From IMG/VR virus record IMGVR_UViG_3300044529_000032, positions 1 through 42,982 of that record: 42,982 bases of DNA; one strand, given 5' to 3'. The position numbers and the translations under genes are program-made. Shown piece after piece: positions 1 through 42,982 of the stretch. Source of the DNA: a virus. The notes below the pieces were generated by a model. It did no database searches and was not told the origin of the DNA. It was given only the letters and a program-made list of their open reading frames with translations. Within the stretch, counting starts at the first letter, position 1. Each line of letters starts with the position of its first letter.

Positions 1-149
1 CTCTGCGGCTTCCTTGATCGCGTCCTGCACGATCTGCTGGCGCTTTGCGGGGTCGTGCTCTTGAAAGATCTGCGACACCTTCGCCTGCTGCCACGCGCCC
101 TCGTCGTGCCGTTCCGCCGCTGCCCGTGGCGCGCTTCCGGCCTTCGCTT
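1..149. repeat. Terminal direct repeat, left copy (assembly overlap)
   Basis: These 149 bases recur at 42834-42982. The copies differ only at position 127 (T here, C at 42960). Both copies read through the same open frame of the giant virion gene on the minus strand, and the difference is a silent third-position change (Pro codon CCA versus CCG). The simplest reading is a circularly permuted or terminally redundant genome cut at an arbitrary point, giving 42,833 unique bases. A true physical terminal repeat inside a structural gene is less likely. Confidence 0.95.
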
Positions 150-3100
150 CGGTAAACGGGTTGAGATTGCCGAGGACCGCGGACGTTGCGCTCCGAGCGT
201 TCGGTGTCGCCGGCGCCATCCCGATCGCCACCCCGGCGTTCAGGTTCCGCGCGGCACCTACCAACCGGTCCGTCAGGTCCGCGTCCTTCGACAGGTGCAA
301 GCCCTGCACGGACCCGAGCGCGCCGTCCTTGTCGAGATAGAGCTCGTGGCCCGTGAGCAGCTGCGTGCCAAGCGCCGCACCGGGCCCGACAAACGCGAAG
401 GCGGTATTCGCCGCGGCGCGCACCGACTCCGAGACGCGATCGCCCTTCTTTGCGAACGCGATCGGTTCGAGTAGCCGGAGCGCCGCCGCGCTCGACGGGT
501 CCGTGAAACCCTTCCGGAGATAGACTTCCTTCGCTTGCGCGCCGAACAGCTTCGCGGCCTCATCGGGCGACCCTCGGAAGTACTTGTAGCTCCCGTCCGG
601 CAGGTGATACACCCCGCTCGCCATGTCCGTCTCGTGGCCCGGCGCGTTCTGTGTCGGTGCGTGGCCGGAGAGCAGGTATCCCGCCCCCGCGATCGCCGCC
701 GCTTGGCCGAGTGGCCCGCGCTGCGTTCGGAGGATGCGCGCGCCGATCCCCTCGCCTGGCGGACCACCACCCCCACCGATCGCCTTGAGCGAGCCGCCGA
801 GCTTCGCCCGTCCGATCGCGATAAATGGCGTCAGCCCGGACTTGTTCAGCGCCTGAATCGCGGTGCCCTGATTCTTGCCGATGTAGTTCCCGGAGTGCCC
901 GTTCACGTAGTCGCGCTCGAACCCGGTGAACGCCGGGTCCTTGATCGAGCCGCCCGCCTTCGTCCACGCCGCTTCCGCGTCCTTCGACGCGACCAAACGC
1001 AAGCGGGTATCCACGCCGTTCGGCCCGAACAGGGCGTGGTGGGCCGCATCGACCCATCCCTGCCCGCGTTCGTCGCCGATGCGGAGCGAGCCCGAGAGCG
1101 CGAGTCGCTGGAGCCGCGCGGTCGTCTCCGGCGCCTGCATGTCCACCCCAGCCGCTCGGCGCAGCGCATCCAGCGACTTGACGACCGGGAGACCCGTGAT
1201 CGCTTGCACCGCGCGGGGTTCTCCAGCGGGCAGGCCACGACTCACGTTCGAGGCTTCCGTGAGCGTGTGCCCCGCCGCCACCAGCGGGTTACTCAGGACC
1301 AAGCGCATCACGAACTTGTTCACGGCCGCCGCCCCTTTGGCGAGATGCGACGCTGGCCCGGAAGTCTGCTGATACCGCGCGAAGGCATCCGCGACATCCG
1401 GCGTGACCGCGAACCGCTGGACGGTCTGGTAGTTCGGGTCCGTCTTTGCGGGTGGCTGGATGATGTCTTTCTGGTCGTTGAACGCGATCAGCTTCTCGCC
1501 CGGTGCCGGGTTCTCCTCGGGAAGCAACTTCCGCACCCTGGCGTTCGGCTTCATGCTCTCGTCTGAAAGCGCCTGATAGACCTGATTCTTCGCCGCCTTC
1601 GTCACCTTGTCGCCCAAGTCGCGGGCCACGTTCGTCCGGTAGTCGGTCGAGTAGCCTTCGGCGCCACGGAACTCTTTCGCGGAGCCCGTCTCCCGCGTGG
1701 CCGCTGTCGGCGTCGCCACCGATGACGGCTCAGGCTTCAAGGTGTTCACCGGGCCTTGCAGGGGCTCTGACGCGCCAGCAGGGAGCAGCGCGTTGACGTT
1801 CGGCTTCTGCCCGAGTACGCGGAGTCTCAATCCCTTCCGTGGAACCGTGCTCTTGCCTTCGGCCGCGGCTTCCTGCGTCCGCTGAAGGAGTTCCTCGTTG
1901 ATCGTCTCCTGCGGCGTCAGGCGGGCATAGCCGACGCTCGTTTTCCGGAGCGCGCCGGGATCGACGCCCGCCCGCAACGCTGCGTGTTCGCCGAACGGTT
2001 CCACCATCGCGTTGTGCTTCGCGAGTGCCGCCTGAAACCACGGCTCCTGTTCGACGCCGTTCGGCACCTTCTCGCGGAGCGTAACGGCTTCGACCGTCGC
2101 GCGCGCCGCCGCCTGTTTCTTTGCGAACGCGTCTTTTTGGAGCGCGTCGTGCCCCTCGTCGCCTTTCTTGATGGCGAGGTCGTAGTCGGCTTGCGCGGGC
2201 TTCCGGATCTCCTCGGCGTCCTTCTGGGCGTCGTCAAGCACATCCTGAATGTGTTCCGCCGTTGCGCCGCTCTCGGCGAGCGCCTGCGCGCGCGCCCGAC
2301 CCGCTTCCTGCGCCGCGTCGGCTTTCGCGTTTTCTGCGTCGAAGTCCTGTTGTGCCAACTTCCGGACTTCCATCCGGTGGTTCACGGCCTGATTCGCCGT
2401 CGCCTCCGCGCCGTTCGCTTTCCGGCTCGCTTCGGCTTCCAAGTTCGCCGCCACGCGCGCGGTCTCGAAGTGCTCCGCCTGCTGTGGGGTCAGATCACTC
2501 GTGACCCGTCCCGCCAACTGCCGCCCGAACGCTTCCGCCTTCGCACGCGTCATCGCGCCAGCCGACTGTAACGCGTCACTCAGTGCCGGATGTTCCGTCG
2601 CGATGGGCGCATATGGGTTCGTGAACGCTTGCGTCGTCGCGGTACTGACTGCCTCACGGGCGGCTTTCGGGATCGAGAGCCCCGCCGCCCGCTCTTCAAG
2701 TCCGGTGGGTGCGAGTGCTGGAGCACCAGCGTCCGGCGCCGCCTCCGCCGCCTCGATTGCGGCACGCGTCTGGAGTGGCCCCTGCTGCGGCGGGACCATC
2801 GAGCGCGCGCTCTCGGTCGGCGGCGACAGGTCGGGCGCACGCGTGACACCACCGACCGAAGTTGCCGGTGGCTCGAGGACCGGAGTCCGAAGTGGGGCTG
2901 GCGCAGCGAACGGTGCGGGTCGAGGGACAGCGGCCGGCGGTTCGACCGTGGGCGCGTGAAATGACCGCCACGCGGCACCGATCACACTCGGGAGGACGGC
3001 GGCACCGGCCATCGTCGCGGCCTCACGACCCGGCACACGGTCCGGAAACTGCTCGGCCTGCGCGCGAATGTCCGGCGGCAACGTCAGCTCCGCCGCCTTC

Positions 3101-3459
3101 TGCCCGGCGTATGCTGCGGGTCGCGGCAACATCGCCGCCGTCGCACCCGCTCCGACCGCAAAGGCGGGAATGCCCGCACCGATCAACACACCAGGCGCCG
3201 CCAGCATCGCCATCGTCGTGAGCGGGTGCTCGAGCGCGGGATCTACGAGATACTGTCCGATGGATCGGAACGGCTCCGGAAGGTGCGTCGGGTTCGGGTT
3301 CGCCGGGCCCGCGCCGACCTGCGTCGCTTCGCTCGCGGCCATCGGCACGTTCAACTTCCGCAACGTGCGCGAACCGGCGGTCGGCACTGGCGCGAACGGA
3401 TTCCCGTCTGCTGGCGTCTCGGGCGTGAACGGATTGACGGCGACGGCCGGACCCGTCAT
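1..3459 (-). CDS. Giant virion protein, probable internal/ejection protein (N-terminal 1153 residues)
   Basis: The frame opens at ATG 3459, overlapping the previous stop by ATGA, and runs off the left edge. It continues at 42833-42666, so the full protein is about 1208 residues. Residues 81-113 are hydrophobic and Gly/Ala-rich. Residues about 315-480 are strongly charged and helical (coiled-coil-like). A Gly-rich stretch near 890-940 is followed by a second hydrophobic patch. Phe-containing NPFT/NPFA tags occur near the N terminus (residues about 6-21). It is the last of three consecutive genes after the tail genes, the place where podoviruses encode DNA-ejection proteins (T7 gp14-16, P22 gp7/16/20). 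That role is inferred from position and architecture. I see no lytic transglycosylase motif. A hypothetical structural protein is the alternative. Confidence 0.85.
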   Translation of the reverse strand, partial: MTGPAVAVNPFTPETPADGNPFAPVPTAGSRTLRKLNVPMAASEATQVGAGPANPNPTHLPEPFRSIGQYLVDPALEHPLTTMAMLAAPGVLIGAGIPAFAVGAGATAAMLPRPAAYAGQKAAELTLPPDIRAQAEQFPDRVPGREAATMAGAAVLPSVIGAAWRSFHAPTVEPPAAVPRPAPFAAPAPLRTPVLEPPATSVGGVTRAPDLSPPTESARSMVPPQQGPLQTRAAIEAAEAAPDAGAPALAPTGLEERAAGLSIPKAAREAVSTATTQAFTNPYAPIATEHPALSDALQSAGAMTRAKAEAFGRQLAGRVTSDLTPQQAEHFETARVAANLEAEASRKANGAEATANQAVNHRMEVRKLAQQDFDAENAKADAAQEAGRARAQALAESGATAEHIQDVLDDAQKDAEEIRKPAQADYDLAIKKGDEGHDALQKDAFAKKQAAARATVEAVTLREKVPNGVEQEPWFQAALAKHNAMVEPFGEHAALRAGVDPGALRKTSVGYARLTPQETINEELLQRTQEAAAEGKSTVPRKGLRLRVLGQKPNVNALLPAGASEPLQGPVNTLKPEPSSVATPTAATRETGSAKEFRGAEGYSTDYRTNVARDLGDKVTKAAKNQVYQALSDESMKPNARVRKLLPEENPAPGEKLIAFNDQKDIIQPPAKTDPNYQTVQRFAVTPDVADAFARYQQTSGPASHLAKGAAAVNKFVMRLVLSNPLVAAGHTLTEASNVSRGLPAGEPRAVQAITGLPVVKSLDALRRAAGVDMQAPETTARLQRLALSGSLRIGDERGQGWVDAAHHALFGPNGVDTRLRLVASKDAEAAWTKAGGSIKDPAFTGFERDYVNGHSGNYIGKNQGTAIQALNKSGLTPFIAIGRAKLGGSLKAIGGGGGPPGEGIGARILRTQRGPLGQAAAIAGAGYLLSGHAPTQNAPGHETDMASGVYHLPDGSYKYFRGSPDEAAKLFGAQAKEVYLRKGFTDPSSAAALRLLEPIAFAKKGDRVSESVRAAANTAFAFVGPGAALGTQLLTGHELYLDKDGALGSVQGLHLSKDADLTDRLVGAARNLNAGVAIGMAPATPNARSATSAVLGNLNPFTEAKAGSAPRAAAERHDEGAWQQAKVSQIFQEHDPAKRQQIVQDAIKEAAE

Positions 3460-4877
3460 GCGGTCGGACCCGCCAGCGGTTCCTCGTCTTCCTCAGGTGG
3501 CACGACGGTAGGCGCGGGCGCTTTCGGGGCGACCTGTGGCCCCTTCACTTTCAACACGTAGGCCGTCGCGTCCGCGGGCTTCATCCCGCCCTGCACCTTC
3601 GCGTTCCACAGGTCATGATGACTGAGCGCGTTCTCATCCGTGGCGGGCTTTGCGCCGAGCGGCGTGAGCTTCGGCATGGTGCCCGCCGATGCGTTCGGGA
3701 TCGCCGTAGGCGACGGTGTGACGGCTCCGGCGTTCGGGAGAGGCGTCGGTGCAGGCGTCGGAACATTGGGCCGCACGAGCGGCGCCACGCGCGGCGCGGG
3801 GGTACTAGGAGCTTTCCCTGCGCCCGGCGTGACGAGTGGCTGTAGCTGCTGTGCTGCCGCCGCGGCACCCTGCGGCGTCGGCGGTTCCCCCGCCTGCGGG
3901 ACCGCACCCGGCACTGGCGGCGGCAAGCGGACCTGCCCGTTCTTCGGCGTCACCAGCGGCGCGATCGGCGTGGTCGGCTTGGCTCCGACCGGAGCCGGGA
4001 CCGTCAGCTTCACCCGTGCCGCGTTGATGTCCTCCGCAGTTGGGGCCGCGCCCGGTGTCGAGCCCGGCGTCATCCCGGCCGCCTGCAGCCGCACGTTCGC
4101 GTTCGTCGCCGCCGCCGCACTCTTGGTGCCAACCGCCGCCGCCGATGCCCGCGCCTCGTAACTCTGAATCTTGAGCCGACTCGCCTCCGCCGCTACGTCC
4201 TTGTCGTTCGCGATGATCTGCTCGGCCTTGTCCGGATCACCACCGGAGAGCGTCGCGAGCTTCGCGAGGAAGTCGTTCTTCTGGAGCCGGTTCTGCGCTG
4301 GCGTGACGGGCTTGTTCGCACCGGCCGCCGTGCGCGCACGGATCGCTCGCTGGCCCACCCAATCGCGGAGCTCGGCCGCCTTTTGCAACGTGTCGAGCTT
4401 ATCCGTCTGCTTGTCGGTTTCCGCTTTGTGTTTCGAAGCGATGCCACGCGCATCTTTCAGCGCGCTCACGTAGTCGGTGCTCTCGGCGTCAAACTCCGGC
4501 GGCTGGCCCGATTCGTCCGGCTGCACCAGCGTGTGTTCCGGGAACTCCTTTGTGAGATCCCCATAGGCGCGCTTCTGCGTGGCCTGCTGGCGTGCGGACG
4601 GGGCCGCGAGGCGCTCTTGGGCGTTCCCGATCATCGCCGTGCGGTAGGCCGTCATTGCGTCGAGTTGCGCCCGGTGCATCTCGCTCTCCTGCTTCAATCG
4701 TGCGAGCTGCAACGCGTAGTTCTGCTGGCCCATCTTCCGGAGATAGGCCCCGTGCATGAGCGAGCTCGCGCCGCCGGAGATCGCGTTGATCGCGCCCGCG
4801 ACATCGATTTGATGCGGCTGCACGGGGAATACCCCCGAGTCGAACAAGCCGCCAGGATGCGCGCGCGGAATCGCCAT
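3456..4877 (-). CDS. Probable internal virion protein with Pro/Ala-rich tail
   Basis: 473 residues, starting at ATG 4877 behind a GAGGT ribosome site that overlaps the preceding stop region. The first 30 residues are mixed. Residues about 30-270 are helical with many Gln, Lys and Ala, ending in a region rich in AAAT motifs. Residues about 270-420 are a low-complexity Pro/Ala/Thr linker (repeats such as APLVTPKNG, APLVRPNVP). The C terminus is an acidic EEDEEP stretch. It lies between the gp14-like protein and the giant protein and overlaps the latter by ATGA, so the three are probably made together as an ejection set. I do not recognise a catalytic domain. The function is inferred from context. 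Confidence 0.8.
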   Translation of the reverse strand: MAIPRAHPGGLFDSGVFPVQPHQIDVAGAINAISGGASSLMHGAYLRKMGQQNYALQLARLKQESEMHRAQLDAMTAYRTAMIGNAQERLAAPSARQQATQKRAYGDLTKEFPEHTLVQPDESGQPPEFDAESTDYVSALKDARGIASKHKAETDKQTDKLDTLQKAAELRDWVGQRAIRARTAAGANKPVTPAQNRLQKNDFLAKLATLSGGDPDKAEQIIANDKDVAAEASRLKIQSYEARASAAAVGTKSAAAATNANVRLQAAGMTPGSTPGAAPTAEDINAARVKLTVPAPVGAKPTTPIAPLVTPKNGQVRLPPPVPGAVPQAGEPPTPQGAAAAAQQLQPLVTPGAGKAPSTPAPRVAPLVRPNVPTPAPTPLPNAGAVTPSPTAIPNASAGTMPKLTPLGAKPATDENALSHHDLWNAKVQGGMKPADATAYVLKVKGPQVAPKAPAPTVVPPEEDEEPLAGPTA

Positions 4878-4884
4878 CGTTACC

Positions 4885-5547
4885 TCACCCGTTCACGTTG
4901 AAATCGCTTGTGCTCGTTGCCATCTTCGCCGAGCCGGTCGAACCACCCGCTGCCGGGTTCGCCCACGCGCCGCGGCCCAACGGATTCACCGGGTCGATCC
5001 CGCGAAAGCTCCCCGGGTACGGCGTGCTCTGATCCCCCGAGAGCGCCGCGCCCGCTGAGACGCCAGACGGCAACGACGCCGGGTTCGCCTTCATCGCGTT
5101 CAGCGTGCTCCCCGCTTCCATCGCGTTCACGCCTGCGCCGATGCCGGCCGCGCCCGCGTTGATCATCGACTGGTTCGCGGTCTCGTTCACGCCCGAGAGT
5201 TCGGCCTGTTCCTGATTCTTCATGCCCGTCTGTTCGAGCGCCTGCTCGCGGCGGAGATCCAACGTCTGCTGCCCCCCGAGGGTATGCGCGCCACCGACGC
5301 CCACCGTCTCCCCGGGACCGACCGCCGTACCGGAAGTCACGTCGCCGCCACCCGTCAAGCCACGACCGCCGGACTGTTCCGCCACCTGTTGCCGGGTGTC
5401 CAGTTGCGAGAGCCCGAGCCGCTCCTGCCCGGTCTTGTACGCGTTCGAGATGATCCCCTTCGACCGTTGGCGCGTCTGATTCGCCCCGACAGCTCCGGCG
5501 ACTCCGGACGCCACGCCCACCCCGACTGATACGGCTATCCAAGACAT
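4885..5547 (-). CDS. T7 gp14-like internal virion protein candidate
   Basis: 220 residues. The start at ATG 5547 has GGAG 7-8 nt upstream and overlaps the end of the cupin gene by 13 bp. The N terminus (residues 2-22) is hydrophobic with glycine-zipper spacing (VGVGVASGVAGAVG), followed by a basic amphipathic helix (NQTRQRSKGIISNAYKTGQ). The rest is Gly/Ala/Gln-rich without cysteine. This layout, a short hydrophobic head then a polar helical body and about 200 residues in length, matches the small ejection protein of T7-type phages, which enters the outer membrane. The match is architectural, not sequence-based. Two larger candidate ejection proteins follow directly. Confidence 0.8.
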   Translation of the reverse strand: MSWIAVSVGVGVASGVAGAVGANQTRQRSKGIISNAYKTGQERLGLSQLDTRQQVAEQSGGRGLTGGGDVTSGTAVGPGETVGVGGAHTLGGQQTLDLRREQALEQTGMKNQEQAELSGVNETANQSMINAGAAGIGAGVNAMEAGSTLNAMKANPASLPSGVSAGAALSGDQSTPYPGSFRGIDPVNPLGRGAWANPAAGGSTGSAKMATSTSDFNVNG

Positions 5548-6014
5548 GCCATCTCCGGGGTGAGAGGGGAATCAGGGTGAGGAAGCAAGGTGTTCACATG
5601 CGGTTCGATCAGCAATCTCTCGAGTTGCTCCACATCTCGCACGTTGTCCGGGTTCGCGTGGACCGTCGTCCACACCACATCCTCGTGCACGAGCCCGACG
5701 CGACGGGTCCCCGGCGGTGCGACAAAAGCACACGGCGCGGTGATCGTCCGGCGCTGCTCGGGGCCGTGCACGCCCTCCACCCACACCTCGATAACCCCCT
5801 GAGAGATAATGTTGAGGTGCTCGGTGCGGTGAAGTTTCCCCGTCATGAACGTGCCGGCCACGGCTCGAATCTCGCGGGCGTATATCCCATCCCCGAAGTG
5901 ATGGAACACCGGGACTTCGACGCGTGGAAACCCCGCGACCATGCCCGCCTCGATCGCGTCCACGCTGGTCGAGGCGTTCGGTTCGATCAGGAGTGCCAAC
6001 GATTCCATCGTCAT
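5535..6014 (-). CDS. Cupin-fold protein in the tail gene cluster
   Basis: 159 residues from ATG 6014, chosen because GGAGG lies about 9 nt upstream and because residues upstream of it are low-quality Arg/Ser-rich shadow sequence. Residues about 50-110 fit a single cupin barrel: a GTFMTGKLHRTEHLN motif with two spaced histidines and a glutamate, then a GVIEVW turn and a PCAFVAPPGTRR strand. Cupins bind metal or small ligands. In this position it may be a minor virion or head-tail protein rather than an enzyme. It sits between a fibre-like beta protein and the ejection genes. Confidence is high that it is a gene and moderate for the fold. Confidence 0.85.
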   Translation of the reverse strand: MTMESLALLIEPNASTSVDAIEAGMVAGFPRVEVPVFHHFGDGIYAREIRAVAGTFMTGKLHRTEHLNIISQGVIEVWVEGVHGPEQRRTITAPCAFVAPPGTRRVGLVHEDVVWTTVHANPDNVRDVEQLERLLIEPHVNTLLPHPDSPLTPEMACLG

Positions 6015-6018
6015 CCCG

Positions 6019-6324
6019 TCAGCCTCCGGCCGCGATGAGTTTGATTTTCGCACCGAGGGCGGGCGCCGCCGTGAACTTGACGCGATTCGAGTCGCCCGCG
6101 TATCCCGCCGTGATCCCCCGGAGGGCGTAGTCGTAACTAGATCCCGGCTCTGCCTCGTGTTGCAAAACCCCGTTGATGAACACCATGAGATCGCCACCCC
6201 GAAGCACCGTCACGGGCAAGGCGAACTCCGTCGTCGCCCCGTCGCCCGCGACCACCGGCGCGGCGTGATGGAAATGCGCCATTGCGTCGAGCACGTTCCG
6301 CGGACGATCCTTGGCCCCACTCAT
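6019..6324 (-). CDS. Small beta-rich tail/fibre-domain protein
   Basis: 101 residues from ATG 6324 with GAGGT 6 nt upstream, 7 bp after the preceding gene. The core reads as one copy of a beta-sandwich unit common in podovirus tail proteins: DGATTEFALPVTVLRGG, then LMVFINGVLQ, a Tyr-containing turn, and a closing FTAAPALGAKIKLI strand. Such units decorate tails or form fibre shafts. It follows the tail tubular B candidate and precedes the cupin. The role as an attachment or decoration domain is inferred from the pattern and position. Confidence 0.8.
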   Translation of the reverse strand: MSGAKDRPRNVLDAMAHFHHAAPVVAGDGATTEFALPVTVLRGGDLMVFINGVLQHEAEPGSSYDYALRGITAGYAGDSNRVKFTAAPALGAKIKLIAAGG

Positions 6325-6331
6325 GAGGACC

Positions 6332-8326
6332 TCATTCGGCCGCACTCCCGCCCGAGGGCTTCTCGCCCAAGGCTTCGAGCTGATACCGACCGGCCGCCGC
6401 CACGCAGTCAAACCGGGCGCTGATCCATGTCCCGTTCCGTGGCAACAGCGGCAGACGCACGAGCGCGCGCTGGCCGTTCGAGCCGAGTCCCGGCAACATG
6501 CGCCACGCGGTCCCGCTCCACTGATTCAGGAGTGCGGCCGGGAACGCGGGCGTGATCGCCCCCGCCGTGCTATTGCCGATGTTCGGATTCGTCAGCGAGG
6601 TATCCAACCAGAGATCGTTGACCGCGGGCCCGACCGGCGCGACGGCCGCAATCGTAAGCAAGAAGTCGTCCGATGTAGCTTCGTCTACCGTCGTCGTCAC
6701 GTGGAACTGGATCGGCAACGCCCCCGCCGTCTCCCACGACAGCGTGAGGTACAGCCGCTTGAGCGAGCCCCGGCCATCCGGGCCGAACGCGGCATACGGG
6801 CCGAACTCCGTCGTCGGGAGCACGGCCGGCATGATCGGGCTGGCGCTCGGGACCGACTGGAAGCCGAACCGCTGCACGGTCGCCTTGCCCGCCGTTGCGG
6901 TGCCCAAGAACCGGACCTCGCGCTGCTGGCCCTCGCGACGAGCGTAGAGCGCCGCCGTGTACTGCACCCCGGAAAACACCTGTCGCGTGAAGCCGCCCGT
7001 CAGCACGTTGTACTTGATCAGCACGGTATCCTGGCCGAATCCCGAGCCCTCGCCCGCGTTGCACCACGGGATGCCGACCAGCACCTCGTGCCGGTCCCAG
7101 TCTACTGCGGTCCACACCAGATCCTGATTCGTCCGGCCGGGATAGCTGGCGAGCGTCCGCGTCGGGTCGGTCCAGATCAGATCCCAATAGCCGTTCGAAT
7201 GACCGTCAAAATCAACCAGCTTCTGAAAGAGCGCCACAGGGAGACTGGCCCCGTCGAAACTCCACAGCCCTTGATCGCTCACACCGTACATGAGCTTGTC
7301 CGGCCCTTCGATCAGCGCATACGGGCCGACGATGTTGAACGCCTTCATGACCGGCGTAAACCCGTCCGAGAGGAAGGAGTCTCGCCCGTAGCCCGCGATG
7401 TAGTGGAGCCCCTTGTTCGTGCCGAAGAACAGCTTGCCGAACAAGGCGATCGCGCCCCGGATGATTTCCCCCGCCCCGCCGAGCACGATGGCGTCCGAGT
7501 CGGTGAACTTGCGATTTCCGGAAGCCGCGATGTTGTCGTTCCCGTACTTGAGCGGGAGCCCGAGATTCGAGAACATCACGCGGGCAGGGCCGTCGCCGTT
7601 CGTGGCGTCCAGCGAGTCGAAGCCCCAGCCCCACGCGTGGTTGTTGTAGGCGATGACGCCGCGAAAGAACAACTGCTGCGCGTTACTCCCAACGTCGAGC
7701 CCGCCGCCACTGAGCACCACACCGTCGCCGTTCGCGCCCGTGCCGAGGGCGTTAAAATCGCCAATCGGAAACGCGACGGCGGCCGTGGCCCCGATGTCTT
7801 GCACCGCCGCGTAGAGGCCAAAGGCGGCGTTCGCTTTCGGGGCGAAGCCTTCCCGTGCCCCGAGACAGAACAAGGAGACATTCACTTCCTTCGTGCCGCC
7901 GCCATTGGGGACGGTCCAGACTCCCGGCCATGGATAGCCGGTCGCCACGATGCCTTCCGGATCGGGCGCCGTGTTGATCGGAGCCAAGCCCGTCGCGAAC
8001 GGTGACGCCTCGCCCTGCCGCGCAAAGGCAATCAGAAGATAGGCTTCTCCGGTGGGGTTGACGGTTCCCTGTCCGATCGCCAACACCTTCGTCTGATCGA
8101 ACCCTGGCATCGCCGCAAGCAACGCGTAGAGCCGGTCCCACGGTCCCCGCACCGCCGCCGAATCCTGTAACGTGAGATAGTCGCTCACATCGCTCGTGGC
8201 GACCAACGCGCCCCGTGTCCCGATGTCGTAGCCGTCCGCCTCGAGCAGCTCCGTGATCTGCCGCTGGCCGACCGCGCCCTGCAGGACGACGCCACCACCA
8301 AAGTTGCTGACATGAAGTGGGCTCAT
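6332..8326 (-). CDS. Tail tubular protein B-like / tail nozzle candidate
   Basis: 664 residues. ATG 8326 overlaps the adaptor stop (ATGA). The protein is almost all beta with recurring aromatic-glycine blade motifs (VWTVPNGGG, GLWSFDGASL, YNNHAWGWGFDSLD, DLVWTAVDWDRHEVLVGIPW), typical of a propeller-like body. A C-terminal domain of about 150 residues contains SLKRLYLTLSW and NGTWISARFDC. In T7 and relatives, gp12 forms the nozzle and has this size and composition, and it follows gp11, as here. The identification rests on order, length and beta-propeller character. Direct sequence similarity to gp12 could not be tested. Confidence 0.8.
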   Translation of the reverse strand: MSPLHVSNFGGGVVLQGAVGQRQITELLEADGYDIGTRGALVATSDVSDYLTLQDSAAVRGPWDRLYALLAAMPGFDQTKVLAIGQGTVNPTGEAYLLIAFARQGEASPFATGLAPINTAPDPEGIVATGYPWPGVWTVPNGGGTKEVNVSLFCLGAREGFAPKANAAFGLYAAVQDIGATAAVAFPIGDFNALGTGANGDGVVLSGGGLDVGSNAQQLFFRGVIAYNNHAWGWGFDSLDATNGDGPARVMFSNLGLPLKYGNDNIAASGNRKFTDSDAIVLGGAGEIIRGAIALFGKLFFGTNKGLHYIAGYGRDSFLSDGFTPVMKAFNIVGPYALIEGPDKLMYGVSDQGLWSFDGASLPVALFQKLVDFDGHSNGYWDLIWTDPTRTLASYPGRTNQDLVWTAVDWDRHEVLVGIPWCNAGEGSGFGQDTVLIKYNVLTGGFTRQVFSGVQYTAALYARREGQQREVRFLGTATAGKATVQRFGFQSVPSASPIMPAVLPTTEFGPYAAFGPDGRGSLKRLYLTLSWETAGALPIQFHVTTTVDEATSDDFLLTIAAVAPVGPAVNDLWLDTSLTNPNIGNSTAGAITPAFPAALLNQWSGTAWRMLPGLGSNGQRALVRLPLLPRNGTWISARFDCVAAAGRYQLEALGEKPSGGSAAE

Positions 8327-8997
8327 GCGGTCCCGCTCGGCACCCGTTCCGCCGGGCCATGCAAGAACTCCAGCGCCGACGCCGCCAGATGATACTCCGC
8401 CGCGAACGCCGCCACCCGCATCCCCTGATCCGCCGCCAGCTTCCGGAACTGCTCGGGATCACGATCCTCGTCCTTCGCGTCGAGATAAAGCGCGAGATCG
8501 TTCACCAAGAGCAGCGTGTGCCGCATCGGAAATACGGCGTCGATGGTGCTGGCCAAGGTCGAGAGCGTCGCCCCCGAGAGTAGCATCCACGCGTTGAGCA
8601 CGTCCCCGCCGACCGGATCGCCCGGCGCGAGTCGGGAGTAGATCGTGCTTCCGGTCCGGAACATGCACGGCGCCGTGTGATAGACGCGGGTGATCTCGGC
8701 GGCAGGAATGAGATGGACCGTCGCCCCACCGGCATACGGTGGCAGGGGGTTCGGGTACTGGATGCGCCGCAACTCGATCAGGTCCACCGGCAACGCGTAA
8801 CTCGCTGACGCCCCGACCAGCGTGATCGTGACGACGCTCGCAAACTCGTCCGGGCGCTGGCGGGCCGCGAGCGCATACACGAGAGCGTAGTTCCGGTTGA
8901 GGCGGTCCAGCAACTCGGCGTCAGTCGCCAACTTGCCTGGATCGTTCGCGGTACTACGGGCGTATCCGGCCTCGATCAGCTGTTCGGCGGTCGTCAT
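8323..8997 (-). CDS. Head-tail adaptor / tail tubular protein A-like
   Basis: 224 residues. The start at ATG 8997 lies 1 nt after the preceding TAA. The N-terminal helices (ELLDRLNRNYALVYALAARQRPDEF) and a following beta segment (SVVTITLVGASASYALP, then DLIELRRIQY) resemble the adaptor proteins that dock under the portal (P22 gp4, T7 gp11). A helical C-terminal part ends in a region rich in Ala and Glu. The gene is directly followed by the nozzle candidate, the usual podovirus order. The adaptor role is inferred. Confidence 0.8.
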   Translation of the reverse strand: MTTAEQLIEAGYARSTANDPGKLATDAELLDRLNRNYALVYALAARQRPDEFASVVTITLVGASASYALPVDLIELRRIQYPNPLPPYAGGATVHLIPAAEITRVYHTAPCMFRTGSTIYSRLAPGDPVGGDVLNAWMLLSGATLSTLASTIDAVFPMRHTLLLVNDLALYLDAKDEDRDPEQFRKLAADQGMRVAAFAAEYHLAASALEFLHGPAERVPSGTA

Positions 8998-8998
8998 C

Positions 8999-9583
8999 TT
9001 ACGGCGCGTCCCCGGCGCCGATCGACTGGAAGGTCATCGTTCCGGCACCCGTCACCGTCACCACGTAGTCTACGAAGGTCGCCGTCAGGATCGCGACGTG
9101 CCCGCCCAGCGTCACGCCACCCCCTGCGGTCAGCGTGCACGTCCCACCGGAGGTATTGAGAATCCGGCAGACGAACGAGGCACCGACCGCGAGCGTGGCG
9201 TCCGCGATCATCTGCGCCGCCGTGCGCGTCGTCAGCGTCGAAGCGGAGATCCCGGTGTATAGCGCGGCGACGAACTGCGCGCCCGTCAACTCGCCCGGTG
9301 TCGCGACATACGGGCCCGCCGTCGCCACCGTCGTGGACTTCGCGTGGAGCGCCAAGGCGACGAGCGCCGCGGTCGTGCTGACCGCGAAGGCGTCCGTGGT
9401 CACCTTGTTGGCGGTGACGGTCGCACTCACCGCCGCGGTCGCGGCGGCCGCCGTGGCCGCGTTCGTGACGACCGTAGCCGCCACCGCGGCCGTGGCTGGA
9501 GCGGCGGCCATCGCGAGGGACGCGAGCGTATCCAAGTCCGCGTTCGCTTCGATGGTCGTGTGGCCTACAAAGATTTGCGTCAT
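8999..9583 (-). CDS. Ala/Thr-rich structural protein, fibre- or decoration-like
   Basis: 194 residues from ATG 9583 (GGAG 6 nt upstream). Residues about 20-85 are almost entirely Ala, Thr and Val (for example ATVVTNAATAAAATAAVSA), giving a low-complexity helix or coiled shaft. Residues about 90-194 form a beta domain (GASFVCRILNTSGGTCTLTAGGGVTLGG, strands rich in Thr and Val), of the kind found at the tip or head-binding end of phage fibres. I do not recognise the exact family. It lies among tail genes and is probably a virion protein. Confidence 0.75.
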   Translation of the reverse strand: MTQIFVGHTTIEANADLDTLASLAMAAAPATAAVAATVVTNAATAAAATAAVSATVTANKVTTDAFAVSTTAALVALALHAKSTTVATAGPYVATPGELTGAQFVAALYTGISASTLTTRTAAQMIADATLAVGASFVCRILNTSGGTCTLTAGGGVTLGGHVAILTATFVDYVVTVTGAGTMTFQSIGAGDAP

Positions 9584-9613
9584 GTGCCGGCTCCGCCGGT
9601 CGAGGGGCTATCA

Positions 9614-10594
9614 CTATCCACGGTATACCACCATTTCCTGTTCGGGCGAGAGCAGCATGTCGAGCGCTGCGGCGCCGGAGTCACCCGAGGCGCCCTGGGC
9701 GGCGGCAAGGATCGCGGCCCGCTGATCGGCCGGAATCTCCTTCGACTGCGCCGCCAGCATCGCCGCGATGTCCGCGATGAGTTGCCCACAGAGCACGGCG
9801 GGCAACGTCAGCTCGTCGTCCAACGAGAGCAGTTTCGTCAGCCCGACATAGCTGATCTGGATGCCGTTGACGTTGTACCAGCGGTCGGCGGTGTTGCCGC
9901 CCGTGCTCGTCGCGGGAAAAAGTCCCGAGAAGGGGAGCATCGGCACCAAGCGATTGCCCGCCATGAACGCCAGCGGGTTCCGGCCGGGCAGGGCCGCATT
10001 GCGTTGCCGCTCATTCACCAAGTCGAGCGGGATGAACTGCTGGCTCCCGCCCGACGCGTTTGTGTAGACGACCATCGCGTTGATGAGCCGCACCATGTCC
10101 TGCGGGAGAGGGAACCCTTGGGCACCCCCGAGCAGGGCCAGCGGGTCCGACGCGATGGCAGGTTCGGACGGATCGAGGAACGGGACGCCGTTCTCGTTGA
10201 CGTGCATCGCCCACCCGTCCTGATTCTGCACACCGACATACGGGACGCCACGCGCGAAGCTCACGAGGAATCCGACCATCGGCACGTTCGGCGTCACCGC
10301 GTACTCGATGGCGGTTCCGACAATCCCCTCGATGGCGGCCCCGCCCTTGGCCAGCAACTCGTTCTGCCGCTGGTTCAGGAACAGCAGCACCGCCCCGTCC
10401 CCGAGCGCGATGTCGGTGAACGACCAGTGCCGGAGCCGCGCCGAGTCGATGATGATCCGCGCGGTCGTCGTCAGGAACGACGGCGGGGTGCCAAGTGAGC
10501 CGAACGGATTCGTCGCAATCGGTGGCAAGGTCGTATCCAGCGTCGGGACGCCGCCGACCAGCTGCAAGGTCCAGCCCGTCTGGTAAATACTCAT
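9614..10594 (-). CDS. Structural protein of unknown function between fibre and adaptor genes
   Basis: 326 residues from ATG 10594 with GAGGT 6 nt upstream. The N-terminal third has strands and a WSFTDIALGDGAVLLFLNQR segment. The middle contains helices with LVNERQRNAALPGRNPLAFMAG. The C terminus is helical and acidic (LTLPAVLCGQLIADIAAMLAAQSK, then an SGDSGAAALDMLLSPEQEM stretch). There is no signal peptide or membrane segment. Its place between the Gly-rich fibre and the Ala/Thr protein supports a virion role, possibly a neck or fibre-attachment protein. No family was recognised. Confidence 0.75.
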   Translation of the reverse strand: MSIYQTGWTLQLVGGVPTLDTTLPPIATNPFGSLGTPPSFLTTTARIIIDSARLRHWSFTDIALGDGAVLLFLNQRQNELLAKGGAAIEGIVGTAIEYAVTPNVPMVGFLVSFARGVPYVGVQNQDGWAMHVNENGVPFLDPSEPAIASDPLALLGGAQGFPLPQDMVRLINAMVVYTNASGGSQQFIPLDLVNERQRNAALPGRNPLAFMAGNRLVPMLPFSGLFPATSTGGNTADRWYNVNGIQISYVGLTKLLSLDDELTLPAVLCGQLIADIAAMLAAQSKEIPADQRAAILAAAQGASGDSGAAALDMLLSPEQEMVVYRG

Positions 10595-10601
10595 GCGGAC
10601 C

Positions 10602-11774
10602 TCACTGGAATTCCCAGACGATGATCATGCCGCCCTGTCCCGGGTAATCGCCCGCGACGAGTCCGCCGCCGCCTCCGGGGGCTTGCGGCGGCCGTTGGCC
10701 TCCACCACCCACGCCCACGCCACCATCTGCGACGCGGACGAACGACGAGCCGTGGCCACCGTGCGGTGCAGAGCCGCCCCATGCCGCACTCGTGACCGCC
10801 GTGTCGTTCGCCACTCCGTCTGAGCCGGGTTCGCCGGACAGCGTCAGGAGCGCCGTTGCCGTGCCACTACCGACGCCTCCAGCACCGCCAGAGGCGCCAG
10901 CCACCTTTCCACCGCCTGCGACGACGAGCGTTGCGTTGACGGACGAGTCCGCGCCGTCTGCTTGATCGGCATTTCCCGCCACGACGAGCGTGAGCACATC
11001 GCCCGGCGTGACGGGTAGGCTTGCCCAAGCATAGGCACCCCCACCGCCACCGCTGACCGTGGCGAAAGAGGGGTCGCCACCACCACCGCCGCCCCAGACT
11101 TCGACCTCGAGCCGCGTCACGCCCGCGCTCACCGTATGCGCGGTGGTGTTGGTCGTCTGCGCGGCGTAGCTACCGGTCGGCAGATACACGAACGGCACCC
11201 GCTTGGGCGGGGGAATCACCCCACCACCTGCCGCCAGCAACGCCGCGAGGTTCAGGTAGAGCCACGTCGGGACCGGCGGTGTCCCCCACATCACCAGAAT
11301 CTTCCCGTTCAAGTCGGCGGGCAACCGGATCGCGGGGGCGACCCCGGCCACGGGCACGTCGCCCATGATCATGTCGCCCTGCGTGGTCATCGGGTTGGCG
11401 ATGGCCGAGGCGGTGAGCGCGTCGATCTGCGATTGGAGCGAGGCCAGGGTCGCATCAATCGCCGTGATCTCGCCGTTGATCGTGGCGATCTCCCCGTTGA
11501 GCGTCGCAATATCCGCGAACAGGGTGGCGATGTCCGCGAGCATCGTCGCGATCTCCCCATTGATCGTAGCAATGTCGGCGAACAGCGTCGCGATGTCCGC
11601 TTGCGCGGTGCCGATATCGGCGGTGTTCGTGACGACATCGCCCTGCAGCGTCGTGATGTTGTTCTGGATCGCAACGATCACGGCCGTGAACGTGCCGACG
11701 GACGTGGTGTTCCAGAGCGCGTCCAAATCGGCCCGAGAGGCAAGGGCGGTATTGCCGATGAACTTCCCGCTCAT
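10602..11774 (-). CDS. Tail fibre with coiled-coil shaft and glycine-rich receptor-binding tip
   Basis: 390 residues; ATG 11774 overlaps the stop of a 28-residue ORF (ATGA). Residues about 45-120 are about nine near-perfect heptads (ADIATLF, ADIATIN, GEIATML, ADIATLN, GEIATIN) with Ile/Leu at core positions, a classic trimeric coiled coil. Residues about 200-390 are dominated by glycine runs (WGGGGGG, SGGGGGAYAW, GGGGLVAGDYPGQGG) interspersed with beta strands such as PGDVLTLVVAG. Glycine-rich loops of this type form the receptor-contact surface of T-even-type adhesins (gp38 of phage S16 and relatives). Host recognition is inferred. The repeats also make the DNA at 11430-11640 internally repetitive. 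Confidence 0.88.
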   Translation of the reverse strand: MSGKFIGNTALASRADLDALWNTTSVGTFTAVIVAIQNNITTLQGDVVTNTADIGTAQADIATLFADIATINGEIATMLADIATLFADIATLNGEIATINGEITAIDATLASLQSQIDALTASAIANPMTTQGDMIMGDVPVAGVAPAIRLPADLNGKILVMWGTPPVPTWLYLNLAALLAAGGGVIPPPKRVPFVYLPTGSYAAQTTNTTAHTVSAGVTRLEVEVWGGGGGGDPSFATVSGGGGGAYAWASLPVTPGDVLTLVVAGNADQADGADSSVNATLVVAGGGKVAGASGGAGGVGSGTATALLTLSGEPGSDGVANDTAVTSAAWGGSAPHGGHGSSFVRVADGGVGVGGGGQRPPQAPGGGGGLVAGDYPGQGGMIIVWEFQ

Positions 11775-11857
11775 GGGTGCCTGCCGTCCTCGCCGTCGTG
11801 TAGCACGGCGAGCCAGAGGAGCATGATGACCGCGAACAGGAAGAGTGCGCCGATCAC
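11771..11857 (-). CDS. 28-residue membrane peptide fused in the overlap chain
   Basis: A 28-codon frame starts at GTG 11857, sharing GTGA with the stop of the preceding gene, and ends in ATGA at the start of the tail fibre. The peptide begins VIGALFLFAVIMLLWLAVLH and closes with a charged DGEDGRHP tail, so it has one 19-residue membrane segment and a polar C terminus. The exact overlaps on both sides, the rule in this genome, are the main evidence that it is translated. The function is unknown. It might instead serve only to couple translation of the fibre. Confidence 0.6.
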   Translation of the reverse strand: MIGALFLFAVIMLLWLAVLHDGEDGRHP

Positions 11858-12126
11858 GGGGCGGCCGGTTTCGGTGGGGACTTCCGGATCACGCCCGTCG
11901 TGTTGTCGATCTCCTCGTCCGCTTTCAACCGGTAGCGCTTGACGAGGAAGCCCGCGTATCGCTGGTAGTGGATCGCGACTGCTTCGAGGGCCGCCTTCTT
12001 GGTGTTGAACGCGAGCTGCGCGTCCTGCACCGCTTCGTAAGCGACATCGACCGGCTTCGCCAGCGCCTGCAGCTTCGCGAGTTCGGGCGCGAGGATCTTG
12101 CGTTCCTTCTTCTTCGGCGTGCTCAT
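11854..12126 (-). CDS. Small helical protein, unknown
   Basis: 90 residues from ATG 12126, which overlaps the preceding stop (ATGA). The N terminus is very basic (STPKKKERK). The body is a long helix (LAKLQALAKPVDVAYEAVQDAQLAFNTKK) and the C terminus is proline-rich (RKSPPKPAAP). No known domain was recognised. The gene lies in a run of small genes between two fibre proteins and may encode a minor virion or assembly protein. Confidence 0.75.
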   Translation of the reverse strand: MSTPKKKERKILAPELAKLQALAKPVDVAYEAVQDAQLAFNTKKAALEAVAIHYQRYAGFLVKRYRLKADEEIDNTTGVIRKSPPKPAAP

Positions 12127-12350
12127 GCGATGTCCACCACGCCCGCGTAGCCCGTCTGCGCCTTGCCCCACGCGACGACGGCCGTTCTGAGCGCTACGAT
12201 GCCGGGGAAGGAGGCGAGCGGGCCCGTCACGTCGAACTGCTGGCGCGTGGTGACGTTGTTGAAGGCGTCTGTCACGTCCCGCTCGACGGCGAGGGTGAGG
12301 ACACCAGCTTGGGCGTCGAAGGTCGCGCGGAGAATCTTGGGGTTGGTCAT
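12123..12350 (-). CDS. Small beta-rich protein, unknown
   Basis: 75 residues from ATG 12350. It has alternating strands (KILRATFDAQAGVLTLAVERD) and a closing helix (FPGIVALRTAVVAWGK). The 3' end overlaps the next gene by ATGA. It is downstream of a fibre protein and translationally linked to the following gene. The composition fits a minor tail or decoration protein. No family assignment is possible from the sequence. Confidence 0.75.
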   Translation of the reverse strand: MTNPKILRATFDAQAGVLTLAVERDVTDAFNNVTTRQQFDVTGPLASFPGIVALRTAVVAWGKAQTGYAGVVDIA

Positions 12351-12359
12351 GGGAATCTC

Positions 12360-13364
12360 TTAGATGAGGACGATGGACTTCCACGCGCCCGAGACGTGGT
12401 TGTAGACCCACAGCTTGTTGTTCGTGGTGTCGAAGCGCATGGCCGACTGCTTGTCGGTCGCGTTGGTCGGCACGCCCGTCATCGCGCCCGCGACGGTCGG
12501 GAGAAACAGGAAGCCGACCACGTCCGTCGTGGCATACGTCGCGAGCGCGCCGTGGAGAGTGTCGCCCCCCGACTTCATCAGGGAGAGGGTGCTGAACCCA
12601 GCGCTAACCGGGACCTCGACCGCGCTGCGCCGAACGGTGCCGTCGTAATAGAGAAGTTTTACGCCGCCGGTTCCGCTCTCCCCAGACAGTTGTGCCCACT
12701 GCGGTGCCGGACCTGACGATAGCAGGATACCGGCGGAAAGTTCGCCCGCCCCGACCGTGAGCTGAAGGCTTCCGGCAAGGGAAGCCGACCTCAATGTGGC
12801 GACTGTCCCGTCATCAGTCACCGCGAAGTTGTCACGCGTATTCGCACTATTCCGTATCGCGAGTCCGTTCGTGGAGCCGCCGACGATACGGGCCGTGGCT
12901 TGCCCGGCGACGAGTTCCGTGATCCCGGTCGTCGTCCCCATCCGCATCTTCCACATATCGGCGGCCGTCTGCGTCGTAGCCCCGGACGCGATGACCTGAC
13001 CGCCTTGGAACGTCAGTCCGGCTGGCACCGCCGCGCCGGTCGAGAGGTTCGCGATGATGCGGAGCGAACCCGCCGCCGTATCCACGCCGACCGCTGCCGT
13101 GCCACTGACGGCATTGACCGCCGCACCAGCCGCGCCGCTCACCATGACACCGGTGACGTTGCCGGTCAGGTTGCCCGCGAACGCCGTCGCCGTGATCGTG
13201 GAGGCGAGGAACCCGACCGTCGCGAGCCATGTTGCGAGCGTCCCGAGCGTGACCTTTCGCGTGAGCGGAACCGTCGTCACGTTGATGGAGACCGGAACAA
13301 TGGTGGCCGTCGCATCAAGTACGCCGACCGCTGCCGCAGTCATCCCGGAAAATTTCGTTGCCAT
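12360..13364 (-). CDS. Beta-rich fibre/appendage protein
   Basis: 334 residues from ATG 13364 with AGGAG 8 nt upstream. The first 150 residues are Ala/Thr/Val/Gly-rich with alternating strand patterns (NLTGNVTGVMVSGAAGAAVNAVSG). The C-terminal 45 residues carry a motif typical of phage fibre ends: NATDKQSAMRFDTTNNKLWVY followed by SGAWKSIVLI. In known fibres such ends hold a small beta tip domain. This appears to be a second appendage besides the Gly-rich fibre. The role in adsorption is inferred. Confidence 0.82.
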   Translation of the reverse strand: MATKFSGMTAAAVGVLDATATIVPVSINVTTVPLTRKVTLGTLATWLATVGFLASTITATAFAGNLTGNVTGVMVSGAAGAAVNAVSGTAAVGVDTAAGSLRIIANLSTGAAVPAGLTFQGGQVIASGATTQTAADMWKMRMGTTTGITELVAGQATARIVGGSTNGLAIRNSANTRDNFAVTDDGTVATLRSASLAGSLQLTVGAGELSAGILLSSGPAPQWAQLSGESGTGGVKLLYYDGTVRRSAVEVPVSAGFSTLSLMKSGGDTLHGALATYATTDVVGFLFLPTVAGAMTGVPTNATDKQSAMRFDTTNNKLWVYNHVSGAWKSIVLI

Positions 13365-13376
13365 AGTCGGCTCCTC

Positions 13377-13526
13377 TTAGGCTTCGGTCACGAGCACGTC
13401 GCCCGTTTCTGTTTCCATCTCGATCCCGTCCTCGGTGATGATGATATTCGACGGTAACACGGCTTCTCCCTCGCCGTCTACCGTCGTGGCGAGAAGCTTG
13501 AATCCCACCGTCAGATTCGTCGGCAT
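13377..13526 (-). CDS. 49-residue acidic protein
   Basis: This 49-codon frame starts at ATG 13526 with AAGGA about 8 nt upstream and ends in TAA at 13377, leaving 12 bp before the next start. Residues 1-25 are beta-like (MPTNLTVGFKLLATTVDGEG), and the second half is acidic (ITEDGIEMETETGDVLVTEA). The good ribosome site and tight fit between neighbours support it. Nothing identifies its role. It may be a virion accessory protein. Confidence 0.65.
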   Translation of the reverse strand: MPTNLTVGFKLLATTVDGEGEAVLPSNIIITEDGIEMETETGDVLVTEA

Positions 13527-13539
13527 CGCCGTGTCCTTC

Positions 13540-13797
13540 CTACCAGCCCGCCACGATGCCGCTCGCCGCCGTCGCCGCCATCACCTTGATCCCGTTGATC
13601 GGATGCCACCCGACCGGCGCGTTCGGAAACGTCATCAGCGTGTTTCCCGGTCCCGCCAACGTCACCACCAGATCCCCGGCGACGCCGACGTACAGGCACC
13701 GGAACCCGTTGATGTCGCCGAGGACCGTCGTGTCGCTGGGCGTCACGGTCGCCGCCTCGTTGATCGGTCCCGCGAAGTCCCCGAACTTGGCCGTCAT
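13540..13797 (-). CDS. Spike-base-like small beta protein (RCAP_rcc01079-type)
   Basis: 85 residues from ATG 13797. The order AVTPSDTT..., CLYVGVAGDLVVTLAG, TLMTFPNAPVGWHPI and a final VMAATAASGIVAGW matches a widespread small phage/GTA protein known as the spike base protein family, with a Tyr-Val-Gly turn and a closing TAS-I-VA strand. In the Rhodobacter gene transfer agent this protein supports head spikes. The match is from memory of the pattern. It could also be a generic tail decoration domain. Confidence 0.8.
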   Translation of the reverse strand: MTAKFGDFAGPINEAATVTPSDTTVLGDINGFRCLYVGVAGDLVVTLAGPGNTLMTFPNAPVGWHPINGIKVMAATAASGIVAGW

Positions 13798-13800
13798 CGG

Positions 13801-14121
13801 TCAGCCCTCCAACGCTTTGAGAGACGCCGCCACCATCGCCTCGCGCTCCGCCAGCAAGGCGAGCCGATCGTCGTGCTCCTTCCGCATCGCGTCGCGCTCC
13901 TTCTCCAACTCACGCTCCACGGCGGAGAGCTGCTTCGCCTTGGACGCCAGTTCCGTCGCCTGCTTCCGGAGTTCCGCCTTGGCGGGCGGCTCCTCGTAGG
14001 CGACCATGCCCCGACGCGCGCGAATGTCCGCTTCGACCTCGTCGCCGAGTCCCACCTGCAACGCGCCCGACGCGAGATTGAAATCGTTCGGTCCGGAGAC
14101 CGGCTTCTGACTGACTCCCAT
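13801..14121 (-). CDS. Coiled-coil protein, probable minor virion component
   Basis: 106 residues from ATG 14121, with GAGGTG 6 nt upstream. The N terminus is mixed. Residues about 45-100 form a continuous charged helix (AELRKQATELASKAKQLSAV, then ERELEKERDAMRKEHDDRLA) with heptad-spaced Leu and Ala. It ends 3 nt before the start of the spike-base-like gene. It is probably a structural or assembly protein, without recognised family. Confidence 0.75.
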   Translation of the reverse strand: MGVSQKPVSGPNDFNLASGALQVGLGDEVEADIRARRGMVAYEEPPAKAELRKQATELASKAKQLSAVERELEKERDAMRKEHDDRLALLAEREAMVAASLKALEG

Positions 14122-14257
14122 GACACACCTCGAAAAGAAAGTGATCCGCGCCCCGCCACCATCCTTAGTCCATCACCGTTACCGCGTGTCGCTCTGCACA
14201 GTTCGGGCACCACCTACGTCCTTTCGCGTGGCACCCGAACAAGCAGCCGCAATCCCT
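14122..14257 (-). other. 136-bp interval with a cysteine-rich readthrough frame
   Basis: No conventional gene fits this interval. In the frame of the preceding gene (14258-14443) the sequence after its TGA stop remains open for 28 codons and encodes C-G-C-L-F-G-C-H, six residues, W-C-P-N-C-A-E-R-H and a stop TAA at 14167-14169. A separate start at TTG (fifth codon after the stop, with an AAGGG upstream) is also possible. The remaining bases hold the ribosome site of the next gene. Confidence 0.5.
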
Positions 14258-14443
14258 TCACACCTTGACTGTCTGCTTCGCGTTGAGCGAGATCGTGTCG
14301 CCCACCGCCCGAGTACCCATCGGCTCCTCGGTTACGAGCGTCACGTTGCAGTCCTCGTTTGCTGCGTCCTGCGTGGACGTGATGGTGCAAGGCACGTTCA
14401 CCTTGTCGCCAACGGCCAGCGGCTTTCCGTCTCGATCATGCAT
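14258..14443 (-). CDS. Small SH3/KOW-like beta protein
   Basis: 61 residues from ATG 14443, selected because AAGGAG sits 7 nt upstream. An upstream in-frame ATG lacks such a site. The chain is short strands with charged turns (KPLAVGDKVNVPCTITSTQD, then CNVTLVTEEPMG and GDTISLNAKQTVKV). The GDKV and GDTI turns recall small SH3-like barrels. A cysteine-rich open frame follows its TGA stop. The function is unknown; it lies within the structural cluster. Confidence 0.75.
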   Translation of the reverse strand: MHDRDGKPLAVGDKVNVPCTITSTQDAANEDCNVTLVTEEPMGTRAVGDTISLNAKQTVKV

Positions 14444-14468
14444 GTGTCGCTCCTTGTAATGTGGACTG

Positions 14469-14996
14469 TTATCGGTGAACAAGTTGGATCGTAACGGGAT
14501 AAAACTCGCTCACCCCGCCACCGGCTTTCGTGCCGGCGTGGTACTGCCGACTTGCCGCTTCTTCCGTCGCGTCATCGCCCGCGTCCATCGCCCGCTGATC
14601 CCGCTGGTCGTTCATGCGCTCCAGCCGTTCCCGGAGTCGCCGCGCTTCCGCGTGGTTCCACTGATCCGCCTGCCGCATGAACGTCACGACCCACGGCCCG
14701 AGCGGAGCATACTCCCCGTCCTGCGCCATCGCGGGTAATCCCGTCGCCACGTCCGTTGGCTTCGTGACGAAACATACTCTCGTCCAACTCCGCCACGGCG
14801 CCGTCCCTTGTCCATCGTCGCGGATGATCTCCCACAATCCCCGATAGATCGGGTTGATGACTTTCCCGACCGCATCGTAGCCGCCCCGTGTCTCCATGAC
14901 GGCCTTCGGTTCCCAGCGCACGTTGAGGAGCGGGTCCAGGAGTTGCAACTCCCGAACCACACTCTCAACGTCGATGCCCGACTGCGGCGCATCCAC
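14469..14996 (-). CDS. Structural-region protein of unknown function
   Basis: 175 residues from GTG 14996. The central part has strands and aromatic residues (GLWEIIRDDGQGTAPWRSWT, YAPLGPWVVTFMRQADQWNH), and the C-terminal third is a charged helix (RRLRERLERMNDQRDQR). There is no strong ribosome site, so the start could lie slightly downstream. Such proteins are common downstream of the capsid gene of environmental podoviruses, but I cannot name a family. Confidence 0.7.
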   Translation of the reverse strand: MDAPQSGIDVESVVRELQLLDPLLNVRWEPKAVMETRGGYDAVGKVINPIYRGLWEIIRDDGQGTAPWRSWTRVCFVTKPTDVATGLPAMAQDGEYAPLGPWVVTFMRQADQWNHAEARRLRERLERMNDQRDQRAMDAGDDATEEAASRQYHAGTKAGGGVSEFYPVTIQLVHR

Positions 14997-15010
14997 GATC
15001 TAGCGCACGA

Positions 15011-15244
15011 TCAGGTGTACGCCTGCACGACGGGCAACTCGCCACCGACCGGGCCGAGTGGTTCCGGGCCCGTCAGCGGACGGGAACTCGTGACGGACTG
15101 TCCGACCGGCACGATGGTGAACTTCCGGGACGGGTGCGCCGGCGCCAGGAGTGCCGCCTGTGTCGCGCACGCCGCCAGACTTCCCGAGAAGAACAGCCGC
15201 CCGCTCTGTTCGTCCCGAACTTCGTAGGTGCTGAACGTGCTCAT
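15011..15244 (-). CDS. Small virion-region protein, unknown
   Basis: 77 residues from ATG 15244 with AAGGAG 7 nt upstream. It begins STFSTYEVRDEQSGRLFFSG, contains a Cys in ACATQAALLA, and has a proline/glycine-rich C terminus (LTGPEPLGPVGGELP). There are no membrane segments. It lies between the decoration-like protein and the 175-residue gene. It is probably translated; the role is unknown. Confidence 0.75.
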   Translation of the reverse strand: MSTFSTYEVRDEQSGRLFFSGSLAACATQAALLAPAHPSRKFTIVPVGQSVTSSRPLTGPEPLGPVGGELPVVQAYT

Positions 15245-15264
15245 GGTCGTCTCCTTGGGTGCGC

Positions 15265-15756
15265 TTATCCCACCGCAATCGCGGTGATGGTGTAGGCGCC
15301 GGTTTCCGTGGTGCCGGTGCCAGCGACCTGCGTGGCGATCAGGGCATCGCCGCCCGTCAGCGTCCCGCCGAACGTGAACGTCGCCCCAGCCGCCGCCGTG
15401 ACGAAGATGCTCGTCGCCGCGAACTTGCTCACGCTGCCCGTCTGGCCGATGGACAACGTCGGGGCCGCGCCGTCGCCAGCCGCGAACACCGTCGTCACGT
15501 TCACGGTCACGATCACCTGTCGATCGTTCGCCGCCGCCGCGAGCAGCGCCTTGGTGCCTGTGTCCGTCTTGATCGCGGCCAGTGTCGCCGCCGCTAGCTT
15601 CGTCGGCTGCACCACGGCCACGTCGTTCGTCACCACCACGTCCCCCGTGATGGCGCTGGCACCGAGCAGCCCGTCGATCTCCAGGGCCTCGGCGGTCCCG
15701 TTCGGCCCCAGCGCATACCCGAGCGCCAAGAGCGTTGGTGCGGTCATGTTGCTCAT
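15265..15756 (-). CDS. Head decoration or fibrous capsid-associated protein candidate
   Basis: 163 residues from ATG 15756 with AGGAGA 7 nt upstream. Long runs of Thr, Ala, Val and Gly strands dominate (VIVTVNVTTVFAAGDGAAP, SIFVTAAAGATFTFGGTL). The composition and position two genes after the major capsid gene suggest a decoration protein that binds the shell. No family was recognised. A perfect hairpin at 15779-15811 lies just upstream of the ribosome site. Confidence 0.72.
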   Translation of the reverse strand: MSNMTAPTLLALGYALGPNGTAEALEIDGLLGASAITGDVVVTNDVAVVQPTKLAAATLAAIKTDTGTKALLAAAANDRQVIVTVNVTTVFAAGDGAAPTLSIGQTGSVSKFAATSIFVTAAAGATFTFGGTLTGGDALIATQVAGTGTTETGAYTITAIAVG

Positions 15757-15778
15757 CGGGTTCTCCTGTTAGTTGGAT

Positions 15779-15811
15779 GCGGGAGTCGGCCGAAAACGAA
15801 CCGACTCCCGC
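15779..15811 (-). promoter_or_regulatory. 11-bp perfect stem-loop between structural genes
   Basis: GCGGGAGTCGG (15779-15789) pairs with CCGACTCCCGC (15801-15811) around an 11-nt loop. In the transcript it lies between the stop of the 201-residue gene (15822) and the start of the 163-residue gene (15756). No T-run follows, so it is more likely an mRNA processing, stability or attenuation element than an intrinsic terminator. Confidence 0.7.
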
Positions 15812-15821
15812 GCCCGATGGG

Positions 15822-16427
15822 TTACGGCGTGATGAGAGACGCCAGACCGCAGTTCGCGTCCGGCCCGTCGTGGTACGCCGCCGTGACACCCGCGGCACCC
15901 AGCAACGTCGTGCCCGGCGTAAACACGTTCGTGGTGTTCGTGATGTCGAGGATGCCGACGATCACGGTCCCCGCTGGCGGAAGCGACGGCCAGCGGCAGG
16001 CATTCAGCGCCGCCGCCGCACTCGCGAAGTTCGCGATGACCTGATCATTCGACGGCCGCGCCGTGATCTTCGTCGTCGCGTTCGTCGCATCCCAGCAGAT
16101 CTGCTCCCGACGCACCGAGCCGATCGCCAGCGTGTTCGGATCGCCCGCCGCGAAGTCGGCCGCCAAGAGCAGCGGGTCCGTCGCCGTGAGCGAGGTGAGC
16201 ACGCCGTTGACCATCAGCTGCGTCGTGGCCGTGCTCTTGACCTGCGTCGTCACCGTGGCCGTGTTCAGCACCGGCGGCGCAACGGCGGCGGCCGCTACCT
16301 GCCACGCCGGCTTGTGCAGGCGGAAATACGCGTGTTCCCGCACCAGCGCGTCGATCTGAGCGATCAGCGTGCCGATGGGCCCGAGCTGCGCGTTCGGGTC
16401 GTTCTTGATCGTGTCGTTGACTGACAT
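15822..16427 (-). CDS. Capsid-associated beta protein, unknown
   Basis: 201 residues from ATG 16427 with GGGAGG upstream. The first 45 residues are helical (GTLIAQIDALVREHAYFRLH). The remainder is rich in Thr, Ala and Val strands (TATVTTQVKSTATTQLMVNG, GTVIVGILDITNTTNVF). It directly follows the major capsid gene, a frequent place for decoration or stabilising proteins. It is separated from the next gene by the 15779-15811 hairpin. The role is inferred. Confidence 0.75.
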   Translation of the reverse strand: MSVNDTIKNDPNAQLGPIGTLIAQIDALVREHAYFRLHKPAWQVAAAAVAPPVLNTATVTTQVKSTATTQLMVNGVLTSLTATDPLLLAADFAAGDPNTLAIGSVRREQICWDATNATTKITARPSNDQVIANFASAAAALNACRWPSLPPAGTVIVGILDITNTTNVFTPGTTLLGAAGVTAAYHDGPDANCGLASLITP

Positions 16428-16443
16428 GTTCGGCGCCTCCCGG

Positions 16444-17670
16444 TTAGTTGTGGGTGATGTTGAATCCGATACCTACGCGCCTCGGTTCCTCAAAATCCAA
16501 GTTGCTGTACCACTTGAGCAACGCTTCCTTCGCGTCCTGTCCCGGCACGACGCGCATGATCCCCTGGCCGTCCTGCAGCCAATGCGGGTCACGCGTCTGC
16601 GCCCACGCGATGCACTTCGTATCCATCAGGAAGATCGCCTTGATGGGGGCGCGGGAGTCCTTCGAGATACGCAGGCCGTCGTGCTCGATGATCGTGTGAC
16701 CGCCTTCGAGCTTCGTGGCTGGCACGAACCGCTGGCCGGGCTGGAGCAGGGCTTCGTAGTCCGCCACCATCTCCGTTGAGCACATGAAGAGGTTCGACTC
16801 CTCGTCGTCCGTCCGCTTGTAGATCGCGTCCCGGAGCGAGCGAATGCCCGCCAGTGACAGGGCCGCCGCGAAGTTGATGACGTTCCCTTCCCATTCCGGA
16901 AAGTCCGTGCGGTTGATGCCGTGATAGACCACAGACGGCAGACCGAGCGTCGTCATGAACGCGGCCGTGGCGCCACCGATCAGCAGGCCCTCGATCTCGA
17001 GACCGCCCGAGCCCAGAATCGTGACCGGCGTGTTGTCGGCGACCGCGTTGGCGAGGCCGGTCTTGAGCGTGAAGGTCGTTCCCGACACCGACTTGATGAC
17101 GTAGCCCTGCCCGGCGTTGTCCTCGGTGCCGAACTGGACGGTCATCTGCCGCTTGATCAGGAACGTCGTGTTGGTGGCCGTCGAACCCCACAGGACACCG
17201 TAAGCGGAGTCCACCGTGATCACGGTGGCGCCCGCGAGCAGCGCGCCGTTGACCAACGCGAGGTTGCCCTGTCCGTCCGCCCAGCACTGGCGACCCGTGA
17301 AGAGCCGGAGTCCTTCCTTGGTGTCCTTGAGGATCTGCATCGCGAACTCCACAAACGCCTTCCGCGTGCCGAACTCCTCCGACTGGCCCGTGATCTTGAA
17401 CGGCGCGTAGTTGTAGCGCGCCTTCAGCGTCACGTCCTGGTACTCGCCCGCGCCGTAGGCCGGCATCTGGGCACCTTCCGCGCGCGCGCCCTGTCCCTGC
17501 GAGGCGCCGACCTTCGCGCTGTACACCCGCTCGCGGCCGCTCGTCATGCCCACGCGCTTGAGCGTGTCACGGAACGGGGTGGCGATGTTGATGGCCGAGA
17601 CGATCTGCCCCTGCACGTAATCCTCCTGCAGGAGCGCGTCCCAGTTGGCCAGTGAGGCCACGAAACTCAT
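16444..17670 (-). CDS. Major capsid protein
   Basis: 408 residues from ATG 17670, with a GAGGATATTCTC leader supplying the ribosome site. The sequence fits an HK97-fold coat protein: an N-terminal arm (DYVQGQIVSAINIATPFRDT), E-loop region (YSAKVGASQGQGARAEGAQM), then a beta insertion (TVITVDSAYGVLWGS) and a P-domain with SLAGIRSLRDAI and FMCSTEMVADYEA segments. It sits directly after the scaffold, the standard order. No N-terminal delta domain is visible, consistent with a separate scaffold protein. The assignment rests on position, length and motif-like segments. I am confident it is the coat protein. Confidence 0.9.
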   Translation of the reverse strand: MSFVASLANWDALLQEDYVQGQIVSAINIATPFRDTLKRVGMTSGRERVYSAKVGASQGQGARAEGAQMPAYGAGEYQDVTLKARYNYAPFKITGQSEEFGTRKAFVEFAMQILKDTKEGLRLFTGRQCWADGQGNLALVNGALLAGATVITVDSAYGVLWGSTATNTTFLIKRQMTVQFGTEDNAGQGYVIKSVSGTTFTLKTGLANAVADNTPVTILGSGGLEIEGLLIGGATAAFMTTLGLPSVVYHGINRTDFPEWEGNVINFAAALSLAGIRSLRDAIYKRTDDEESNLFMCSTEMVADYEALLQPGQRFVPATKLEGGHTIIEHDGLRISKDSRAPIKAIFLMDTKCIAWAQTRDPHWLQDGQGIMRVVPGQDAKEALLKWYSNLDFEEPRRVGIGFNITHN

Positions 17671-17712
17671 GAGAATATCCTCTGTCCGTTGCCGGACGTG
17701 AAAGTCGAATGG

Positions 17713-17736
17713 CGCGCGCGGACTATCCGGCGCGCG
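17713..17736 (-). promoter_or_regulatory. GC-rich hairpin at the scaffold stop codon
   Basis: CGCGCGCGGA (17713-17722) pairs, with one bulged base, with TCCGGCGCGCG (17726-17736). The loop is the scaffold stop codon itself (CTA on plus, TAG in the message). It precedes the capsid start by about 43 nt. It may act on termination, mRNA stability or the scaffold/coat ratio. No T-run is present. Confidence 0.6.
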
Positions 17737-18904
17737 AACTGAATTCCTCGATGAAGTCCTGATCGTTCTTGGCGACCTTCCGCGCGCCCGGCGCCGGCGC
17801 GCTCCCGGAACCCGGACGAATCTTGAGCGGTGCCCGCTGCCGGTCGCCCACCTTCGCCTTCGTGTACTCGCGGCTCTCTTCCCGCCGGCGGCCCCGCGTA
17901 GCGTCCTTGAACACTTTCGCCTTGGCGCGGGCGATCCCACGGATCTCCGCCTCCGAGATGTCTCCGTAGATGGAGAGGTGCGCAGCGATCCCTTCCTCAA
18001 CACCGGCTGCGAACGGCACCCCCGCCGCCCGACTCGCCGCCCGACCGAGCTGGATGAACCGCTCGATCTTCTGCTCGTGCTGGATCCGCTTGTCGCCGTC
18101 TGCCGTCTCCGCCTTGGCGGCATCCCGTCGCGCGTTCTCGACGAGTGCCGCATGTCCGGCCACCGCGGTCTTGTTGCCGTCGAGTTCGTTGACGATCTCG
18201 TTCACCTGCTCCGAGAGCTCGGGATGTTCCAGCAGCATCGCGACGATGAAGTTCGCGGGCTTCTCCTTGCGGAACCGCTCCTCCGCTCGGAACGTGACCG
18301 CGGCCGTGCGTTCGGCGGCGAGTCGCTGGGTGGCGCGAGTGAACCCCGCCTCGAGATCCCGGAGCTTCTTCGCGACGATCGGCCGCGCGGCTTCCGGGAT
18401 GTCCTTGAGGGATGGGTTGGCCCCCTCCGCCTCGAGCGCGGCCTGAAACTCGGCGTCGAACTCCGCGTCCTCTTCGGACTCTTCGGATGGTTCGTCGTCC
18501 TCGTTCGTGGCGCTCTTTTTCGTCTTGCCCTTCGGCGGTGCCTTGGAGTCCTCGGTGTCGTCACCGGGCTGCTCCTCGTCGTCGTCGTCGGTGTCGTCCC
18601 CTGCGTCCTCGTCGTCGTCAGAGCCTTCGCCGTCGCTGGCGGGTTCCTCCTCGGAGTCCGAGTCGTCCTCCTCTTCCTTCTTCGCTGGCTCGCCGGTCGC
18701 GTCCTTCATGGGCTGGCCCTGCTCGCCGCCTGTCGCGTCGCCCGGCTTCTCCGCGCCCGCCAAGGCGATGAACTCCGCCTCACTCATGACCGTGGGTGCA
18801 CCGCCATCCTGCGCGCGCGCGAGCATCGGCGTCATGGCGAGCATGACCGCGGCCACCAGTAGCAGGAACAAGGCGATCTTCGTCGTGCGTGAGAGGTGCT
18901 TCAT
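17723..18904 (-). CDS. Scaffolding protein with N-terminal signal peptide
   Basis: 393 residues from ATG 18904, whose GAGGATTCTC leader closely matches that of the capsid gene. Residues 1-8 are basic, 9-26 hydrophobic (IALFLLLVAAVMLAMTPM) and an LARA-Q site would allow signal-peptidase cleavage near residue 31. Residues about 55-135 are extremely acidic (Asp/Glu/Ser runs). The rest is charged helix with KKLRDLEAGFTRATQRLAAE and ERFRKEKPANF, and a C terminus rich in basic residues, typical of scaffolds. The combination of a secretion signal and a capsid scaffold is unusual. An internal in-frame ATG at codon 40 would give a leaderless form, but its ribosome site is weak. It lies between portal and capsid. 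Confidence 0.8.
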   Translation of the reverse strand: MKHLSRTTKIALFLLLVAAVMLAMTPMLARAQDGGAPTVMSEAEFIALAGAEKPGDATGGEQGQPMKDATGEPAKKEEEDDSDSEEEPASDGEGSDDDEDAGDDTDDDDEEQPGDDTEDSKAPPKGKTKKSATNEDDEPSEESEEDAEFDAEFQAALEAEGANPSLKDIPEAARPIVAKKLRDLEAGFTRATQRLAAERTAAVTFRAEERFRKEKPANFIVAMLLEHPELSEQVNEIVNELDGNKTAVAGHAALVENARRDAAKAETADGDKRIQHEQKIERFIQLGRAASRAAGVPFAAGVEEGIAAHLSIYGDISEAEIRGIARAKAKVFKDATRGRRREESREYTKAKVGDRQRAPLKIRPGSGSAPAPGARKVAKNDQDFIEEFSSRAG

Positions 18905-18951
18905 GAGAATCCTCAATGGAGTCAGGGGTTGCTCTCGAAACGGATACGGGG

Positions 18952-21480
18952 TCATGCGCCCACTCCCGCCGGCGCCAAGTCGGCGCTGGAGAGTGCGGGT
19001 TGATCGTTCGGGTTCGTGTCGCCACCACCGGGAGCAGCGGCACCCGGAGGAGGAGCGAGCGGACCGGCACCCGGAGGGGCGGCCGGCGGCGCACCGCCCG
19101 GAGGGGCCGCGCCCGCGCCCGGCTGACCGCCAGCGCCACCGCCCGGCGCCGGTGGACCTTCGGGCAGTCCCGCGCCTGAGGCGCTCACCAGCCCTTCTGC
19201 GAGCTCGTCCACCGCCGTCGCGTGCTGCCGCATGTGGTCGATGAACGCGGCCTGCGCCGCATCGCTCCATCGATCGTAGCGCGCGCGGTCCATCTTCATG
19301 AACCGATAGTGCGCTTCCAAGTGCTTCGGCTGCGACTGCCAGAACGCCAACGTCGGGAGCAACTTCATCTGTTCCGGGTCGCCCGGCGGGGTGTCCTTCG
19401 GCGGGTCGTAGGCCTCGAACATCGCATGTTCTCTTTGCACTTCCACAAGGTCCGGATCTTCGTCCGACTCGAACGCCTCCAAACCGGAGCCGCCAAAGTC
19501 GAGGATCTCGGCCAAGGCTTCCCGGTCCACCGAGCCGTCCGGCTTGACCACGAGCCCCGGCACCTTCGAAATCATCCCCATCTTCGCGTCGAACTGCGCC
19601 GCCTTCGACCAGGGGAATGAGGAACCGACCTGCACGCGCACGTCCAGCCCGTCCACCAAGTCGGAGCCGTCGAAGCTGCGGACCTCCCACTCGCCTTTCT
19701 CGCCACGGATCTGGATCTTCCGCTCTTCCCGGTAGTGGCGTTGGGCGAGCACCAACATGCGGCGCCCGGCTTCCTCGAACGCCATCTCCCACGACTCCAA
19801 GTCCGGCGTGAGCACCGAGTCGACTTCCTCCTGCTCCACCAACATCGGGCGTCCTGCGGTCACGCCTTCCGGCGTCTTGCCCATGCTGTTTTCGGACAAC
19901 GATGCAACGGTGCGAATCTTGTCCATCAAAACCGCGCGCTCGTTGTAGATCGCTTCCGGGAGCGGGTGGAGCTCGATCTGCATCGGCGGCTTGCCGAGCG
20001 CGTAGCCCTTCGACGTGAGCACTTGCGCGGGGTCGGAGTTGATCACGAGCCCCTTGTCCGCCGGGTGCTTCACGTACTTCCCGCCCATCGCCATCGTGAC
20101 TTCGTGCTCCTTGATCTTCCCGTCGAGCTGGTTCAACTGCTCGTTCAACGTCACGATCTGCGGGAGCACACCCATCGCCTGCGGCTGGCCGGGGATCGGG
20201 AGCGACAGGACCGGAATGAGCGGCGGCCAGAACCCGTTCGGGAGCGGGGCTTCGCCGGTCGGATAATCCGTGTCGTCGTCTTTCGGCCACACCTTCGTCC
20301 GCCCGATGCTGATCCAGTGGCGGCCGTCCGGGTAGTCCTTGTCCTTGTCGTGGTAGTACTCGCACACGAGGACGCGATCGCCGAGCGCCTCGTCCTGCGA
20401 CGCGCCAAGTTGCGAACCCAAGATGTTCGATGCACCAAGCCAGCCGGAGCCGGCCGCGGCACTCGCCATCAGGTCCTGATACATCTGCCGGTCGCCATCA
20501 CCGCCGGAGTCGAGATCGACCTCCGCGACCTCGAAGTGCTTCGCCGCTTTCCCCTTCGGCCAGAGCTTCGCGACGAACATCTCGTAGGCGTCGTCCGCGT
20601 CCTCCGCTTCCGGGTTGAACCGGACCGACATCGGGTCCTCGTAGTCGAACGCGACCTCACCCTCGGGCACGAGTGCGCCGTCCGCCTCCAAGTCATACGG
20701 GTGATCGGCCTGTCCCGCGGCGCTGTCTGAGGCGGGCGAGTCGGCGGTGTCCGCACCCGGCACAAGCTGCTTGTCGGTCGCCTTGCCGGTGCCCTCGCCC
20801 TCATCCTCGTCGGGTCCGGCTTCGCTCGCGTTCTTCCGGATCGGCTCCCCGTCCTCGTCGCACGGACAGGACACGTCCATCGTCGGCTCGGAGTTGGGAT
20901 CGGCCGGGTTATGGTCCGGGTTCGGGACTTCGACCAGCTGCGTGAGCGGCACCATCTCCCCCGCGTCCGCGTCCCAGTGGATGCGGAGATACACCTGACC
21001 GGTGCACAGGAACCAGCCCATCGCGCGGCGGATCTTCGCCGGGAACTTGAGCAGGCGCCAGAGGTGGACGAGGATCGACTGGCCCAACCGGGCACTCTCG
21101 CGCGCGACGGAATCGCCGGAGGGTGGGACGACTTCCAGCGTCGGCTTCTGCTTCGTGAGCTTGGTCGCCAGCGTGCGGTAGACCGCGTAGACGATGTTCG
21201 TCACCGGCTGCTGGCGCCAGGCGGGGACATCGGTGTCGGTCGTGTAGCGGCGCTTCCCGTCGAGCCACCGGAGCCACTGACGCCCGAGCAGGAACAGGAT
21301 GGTCTTCACCCACGTCTGATAGAACCCGACGTAGTGATCCCCTTGGACCGTGAAGCGCGAGAAGGAATAGAGACCCCGATTGTCGACCTCGCCCTTCTTC
21401 GGGGGAGGCGGGGGCTCTTTGTACGCCCATTCGGTGATCTCTTTCCGTTTGTTCTCGCTCGTGTCTGACGCCACGCACAC
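18952..21480 (-). CDS. Portal protein
   Basis: 842 residues from GTG 21480 (another GTG is at 21474; the ribosome site is poor). The body begins with YKEPPPPPKKG and has the helical wing and stem of a portal (FYQTWVKTILFLLGRQWLRW, VARESARLGQSILVHLWRLL, NEQLNQLDGKIKEHEVTMAM). A long acidic insert lies near residues 215-260. The C-terminal 75 residues are Pro/Gly/Ala-rich. The portal is the dodecameric ring through which DNA enters and leaves. Order (terminase before, scaffold and coat after) and size are standard, with P22-like length. The last segment may be a disordered tail. Confidence 0.9.
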   Translation of the reverse strand: MCVASDTSENKRKEITEWAYKEPPPPPKKGEVDNRGLYSFSRFTVQGDHYVGFYQTWVKTILFLLGRQWLRWLDGKRRYTTDTDVPAWRQQPVTNIVYAVYRTLATKLTKQKPTLEVVPPSGDSVARESARLGQSILVHLWRLLKFPAKIRRAMGWFLCTGQVYLRIHWDADAGEMVPLTQLVEVPNPDHNPADPNSEPTMDVSCPCDEDGEPIRKNASEAGPDEDEGEGTGKATDKQLVPGADTADSPASDSAAGQADHPYDLEADGALVPEGEVAFDYEDPMSVRFNPEAEDADDAYEMFVAKLWPKGKAAKHFEVAEVDLDSGGDGDRQMYQDLMASAAAGSGWLGASNILGSQLGASQDEALGDRVLVCEYYHDKDKDYPDGRHWISIGRTKVWPKDDDTDYPTGEAPLPNGFWPPLIPVLSLPIPGQPQAMGVLPQIVTLNEQLNQLDGKIKEHEVTMAMGGKYVKHPADKGLVINSDPAQVLTSKGYALGKPPMQIELHPLPEAIYNERAVLMDKIRTVASLSENSMGKTPEGVTAGRPMLVEQEEVDSVLTPDLESWEMAFEEAGRRMLVLAQRHYREERKIQIRGEKGEWEVRSFDGSDLVDGLDVRVQVGSSFPWSKAAQFDAKMGMISKVPGLVVKPDGSVDREALAEILDFGGSGLEAFESDEDPDLVEVQREHAMFEAYDPPKDTPPGDPEQMKLLPTLAFWQSQPKHLEAHYRFMKMDRARYDRWSDAAQAAFIDHMRQHATAVDELAEGLVSASGAGLPEGPPAPGGGAGGQPGAGAAPPGGAPPAAPPGAGPLAPPPGAAAPGGGDTNPNDQPALSSADLAPAGVGA

Positions 21481-21499
21481 CCGGATGTGAGGGGGAGAA

Positions 21500-21571
21500 T
21501 GGCGAGGGAAGGAGTTGAACCTTCCTGCTTGCGGTTATGGGCCGCAGGAGCGCCCCGCGCTCTTCCTCGCG
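21500..21571 (-). tRNA. tRNA-Met-type (CAU anticodon)
   Basis: A complete 72-nt cloverleaf is drawn on the minus strand. Acceptor 2-7 GCGAGG pairs with CCTCGC, while the first pair is C-C. The D arm is GAGC/GCTC. The anticodon arm is TGCGG/CCGCA with loop CCCATAA. The T arm GAAGG/CCTTC has loop TTCAACT. All lengths sum exactly to 72. Oddities are C at position 33, A at 8, G at 14 and no encoded CCA. The 1-72 mismatch recalls initiator tRNAs, but the anticodon stem lacks the three G-C pairs. Met elongator or a lysidine-modified Ile tRNA are the alternatives. It occupies the 143-bp gap between portal and the winged-helix gene. Confidence 0.75.
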
Positions 21572-21623
21572 GGTGCAGGTTGCTTCCCTTCACGCGTCCG
21601 CGAAAGAGGACGGGAAACGCGGA

Positions 21624-21914
21624 CTATGGTTTTGGGGGGACTTCCCTGCGACGGGAGTAGATGAGCCGGTACGTGAACACGTCGATGACGCGCGGCCCCC
21701 GTTCGATGTAGCCTGCCTCGCGGAGCATCTTGAGGGCCGTCCCGATGGTCTCGGCGCGAACACCCATGTCCGTTGCGACCCGACTTGCTCGCAGTCGCCG
21801 GAACTCCATGAAGTCGAGTCGCTTCACGAGGTGGAGATAGAGGGCCGCGACCGATCCCCGCTGGACGAGCAGGGGATCGTCGGCGGCGTCGAGCATTGCG
21901 GGGAATACACTCAC
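21624..21914 (-). CDS. Winged-helix DNA-binding protein
   Basis: 96 residues from GTG 21914, overlapping the preceding stop by GTGA. Helices (VAALYLHLVKRLDFMEFRRL) lead to a helix-turn-helix (RVATDMGVRAETIGTALKML) and a wing (REAGYIERGPRVIDVFTYRL). This pattern is usual in small phage transcription regulators and replication initiator-like N-terminal domains. It lies directly upstream of the tRNA and portal, so it may regulate late genes. The target is unknown. Confidence 0.8.
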   Translation of the reverse strand: MSVFPAMLDAADDPLLVQRGSVAALYLHLVKRLDFMEFRRLRASRVATDMGVRAETIGTALKMLREAGYIERGPRVIDVFTYRLIYSRRREVPPKP

Positions 21915-22117
21915 GCTGGCGGTCCTTCCCGCAACCGGCGCGCGATCGCCCGGAGCCGGATGGACCGGTCCCGGAACTGCTTCGTCCCCTCGTGCGCGCG
22001 CTGGATCTCGCTCCCCGTATTGCTCCGGGGCTTGATCTTCACGTTGTCGAAGCCCTTCGCCAGCGTCTCCAGGAACGCCGCGTCATCGAGCAGGAGGTCG
22101 TCGCCGCCGTCTTTCAC
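21911..22117 (-). CDS. Small charged protein, unknown
   Basis: 68 residues from GTG 22117, linked by GTGA overlaps at both ends. An acidic N terminus (DGGDDLLLDDAAFLETLAKG) is followed by a basic C-terminal helix (FRDRSIRLRAIARRLREG). There is no motif of known function. It is part of a five-gene chain between the large terminase and the portal. Confidence 0.72.
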   Translation of the reverse strand: MKDGGDDLLLDDAAFLETLAKGFDNVKIKPRSNTGSEIQRAHEGTKQFRDRSIRLRAIARRLREGPPA

Positions 22118-22479
22118 GGAAACACCTCGTCCGCGTCCACCACGCCGACGCGTGACGTGACGCGCTTGAGCCCCTGATCCAGCCAGCGGGCGAAGCGTCG
22201 GAGGTTTCCGATGAGCGTGTACGTCTCCAGCCGACGCGTGAACTCCGCCTCGATCTGTTCGAGTGCCAACGCCTGCTGGGCGCCCATGACGTTGTATGTC
22301 CGCTCACAGGCGCCCATCGCGATCTTCGCCGCAGCCGTCAGCACGTACTCCTTCGACGCGTTCCGCTTCAAGCCCGCGGGTCCGAGTAGTTCCGGGTCCG
22401 ACTGCATGGCCTCGGCCTTCGCTTCTTCCTGCGCTTCGGCGACGGAGAGAATCCGACGCTTCCCGTTGAGACTATCCAT
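22114..22479 (-). CDS. Helical protein, unknown
   Basis: 121 residues from ATG 22479 with GGAG 8-9 nt upstream; the 5' end overlaps the previous gene by 8 bp. It is mostly helical: SVAEAQEEAKAEAMQSDPEL, then AAAKIAMGACERTYNVMGAQ and a basic RNLRR-like C-terminal segment. No cysteine cluster or catalytic motif is visible. It belongs to the chain linking terminase and portal. The function is unknown. Confidence 0.75.
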   Translation of the reverse strand: MDSLNGKRRILSVAEAQEEAKAEAMQSDPELLGPAGLKRNASKEYVLTAAAKIAMGACERTYNVMGAQQALALEQIEAEFTRRLETYTLIGNLRRFARWLDQGLKRVTSRVGVVDADEVFP

Positions 22480-23035
22480 TGTTCATCTCCTTGAATCGTG
22501 GCATCCATGCGTAAGGCTTCCGCGTGAACGCGAACCGCCAGCGACACTCCGAGAACATCGCACCCTCGGGCCCTTGTAGTAGGCCGTGACGATAACACCA
22601 TCGAAGCACGCGCCATTCCGGGGAAAGAACGAGCCACCAATGAAGCCACCACGGTACGGCCACCGCCATGTCGCGGCCGAACTCACGAAACCAGCGCCAG
22701 CCCTCCGGCGCCCGTTCACCCTCGCGCACGTCCAGCCCGTTGCGAAGCGGAAACGCCCACCGCAACCACATCGGCAGGTGCTCGGACGTGGCTGGCGTCC
22801 GGAACCGGAGTTGCATCGCGCGGCGCACGTCGCTGGCCGCGCGCCGGCGGCGTAGTTCCCCCATCTCGCCCGGGTCGCCTAGCGCGGCGCGCTCGATCAG
22901 CGCGTCAAGCACGATATGCAGTCGCTCGATGCCGATTGGCGTGGAGTCCGCTGAGCGGAACGCCGCGTCCGCAATCGGCGCACACACCGCACAAATCGAC
23001 AGCGGTCGCCCGTGGGTGCAAGTGCGGCCGCTCAC
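22472..23035 (-). CDS. Protein with N-terminal Cys/His motif
   Basis: 187 residues from GTG 23035, chosen because GTGA overlaps the preceding stop. Residues about 6-20 carry C-T-H-G-R-P-L-S-I-C-A-V-C, a likely zinc-binding knuckle. The remainder has basic helices (RRRRAASDVRRAMQLRFRTP) and a tryptophan-rich C terminus (WLRWAFPL, WWLHWWLVLSPEWRVLRWC) that could be membrane-associated. I do not recognise the family. It lies in the terminase-portal interval. Confidence 0.72.
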   Translation of the reverse strand: MSGRTCTHGRPLSICAVCAPIADAAFRSADSTPIGIERLHIVLDALIERAALGDPGEMGELRRRRAASDVRRAMQLRFRTPATSEHLPMWLRWAFPLRNGLDVREGERAPEGWRWFREFGRDMAVAVPWWLHWWLVLSPEWRVLRWCYRHGLLQGPEGAMFSECRWRFAFTRKPYAWMPRFKEMNNG

Positions 23036-23328
23036 GACCGGGCCTCCTTGGTTTCGAGCATCCCCTCGATGCGAGAGCGTATTGAGTCGATGGCCGCGCA
23101 CTCCTCGTTTGATCGCGACTCGCCGTTCGTGTCCACGACCTCCCGCAATGTCTCCACGTCCGCCCACGTGAACGGGCACGGCGTCAGCACCTTCACGTCA
23201 TCGAACAGCGCGCCGGGGCAGCGGAGCACAAAATAGCCCTCACGCTTGAGCGCACCCTCCACGTCCACGTTCATGCTCGACCCGTCCGCCATCGGCTCCT
23301 TCACGAGGAGAATCGGCCGGGGGTCCAT
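23032..23328 (-). CDS. Hypothetical phage protein
   Basis: 98 residues from ATG 23328, overlapping the preceding stop by TGATG. Strands near the N terminus (PRPILLVKEP, GYFVLRCPGALFDDVKVLTP) are followed by an acidic helix rich in Glu and Asp. Two cysteines are far apart. There is no recognisable domain. Strict overlaps on both sides support translation. Confidence 0.75.
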   Translation of the reverse strand: MDPRPILLVKEPMADGSSMNVDVEGALKREGYFVLRCPGALFDDVKVLTPCPFTWADVETLREVVDTNGESRSNEECAAIDSIRSRIEGMLETKEARS

Positions 23329-23564
23329 CAGTCGGCCCTTTCGACGCTGGCCGGTTCGTCCCGCTCACCGGGCCGATGCTTCGCCAGGTGCTTCCGGTCC
23401 GCCTCGTCTACCGTCTCGTCCGGCTCGCCGGTCAGCGGCTTCATGTCGGGGAGGACTTCGTGGCAGGGGCACGTGAAGTGCGCGGACGGCGCGTTCTCGC
23501 CAGAGCGCCACGAATACACAGGCGCGCCGCAACGCGGGCAACTGCCGGTGTGCGTGTAGTCCAT
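23328..23564 (-). CDS. Small zinc-ribbon protein
   Basis: 78 residues from ATG 23564, which overlaps the preceding stop. Residues 9-12 (C-P-R-C) and 32-34 (C-P-C followed by H) form a likely zinc ribbon, CPRCGAPVYSWRSGENAP then AHFTCPCHEV. The C-terminal half is charged and acidic. Small ribbons of this kind often bind nucleic acid or partner proteins. Role and partner are not evident. Confidence 0.78.
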   Translation of the reverse strand: MDYTHTGSCPRCGAPVYSWRSGENAPSAHFTCPCHEVLPDMKPLTGEPDETVDEADRKHLAKHRPGERDEPASVERAD

Positions 23565-23881
23565 CACGACACCGATTCCCACGTGATCGGCCCGTCCACG
23601 ATCTCGAAGTTCAAGTGCGTGCCCTGCGCCTTCGCCACCTGTTGAAGTTTGTCGAACCACGCGCGCACGAGCGCCGCGTCGTTCGTCCCGAGATAGTTCC
23701 ACAGCACCACCGCCAGCGCGCGGTCGCTTGCTCGGGAGCCCGCCTTCGGCTCACCCGTCTCCTCCGCCTCATACTCGCCCGCCGTTGCGTCCGACTGACT
23801 GACCGAGAGTCCGCGCACCTCGCCCCGTGTCACTTCATCGCGTTCTGCTTCCACTGTCGTACCTCTCTCATTGAATGTCAC
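23564..23881 (-). CDS. Hypothetical protein after the large terminase
   Basis: 105 residues from GTG 23881, sharing GTGA with the terminase stop. The N-terminal half is acidic and Gly/Ser-rich (AGEYEAEETGEPKAGSRASD). The C-terminal half is structured (ALAVVLWNYLGTNDAALVRA, then QGTHLNFEIVDGPITWES). The family was not recognised. It is translationally linked to the terminase and the zinc-ribbon gene. Confidence 0.75.
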   Translation of the reverse strand: MTFNERGTTVEAERDEVTRGEVRGLSVSQSDATAGEYEAEETGEPKAGSRASDRALAVVLWNYLGTNDAALVRAWFDKLQQVAKAQGTHLNFEIVDGPITWESVS

Positions 23882-25545
23882 TGCCGGAGCACCGGCCCAT
23901 ACCGGCTCTCGTCGGGTCCTGCCGTATCTGCGTCCATCTCCTCGAACTCCTGCGCCAGCCGCTCCAACAACGTTAGCGCGCGTGGCGGCTTCACCTCTTC
24001 CAAGGGGCCGAGCCACTCCATGACGAGGTAGCGGGTCTCGTCCATACAATCGGCTCCGTCCGCCGTCGCGTCGTCCGGCTCGTCCTTCTGCACCTTGCCC
24101 TCGATCGACTTCGGGTACTGCCAGTTGTTCGCTTCCCACACCCACCGGCTCCCGCGCACCGGCCGGCCGTGCGAACTCGCGGACATCCCCACGAACCAGA
24201 GGGTATCGCGCCCCATCCCTTTCCGCACGTGGAACGCGCCGCGTGTCATCAGCGACTCCAGCCGCATGATGCCCGCCGTTTTCTTCTTGTTCTCCATCTG
24301 CACGGGCATGACGTGGTACGGGGAGTGCAACCGTTCAAGCGCCTGATTCAACTCCAGCAGCCCGTCCGGGTCCGCGCAGTCGCCCCAGATGTCGATGTCC
24401 GTGACACCGTAGTGCTTGAGTTGCTTGTGAATCCGGCCGGCTCGGGTGTCCGCGTCCTCGTTCTGGCTGAACACTTCGTCAATCAGGGTGAGCGCGCCTT
24501 CGTTGTCGCCAAACTTCTCGACGCCGCCCCACGAGAACGCGAAGCGCCACTTGCCGAGATCGACGCCGCCGTAGTGCCGGGTACGCTTGATGAACGCGGC
24601 AAGCTCTGCCCCCTCCAACTCCACGCCATGCTTCTCGATGTCGAACGGGAGGACAGCCCCGATGGGCTTGACGAACAGGCCCTCCTCGCGGGCCGCCAAC
24701 TGCGACGGGTTGTTCTTCAACTCCGCGCGGAGCTCTTCAAGCGATGCCGCCGAGATGCTCGGGTTGTCCTTGATCCCCGCGTGCGAGAACCAGTGCCGGG
24801 TCGTCGGCACCACGCCCGCCTTCACGGGTTCGTACACCTCGCCGTAGACCCACGTGAGCCCGAGGATCGGTGTCATCGTCGCGATCGTGCGGCCGCCGTG
24901 CCGGAGGAGTCGCGGTTGCATCTCTTCCCAGATCGCTTTCGGGTGCTCCTCGTCGAGCCAGACCTTGTTGACCCTGGCCGACTGGTACTTCCCGGCGCCC
25001 TGCTCGGCGGCCTTGCCGGTGATGCGGCTCTCGGTGCCGTTGTCCGCCCGAATCACGATGTCGTGCTTCGTGGACAGGACGTGTGGCTGCGGCGAGTCAA
25101 TCACCCGGTCCCGGGGAATCCACGTCAGGAGCTCGGGCAAGAGGATCTTCTGCCACAGCTCCCACGACAGCGCGCTCGCCCAACCCGTAAACGGCGGCAT
25201 CGGCTCAAGTCCGGCCAGTTGCGCGGGGTGTCGGCCAAGCGCACTCAGGACCATGTCGATCGCGCCCACGCTCGTCTTTCCAACCTGATTTCCCCAGAAG
25301 AGCCAGCGGTGGACCGCAGGGTTGGCGAGGGCTTCCTGTTGCTTCGGGTGCAGCTTCCCGGGAATGTCCGGGTCGATGCGGGAGAACTCGTAGTGCCAGA
25401 GCGTCTCCGTGAACGTCGGGTCCATGAGGCGGCCGATCGGATCAACATCGAGGCCCGCGAGTCCACGGACTGAGCGGAGATGTGCACGCCGGCGTCGCAT
25501 CTCCTGCGCGATCGCGAGCGTCGCGTCCGGAGCGATCCCGGTCAC
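23878..25545 (-). CDS. terL: Terminase large subunit
   Basis: 555 residues from GTG 25545. The ATPase has Walker A GNQVGKT (residues 85-91), Walker B VWLDEE (D198, E199, E200) and a coupling MTP at 224-226. The nuclease domain has GGVDLGK (Asp 329), IWGDCADPDG (Asp 389, 392) and a late DGADCMDETRYL acidic site, the expected metal-binding aspartates of an RNase H-like fold. It drives DNA into the procapsid and cuts the concatemer. The small terminase precedes it, separated by 7 bp. Packaging mode (headful or site-specific) cannot be told from sequence. Confidence 0.95.
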   Translation of the reverse strand: MTGIAPDATLAIAQEMRRRRAHLRSVRGLAGLDVDPIGRLMDPTFTETLWHYEFSRIDPDIPGKLHPKQQEALANPAVHRWLFWGNQVGKTSVGAIDMVLSALGRHPAQLAGLEPMPPFTGWASALSWELWQKILLPELLTWIPRDRVIDSPQPHVLSTKHDIVIRADNGTESRITGKAAEQGAGKYQSARVNKVWLDEEHPKAIWEEMQPRLLRHGGRTIATMTPILGLTWVYGEVYEPVKAGVVPTTRHWFSHAGIKDNPSISAASLEELRAELKNNPSQLAAREEGLFVKPIGAVLPFDIEKHGVELEGAELAAFIKRTRHYGGVDLGKWRFAFSWGGVEKFGDNEGALTLIDEVFSQNEDADTRAGRIHKQLKHYGVTDIDIWGDCADPDGLLELNQALERLHSPYHVMPVQMENKKKTAGIMRLESLMTRGAFHVRKGMGRDTLWFVGMSASSHGRPVRGSRWVWEANNWQYPKSIEGKVQKDEPDDATADGADCMDETRYLVMEWLGPLEEVKPPRALTLLERLAQEFEEMDADTAGPDESRYGPVLRQ

Positions 25546-25552
25546 AGGTGCC

Positions 25553-25981
25553 TCACGCGAGGAGCCGCATGCCGGGCTTCAAGAGCTTCGCCTTCCGGGC
25601 CACCTGCTCGAACTGCTCGTCCGGCATCGCCGCAAGTTCCTCCGGCGTGTACCGGATGGCGCCGAGTCCGCTCACCTTCCCGCGGGCGACTTCGGCAGCC
25701 ACGGCCGCACTGACCTGTCCGAGCCGCTTCGCTTCCTCGCGCAACGCCGCCAACTCCGCGAGATGCCCTTCGAGTGTGATCCCGATTGCCGCCACCACCG
25801 GGATACGGAGCGCGTCCACGGCTGCGCGAATGTGGACATCCGTGGACAACCGAGTCCCCTGTCGGCGCGCGCTCTTTTTGCTAAAGCCAGCACGCACAGC
25901 GGCTTGCGTGGCGTTCGCGTCTTTCACGAACTCCTCAACAAACCGCTGCTGTCGTGCCGTCAGTTTCTTCCCGTCGGTCAC
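25553..25981 (-). CDS. terS: Terminase small subunit (Terminase_2-type)
   Basis: 142 residues from GTG 25981, overlapping the previous stop by GTGA. The N terminus has the family pattern LTARQQRFVEEFVKDANATQ followed by AAVRAGFSKKSARRQG, an HTH-like DNA-binding segment. The C-terminal half is a long helix with Glu and Ala then a short basic tail. It recognises the packaging site and assembles as a ring. It is immediately followed by the large subunit. Confidence 0.9.
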   Translation of the reverse strand: MTDGKKLTARQQRFVEEFVKDANATQAAVRAGFSKKSARRQGTRLSTDVHIRAAVDALRIPVVAAIGITLEGHLAELAALREEAKRLGQVSAAVAAEVARGKVSGLGAIRYTPEELAAMPDEQFEQVARKAKLLKPGMRLLA

Positions 25982-26481
25982 TTCTTGACGCCCTTCTTCA
26001 TGGCCGCGGCGATCGGGCTCTCCTTCTTCGGCTGCTTCGTGGGCTTGGGCTTCGTGCCTTTCCCGCCCGCCTGCTTCGGGCCCTTGGCGCCCACCGCTTC
26101 CTCGTCCTCGTTCTCGCTGTCCGCTTCTGCGCCGCTCTCGTTCTCATCGGCGCCGCCCACTTCCCCGCCCTCGGCTTCGCTGTCGCCCACGTCCGCGCCT
26201 GGCATCTCGCCCGGAGGGCCGATGTGCACGGCGACCTTGGAGCCGGCCGGGAAGAGCTTCGCGTGCGCCGCGGGCATCGTCGCGCGGGTCTCCTGCGGCA
26301 TCTCCGGGTTGGCTTCCATGCCGTATACGCCGCCCTGGCTGGGCTTCTTGGCCTTCGGGGCTTCGTGGCGGACGGTGACGGTGGCGTGCTTGCCGTCCCG
26401 GTGGACTTCGACGCCGGAGACCTTGCCATGAGCTTTTACCGAGTTGGCACCGCTTTTCTTGAATGGAGCGTGGTTCGCCAT
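25978..26481 (-). CDS. Hypothetical charged protein before terminase
   Basis: 167 residues from ATG 26481. The N-terminal 80 residues have strands (KVSGVEVHRDGKHATVTVRH) and a following helix (MPAAHAKLFPAGSKVAVHIG). The middle is extremely acidic (DSEAEGGEVGGADENESGAE) and the C terminus is lysine-rich (KPKPTKQPKKESP). Its 3' end overlaps the terminase small-subunit start. The acidic/basic halves suggest a DNA- or chaperone-like binding role, which is only an inference. Confidence 0.72.
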   Translation of the reverse strand: MANHAPFKKSGANSVKAHGKVSGVEVHRDGKHATVTVRHEAPKAKKPSQGGVYGMEANPEMPQETRATMPAAHAKLFPAGSKVAVHIGPPGEMPGADVGDSEAEGGEVGGADENESGAEADSENEDEEAVGAKGPKQAGGKGTKPKPTKQPKKESPIAAAMKKGVKK

Positions 26482-26485
26482 GTGA

Positions 26486-26737
26486 TCATCCTCCCATCGC
26501 GTGACGAATCAGGTCGCCGGCCGTCCGCTGGGTTGCGGCCTTCATGTGTTTGGTAGGTGTGGCGTGCTTCGTGCCTGCCGTGCTCGCCTTCCCGTGTCCC
26601 TGCTTCTTCGCGGCGCGCTGCTCCGAGAGGCCGATCGCGATGGCCTGCGCGCGTGATTGAACGCGGGGACCAGTCTTGGAGCCGGAGTGCAGCGCTCCGG
26701 CCTTCCATTCTTTCATCGTTGCCTTCATTCCTGGCAT
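26486..26737 (-). CDS. DUF6496-like small basic protein
   Basis: 83 residues from ATG 26737. The N-terminal 45 residues fit the small DUF6496 pattern: MKEWKAGALHSGSKTGP, then V-x-S-R-A-Q-A-I-A-I-G-L-S-E-x-R. This family is common in phages and bacteria with unknown function. The second half is basic and low complexity. It lies 4 bp before the acidic protein gene. Confidence 0.78.
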   Translation of the reverse strand: MPGMKATMKEWKAGALHSGSKTGPRVQSRAQAIAIGLSEQRAAKKQGHGKASTAGTKHATPTKHMKAATQRTAGDLIRHAMGG

Positions 26738-26773
26738 CGTCCCTCCCTGTTGAGGTGCAACATAGTGCCGTTC

Positions 26774-26887
26774 TCAGTCTCGGGGCCAGAGGCGGCGCGT
26801 CCACGGCACCAGCACCGCAGCCAGCAGGTAGCACCACGTCAACGCGATCACGAGGCGGAGGCGGGGCGATGTCGGCGGGGCGGTCAT
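26774..26887 (-). CDS. 37-residue single-pass membrane protein
   Basis: A 37-codon frame starts at ATG 26887, overlapping the resolvase stop by ATGA. After 10 polar residues there is one membrane segment (LVIALTWCYLLAAVLVPW) and a basic tail (TRRLWPRD). The overlap and the positive-inside tail support a real small protein. The function is unknown. Confidence 0.65.
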   Translation of the reverse strand: MTAPPTSPRLRLVIALTWCYLLAAVLVPWTRRLWPRD

Positions 26888-27561
26888 GGCAGCACCTCCA
26901 CGGTGAGCTCGAGCCGGGGCGCGTCGATGTCCACGCCCGCCCGGATCCAGCGCACATCGTCGATCTGTGAGTCGTCCGCGATCACCGAGGCTTGGGTGAG
27001 TGCATCGTGAGCAGCTTTGGCGTAGTTCGCGATATCCCGCCGCGTCCGACGGTCAGGCTCGAACAGGAGCGCCGTGACCCGCACGCGTCCGGTGATGACC
27101 GGGCCCGAGTACTGCAGGGCGAGTTGCTCGGCCGCCTGCTTCTTTGCCGTGCGGTACGGCTTCGTCATCACGAGGATGGCACGCGTCCCACGCATCGCCG
27201 GCGCGAATCGCTGGTTGTCCGCGATCAGCATCGACCACGGCACGCGAAGGCGAGCGCCGGATCGAGCGTCACGAATCGGGGTGGCGGCCTGAAACGGGAA
27301 TCCAGGCGGCAACTCAACACCCGGAAACTGGCGACGCGCCTCGGCCACGGTCACGGTCAGCGTGCGCCGCGGCACACCGGGCGATCCCACGCCACGGCCG
27401 CTGACCGGTCCGAGTACATCGACCTGCACCCCATCCCCGTCGTCCGTCACCGAGCGACCCGCCGCGCGGTTCCGGGTGCGCCGATCGACCTCGGCCAGCT
27501 TCTCCTCGGTCGTCAGGGTGTTCCAGTCGAACGGCGTCGGTGTTCCGCTGGCGGGCGTCAT
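26884..27561 (-). CDS. RusA-family Holliday-junction resolvase candidate
   Basis: 225 residues from ATG 27561, which shares ATGA with the preceding dipeptide-repeat frame. The C-terminal 120 residues follow the RusA pattern: RVRVTALLFEPDRRTRRDIA, NYAKAAHDALTQASVIADDS then QIDDVRW, with the Asp residues expected at the catalytic site. The N-terminal half is a linker plus a strand region (RTLTVTVAEARRQFPGVELP). A TTG-start extension through the hexanucleotide repeat would add a Val/Glu/Gly-rich segment, but that start is weaker. RusA cuts four-way junctions, resolving recombination or replication branches. Confidence 0.82.
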   Translation of the reverse strand: MTPASGTPTPFDWNTLTTEEKLAEVDRRTRNRAAGRSVTDDGDGVQVDVLGPVSGRGVGSPGVPRRTLTVTVAEARRQFPGVELPPGFPFQAATPIRDARSGARLRVPWSMLIADNQRFAPAMRGTRAILVMTKPYRTAKKQAAEQLALQYSGPVITGRVRVTALLFEPDRRTRRDIANYAKAAHDALTQASVIADDSQIDDVRWIRAGVDIDAPRLELTVEVLP

Positions 27562-27821
27562 ACCGACCCCGACCACGATCCCGACCCCGACCACGACCTC
27601 GACCTCGACCTCGACCCCGACCCCGACCCCGACCCCGACCACGACCCCGACCCCGACCTCGACCCCGACCCCGACCCCGAACCCGACCTCGACCCCGACC
27701 ACGACCACGACCACGACCACGATCCCGACCCCGACCCCGACCACGACCCCGACCCCGACCACGACCTCGACCCCGACCTCGACCTCGACCACGACCGGCG
27801 GCGATACCAAGACTGTTTCAT
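27558..27821 (-). CDS. Candidate Ser-Xaa dipeptide-repeat protein
   Basis: An 87-codon frame starts at ATG 27821, three bases after the previous gene's TAA, and ends in ATGA at the resolvase start. After MKQSWYRRR it is almost entirely alternating Ser with Arg, Gly or Trp (SRSGSRSWSGSGSW type). The tight junctions argue for translation. Against it, the repeat is open in every frame, so the frame is partly automatic, and there is no strong ribosome site. It may only serve as a spacer. If made, it would be a disordered, basic-aromatic peptide. Confidence 0.4.
   Translation of the reverse strand: MKQSWYRRRSWSRSRSGSRSWSGSGSWSGSGSGSWSWSWSWSGSRSGSGSGSGSRSGSGSWSGSGSGSGSRSRSRSWSGSGSWSGSV
27564..27797. 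repeat. Hexanucleotide microsatellite (GAC-CNC)
   Basis: About 39 tandem hexamers, mainly GACCCC, GACCTC and GACCAC on the plus strand (a few GATCCC and GAACCC variants). The message strand therefore carries GGGGTC, GAGGTC and GTGGTC. Around 27610-27640 four consecutive GGGG runs are separated by only two bases (TC), a classic quadruplex-forming pattern in the transcript. Such long simple repeats are rare in phage genomes. All six frames are open across it. Confidence 0.95.
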
Positions 27822-27822
27822 G

Positions 27823-28080
27823 TTACTTCAGCACGCCGAAGGATTCGATGAACGCCGTCTGCACGTACCAGTCAGCGGGCAGCTTCTGCGCGTCCTGCCA
27901 CGCCTTGTCACTGAGCGCGCCGGTCTCGTACACGACGGCGGCATCCTCGAGCAACACGCACGACTCGTTCACGCCGATCAGCTTGCCGGTGTAGATGTAG
28001 TTCGCGCAGAACAGGGTGATGCGTTCGCCGATGAGCTCGAGGAGTCCTTCGTTCTCGACTTTCGTGACGAGCTTCTTCAT
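27823..28080 (-). CDS. Small beta protein, LSm/SH3-like candidate
   Basis: 85 residues from ATG 28080, overlapping the preceding stop by ATGA. Strands dominate: VENEGLLELIGERITLFCAN, YIYTGKLIGVNESCVLLEDA then AAVVYETGALSDK. The pattern GKLIGVNESCVLLEDA resembles a small barrel that sets the position of a bound ligand or RNA, but this is only a fold-level impression. It is followed by the dipeptide-repeat region. Confidence 0.75.
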   Translation of the reverse strand: MKKLVTKVENEGLLELIGERITLFCANYIYTGKLIGVNESCVLLEDAAVVYETGALSDKAWQDAQKLPADWYVQTAFIESFGVLK

Positions 28081-28328
28081 TTCGATTCTCCGGTATGGGT
28101 AGTGTTCAGTGGTGAAGCGGAGGGCGCAGGACGCGACGGGGAGGCCGCCACGGCGTCACACAAGGCGTCGGTGGCTTTCACCACACGCTCCAGTCGCTTA
28201 TCGAGATCGAACGCCTTCACGCCGTAGCACTCAACACTGGCACGATGAAGCTCCTCCAGCGCCTTTTGCACTTCTGGCGACTCCCGCCAGGGGGTCGGCG
28301 TGCTCCCTGAAACGTCGGCCTCACGCAT
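28077..28328 (-). CDS. Small helical protein carrying a junction-module N terminus
   Basis: 83 residues from ATG 28328, overlapping the upstream stop by 8 bp. It starts MREADVSGSTPTPW, sharing ADVSG with the mini-ORF repeats upstream. The body is helical (SPEVQKALEELHRASVECYG, DLDKRLERVVKATDALCD) with a Pro/Ser-rich end. Function is unknown. The shared N terminus looks like half of the repeated module fused to a gene. Confidence 0.72.
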   Translation of the reverse strand: MREADVSGSTPTPWRESPEVQKALEELHRASVECYGVKAFDLDKRLERVVKATDALCDAVAASPSRPAPSASPLNTTHTGESK

Positions 28329-28752
28329 GAACAGGTTCCTCTTTCGGCAGTTTGGCGAGCGCGAAATCTTCGGTCGGGTCGGCCAGCAAAACGAGTTGAG
28401 CAGGGTCGTGCGGTGTGGGGCGCGGCTTCGAGTCGCCGTCATCCGTGTTGCGATCAGCGAAGAACGCGCACGTCTGCGGCGGCTCCCATCCATCACGTGG
28501 GCCGTACTCGGTCGTCGTCTGCTTCCAGCCAAAGAGCGTCGCCAGTTCCGGCGACACGCAATGCAGGAACGCGCACGCCTCAAACGCACACGCTGCGCCC
28601 ATCGCGTCTTTGTCGAAGTGCTTGCATCGCTCACAGTTTGGCTCGCTCCACATCTCCCACTCAGAGCCGTTGCTGAACGTGTGCACGTCCTCGCCTTGCG
28701 CCGCGACTAATCCGCGCTCGCTCGCTTCGCCTAATGTGGGTGGCCTGCTCAT
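28321..28752 (-). CDS. Cysteine-rich protein, possible zinc protein
   Basis: 143 residues from ATG 28752, which overlaps the stop of a 15-codon mini-ORF (ATGA) and has GGAGG 8 nt upstream. Residues about 36-70 contain C-E-R-C-K-H-F-D and later C-A-F-E-A-C-A-F-L-H-C, likely one zinc site. A second cysteine lies near WEPPQTCAFF. The C terminus is acidic and proline-rich. The family is not recognised. It is in the early accessory cluster next to methyltransferase genes. Confidence 0.72.
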   Translation of the reverse strand: MSRPPTLGEASERGLVAAQGEDVHTFSNGSEWEMWSEPNCERCKHFDKDAMGAACAFEACAFLHCVSPELATLFGWKQTTTEYGPRDGWEPPQTCAFFADRNTDDGDSKPRPTPHDPAQLVLLADPTEDFALAKLPKEEPVHA

Positions 28753-28796
28753 GGTTTCCCCTCCGGCGGTGTCGGTCCTGAAACGTCGGCGGTCAT
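28749..28796 (-). CDS. Junction mini-ORF, copy A
   Basis: A 15-codon frame, MTADVSGPTPPEGKP, begins at ATG 28796 in ATGA overlap with the upstream gene stop and ends in ATGA at the start of the next gene. Its DNA (28761-28796) is identical over 36 bp to copies B and C. It also supplies the GGAGG ribosome site of the following gene. It may be a translated coupler rather than a functional peptide. Confidence 0.6.
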   Translation of the reverse strand: MTADVSGPTPPEGKP

Positions 28797-29077
28797 GGCT
28801 TCTCCTTGAACAGGCGGCCGGGAAGTTCGATCTTCGGGCTTTCGTTGATGATGATGCTGAGGCGCTTGGCGTCGGCCCTTGCGTGTTCAGTACAGCGCGG
28901 CGACACTCGGCCATTCCGCACCAAAGCGTATTCGGCAAACTCGCCGCACTTGCTCAACCACTGTTCGCCCGTCTCTAGCTGCACGTTCTTGGTCACGTTC
29001 GGCACCGAGCAGACGCGACACTTCCAGAAACTCACGCGCTGGATGCACCGCTGTAGTGTGCGCGGATCAGTTGGCAT
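28793..29077 (-). CDS. Cysteine-containing small protein
   Basis: 94 residues from ATG 29077, whose start lies inside the end of mini-ORF copy B. Residues about 11-60 carry C-x7-C-x2-C (RVSFWKCRVCSVPNVTKNVQ) and later single Cys residues (SKCGEF, PRCTEH), a likely zinc site. The C-terminal half is helical and basic (ADAKRLSIIINESPKIELP). The function is unknown. It is one of three genes preceded by the repeated module. Confidence 0.72.
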   Translation of the reverse strand: MPTDPRTLQRCIQRVSFWKCRVCSVPNVTKNVQLETGEQWLSKCGEFAEYALVRNGRVSPRCTEHARADAKRLSIIINESPKIELPGRLFKEKP

Positions 29078-29120
29078 TTCCGCTCTCCGGCGGTGTCGGT
29101 CCTGAAACGTCGGCGGTCAT
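29067..29120 (-). CDS. Junction mini-ORF, copy B
   Basis: A 17-codon frame, MTADVSGPTPPESGNAN, starts at ATG 29120 in ATGA overlap with the small membrane gene's stop. It ends 11 bp inside the next gene. The 36-bp core (29085-29120) is identical to copies A and C, while the last codons diverge. Confidence 0.6.
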   Translation of the reverse strand: MTADVSGPTPPESGNAN

Positions 29121-29257
29121 TTCGGTTGCCACCATGAGAGGAGTGTTTTACGCCCGTAGAGTCCGACAAACTCCAAGAGGATGAACGGTATTGCGAGCGC
29201 ACATCGGAGCAGATAGAACCACCCCACCGCCAACTCTTTCACCGTGAGGTCAGCCAT
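29117..29257 (-). CDS. 46-residue membrane protein
   Basis: A 46-codon frame from ATG 29257, overlapping the upstream gene's stop by 8 bp. The peptide begins MADLTVKELAVGWFYLL and has one or two hydrophobic stretches (LAIPFILLEFVGLYG) flanked by Arg and Lys, ending LLSWWQPK. ATGA at its stop couples it to mini-ORF copy B. It is probably an inner-membrane protein of unknown role. Confidence 0.7.
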   Translation of the reverse strand: MADLTVKELAVGWFYLLRCALAIPFILLEFVGLYGRKTLLSWWQPK

Positions 29258-29525
29258 TGTTCTTCTCCTGCGCTTGGACGGCGGCGGCAGGTAAAATCAC
29301 CTTCGAGAAGTAGTCGGGCACCGTGTTGCGTTCAGCGAGAATGGCGTCGTGGGCCAATGCGTGTCTGGCGTTGCGAAAACGATAGTGCTTCATCGTGTTC
29401 TTGCTCCACAACGTCAGCGTGGTACCGCGCAAGGCCACGTCCGCATGAGCGACGAACGAATGTCGGCACCGACGCTCGCTCTGCTCAATAACTTCCATCG
29501 GGATAAGCCAAGTCCGCGTGCTCAT
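29250..29525 (-). CDS. Small hypothetical protein, early accessory cluster
   Basis: 91 residues from ATG 29525, overlapping mini-ORF C by ATGA. It has strands and histidines (RCRHSFVAHADVALRGTTLT, HYRFRNARHALAHDAI) and a C terminus with NTVPDYFSKV. No family was recognised. Its start is supported by the GGAGG in the module. It sits between the DPPY methyltransferase and the small membrane protein. Confidence 0.72.
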   Translation of the reverse strand: MSTRTWLIPMEVIEQSERRCRHSFVAHADVALRGTTLTLWSKNTMKHYRFRNARHALAHDAILAERNTVPDYFSKVILPAAAVQAQEKNNG

Positions 29526-29569
29526 GTGTTCCCCTCCGGCGGTGTCGGTCCTGAAACGTCGGCGGTCAT
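29522..29569 (-). CDS. Junction mini-ORF, copy C
   Basis: A 15-codon frame, MTADVSGPTPPEGNT, starts at ATG 29569 in ATGA overlap with the methyltransferase stop and ends in ATGA at the next gene. The 36-bp core (29534-29569) is identical to copies A and B. Confidence 0.6.
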   Translation of the reverse strand: MTADVSGPTPPEGNT

Positions 29570-30210
29570 AGAGCCAGTACCTCCTGAGAAAGTCGTTCAG
29601 CAGCGATCTCGCAGTAGCGTTCAACCTTCTCAACGCCGATGTACTTTCGGCCAAGTCGGCGCGAGGCTTCCGCGATTGGGCCGGAACCTGCGAACGGGTC
29701 AGCGATCAGCCATTCAGCGGGACACTTCTGCAGGAGCGCCATCATCAAATCGACGGGTTTTTCATGCGGGTGTTGCCGTCCGTTCGCCGCCATCGACTGA
29801 ACGGGCGCATAGCAAAGCACGTCCGAATCTCGCCGCCCCGCAAAGCCGTGGCCCAGAACGTAAATCTCTTGGTGCGACGGTTTCCACGGCACCGACAAAT
29901 CGCCCATACCGAGAGCGCCCTTTGTGTCCCAGATCAGCAGCGTGTGCGTTCTGACGGGCTTCGCCACCTTCCATGAGCCGAACACCAGCGCGGGCGCATC
30001 ACCGAACGCTGAGAGGAAACTGTCGCGCTCTACCGTGTCCTGATCGCCCAAGATCGAGCGCGGAAGAACGCCAGCCGCACCGCTCTGATAGTCGATGCCG
30101 TAAGGCGGGTCGGTGACCGCGCAATCTGCCTCACGCAGTTCCTCGAGCGCATCACGCCAGTCGCCGCAGTACAGCACGATTCCTCGCCCGTCATCGTAGT
30201 ACGGCTTCAC
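29566..30210 (-). CDS. DNA amino-methyltransferase (N6-adenine or N4-cytosine)
   Basis: 214 residues from GTG 30210, sharing GTGA with the RHH gene stop. Motif IV is DPPYG (residues 34-38) and the AdoMet site is DPFAGSG (171-177), with HEKP at 149-152. Motif IV precedes motif I, the beta arrangement. The enzyme adds a methyl group from S-adenosylmethionine to an exocyclic amino group in DNA. The target sequence is unknown. No cognate restriction enzyme is visible, so it is probably protective or regulatory. The length is on the short side but the motifs are complete. Confidence 0.9.
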   Translation of the reverse strand: MKPYYDDGRGIVLYCGDWRDALEELREADCAVTDPPYGIDYQSGAAGVLPRSILGDQDTVERDSFLSAFGDAPALVFGSWKVAKPVRTHTLLIWDTKGALGMGDLSVPWKPSHQEIYVLGHGFAGRRDSDVLCYAPVQSMAANGRQHPHEKPVDLMMALLQKCPAEWLIADPFAGSGPIAEASRRLGRKYIGVEKVERYCEIAAERLSQEVLAL

Positions 30211-30377
30211 GGCTTCTCCGGCGGTGTCGGTGAGGGTGGCGCAAATAGCAAACGGCGCACTACGTCTGTCAGAGATTCGCCAGCGACCTTCTGCTTGTTG
30301 AGCGCAGCCCGTTCGCCCTTCGTGAGCCGGAACGTGATGGTCGTGCTCTTGCGGTCGGAGGGGCGCTTCGGGGCCAT
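30207..30377 (-). CDS. Ribbon-helix-helix-type small DNA-binding protein
   Basis: A 56-codon frame from ATG 30377. Residues 10-45 read KSTTITFRLTKGERAALNKQ then VAGESLTDVVRRLL, a typical ribbon-helix-helix with a basic strand. It ends SPTPPEKP, matching the C-terminal half of the mini-ORF repeats. It may regulate its neighbours. The stop overlaps the methyltransferase GTG. Confidence 0.78.
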   Translation of the reverse strand: MAPKRPSDRKSTTITFRLTKGERAALNKQKVAGESLTDVVRRLLFAPPSPTPPEKP

Positions 30378-30727
30378 CAGTCGTCCCTCCCGTCGCCGCC
30401 GTTCTCCCCGTCCCCGTCGTCATCCCTTTCGGCGGGCTCATGCACCGCGACCTCGGTGCGCTCGCCGCACGTTGGGCAGGTCACGCACACAGCATCGTTC
30501 TCCGCGTCCGTCCAGCCATAGCCGCGCCCTCCGTTCGCCTTCGCGATCTCGCGGACCTTCGCCAGCAAGGGGAGCGCAACCTCGGCGTCCACCGGCTCAC
30601 TGCACGGACAGTCCGTGGTGTAGGTGGTGTGCTCGTCAATCCACTCCTGACGCGCGGCCCGATCTTCAGCCTCCTGATACGGTTGTTCGAGCCAGCTATC
30701 GTAGTTCTCGAACGGGGAGCGATTCAC
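30377..30727 (-). CDS. Hypothetical protein with zinc-ribbon motif
   Basis: 116 residues from GTG 30727, linked by TGATG to the next gene. The N-terminal half is acidic and helical (EAEDRAARQEWIDEHTTYTT). CPC lies near residue 40 and a ribbon CVTCPTCGERTEV near residue 83, probably one zinc site. The C terminus is acidic (DDDGDGENGGDGRDD). It occurs in the promoter-proximal part of the accessory operon. The family is not recognised. Confidence 0.72.
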   Translation of the reverse strand: MNRSPFENYDSWLEQPYQEAEDRAARQEWIDEHTTYTTDCPCSEPVDAEVALPLLAKVREIAKANGGRGYGWTDAENDAVCVTCPTCGERTEVAVHEPAERDDDGDGENGGDGRDD

Positions 30728-30960
30728 GCGGACCTCCGAGTGCCGTGCGCCGCAGCGTGCGCCAGTCGGTCGTACATCTTATCCTCGTCCCCGACTAAGC
30801 AGACTCGCTGCTCATGCAGAAAGTCATGGGCGAGAATGTCCGCCACGTCTGCCGCGCCGTAGTGTCCAGCCTTCATCACATCGTCGGTGTAGCCACACCG
30901 ACCCGAACGCCACCACAGCTTTTTGTCCAGAGCGTAGAGCAAGTATCGTGTATCGGTCAT
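30724..30960 (-). CDS. Small protein first in a promoter-driven operon
   Basis: 78 residues from ATG 30960, which has GGAG 8 nt upstream; a GTG at 30963 is the alternative. Strands and helices (TRYLLYALDKKLWWRS, DVADILAHDFLHEQRVCLVG) give a compact fold without recognised motif. It is the first gene after the promoter at 30989-31017, whose -10 box lies inside a perfect 15-bp palindrome, so it is likely to be expressed early and under repressor control. Confidence 0.75.
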   Translation of the reverse strand: MTDTRYLLYALDKKLWWRSGRCGYTDDVMKAGHYGAADVADILAHDFLHEQRVCLVGDEDKMYDRLAHAAAHGTRRSA

Positions 30961-30987
30961 CACACCAACTCCGTTAGGGTATGGGAG

Positions 30988-31002
30988 AAGTGTAATACAC
31001 TT
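30988..31002 (-). promoter_or_regulatory. Operator-like palindrome overlapping the -10 box
   Basis: The 15-mer AAGTGTAATACACTT is perfect except for its central base (AAGTGTA on each side). It covers the -10 hexamer TACACT. A dimeric repressor bound here would block the promoter. The binding protein is unknown; the small HTH protein at 37441-37662 and the RHH proteins are candidates. Confidence 0.75.
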
Positions 31003-31017
31003 GTCTTACGTTGTCAA
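30989..31017 (-). promoter_or_regulatory. Sigma70-like promoter of the 30960 operon
   Basis: A perfect -35 box TTGACA (31017-31012) lies 17 bases from TACACT (30994-30989). It drives the leftward chain from 30960. A 5' leader of about 20-25 nt contains the GGAG site. Confidence 0.8.
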
Positions 31018-31319
31018 GTGGGGCTATTGGGTGAGGGTGGCAGAGCGGCCCCCGACTCCAAAATGACACCGACTGGGTAGATGAACCCGACGCCAAACTT
31101 CACGATCTCATCGAGCGCGGCTTCGGCATCTTCCTTCGTTCGGCAGAGGCCGACAAAGTTCTGGTGGCGGTCGTAAGCCACGTAGCCAACGATTTCCGGT
31201 GCTGTCGTGGTGGGCAGAGCGGCGCCCGATGCAAGCCGTTCAGGAAATCCCATCTCCTCGGACTTCGTGTGGAAGCGACCGCACTGGCAGACCCATCCTT
31301 CGACTTCAGGGGAACTCAT
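31014..31319 (-). CDS. Protein with zinc motif and repeated SGAALP peptide
   Basis: 101 residues from ATG 31319. The N terminus carries C-Q-C-G-R-F-H. The peptide ASGAALPTTT occurs near residue 30 and ESGAALPPSP near the C terminus. Between them a small alpha/beta core reads VGYVAYDRHQNFVGLCR and KFGVGFIYPVGVI. The SGAALP tags also occur in neighbouring genes as gene-junction sequence. Its stop overlaps the -35 box of the next operon. The function is unknown. Confidence 0.7.
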   Translation of the reverse strand: MSSPEVEGWVCQCGRFHTKSEEMGFPERLASGAALPTTTAPEIVGYVAYDRHQNFVGLCRTKEDAEAALDEIVKFGVGFIYPVGVILESGAALPPSPNSPT

Positions 31320-31515
31320 AGCCGACGATCTCCTTGCACGCCCAACAAATCAGCGCGCAGTAGTGGCGATATTTGAATGGAGGCCACGAGAAGAGCGTGA
31401 CCGGCGAACGTTGCACTTGACCACGCAAAAATGGCTCGAACGGCGCAACGCCACACTTGGGGCACGATGCGAGCGCACACGGCGCACCATCGAGTATCGC
31501 CGTCTCAATCGGCAT
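31306..31515 (-). CDS. Small zinc-ribbon protein
   Basis: 69 residues from ATG 31515. The Cys pairs C-x2-C at residues 17-20 (ALASCPKCGVAP) and C-x4-C-x2-C at the end (HYCALICWACKEIVGYE) make a likely zinc ribbon. It overlaps the Lar-like gene by 11 bp and the following gene by 14 bp. It is in the repeat-rich accessory region. The partner is unknown. Confidence 0.72.
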   Translation of the reverse strand: MPIETAILDGAPCALASCPKCGVAPFEPFLRGQVQRSPVTLFSWPPFKYRHYCALICWACKEIVGYEFP

Positions 31516-31924
31516 CGTGCGTTGCGTCTGTCGTGGTGGGCAGAGCGGCGCACTGCGCGACGGCCCGACGGTTCCACGCTTCGATTGCTTCGCGCTCAGT
31601 CGGCTTCGCAAGGCTCTGATGTGCGCCGCAGGAGCCGCACTCAGTCAGCCACCCTGCTAGACGCTTTGACGTGAACGGCCTCGTCGTGGTGCATCCAAAC
31701 GGGCACGGCTCCGGTGTCCACGCTCCCGCTGATGCCCCCGCCACAGACTCCCGCGGCTGTGGGGGCAGAGCGGCGCACTGCGCGACGGCCCGACGATTCT
31801 GCAAGAAATCGCGGCAATCCCAGAGCAGCTCGCGCACCTTCGCGTGTTCCATGTGCTCAGGATTCCATGCGCCACCAACCGCGAGATATTGCGTGATGCG
31901 TGCCGCGAGTTGTTCGGCAGTCAT
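31505..31924 (-). CDS. Fusion protein with Lar-like restriction-alleviation zinc domain
   Basis: 139 residues from ATG 31924, overlapping the preceding stop by ATGA. Residues 1-46 are a helical early-protein domain (MTAEQLAARITQYLAVGG...HMEHAKVRELLWDCRDFL). Residues 72-120 have Cys 74, 78, 96 and 99 with the pattern CPFGC, ECGSCGA, then EAIEAWNRR, as in the Lar family that relieves restriction. The repeat NRRAVAQCAALP appears after each domain, and a junction peptide SVAGASAGAWTP lies between. It looks like two genes joined through repeats. Restriction alleviation is a family-based inference. Confidence 0.78.
   Translation of the reverse strand: MTAEQLAARITQYLAVGGAWNPEHMEHAKVRELLWDCRDFLQNRRAVAQCAALPPQPRESVAGASAGAWTPEPCPFGCTTTRPFTSKRLAGWLTECGSCGAHQSLAKPTEREAIEAWNRRAVAQCAALPTTTDATHDAD
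31538..31570 (-). repeat. 33-bp direct repeat, copy 1 (RRAVAQCAALP)
   Basis: The 33 bases at 31538-31570 are identical to 31763-31795. On the minus strand both encode RRAVAQCAALP, once at the end of each domain of the Lar-like fusion. Confidence 0.9.
31710..31747 (-). repeat. 38-bp direct repeat, copy 1 (SVAGASAGAWTP)
   Basis: Identical over 38 bases to 32658-32695. Encodes SVAGASAGAWTP in the Lar-like fusion, between its two domains. A 17-bp part also occurs at 33492-33508. Confidence 0.9.
31763..31795 (-). repeat. 33-bp direct repeat, copy 2 (RRAVAQCAALP)
   Basis: Partner of 31538-31570; 225 bp apart. Follows the N-terminal helical domain. Confidence 0.9.
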
Positions 31925-32238
31925 GCGCCGACAGTCGTTGAGCGATCGTAGACGGACACGCCGCCGTCCTTCGCCTGAAGTGCCTTGCCACACCGTCCGC
32001 TCGCATCTTCGAGGTGACGGTAGGCCAGCATGAGATTCGCGATCATCTCGCCGCGATCTTCGACGCCGTCCGTCTCCCCCTTGTAGTTCTTGGTGTCGGT
32101 GATCGTGGTTTTTAGGAACGCCGCGATTTGTTTGATGGCACGGCGGTGGTCGTTCACCTTCTCCGCGAACGTCGGCTCGCGCATGGGGATCGTCTGCCCG
32201 AGGCTCGCGCCCGTTGTTCCATCCTGTCCGTCGATCAT
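31921..32238 (-). CDS. Possible Acb2/Tad1-like hairpin protein
   Basis: 105 residues from ATG 32238. A helical core (REPTFAEKVNDHRRAIKQIA) leads to GEMIANLMLAYRHLEDASGR and CGKALQAKDGGVSVYDRS. The last two helices, with Tyr-Arg-His-Leu-Glu-Asp-Ala and Gly-Gly-Val-Ser-Val-Tyr-Asp, resemble a phage hairpin family I associate with Acb2/Tad1 domain annotations, which sequester cyclic nucleotide or gcADPR immune signals. This is recollection, not a search. A plain small helical phage protein is the alternative. It is linked by ATGA to the Lar-like gene. Confidence 0.75.
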   Translation of the reverse strand: MIDGQDGTTGASLGQTIPMREPTFAEKVNDHRRAIKQIAAFLKTTITDTKNYKGETDGVEDRGEMIANLMLAYRHLEDASGRCGKALQAKDGGVSVYDRSTTVGA

Positions 32239-32468
32239 TTTCCGCTCCGTTTGAGTCGTGAGCCTACGCGATACCTCCCGCCAACGATGTCAAGAAATCC
32301 GTACTTCACCATCTGGCTAACGTGGTGCTTCACCTTCTGCGGCGACGTGCTGCGCGGCAATCCCGCCACCCGAGCCACCTCACGCAACGACAGATCGTCT
32401 ATTCCCTTCCCCGCCGCCACGTCTAGAATCGCTTGCTGAATCGGGTGCGCCGCGATCAGATACTTCAT
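32235..32468 (-). CDS. Winged-helix regulator
   Basis: 77 residues from ATG 32468, overlapping the upstream stop by ATGA. A recognisable winged helix: LREVARVAGLPRSTSPQKVK, then HHVSQMVKYGFLDIVGGRYR. The last basic strand (VGSRLKRSGK) could be the wing. Likely a transcription regulator of the accessory operon; target unknown. Confidence 0.8.
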   Translation of the reverse strand: MKYLIAAHPIQQAILDVAAGKGIDDLSLREVARVAGLPRSTSPQKVKHHVSQMVKYGFLDIVGGRYRVGSRLKRSGK

Positions 32469-32707
32469 GTGCCCATGAGGGGATCAGGTACCATGCCATG
32501 TCGTGACCACTCCACGACCTCGACAATCCGTGCCTCGGCATACTCACGCGCCCAATCACAATCCACGACCAAAGGATCATCACCGCGCCGAGTATCCGCC
32601 AAATACATCCGGCGTTCGACCATCTGTGTATACGTGGCGCTAGCCAGCATCGGCATGTCCGGTGTCCACGCTCCCGCTGATGCCCCCGCCACAGAGTTGT
32701 CAGTCAT
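32465..32707 (-). CDS. Small hypothetical protein with repeated tag
   Basis: 80 residues from ATG 32707. Residues 4-16 are NSVAGASAGAWTP, shared with the Lar-like fusion. The body contains MVERRMYLADTRRGDDPLVV and REYAEARIVEVVEWSRHGMV. It overlaps the cytosine methyltransferase by 8 bp and the winged-helix gene by ATGA. Family unknown. Confidence 0.72.
   Translation of the reverse strand: MTDNSVAGASAGAWTPDMPMLASATYTQMVERRMYLADTRRGDDPLVVDCDWAREYAEARIVEVVEWSRHGMVPDPLMGT
32658..32695 (-). repeat. 38-bp direct repeat, copy 2 (SVAGASAGAWTP)
   Basis: Partner of 31710-31747; encodes the N terminus of the 80-residue gene immediately after its start. Confidence 0.9.
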
Positions 32708-33485
32708 TTGATACCTCTCTCGGGTAGTAGGCGTGGGCGATGTGTTGAGCCAGGGCTGGCGGAATCTTCGCGATCTTTGCGCTCGCCATTTTGCGCTGCT
32801 TGGATTTGGAGCCGTACTTTCTACTGACGGTGCTTTCGCCGAGCCGAGCGCTGATCTCTGAGGGCAGTTTGCGGCCTTCTGCAACGGCTCCAGCGAGGCG
32901 TGTGAAATCCAGCCCAGGCACATGGCGCGGATCGCTCGGCGGGTACCACGATACGCCGCTGCCGAGTTTCGCCGAACGATGCGGAATCGGCATGATGGCA
33001 GGCACGTCACCCCACAAGTGAAAGCTCCCGAAGTTCCACGCCGATCGACCGACCCACGGAATCGCGCCGCGGACGTTCTCCTGAATCATCGGAATGAATC
33101 GGCCGGCGGCTTCGCACGCTTCCCGCTGGATACGCTTCGGTGCCCCAAAAAGACTGTTCAACGCCTCAATCGTGCGATACCCCTCGTACTTCTCGGGGAA
33201 CTCGTCCTGACCTCGGAGCGCCCGCGCGATCTGCTTGGCCCGTGTCCACGGCATCGCCATGTAGCTGTACGCCTGGCAGGGTGAGGACGCGACGATGCAC
33301 CGCGCGTCTTTCAACTGCCGACCGTGAAGCGTCAACACGTCCTGCAACACCAGCTGTGCCGGATAGCGATGCTCCCCGTAGACGTGCTGCTCAATGTCGA
33401 AGCCGATCACGTCCCAGCCTTCGGCGAGGAAGCCCTCTGTCCAGCCTCCTAGACCCGCGAAGAGGTCGATGCAGAGCGGTTTCAC
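32700..33485 (-). CDS. C5-cytosine DNA methyltransferase
   Basis: 261 residues from GTG 33485, sharing GTGA with the preceding 30-residue gene. Motif I is DLFAGLGGW (residues 7-15), motif IV has PCQ at 69-71 with the catalytic cysteine, and motif VI is ENV at 136-138. It transfers methyl groups from AdoMet to C5 of cytosine. It is shorter than bacterial enzymes such as M.HhaI, with a reduced target-recognition part, but key motifs are intact. Together with the DPPY enzyme it may shield phage DNA from restriction. No paired nuclease is visible. Confidence 0.92.
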   Translation of the reverse strand: MKPLCIDLFAGLGGWTEGFLAEGWDVIGFDIEQHVYGEHRYPAQLVLQDVLTLHGRQLKDARCIVASSPCQAYSYMAMPWTRAKQIARALRGQDEFPEKYEGYRTIEALNSLFGAPKRIQREACEAAGRFIPMIQENVRGAIPWVGRSAWNFGSFHLWGDVPAIMPIPHRSAKLGSGVSWYPPSDPRHVPGLDFTRLAGAVAEGRKLPSEISARLGESTVSRKYGSKSKQRKMASAKIAKIPPALAQHIAHAYYPREVSND

Positions 33486-33574
33486 GTCGTGGCTCCCGCT
33501 GATGCCCCGCGAGTCACTTCCAGCACGGTCATTTTCGGGGCTGTCTCTGGGGCAGACGCGCCGTGATTAGACAT
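33482..33574 (-). CDS. 30-residue junction peptide gene
   Basis: A 30-codon frame starts at ATG 33574, overlapping the upstream stop by 8 bp, and ends in GTGA at the methyltransferase start. It begins [15 protein letters not shown] and ends VTRGASAGATT, with two GASA motifs. The second is encoded by 17 bases (33492-33508) shared with the 38-bp repeats. It behaves like the mini-ORF couplers elsewhere. Translation is plausible; function is unknown. Confidence 0.55.
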   Translation of the reverse strand: MSNHGASAPETAPKMTVLEVTRGASAGATT

Positions 33575-34361
33575 TCGCTTTCCGTCCAACTTCGCACATC
33601 GCAAGAATTAGCTCGCAGAATGACGCCTGAAGCACGGTCACGGTCGGGGCGAGCGATGTGTGCGCGGCAGCCCTCGCGGCAGCACCCGCGGCAGCCCTCG
33701 CGGCAGCACTCGCGGCAGCCCTCGCGGCATCCCACGCGGCAGCACTCGCGGCATCCCTCGCGGCAGCCCTCGCGGCATCCCACGCGGCAGCACTCGCGGC
33801 AGCCCTCGCGGCAGCCCTCGCGGCATCCCACGCGGCATCCCACGCGGCATCCCACGCGGCAGCACTCGCGGCAGCACTCGCGGCATCCCTCGCGGCATCC
33901 CTCGCGGCAGCCCTCGCGGCAGCACTCGCGGATCGTGCCGCGTCGAGAGTCGGCTGCGCGGCTTTCGCGGTCACGGCGTCTACAATCCGCGCGACCGCCT
34001 CCAAGTGCTCGGCCTCTTTCGTCAGACCAGCGAGCCGAAGAAACGCCGGCGTGTGCACGCGCACGAGCCAATCCGTGGCCATCCACGCGCGGACTTCCTC
34101 ATCTTCCGGCGTGGTCGCCGTACCGATAATCTGCGGCACCAACGGCTTCAGCAGTTCGGTGCGCGGAGGATCTCCGAGCGAATCGTTCCACGACCGGAGC
34201 GCGGCGGAAATGACGAGCGACACACACACCGGATGATCCGAATGTTTCTCGCCTGCGACCCATGCCACGGCCTCCATCACACACAACTGCTTCCCGCGTC
34301 GATCGTGCCCACCACTCGCAAAGCGGAGATCGGCAATCTTGGATACGTCAATCGTTTTCAT
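33567..34361 (-). CDS. Hypothetical protein with Ala-rich tandem-repeat helix
   Basis: 264 residues from ATG 34361 with GGAG 6-7 nt upstream. The first 125 residues are a globular domain ([38 protein letters not shown]). Residues about 140-235 are an Ala repeat of 4-residue units such as AWDA, ARDA and ASAA, probably a long amphipathic helix with Asp, Arg and Trp at regular positions. I recall hypothetical phage proteins with this same globular domain and AWDA tail. Function is unknown. The DNA repeat may vary in copy number. Confidence 0.82.
33660..33935. repeat. 12-bp tandem repeat within the Ala-rich gene
   Basis: About 22 copies of a 12-bp unit (CTCGCGGCAGCC with CTCGCGGCATCC and CTCGCGGCAGCA variants). 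Because 12 is a multiple of 3, gain or loss of units would keep the frame. Confidence 0.95.
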
Positions 34362-34424
34362 CGGGTACTCCAGTTGGGGCTCGCCGTTCGGCCTTCTCGG
34401 GCTTGGGACAGGCCGTGGCGAGCG

Positions 34425-35066
34425 TCACGCGTCATCCTCGGACGTTCCACGTGAAACGCCCAAGTCCGTGAGCACGCCCGCCAGCGCCGCCCGGATCGGC
34501 GTGGCGCCCGCCGGCGCGTCTCCCTCCATCCCCTCCGGCAGTCGGACCCTCGCCGTCGCGCGCTCGAGCGCCTTATTGCGGGCACTCGTCACCTCGGTGT
34601 ACGTCTCCCGGAGCTTCGTGAGCACGGACACCCACGCGGCGTTCGGGTCCCGCGGTGGCTCCTCCATGACTTCGAGGCACATGTCGTCCAAGTGCTCAAC
34701 GTCTACGGCGCGGACGATGGAGCCCTTGAAGTCCACACCGCCAGCCAGCAGCGCCGCGGTCATCTGTCGGGACACGTCGGCCCGATGGGCAGGCGTGAGG
34801 TTCCGGGAGAACGTGGCCATGAACCGCGTGACCACCGGCGACGGCGTGACGGACGGGAGGATGGTAGCAGGGAGTGACGGCTTGGGTGTCGGCGCCGGGA
34901 TCGGTTCCATCACCGGTTCCCGTACCGGCTCCGCCATCAGTCGCCGGATACACTCCGAGATCGTTTCCCGCTTCCCCTGTCGGCGTTGAACAGATTTCCA
35001 CTCAGCCTCGGAAAGTCGGATGCCAACGTACCGAGAACGTTTTACACCCGCATGTCGTTTGGTCAT
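34425..35066 (-). CDS. Ribbon-helix-helix DNA-binding protein
   Basis: 213 residues if started at ATG 35066; an earlier ATG at 35078 overlaps the promoter's -10 box and is unlikely. Residues 13-46 read SRYVGIRLSEAEWKSVQRRQ then GKRETISECIRRLM, an RHH fold. A Pro-rich linker (PIPAPTPKPSLP) follows, then a helical C-terminal domain. It may be a regulator of early genes or a partition-like protein. The start codon lies at the predicted transcript start, suggesting a leaderless message. Confidence 0.78.
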   Translation of the reverse strand: MTKRHAGVKRSRYVGIRLSEAEWKSVQRRQGKRETISECIRRLMAEPVREPVMEPIPAPTPKPSLPATILPSVTPSPVVTRFMATFSRNLTPAHRADVSRQMTAALLAGGVDFKGSIVRAVDVEHLDDMCLEVMEEPPRDPNAAWVSVLTKLRETYTEVTSARNKALERATARVRLPEGMEGDAPAGATPIRAALAGVLTDLGVSRGTSEDDA

Positions 35067-35073
35067 GGTGTTC

Positions 35074-35103
35074 AACATACAGGCGCGAGCATCGCTTTGT
35101 CAA
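35074..35103 (-). promoter_or_regulatory. Sigma70-like promoter, leaderless start
   Basis: TTGACA (35103-35098), 18-base spacer, TATGTT (35079-35074). Seven bases separate the -10 box from ATG 35066, so transcription should begin at or next to the start codon. The spacer contains the short palindrome GCGA-TGC-TCGC. Confidence 0.78.
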
Positions 35104-35411
35104 ACATTAGCGAACTCTGGCGAGACGTAGACCTGTTGCGCGTTCCGCTGGCCGTTGGTGCGTGTGCGCCCTGTGGCGACCAGTCCAGCCGCCTTCGGCA
35201 CCGCGGCGAGCCAGGAGAGCGCCCGCTGATCTTTCTCGGCGCCGGTGCACCGTCCGGCCGCAATCGCGAGGCGACGGGTGTCGAACGCGGTCACGCCGAA
35301 CGCGCCCTTCCGGTCGGCAAGCGCGCGGAGTCTCGGGGCGACCGTCGCGATCGCCTCCTTGACTTCCTGTTCTCGAAAGAGCGAGGGCTGGTAATCGGTC
35401 GATGGCGTCAT
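35100..35411 (-). CDS. Small hypothetical protein
   Basis: 103 residues from ATG 35411, overlapping the 32-residue gene's stop by ATGA. Helices (EVKEAIATVAPRLRALADRK) and a basic second half (TRRLAIAAGRCTGAEKDQRA) end in NAQQVYVSPEFANV. Its 3' end overlaps the next promoter's -35 box. The body could be a small DNA-binding domain. No family was recognised. Confidence 0.72.
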   Translation of the reverse strand: MTPSTDYQPSLFREQEVKEAIATVAPRLRALADRKGAFGVTAFDTRRLAIAAGRCTGAEKDQRALSWLAAVPKAAGLVATGRTRTNGQRNAQQVYVSPEFANV

Positions 35412-35506
35412 AGCCCCAGCCCAATTCCACCGAACCGGCGGACATCTTCCGGCCAGCGGGGTTCCCACAAGAGGAGCCAGCGGAGGGTGTTGAGGATCTG
35501 TCTCAT
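35408..35506 (-). CDS. 32-residue Trp/Arg-rich gene
   Basis: A 32-codon frame from ATG 35506 to TGA 35408, with ATGA overlaps at both ends. It begins MRQILNTLRWLLLWEPRW, amphipathic with Trp and Arg, and ends in a Gly-rich segment. The overlap chain supports translation. Function is unknown. Confidence 0.6.
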   Translation of the reverse strand: MRQILNTLRWLLLWEPRWPEDVRRFGGIGLGL

Positions 35507-35643
35507 GGCTTCACGATGCGGACGGTGCAGGTGGGGTTCGGATCGACCGTCAAACGATCGGGCCGCGTCACCAACCAGATGTGTTCGACCGTGAAGAGCA
35601 GCACGAGCGCGCCGAGGAAGAGCTTGGAGTAGTCGCGGGTCAT
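35503..35643 (-). CDS. Small single-pass membrane protein
   Basis: 46 residues from ATG 35643, overlapping the previous stop by ATGA. A hydrophobic segment KLFLGALVLLFTVEHIWLVT follows a short polar head. The tail is polar (RPDRLTVDPNPTCTVRIV). It lies in the recombination cluster. Its function is unknown. Confidence 0.7.
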   Translation of the reverse strand: MTRDYSKLFLGALVLLFTVEHIWLVTRPDRLTVDPNPTCTVRIVKP

Positions 35644-35828
35644 GCTTTGCGCCGTTCCGTCACGGTGACGATCACCTCGTACTCCGATTCGCACTCCGCT
35701 TGGAACCTCTTCACCGCGTCACTCTCGGAGAGCTGTTTCAGGCTGTCAAGCCGGCCTTCGATGTCGAGTTTCCACCCGCCGGGGAACGTGTAGGTGGTCG
35801 TCTCGTTCTCGTGCGTGTCCACTGGCAT
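35640..35828 (-). CDS. Small beta/alpha hypothetical protein
   Basis: 62 residues from ATG 35828. It has a strand region (TTTYTFPGGWKLDIEGRLDS) then a helix (LKQLSESDAVKRFQAE) and ends with a basic strand (YEVIVTVTERRKA). It follows the ERF gene by 4 bp. No motif was recognised. Confidence 0.72.
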   Translation of the reverse strand: MPVDTHENETTTYTFPGGWKLDIEGRLDSLKQLSESDAVKRFQAECESEYEVIVTVTERRKA

Positions 35829-35832
35829 CGTC

Positions 35833-36549
35833 TTACGCCTCCGCGAGTGCAGGATGGGCCTTCTCGAAATCGTTCAGGTCGCGCCGGCGCTCGAGTTCCT
35901 CTTCCATCGCGCGCGCGTATGCCGCGGCCGACTTGCCTGCCTGTCCTGACGCCCGCGTGTACGCTTCCGTGATCGCCTCGGTGGGCACACCGCGCAGCGG
36001 CTGGCCCTTGTACTGCTCCAACCCTTTGAGGGGCGGGAAGGGGATTTTAGAGGGCTCCGTGACCTGCTGCGCGTTGATCTCGCGGGACGCCGCGCGGGAT
36101 TCGCGCTTCTGCTGCTGGCTGGCGCGGTTCCCGTCGTCGTCCTCGTCCGTCGTCAGCGCGAGCAGGGCCGACAGCCCGTACCGGCGCAGGTAGGTGATGA
36201 CGCTCCCCGCCGTCTGCGCCGTCGCCTTCCGCTCCTTGCCGTCCTTGCTGTTCTGCTCCGCGATCGGCGCATAGACGATGTTCTCCACCCACTGCCCGGA
36301 GACGTGAATCAGGCGGGTTTTCATCGCCAGCAACGTGACACCGGCCGCATCGTGTGGATCGTCGCCGCCCTGAATCAGAAAGAGCTCGTGCTTCGCCAGC
36401 AACGGGCGCGCGTAGTCCGTGATCGCCGCCAATGTCGCATACGTCGAGTTCAGCATCGGGTTTTTCGCGTCCTTCACCACCGGCTGAATCTCCCGCTGGA
36501 CGTTCAAGAGCGCGGCGACCACGAGCTCGTGTTTCGCGGAAAAGCGCAT
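35833..36549 (-). CDS. ERF-family single-strand-annealing recombinase
   Basis: 238 residues from ATG 36549. The ERF hallmark lies at residues 113-141: TAGSVITYLRRYGLSALLAL then TTDEDDDGN. The N-terminal domain (NVQREIQPVVKDAKNPMLNS, YATLAAITDYARPLLAKHEL) is also typical. ERF proteins anneal complementary strands in phage recombination and circularisation. It works with the DEDD exonuclease upstream and possibly with RusA. No SSB gene was recognised nearby. Confidence 0.92.
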   Translation of the reverse strand: MRFSAKHELVVAALLNVQREIQPVVKDAKNPMLNSTYATLAAITDYARPLLAKHELFLIQGGDDPHDAAGVTLLAMKTRLIHVSGQWVENIVYAPIAEQNSKDGKERKATAQTAGSVITYLRRYGLSALLALTTDEDDDGNRASQQQKRESRAASREINAQQVTEPSKIPFPPLKGLEQYKGQPLRGVPTEAITEAYTRASGQAGKSAAAYARAMEEELERRRDLNDFEKAHPALAEA

Positions 36550-36551
36550 CG

Positions 36552-37214
36552 TTAGTTCCCTCCGAAGAACGGGAGAAGGCGATCGTACATGGCGCGCGTA
36601 TTCGTGCGATCCGACTCACAGTAGTCCTGGATCACGTCGTGCTGGCCCTCTCGATACATCCACGCCACCATGCCCCCGTCGATCCCGTCCGGCTTGCCCG
36701 CCAACCCGAAGAACTTCGCCCACTCATCGAGTCCTTCCTTCGACATCAGGTCCCCGTTCAGGAGCACTGACTTCACGTCGAAGTGCTGCCAGTGGTCGTA
36801 CTTCTTGAACCACTGGCGAATGAGGGATGGCGCAATCGATGGACCGATCCCGTTGGCGAGCGAGCGCACCAGCAGGAACCGGAGGTCGAAGGTGCCGTTC
36901 CATGTCACCACCCGCCCCTCGGCCGCACGGATCTCGTCCCACGCCTTGACCAGCAGCGGCTTCTCGGCCGCTTCTGTCATCGCGTAGTGTGTCCCGTTGT
37001 CGGTCGAAAGGCAGAGGATGCGCCCGAGACGGGGGTTGACGGAGCACTCCTTCTCCCGCTTCGCGGCCCAATCCTTCGCGTTCCGCTCATGGAACCCGTC
37101 GATCGCTTCTGCCAACTTGTAATTCGACGGCGGGGCGAAAGCGTCCCGCGGGTACGGGGCTTCCATGCTCGCGATGAGCGGAAGCGTTTCGGTGTCTAGG
37201 CAGAGCGGCGTCAT
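36552..37214 (-). CDS. DEDD-family 3'-5' exonuclease
   Basis: 220 residues from ATG 37214, sharing ATGA with the small gene upstream and preceded by GGAG. The sequence has CLDTETLPL (Asp 7, Glu 9), VVTWNGTFDLRFLLV (Asp 110) and a YCESD site at 198-202. These fit the four acidic residues of a DnaQ/PolB-like exonuclease. Its place directly before ERF suggests it generates or trims single strands for annealing. No polymerase domain is fused. Confidence 0.88.
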   Translation of the reverse strand: MTPLCLDTETLPLIASMEAPYPRDAFAPPSNYKLAEAIDGFHERNAKDWAAKREKECSVNPRLGRILCLSTDNGTHYAMTEAAEKPLLVKAWDEIRAAEGRVVTWNGTFDLRFLLVRSLANGIGPSIAPSLIRQWFKKYDHWQHFDVKSVLLNGDLMSKEGLDEWAKFFGLAGKPDGIDGGMVAWMYREGQHDVIQDYCESDRTNTRAMYDRLLPFFGGN

Positions 37215-37351
37215 CTCCAACTCCTCGGCACCGGGCCCGTGCGGTCTATCCACGCCCGAACCTCGTGCTTCGTCGCCTGATACCGCTGCTCGAACCGCGC
37301 ATCCGATTCGAGGAGCATGTCGTCCAGCAGCGCGTCTAGTTCGCGGTCCAT
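37211..37351 (-). CDS. 46-residue helical protein
   Basis: A 46-codon frame from ATG 37351 ending in TGA at 37211 with ATGA overlap into the exonuclease start. The chain is helical with acidic residues in its first half (ELDALLDDMLLESDARFEQR) and a basic end. Good overlap and context support a real gene of unknown function. Confidence 0.68.
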   Translation of the reverse strand: MDRELDALLDDMLLESDARFEQRYQATKHEVRAWIDRTGPVPRSWR

Positions 37352-37440
37352 TGTTGGTCTCGGTGAAAAGGGTTACCTTCCCTGCGTTGGTCTCGCCCCG
37401 TCGTCCGCTCTGAACCAGCGGCGGCGGGGTTTCCCGCTTG

Positions 37441-37662
37441 CTACTCTCTGTCCTTGACCTTCACGAACTGTACCACGCGCTCGTAGCCGAGCTTCTCCGC
37501 AACCTTCTCGCTGATCTCGCGCCGGCCGAGCCGGATGTCGGAGAGATACTGCGGCGTGATGTCGAGGCGCGCGGCGACGCTGTTCTGCGAGCCCCACCGC
37601 TTCACCATCGCGGTAATGAGTCCGAGCATCTCCGGCTGAGAAAGTGCGGTCGCTGTCGTCAT
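37441..37662 (-). CDS. Small Cro/CI-type HTH protein
   Basis: 73 residues from ATG 37662. The HTH is clear: WGSQNSVAARLDITPQYLSD then IRLGRREISEKVAEKLGYE. It belongs to the short XRE-like group found in phage early regions. It is preceded by a TTGACA promoter whose start lies at the ATG. It may regulate the early promoters, including the palindromic one at 30988-31002. It has no catalytic tail, so RecA-type cleavage control is unlikely. Confidence 0.88.
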   Translation of the reverse strand: MTTATALSQPEMLGLITAMVKRWGSQNSVAARLDITPQYLSDIRLGRREISEKVAEKLGYERVVQFVKVKDRE

Positions 37663-37668
37663 GTTCCT

Positions 37669-37697
37669 ACAATACGCGGTTACGCTGATGTTGTCAA
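37669..37697 (-). promoter_or_regulatory. Sigma70-like promoter, leaderless start
   Basis: TTGACA (37697-37692), 17-base spacer, TATTGT (37674-37669). Six bases separate the -10 box from ATG 37662, so the transcript probably begins at the start codon of the HTH gene. Confidence 0.82.
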
Positions 37698-37876
37698 GAG
37701 GGGCGCGACGATGTCTTTTCCGGCTCGCCTTTGCCGGCCGTCATTGAGAGGGAGAACGGCGCATCGAGTCCCGGAGTCCGACCATCGTCCAGCTCGCTCC
37801 GTTCTTCGTCGGCGCGGGACGTGATCGAAAGGCTCACGCGGTTCGGGAGCTTCACGAGGGCGAGGGTCTTTTTCAT
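37694..37876 (-). CDS. Small hypothetical protein
   Basis: 60 residues from ATG 37876, overlapping the previous stop by ATGA. It has a basic start (KKTLALVKLPNRVSLSI) and an acidic middle (RADEERSELDDGRTPG). It ends just inside the -35 box of the next promoter. It is probably translated with the loader gene; role unknown. Confidence 0.65.
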   Translation of the reverse strand: MKKTLALVKLPNRVSLSITSRADEERSELDDGRTPGLDAPFSLSMTAGKGEPEKTSSRPS

Positions 37877-38205
37877 GCGCTGGCGTCCTTCGCGGTCAGG
37901 CGCTTGGAGGTTTTGGCTTGCTCGGTATAGAACGTGTCGATGCCTTTCGCTACCGGATCGTTTGATGGCAGTCGGCCAATCGTGCGCTCAGGGTTGTGGA
38001 CGTAGGCGCGGATTTCGTTCGGCGTCGGAAAGAATGTGCGCCCACCCTCTTTCAGGATCCGCTGCGCCGCCCACGTAAACGTCTGATCGTCAACGTCCGA
38101 GAGGGCGATGCCCCACGCCTCACCCGTCATGTCGGTCAACTCCCGTGTGGGGTAAAGCTCCTGGAACAGCGCGAGAAACTTCGTGATCGTCGGCTGGCTT
38201 GCCAT
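37873..38205 (-). CDS. Helicase-loader candidate (gp39/P-like)
   Basis: 110 residues from ATG 38205, which overlaps the end of the initiator gene by 86 bp. The sequence ITKFLALFQELYPTRELTDM, EAWGIALSDVDDQTFTWAAQ then GRTFFPTPNEIRAYV resembles the N-terminal part of phage loaders such as gp39 of SPP1 and lambda P, which bring DnaB helicase to the origin. An upstream in-frame start at 38319 exists but reads low-quality sequence. No helicase was seen, so host DnaB would be the partner. Confidence 0.75.
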   Translation of the reverse strand: MASQPTITKFLALFQELYPTRELTDMTGEAWGIALSDVDDQTFTWAAQRILKEGGRTFFPTPNEIRAYVHNPERTIGRLPSNDPVAKGIDTFYTEQAKTSKRLTAKDASA

Positions 38206-38971
38206 TGTCAAATCCGTTTCGTTGGAGGCCACGGAGAAGCGCGGCGCGTCCCCGTTCTTGTTTGCTCTGGTACCCGTTTTTCTCTGGCTCTGGTTGGGTG
38301 AGCTTCCGACAGAAGGCACGAATGGCGTTCGCCGTCACGGGCGATCCGTTCGAGCGGAGTTCGAGCAGGGCTTGGCCGATGGTGTGCCAGCCGAACGCCT
38401 GCCCCCCGCTAATCGGTTCGTGCAAGGTGCCAAGCATGGCGTCGAACGAGGTAGGGTTCTTCACGGACTCACGTGTAGCGAGGTACGCATCACAGTGGGA
38501 CGCCTCAACAAACTTCGCGCCGTGTGTGTGTTGTGTTGCTTCTGCTTTTGTATATGCCTCTGTATCTGCATCTGCTTCTGTTGACTTTCGCTGACGGCGT
38601 GCTGACGGTGCTGACTTTCGCTGACGGTGACGGCGCGACGACTCCCGCCATGACGCCTTGCGGGACTCCACGTCTTGGAGAGCGCGGTAGTGGGCATATT
38701 TGTAGATGAACCATCCACCCTCCCGTTGCTCTATCCGTCGTCCCTCATGCTCTTGCGTCGGATCTTCAGGGTCGGGCGACATGAGACGGTCAAGCGCGGC
38801 CTGACACTGTTCGAGGGGCACGTTGGCGAGACGAGCGAGGCCAGACGGCGAGGATCGCACATCTCCGTCCTTGTCGGAAAGCGCCAACAGCGTGATCCAC
38901 ACCAACCGCGTCGGCATATCCTCAGACCACACCGAGGACGTGAGAATGGAGCTAAAAAGCTTGACGTACAA
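38120..38971 (-). CDS. O-like replication initiator with internal iterons
   Basis: 283 residues from TTG 38971, with AAGAGG 6 nt upstream. The N-terminal winged helix (VWITLLALSDKDGDVRSSPS, LARLANVPLEQCQAALDRLM, GGWFIYKYAHYRAL) is that of phage O-type initiators. Residues 110-150 are a charged low-complexity linker encoded by iterons and AT-rich DNA (38521-38633). The C-terminal domain (EPISGGQAFGWHTIGQALLE, LRSNGSPVTANAIRAF) probably contacts the helicase loader. In lambda the origin also lies inside gene O. The candidate origin is described separately. Confidence 0.82.
   Translation of the reverse strand: MYVKLFSSILTSSVWSEDMPTRLVWITLLALSDKDGDVRSSPSGLARLANVPLEQCQAALDRLMSPDPEDPTQEHEGRRIEQREGGWFIYKYAHYRALQDVESRKASWRESSRRHRQRKSAPSARRQRKSTEADADTEAYTKAEATQHTHGAKFVEASHCDAYLATRESVKNPTSFDAMLGTLHEPISGGQAFGWHTIGQALLELRSNGSPVTANAIRAFCRKLTQPEPEKNGYQSKQERGRAALLRGLQRNGFDNGKPADDHEVSRAVPGALPHTGVDRHDG
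38521..38633. other. Candidate replication origin: iterons and AT-rich tract
   Basis: Two copies of TGACTTTCGCTGACGG lie 30 bp apart (38582-38597 and 38612-38627), with GCTGACGG at 38590, 38601 and 38620. Next to them, 38521-38580 is T-rich with TCTGC/TTTTG runs, unusually AT-rich for this genome. The arrangement inside the initiator gene mirrors oriLambda. It is inferred, not demonstrated. Confidence 0.7.
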
Positions 38972-38993
38972 GGCAACCTCTTGGCTGACGTTT

Positions 38994-39006
38994 GCTGACG
39001 GTCAGC
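38994..39006. promoter_or_regulatory. 13-bp palindrome with the iteron core
   Basis: GCTGAC-G-GTCAGC is a perfect inverted repeat between the initiator gene and the plus-strand gene. It contains the GCTGACGG core of the origin iterons, so the initiator may bind here and regulate itself or the divergent gene. Confidence 0.72.
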
Positions 39007-39051
39007 ATGTTAGGGGTTGCGTCAGCAGAGCGCAAGTACTACTTTCTGGGC

Positions 39052-39252
39052 ATGGCTGAATCTCGCATGGTCATCGAAGCCGAAGCCATTGGCGGCCCGT
39101 TCTGCGGCTCCGTTTTGGTCGGCTACCGCAAGGAACTCCTCGCCTGCTCGGTCGAGGGGGGCCAGATGCACCGCTACGTCCTGGAATCGGACGAAGGGGC
39201 GTGGACCTGGCGCTATGACGGCCCCGTGACCGCTCCCACGGTGAGCGCCTAG
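39052..39252 (+). CDS. Only plus-strand gene: small conserved-looking protein
   Basis: 66 residues from ATG 39052; an in-frame ATG at 38992 would give a longer protein, but the palindrome lies in its 5' part. The sequence EAIGGPFCGSVLVGYRKELL and MHRYVLESDEGAWTWRYDGP follows a common phage pattern (GGPF-G then a Tyr-Arg-Trp-Tyr-Asp-Gly end) of unknown function. No ribosome site is obvious. It faces the initiator gene across the palindrome, so it may be divergently controlled. Confidence 0.7.
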   Translation: MAESRMVIEAEAIGGPFCGSVLVGYRKELLACSVEGGQMHRYVLESDEGAWTWRYDGPVTAPTVSA

Positions 39253-39358
39253 CCGGTTCCTCGCCTCCCAAACGGCAAACGGCCACCCATCACTGGATGA
39301 CCGTCTGGCGGATTCGATCCAGAGCCTAGAGCGGCACAGGCGCGAACCTCATCTGAAC
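39253..39358. other. Convergent intergenic gap (106 bp)
   Basis: Between the plus-strand gene and the convergent 70-residue minus-strand gene. Weak stems only (ACGG/CCGT at about 39281-39306 with inner CATC/GATG). No T-run, so no clear intrinsic terminator. No gene seen. Confidence 0.6.
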
Positions 39359-39571
39359 CTACCGCGCCGCCATGCGGCCCGCAACCACATCGGCCGGAAG
39401 ATCGATGAAGGAGCCGGACCACTCATGGCCCATCGCGCACGTGAAGCGCACCACCAGCCCCGGATACACCTTCGAGGTGACGGTCACGGCCACGTCCCGG
39501 CACCGCGGGCACGTATGCCGCGGGTCCAAGGGATTGAGCAGGCCCTCCTCGATGTGCTCGCGCGCGTTCAT
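39359..39571 (-). CDS. Small zinc-ribbon protein behind its own promoter
   Basis: 70 residues from ATG 39571. Two Cys pairs (CPRCRDVAVTVTSK and FTCAMGHEWSGSF) form a ribbon or a Cys/Cys-Cys/His site. The transcription start predicted from the upstream promoter falls on or next to the ATG. It is likely an early regulator or host-takeover protein, but the target is unknown. Confidence 0.75.
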   Translation of the reverse strand: MNAREHIEEGLLNPLDPRHTCPRCRDVAVTVTSKVYPGLVVRFTCAMGHEWSGSFIDLPADVVAGRMAAR

Positions 39572-39576
39572 GCTGA

Positions 39577-39605
39577 TAGCTACAGCAAGAACTTTACCCT
39601 GTCAA
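39577..39605 (-). promoter_or_regulatory. Sigma70-like promoter, leaderless start
   Basis: TTGACA (39605-39600), 17-base spacer, TAGCTA (39582-39577, weaker). Five bases separate the -10 box from ATG 39571. The -10 area is partly symmetric (GCTG...CAGC). Confidence 0.68.
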
Positions 39606-39627
39606 GCAACCCGCCTAGAAACGCAAT

Positions 39628-39658
39628 CCGGTCGGTGCTCACCCAAGCCACCGACCGG
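39628..39658 (-). terminator. Late-transcript hairpin
   Basis: CCGGTCGGTG (39628-39637) and CACCGACCGG (39649-39658) form a perfect 10-bp stem with an 11-nt loop. On the minus strand it is followed by ATTGCGTTTCT, a modest T-rich end. It lies after the last lysis-region gene (stop at 39737) and before the 39577-39605 promoter, where late transcription should end. Confidence 0.75.
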
Positions 39659-39736
39659 ACTGTCACAGGAGCGGGCACCGCTGCCGAGGTGCCGCGGGGA
39701 TTCTACCCGTTCCCGATCACCCGCGCAACTCGTTCC

Positions 39737-40444
39737 CTACGGCGCCCAGACTCCCGCCGCGGCTCCGCACGCCACCGCGGCACCGATGGCGACCGCTGGA
39801 CCGGCCAATGTCCCGAGTCCACCGCATCCCGCCGCCGCGGTCACAATGATGATCCCGTGGAACGCCCGGTGCAGAAGTCCCGGCTGCTGGCCTTTCAGGT
39901 CCGCGATGATCTTGTCCTGCGCCTGATGGTCCTGCCGGGCGAGGTCGAGCGCCGACTTACTCCCCTCGAGCGCCTTCGCCTGCGCTTCCATCGCCAGCGA
40001 GTCGTACATGAATCGCTTCTGCGACGCGTCCCGTTCAGCGTGGAACCGGGCGTCCAGCACGGAGTCCGCGACGATCAGGCTGTCCAGCGTCCCCCGAAGC
40101 CTCGCGTTCGTGGCTTGCGAGTCCTCCAGCGTGAGCCGGGCGACCGTGCGCGCATACGTGGCCGCCCGGTCCGCGGAGTCCGATCGCACCACCGCGTTCG
40201 CATGTGGCACCTTCGCCGCCGCGGCCAGCTTCACTAGGTCCGCGCTCACCCGGGTCAGGCTGCCCGCGCGCGCCGTGGCCACCTGCGTCAGCGAGTCGAT
40301 CGCCTGCTCTTTCGCCACGTCGATCACGGTCCGTTCGGCCACGGTGCCGTTGTGGTGTCCGAGCCAGTACGCCCCGCCGACGAGCGCGAGCCCGACGACG
40401 AGGATCGTGGCGTACTGCTGGCCCTTCACTGTGAGGCCGGGCAC
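39737..40444 (-). CDS. Spanin-like coiled-coil membrane protein
   Basis: 235 residues from GTG 40444. One N-terminal membrane segment (ATILVVGLALVGGAYWLGH) is followed by a long helical region (TQVATARAGSLTRVSADLVK, LARQDHQAQDKIIADLKGQQ). A C-terminal hydrophobic Gly/Ala part (GIIIVTAAAGCGGLGTLAGP) resembles a second membrane anchor. Rz-type spanins bridge inner and outer membranes to finish lysis. The final hydrophobic part is unusual for Rz, and no lipoprotein signal is seen here, so a unimolecular variant or a tail protein is possible. It is the last gene of the lysis cluster. Confidence 0.7.
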   Translation of the reverse strand: MPGLTVKGQQYATILVVGLALVGGAYWLGHHNGTVAERTVIDVAKEQAIDSLTQVATARAGSLTRVSADLVKLAAAAKVPHANAVVRSDSADRAATYARTVARLTLEDSQATNARLRGTLDSLIVADSVLDARFHAERDASQKRFMYDSLAMEAQAKALEGSKSALDLARQDHQAQDKIIADLKGQQPGLLHRAFHGIIIVTAAAGCGGLGTLAGPAVAIGAAVACGAAAGVWAP

Positions 40445-40447
40445 GGA

Positions 40448-41002
40448 TTACGCTGGCTTCGGCGCGACGACGTTCGCCGCCTGCTGTGCCGCCGCCTGCT
40501 GCTCGGCGGTGATGAGGCGCACCGGGACCGTCGAAGCCGCCGCCAGCGCCTTGAACGCGGTCAGCACCGGACCCGTTGCCTGCGCCATCAGCTCCTCACG
40601 GAAGAAGGCGCCGAGCCCATCCCACCACGCCTGCGATGACCCGACGAGCGCGCCGTGCAGGTCCGTGTTGGAAAGCATCGACGCCGCGCCACTCGTCGCC
40701 ACCACCAACGCCGTGAAACTGGCGAGGGTAAGGCCGGACGGTACCGGTATCCCGTTCATCGTCTCGACGGCTGGCGGGGACATGGGAACGGCGGGGATCG
40801 CGCCCGGCGGGGCGGTCGGGAACGCCACAGCCGGCACATTCAGCGTGGTGGCGCTGGCCGGAAACACCTTGTCGTACAGCCAGTTCAGGTCCGCTTCGAG
40901 CGCGGCGATCTTCGTGTTCGAGGACTTCGGCAGGAAGTGCGCGGCCAAGGCGGCCAGCGCGATCACGCCGATCAGGGTGAGGAGAATGTAGACGACGGTC
41001 AT
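40448..41002 (-). CDS. Membrane-anchored protein, lysis region
   Basis: 184 residues from ATG 41002, overlapping the endolysin stop by ATGA. One N-terminal membrane helix (VYILLTLIGVIALAALAAHF), then a short coiled region (SNTKIAALEADLNWLYDKVF), a Pro/Val linker and a helical C-terminal part with Gln/Ala runs. Its position between endolysin and spanin candidate suggests a lysis or envelope role. No family was recognised. Confidence 0.72.
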   Translation of the reverse strand: MTVVYILLTLIGVIALAALAAHFLPKSSNTKIAALEADLNWLYDKVFPASATTLNVPAVAFPTAPPGAIPAVPMSPPAVETMNGIPVPSGLTLASFTALVVATSGAASMLSNTDLHGALVGSSQAWWDGLGAFFREELMAQATGPVLTAFKALAAASTVPVRLITAEQQAAAQQAANVVAPKPA

Positions 41003-41433
41003 GGGCCTGCCTGCGTTGAGGTTTTATCGCGCTGCCAGTGGAGTTTTTCGATGTGGTCGTAGTCGCCGATGGTGGCGAGGCCGTGCAGCCGCGGATGCGC
41101 GAGCACCGCGGCGATCAACCCCTGCCACGCGGGATGTTCCGGCGCCCAGTCGTCTTTCCCATCGACGACGAGCGTGATGTCCACCGCGCGCGCCAGGCCG
41201 TCCGGAAAGTTGTCGCCGACGTGCGCACTGTTCGACGGATCGGTGTATTTCGGTTTGGAGGGATCCGCGAGCCATGCGTCGTGACCGGCCTGCTCGACGA
41301 CCGCATCGCGCCACCCGCACGTGATGACCGCCTGCATGGTCGTGCCCGCGGTGTAGTCGTTCAGGAGTGCGACGACGTCGGTCAGGAATACGGGATCGAC
41401 CCGTGACGCATCGATGCGAAGTTTTGTGGTCAT
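40999..41433 (-). CDS. Endolysin candidate, M15-type D,D/L,D-peptidase
   Basis: 144 residues from ATG 41433, overlapping the previous stop by ATGA. The region SAHVGDNFPDGLARAVDITL (His 71, Asp 86) and DYDHIEKLHW (His 127, Glu 129) fit the zinc site of M15/VanY-like peptidases (His, Asp, His). Such enzymes cut the peptide stem of peptidoglycan. No signal peptide is present, so a holin would release it. Small membrane genes directly upstream supply candidates. Confidence 0.82.
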   Translation of the reverse strand: MTTKLRIDASRVDPVFLTDVVALLNDYTAGTTMQAVITCGWRDAVVEQAGHDAWLADPSKPKYTDPSNSAHVGDNFPDGLARAVDITLVVDGKDDWAPEHPAWQGLIAAVLAHPRLHGLATIGDYDHIEKLHWQRDKTSTQAGP

Positions 41434-41750
41434 CCGTGCTTCTCCTCTGTGTGCACCGTCGTACTCGTGGAGCCGGCGACGACCGTCGTCACCTTCTCCA
41501 TGAGCGCGCCGAGCAACTTCTGCCCGGGCGAGCTCGAGAACCACTCCTGAATGTATCGGAACAATGCCTGCAGGGGGACGGCGAGCAGCGTCACGACGCC
41601 CAAGGCGCACCACGGCCAGTTGATCTCCTTCCCGCCACTCGCGTAGCGGAACGTGGCCGCGCAGTACGTCAGCGCAAAGACGAACGCGACGACGCGCGTC
41701 ATGCTCCACGCGCCATCGTCGTCATGAAACATCGTGAGCGGGCTCGTCAT
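41430..41750 (-). CDS. Two-TM holin candidate
   Basis: 106 residues from ATG 41750 with GGAGG 5-6 nt upstream. Two hydrophobic segments (VVAFVFALTYCAATFRYA and PWCALGVVTLLAVPLQALF) flank a short polar turn, and the C terminus is polar with KVTTVVAGSTSTTVHTEEKH. It is followed by the endolysin through ATGA. Its size and position suit a holin. The alternative is another membrane protein. Confidence 0.72.
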   Translation of the reverse strand: MTSPLTMFHDDDGAWSMTRVVAFVFALTYCAATFRYASGGKEINWPWCALGVVTLLAVPLQALFRYIQEWFSSSPGQKLLGALMEKVTTVVAGSTSTTVHTEEKHG

Positions 41751-41763
41751 GAATGCCTCCTCC

Positions 41764-42045
41764 TCACCGCGGCGCGCGGCAGAAGGAATCCTTGGGCGCC
41801 TGCCCACAGAGAATCGCCCGGATCACCCGAATATCCGCCGCGATCCCCGCGATCTGCTCGGTCTGCTTGGCGTCGCCTTCTGCGGTGCTTTTCGCGAGCA
41901 CCGCCGCCGTGGCCGCGACTTCGGCGCGATCGGCTTTCTGCGCCACACTCGCGCGGAGCTCTCCCCACGCGATGCCGATCATAATGGCGTAGACGATCAC
42001 GCGGACACTTGGCGAGTTGAGCGCCTCCTTGACCGAGCCCGTCAT
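41764..42045 (-). CDS. Single-TM coiled-coil protein
   Basis: 93 residues from ATG 42045, overlapping the preceding stop (TAATG). A membrane segment (VRVIVYAIMIGIAWGELR) leads to a helical region (KADRAEVAATAAVLAKSTAE, AKQTEQIAGIAADIRVIRAI). Its layout (inner-membrane anchor plus periplasmic coiled coil) matches either an i-spanin or a holin-associated protein. Cys residues near the end (LCGQ, FCRAP) could form a disulfide. It precedes the holin candidate. Confidence 0.7.
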   Translation of the reverse strand: MTGSVKEALNSPSVRVIVYAIMIGIAWGELRASVAQKADRAEVAATAAVLAKSTAEGDAKQTEQIAGIAADIRVIRAILCGQAPKDSFCRAPR

Positions 42046-42209
42046 TAGTGACGCCCGCCGAGCGTAATGAGATCGTTCCAGCCGCCGCCGAGCAGCAACC
42101 AGAGCACCAGCACCACGACGAGGGCGACGTTGAAGATCAACGCGGCCTGCGAGTTGGAGACGGGCACGATGATCTTGAGCACGATCAGAATCAGCAAGAG
42201 CGCGAGCAT
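42045..42209 (-). CDS. 54-residue two-TM membrane protein
   Basis: A 54-codon frame from ATG 42209 to TAA 42045 with TAATG overlap. It has two hydrophobic segments (MLALLLILIVLKIIVPV and LIFNVALVVVLVLWLLLGGG) and a Gly-rich turn, then a short polar tail. It may be a small holin or antiholin. Confidence 0.72.
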   Translation of the reverse strand: MLALLLILIVLKIIVPVSNSQAALIFNVALVVVLVLWLLLGGGWNDLITLGGRH

Positions 42210-42242
42210 ACCGACCTCACAGGTAAAAGATGAGCGCCACGA

Positions 42243-42386
42243 CTACCACGATCCCGGCTTCTTGATCTCGCGCGCCAACATGGTCACGAGGATGATCGAC
42301 CCGAGTCCCACGAACGCCAGCACCACAATGACGCCGTACAGCGCCCATACCCAGCCGGGGAGATGCGTCGGCACGAACGGATTCAT
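42243..42386 (-). CDS. 47-residue single-TM membrane protein
   Basis: A 47-codon frame from ATG 42386, overlapping the upstream stop by ATGA. A hydrophobic core (WVWALYGVIVVLAFVGLGS, then IILVTMLA) is followed by a basic tail (REIKKPGSW). It begins MNPFVPT, echoing the NPF tags of the giant virion protein. Role unknown; lysis or envelope function is inferred from place. Confidence 0.68.
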   Translation of the reverse strand: MNPFVPTHLPGWVWALYGVIVVLAFVGLGSIILVTMLAREIKKPGSW

Positions 42387-42658
42387 CGCACCCTCTTCTT
42401 ACGCGGCGCCTTCACGGCGACTTTCACGGCGCCTTTGATCCGGTCGGTCGCGACCTGATTGACCACCTGCTGCGAGGCGGTGAGCGCGGCCATGATCTCC
42501 GTCTGATGGCCGTTCACCTTCCCCTCGATGTGCTTCAAGGTGTCGGCGGTTTTCTCGTGGTCCGCGCGGGCTTTCGCCCGGAGCGCCAGCCACGCCACCA
42601 GCTGCGACAAGAGCAGTGGCGAGGTGACCACGAGCGAGATCGTCACAGCGTCGGTCAT
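42383..42658 (-). CDS. Single-TM protein with coiled coil and basic tail
   Basis: 91 residues from ATG 42658. An N-terminal membrane segment (TISLVVTSPLLLSQLVAWLA) precedes a helix (KARADHEKTADTLKHIEGKV) and a basic C terminus (KVAVKAPRKKRV). This is a common phage layout of spanin-like or holin-like accessory proteins. It directly follows the giant virion gene, with 7 bp between. Confidence 0.72.
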   Translation of the reverse strand: MTDAVTISLVVTSPLLLSQLVAWLALRAKARADHEKTADTLKHIEGKVNGHQTEIMAALTASQQVVNQVATDRIKGAVKVAVKAPRKKRVR

Positions 42659-42665
42659 CGGCGCC

Positions 42666-42982
42666 TCACGGGGATTTGGTGAACGGGTTGTTTTTGGAAT
42701 ATGCAGGAACCGGGGCACCAGCGCCCTTGATCTGATTCTGGAACCGGATGGCGCTCGAGGCCGACCGGTCGATATTCGCCCGCGCCGCCGCCTTCGTCAG
42801 CGTCACGCGGATCATCGGCCCCGTGAACCCGTTCTCTGCGGCTTCCTTGATCGCGTCCTGCACGATCTGCTGGCGCTTTGCGGGGTCGTGCTCTTGAAAG
42901 ATCTGCGACACCTTCGCCTGCTGCCACGCGCCCTCGTCGTGCCGTTCCGCCGCTGCCCGCGGCGCGCTTCCGGCCTTCGCTT
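42666..42982 (-). CDS. Giant virion protein, C-terminal part
   Basis: This is the C-terminal end of the gene that starts at 3459. It reads from the window edge (the last 149 bases repeat 1-149) to TGA 42666. Residues unique to this side add about 55 codons. The end (FTGPMIRVTLTKAAARANID, then IRFQNQIKGAGAPVPAYSKN) closes with NNPFTKSP, another NPFT tag. The full protein should be read as one gene across the junction. Confidence 0.88.
   Translation of the reverse strand, partial: AKAGSAPRAAAERHDEGAWQQAKVSQIFQEHDPAKRQQIVQDAIKEAAENGFTGPMIRVTLTKAAARANIDRSASSAIRFQNQIKGAGAPVPAYSKNNPFTKSP
42834..42982. repeat. Terminal direct repeat, right copy
   Basis: Partner of bases 1-149. It carries C at 42960 where the left copy has T at 127. 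Confidence 0.95.

Follow-up and report, generated by a model that had tools for sequence, protein, structure and literature searches.

A 36-nucleotide sequence, ATGACCGCCGACGTTTCAGGACCGACACCGCCGGAG, is present in three exact copies on the minus strand of the window, the 42,982-nucleotide stretch of viral DNA, from an environmental sample, analysed here (29569-29534, 29120-29085, and 28796-28761). It is probably a translated boundary sequence, i.e., an in-frame seam copied to several joints of the accessory operon, an interpretation guided by analogy with a junction module of two other genomes. On the minus strand, the window reads as the genome of a phage; its two ends share a 149-nt repeat with a single mismatch, and its genes include a terminase, a portal, and a major head protein.

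Copies of the 36-mer and their reading frames

The three copies, their partial counterparts, and the adjoining genes are as follows; gene calls were made with a home-made caller combined with reading by eye.

29566..30210, minus strand: N6/N4 DNA methylase (PF01555, 1.9e-15), GTG start at 30210, GTGA overlap with the RHH stop
29534..29569, minus strand: 36-mer copy A1, exact; mini-ORF 29522-29569 (MTADVSGPTPPEGNT, then stop), joint between the N6-MTase and the 91-aa gene
29117..29525, minus strand: 91-aa and 46-aa genes, A1-A2 segment (gene calls)
29085..29120, minus strand: 36-mer copy A2, exact; mini-ORF 29067-29120 (MTADVSGPTPPESGNAN, then stop), joint between the 46-aa and 94-aa genes
28793..29077, minus strand: 94-aa gene, A2-A3 segment (gene call)
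28761..28796, minus strand: 36-mer copy A3, exact; mini-ORF 28749-28796 (MTADVSGPTPPEGKP, then stop), joint between the 94-aa and 143-aa genes
28321..28752, minus strand: 143-aa gene, 3' of A3 (gene call)
28306..28319, minus strand: 5' half of the 36-mer, 14/14 nt; GCCGACGTTTCAGG, coding ADVSG, N terminus of the 83-aa gene 28077-28328
30215..30231, minus strand: 3' half of the 36-mer, 16-17 nt; ACCGACACCGCCGGAGA, coding PTPPE, C terminus of the RHH-like gene 30207-30377

With up to three mismatches allowed, the 36-mer has three matches in the window, and none was obtained in 100 dinucleotide shuffles, which bears out the three identical copies reported in the preliminary description. Every copy opens precisely with an ATG, in a 4-nt overlap (ATGA) with the upstream stop; at the other end, the overlap between the mini-ORF stop and the start of the next gene measures 4 nt at A1, 11 nt at A2, and 4 nt at A3. 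The overlapping stop and start codons of a coupling element are thus found at either end of the mini-ORFs (-4/-4, -4/-11, and -4/-4), which measure 15, 17, and 15 residues from A1 to A3 along the operon. The final bases of the 36-mer are GGAG, located at ribosome-site spacing from the start of the next gene; Shine-Dalgarno (SD) pairing to the downstream genes amounts to -9.7, -6.6, and -9.7 kcal/mol for A1, A2, and A3, respectively. At the ATG of the mini-ORF itself, the SD is strong for A1 (-9.8 kcal/mol) and A3 (-8.5 kcal/mol) and weak for A2 (-4.2 kcal/mol). This junction architecture, including a GGAG site within the last codons of the mini-ORF, had been proposed earlier and was confirmed. 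In the earlier description of the variable ends, the last shared E had been counted twice.

The two partial copies extend this picture into regular genes. Both halves, one in the 83-aa gene and one in the RHH-like gene, are read in the frame of the mini-ORF, as the preliminary description had stated, and the half in the RHH-like gene holds the GGAG site of the methylase. The 36-mer is a short sequence that recurs exactly at gene junctions, as expected of a boundary sequence. A1 and A3 are 94% alike across 54 nt, reaching the first codons of the next gene, and because of this extended similarity they are not fully independent. When windows of 60 nt upstream and 50 nt downstream of the junctions were compared, they were alike only in the repeat, A1 and A3 additionally sharing the first codons of the next gene; whole-gene duplication was therefore rejected as the source of the copies. 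A promoter or terminator role was rejected as well: the sole promoter-like site (31017-30989) lies elsewhere, and no terminator-like sites were found. With respect to RNA structure, the 36-mer matched no Rfam family, and fold z-scores of -0.27, 0.18, and 2.16 gave no excess stability.

In the operon from 33574 down to 27823, almost all junctions overlap, by 1-14 bases, the exception being a gap at 30961-31013 at the promoter-like site near 31000; gene junctions in the structural region mostly have positive gaps. If the mini-ORFs are discounted, three joints of about 40 nt become the sole such gaps in the remaining chain. Within the window, the overlap chain is the strongest, though indirect, argument for the open frame being of importance. 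A tblastn search with the 143-aa and 139-aa proteins against phage records gave no matches. Two arrays of 6/12-bp tandem repeats, possible length-variable tracts, are located at 27515-27844, at the start of reading frame 26884-27792, and at 33615-33998, inside 33567-34361.

Sister repeat families in the same operon

Further upstream, the operon contains two families unrelated to the 36-mer, B (38-mer) and C (33-mer), which sit at the ends of genes or domains and had escaped the preliminary description.

33492..33508, minus strand: family B 17-nt core, C terminus of the 30-aa mini-ORF 33482-33574, just 5' of the C5-MTase
32658..32695, minus strand: family B 38-mer (SVAGASAGAWTP), in the 80-aa gene 32465-32707, close to its N terminus
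31763..31795, minus strand: family C 33-mer (RRAVAQCAALP), in ORF 31505-31924, behind its first domain
31710..31747, minus strand: family B 38-mer, second copy, preceding the Lar-like domain
31538..31570, minus strand: family C 33-mer, second copy, C-terminal tail behind the Lar domain
31202..31225, minus strand: family C partial copy (GAALPTTT), joining two segments of ORF 31014-31319 with the family frame kept

The mini-ORF 33482-33574 overlaps the C5 methylase through GTGA, and the end of the second family C copy overlaps another 24-nt repeat (31528-31551 = 31202-31225). Dispersed repeats of at least 18 nt are confined to 28.7-32.7 kb, barring the end repeat, the low-complexity arrays, and one 18-mer. 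All six checkable second or partial copies of families A, B, and C are in the family frame, for which the probability by chance is about (1/3)^6; this count takes the start of the mini-ORF holding the B core as 33574. Since the checked copies keep their frame, the repeats behave as coding modules and not as free-floating DNA repeats.

The 139-aa ORF 31505-31924 appears to be two small proteins joined together, with an N-terminal segment, NRRAVAQCAALP, SVAGASAGAWTPE, and the Lar-like domain; at the junction, repeat C precedes repeat B, and another C copy stands at the end. Similarly, ORF 31014-31319 appears to consist of two small segments, the first of them containing Cys, linked by the partial C copy, and terminates in a C-like tail (GAALPPSPNSPT).

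The nearest relative and a translated junction repeat in other genomes

Searches of IMG/VR with a 27-mer, a 19-mer, and a degenerate peptide-coding pattern, of GTDB genomes with a 23-mer, and of phage records by blastn of the A3 junction returned neither the 36-mer nor long parts of it, records very near the window possibly lying outside the coverage of all these searches. A 20-mer of family C had no match in IMG/VR. The term "portable" used in the preliminary description thus holds within this one genome alone, since none of the other records searched contains the 36-mer.

G001, the contig nearest to the window, is syntenic with it for the most part (terminase 58%, head protein 72%) but lacks the 36-mer and has no dispersed repeats longer than 16 nt. 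Its accessory region differs from that of the window, and its methylase is 33% identical overall. At the 3' end of the methylase gene, however, similarity is 91% over the 23-nt SD-ATGAC junction (TCAGGAGGTACTGGC..TATGAC) and 25% beyond it. Homology between G001 and the window ends at the overlapping ATGAC, the place at which copy A1 begins in the window.

A translated junction repeat is present in IMGVR_UViG_3300020201_000023 (G002; L004), whose methylase is 62% identical to that of the window. The repeat, GCACGCGCGAAGGTGGCGACGTGAC, codes for ARAKVAT (KVAT, then stop) and lies 5' of the methylase and at two further junctions, as a 25-mer in two copies and a third copy of 16-18 nt; it is translated, with a GTGA stop/start overlap and with AAGGTGG at ribosome-site spacing. 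Scanning for this repeat identified G023, which shows 94-98% DNA identity to G002 over most long blocks of the region. Homology between the two genomes stops precisely where the first 25-mer copy ends, and the methylase is missing from G023 at this place; the homology then picks up at CGTGACC in the next copy and is interrupted once more at the third copy. Block ends lie at most 12 nt from a called gene boundary in 10 cases out of 46, against 6.4% at random, which indicates that boundary breakpoints are general in this pair, with the repeats explaining some of them. These data show, for the modules of G002 and G023 and not for the 36-mer itself, that a translated overlap module can act as a marker of cassette exchange. 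The G002 repeat resembles the 36-mer in being an in-frame C-terminal tail with an SD-like motif and a stop/start overlap, with copies at gene-exchange breakpoints; it differs in its unrelated sequence and in having no free mini-ORF. Together with the end of the G001 homology at ATGAC, the breakpoints lend support by analogy to the earlier suggestion that the 36-mer may supply homologous ends for cassette exchange. Among 26 records surveyed, repeats at overlapping junctions were seen in the window, G002, G023, and, weakly, G017.

Two further observations concern this pair of genomes. At L004 9998-13091, two DNA methylases agree in two blocks, one of 30 nt close to the start and one of 52 nt at the 3' end, and their differing middles suggest an exchange of the specificity part. 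In both G002 (17053/17354; L053) and G023 (50587/50888), a repeat of 55-57 nt contains a palindromic core (GCGCATCCCACCGGGTGCGCC).

Proposed mechanism, precedents, and competing explanations

If the 36-mer is a translated boundary sequence, its 5' half would place a start codon on the stop of the upstream gene (ATGA), while its 3' half would provide C-terminal codons containing the GGAG of the next gene. Abutting halves would yield a free mini-ORF, and a half joined to a gene body would become an N- or C-terminal protein tail. The seam would be an open frame because selection would keep the overlapping chain. The identical 36 nt would be long enough for annealing recombinases, and either homologous recombination or strand annealing could add, remove, or exchange small-gene cassettes with the overlap chain undisturbed. 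By coordinate arithmetic, recombination between copies would remove 449, 324, or 773 bases and leave the chain perfectly overlapping. According to published minima, Red beta needs 23-27 bp for pairing and RecA needs 31-34 bp; Rad52-like recombinases of phages, Erf among them, work on short or diverged homology, the Erf of phage D3 being an efficient recombinase (PMC3945230). A candidate exchange agent is encoded in the window:

35833..36549, minus strand: predicted ERF-family single-strand annealing recombinase (PF04404, 1.6e-25)

The case for the 36-mer as a recombination seam is made by analogy with G002 and G023; against it stand the unrelated sequence of the G002 module and the fact that the copying of a repeat is no proof of mediated exchange. 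The collections searched contained no relative with an empty or alternative 36-mer site. The precision with which phages exchange small accessory genes at gene ends has long called for an explanation, and most mosaic joints are not known to show homology. A coding seam that carries a start overlap and the next ribosome site and that recurs along an overlapping operon would, if true, account for this precision as well as for the maintenance of expression, and it would predict the places at which new accessory-gene cassettes are inserted.

In lambdoid phages, boundary sequences are short conserved sequences at module junctions, proposed to provide homology for module exchange. Conserved boundary sequences have been proposed to account for phage mosaicism (named in PMC3029335); they are common to different phages, whereas the 36-mer is repeated inside one genome and forms part of overlapping frames. 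The preliminary description knew of no translated form, a view that proves too strong. Specifically, the adjacent genes 67 and 68 of Island3 have 18 C-terminal residues in common, a boundary repeat of about 50 bp that was read as short-boundary recombination and that, in the Island3/Brujita case (cluster I mycobacteriophages), goes with the presence or absence of gene 68 (PMC3029335). Like the 36-mer, this is a translated repeat at gene ends for which homologous recombination at the boundary has been proposed; its two copies are fused to C termini, whereas here three free mini-ORFs occur beside fused halves, and the 36-mer additionally holds the start overlap and the SD of the next gene. The 36-mer combines an Island3-type coding tail with a start overlap and a ribosome site of the type discussed below for cluster K, in free form. 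Junction seams are already known, and the 36-mer opens no new category; its form, translated and free-standing, is what is unusual.

A putative function of the 36-mer as a translational adaptor is plausible and compatible with the boundary-sequence explanation. In its strict form, in which termination at the upstream stop leads to reinitiation at the mini-ORF ATG and then to the next start, with translation of the mini-ORF needed downstream, we regard it as possible but doubtful: the overlaps at the mini-ORF starts and ends and the strong SDs of A1, A3, and the downstream genes argue for it, but the A2 ATG has a weak SD, and the downstream genes each own an SD and could start alone. Coupling through the mini-ORF may be dispensable for this last reason. 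A self-spreading translational shim goes further and seems quite unlikely; here the mini-ORF would be a free mini-gene, any gene could be inserted between two of its copies, and ribosome hand-over along the fully overlapped operon would be kept, the proline-rich TPPE end causing ribosomes to pause over the ribosome site that follows. The mini-ORFs could also be emptied genes, the N- and C-terminal tails of a small gene whose body was deleted, as the occurrence of the separate halves as tails of other genes and the mostly N- or C-terminal position of families B and C would allow; a gene body enclosed by both halves is not present, and even for emptied genes copying would be required to arrive at three identical ones, which makes this origin unlikely. 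An assembly artefact or chance repeat is extremely improbable. The virus record was assessed without reads, but no copies are expected by chance, the flanks are unique and consistent, the contig has an end repeat, and other contigs show similar repeats.

The remaining alternative to a translated boundary sequence is an untranslated ribosome-site repeat with an incidental open frame, comparable to the start-associated sequences (SAS) of cluster K mycobacteriophages, a 13-bp sequence (GGGATAGGAGCCC) that occurs cluster-wide in 11-19 copies per genome at ribosome-site position, with no known function and no ORF described (PMC3203893). The likeness is one of layout: both are short directional repeats at gene starts, and in the window the SD lies a few bases 5' of the starts, in one orientation and in the non-structural region, with GGAG at the 3' edge of the 36-mer, as in SAS (PMC3203893). 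Intergenic 26-nt SD+ATG repeats in G017, a terminase relative, point the same way. The 36-mer nevertheless begins exactly at the ATG, its 36 nt far exceed an SD, and its halves stay in frame in real genes. The SAS consensus, with two deviations allowed, has no match in the window, and SAS membership was rejected on this ground. An untranslated repeat thus appears improbable for the 36-mer. The G017 repeats (CATTACCCACACAGGAGAATCACATG and its neighbours; L040, 12692-13910) precede small genes and are of the SAS-like, untranslated kind.
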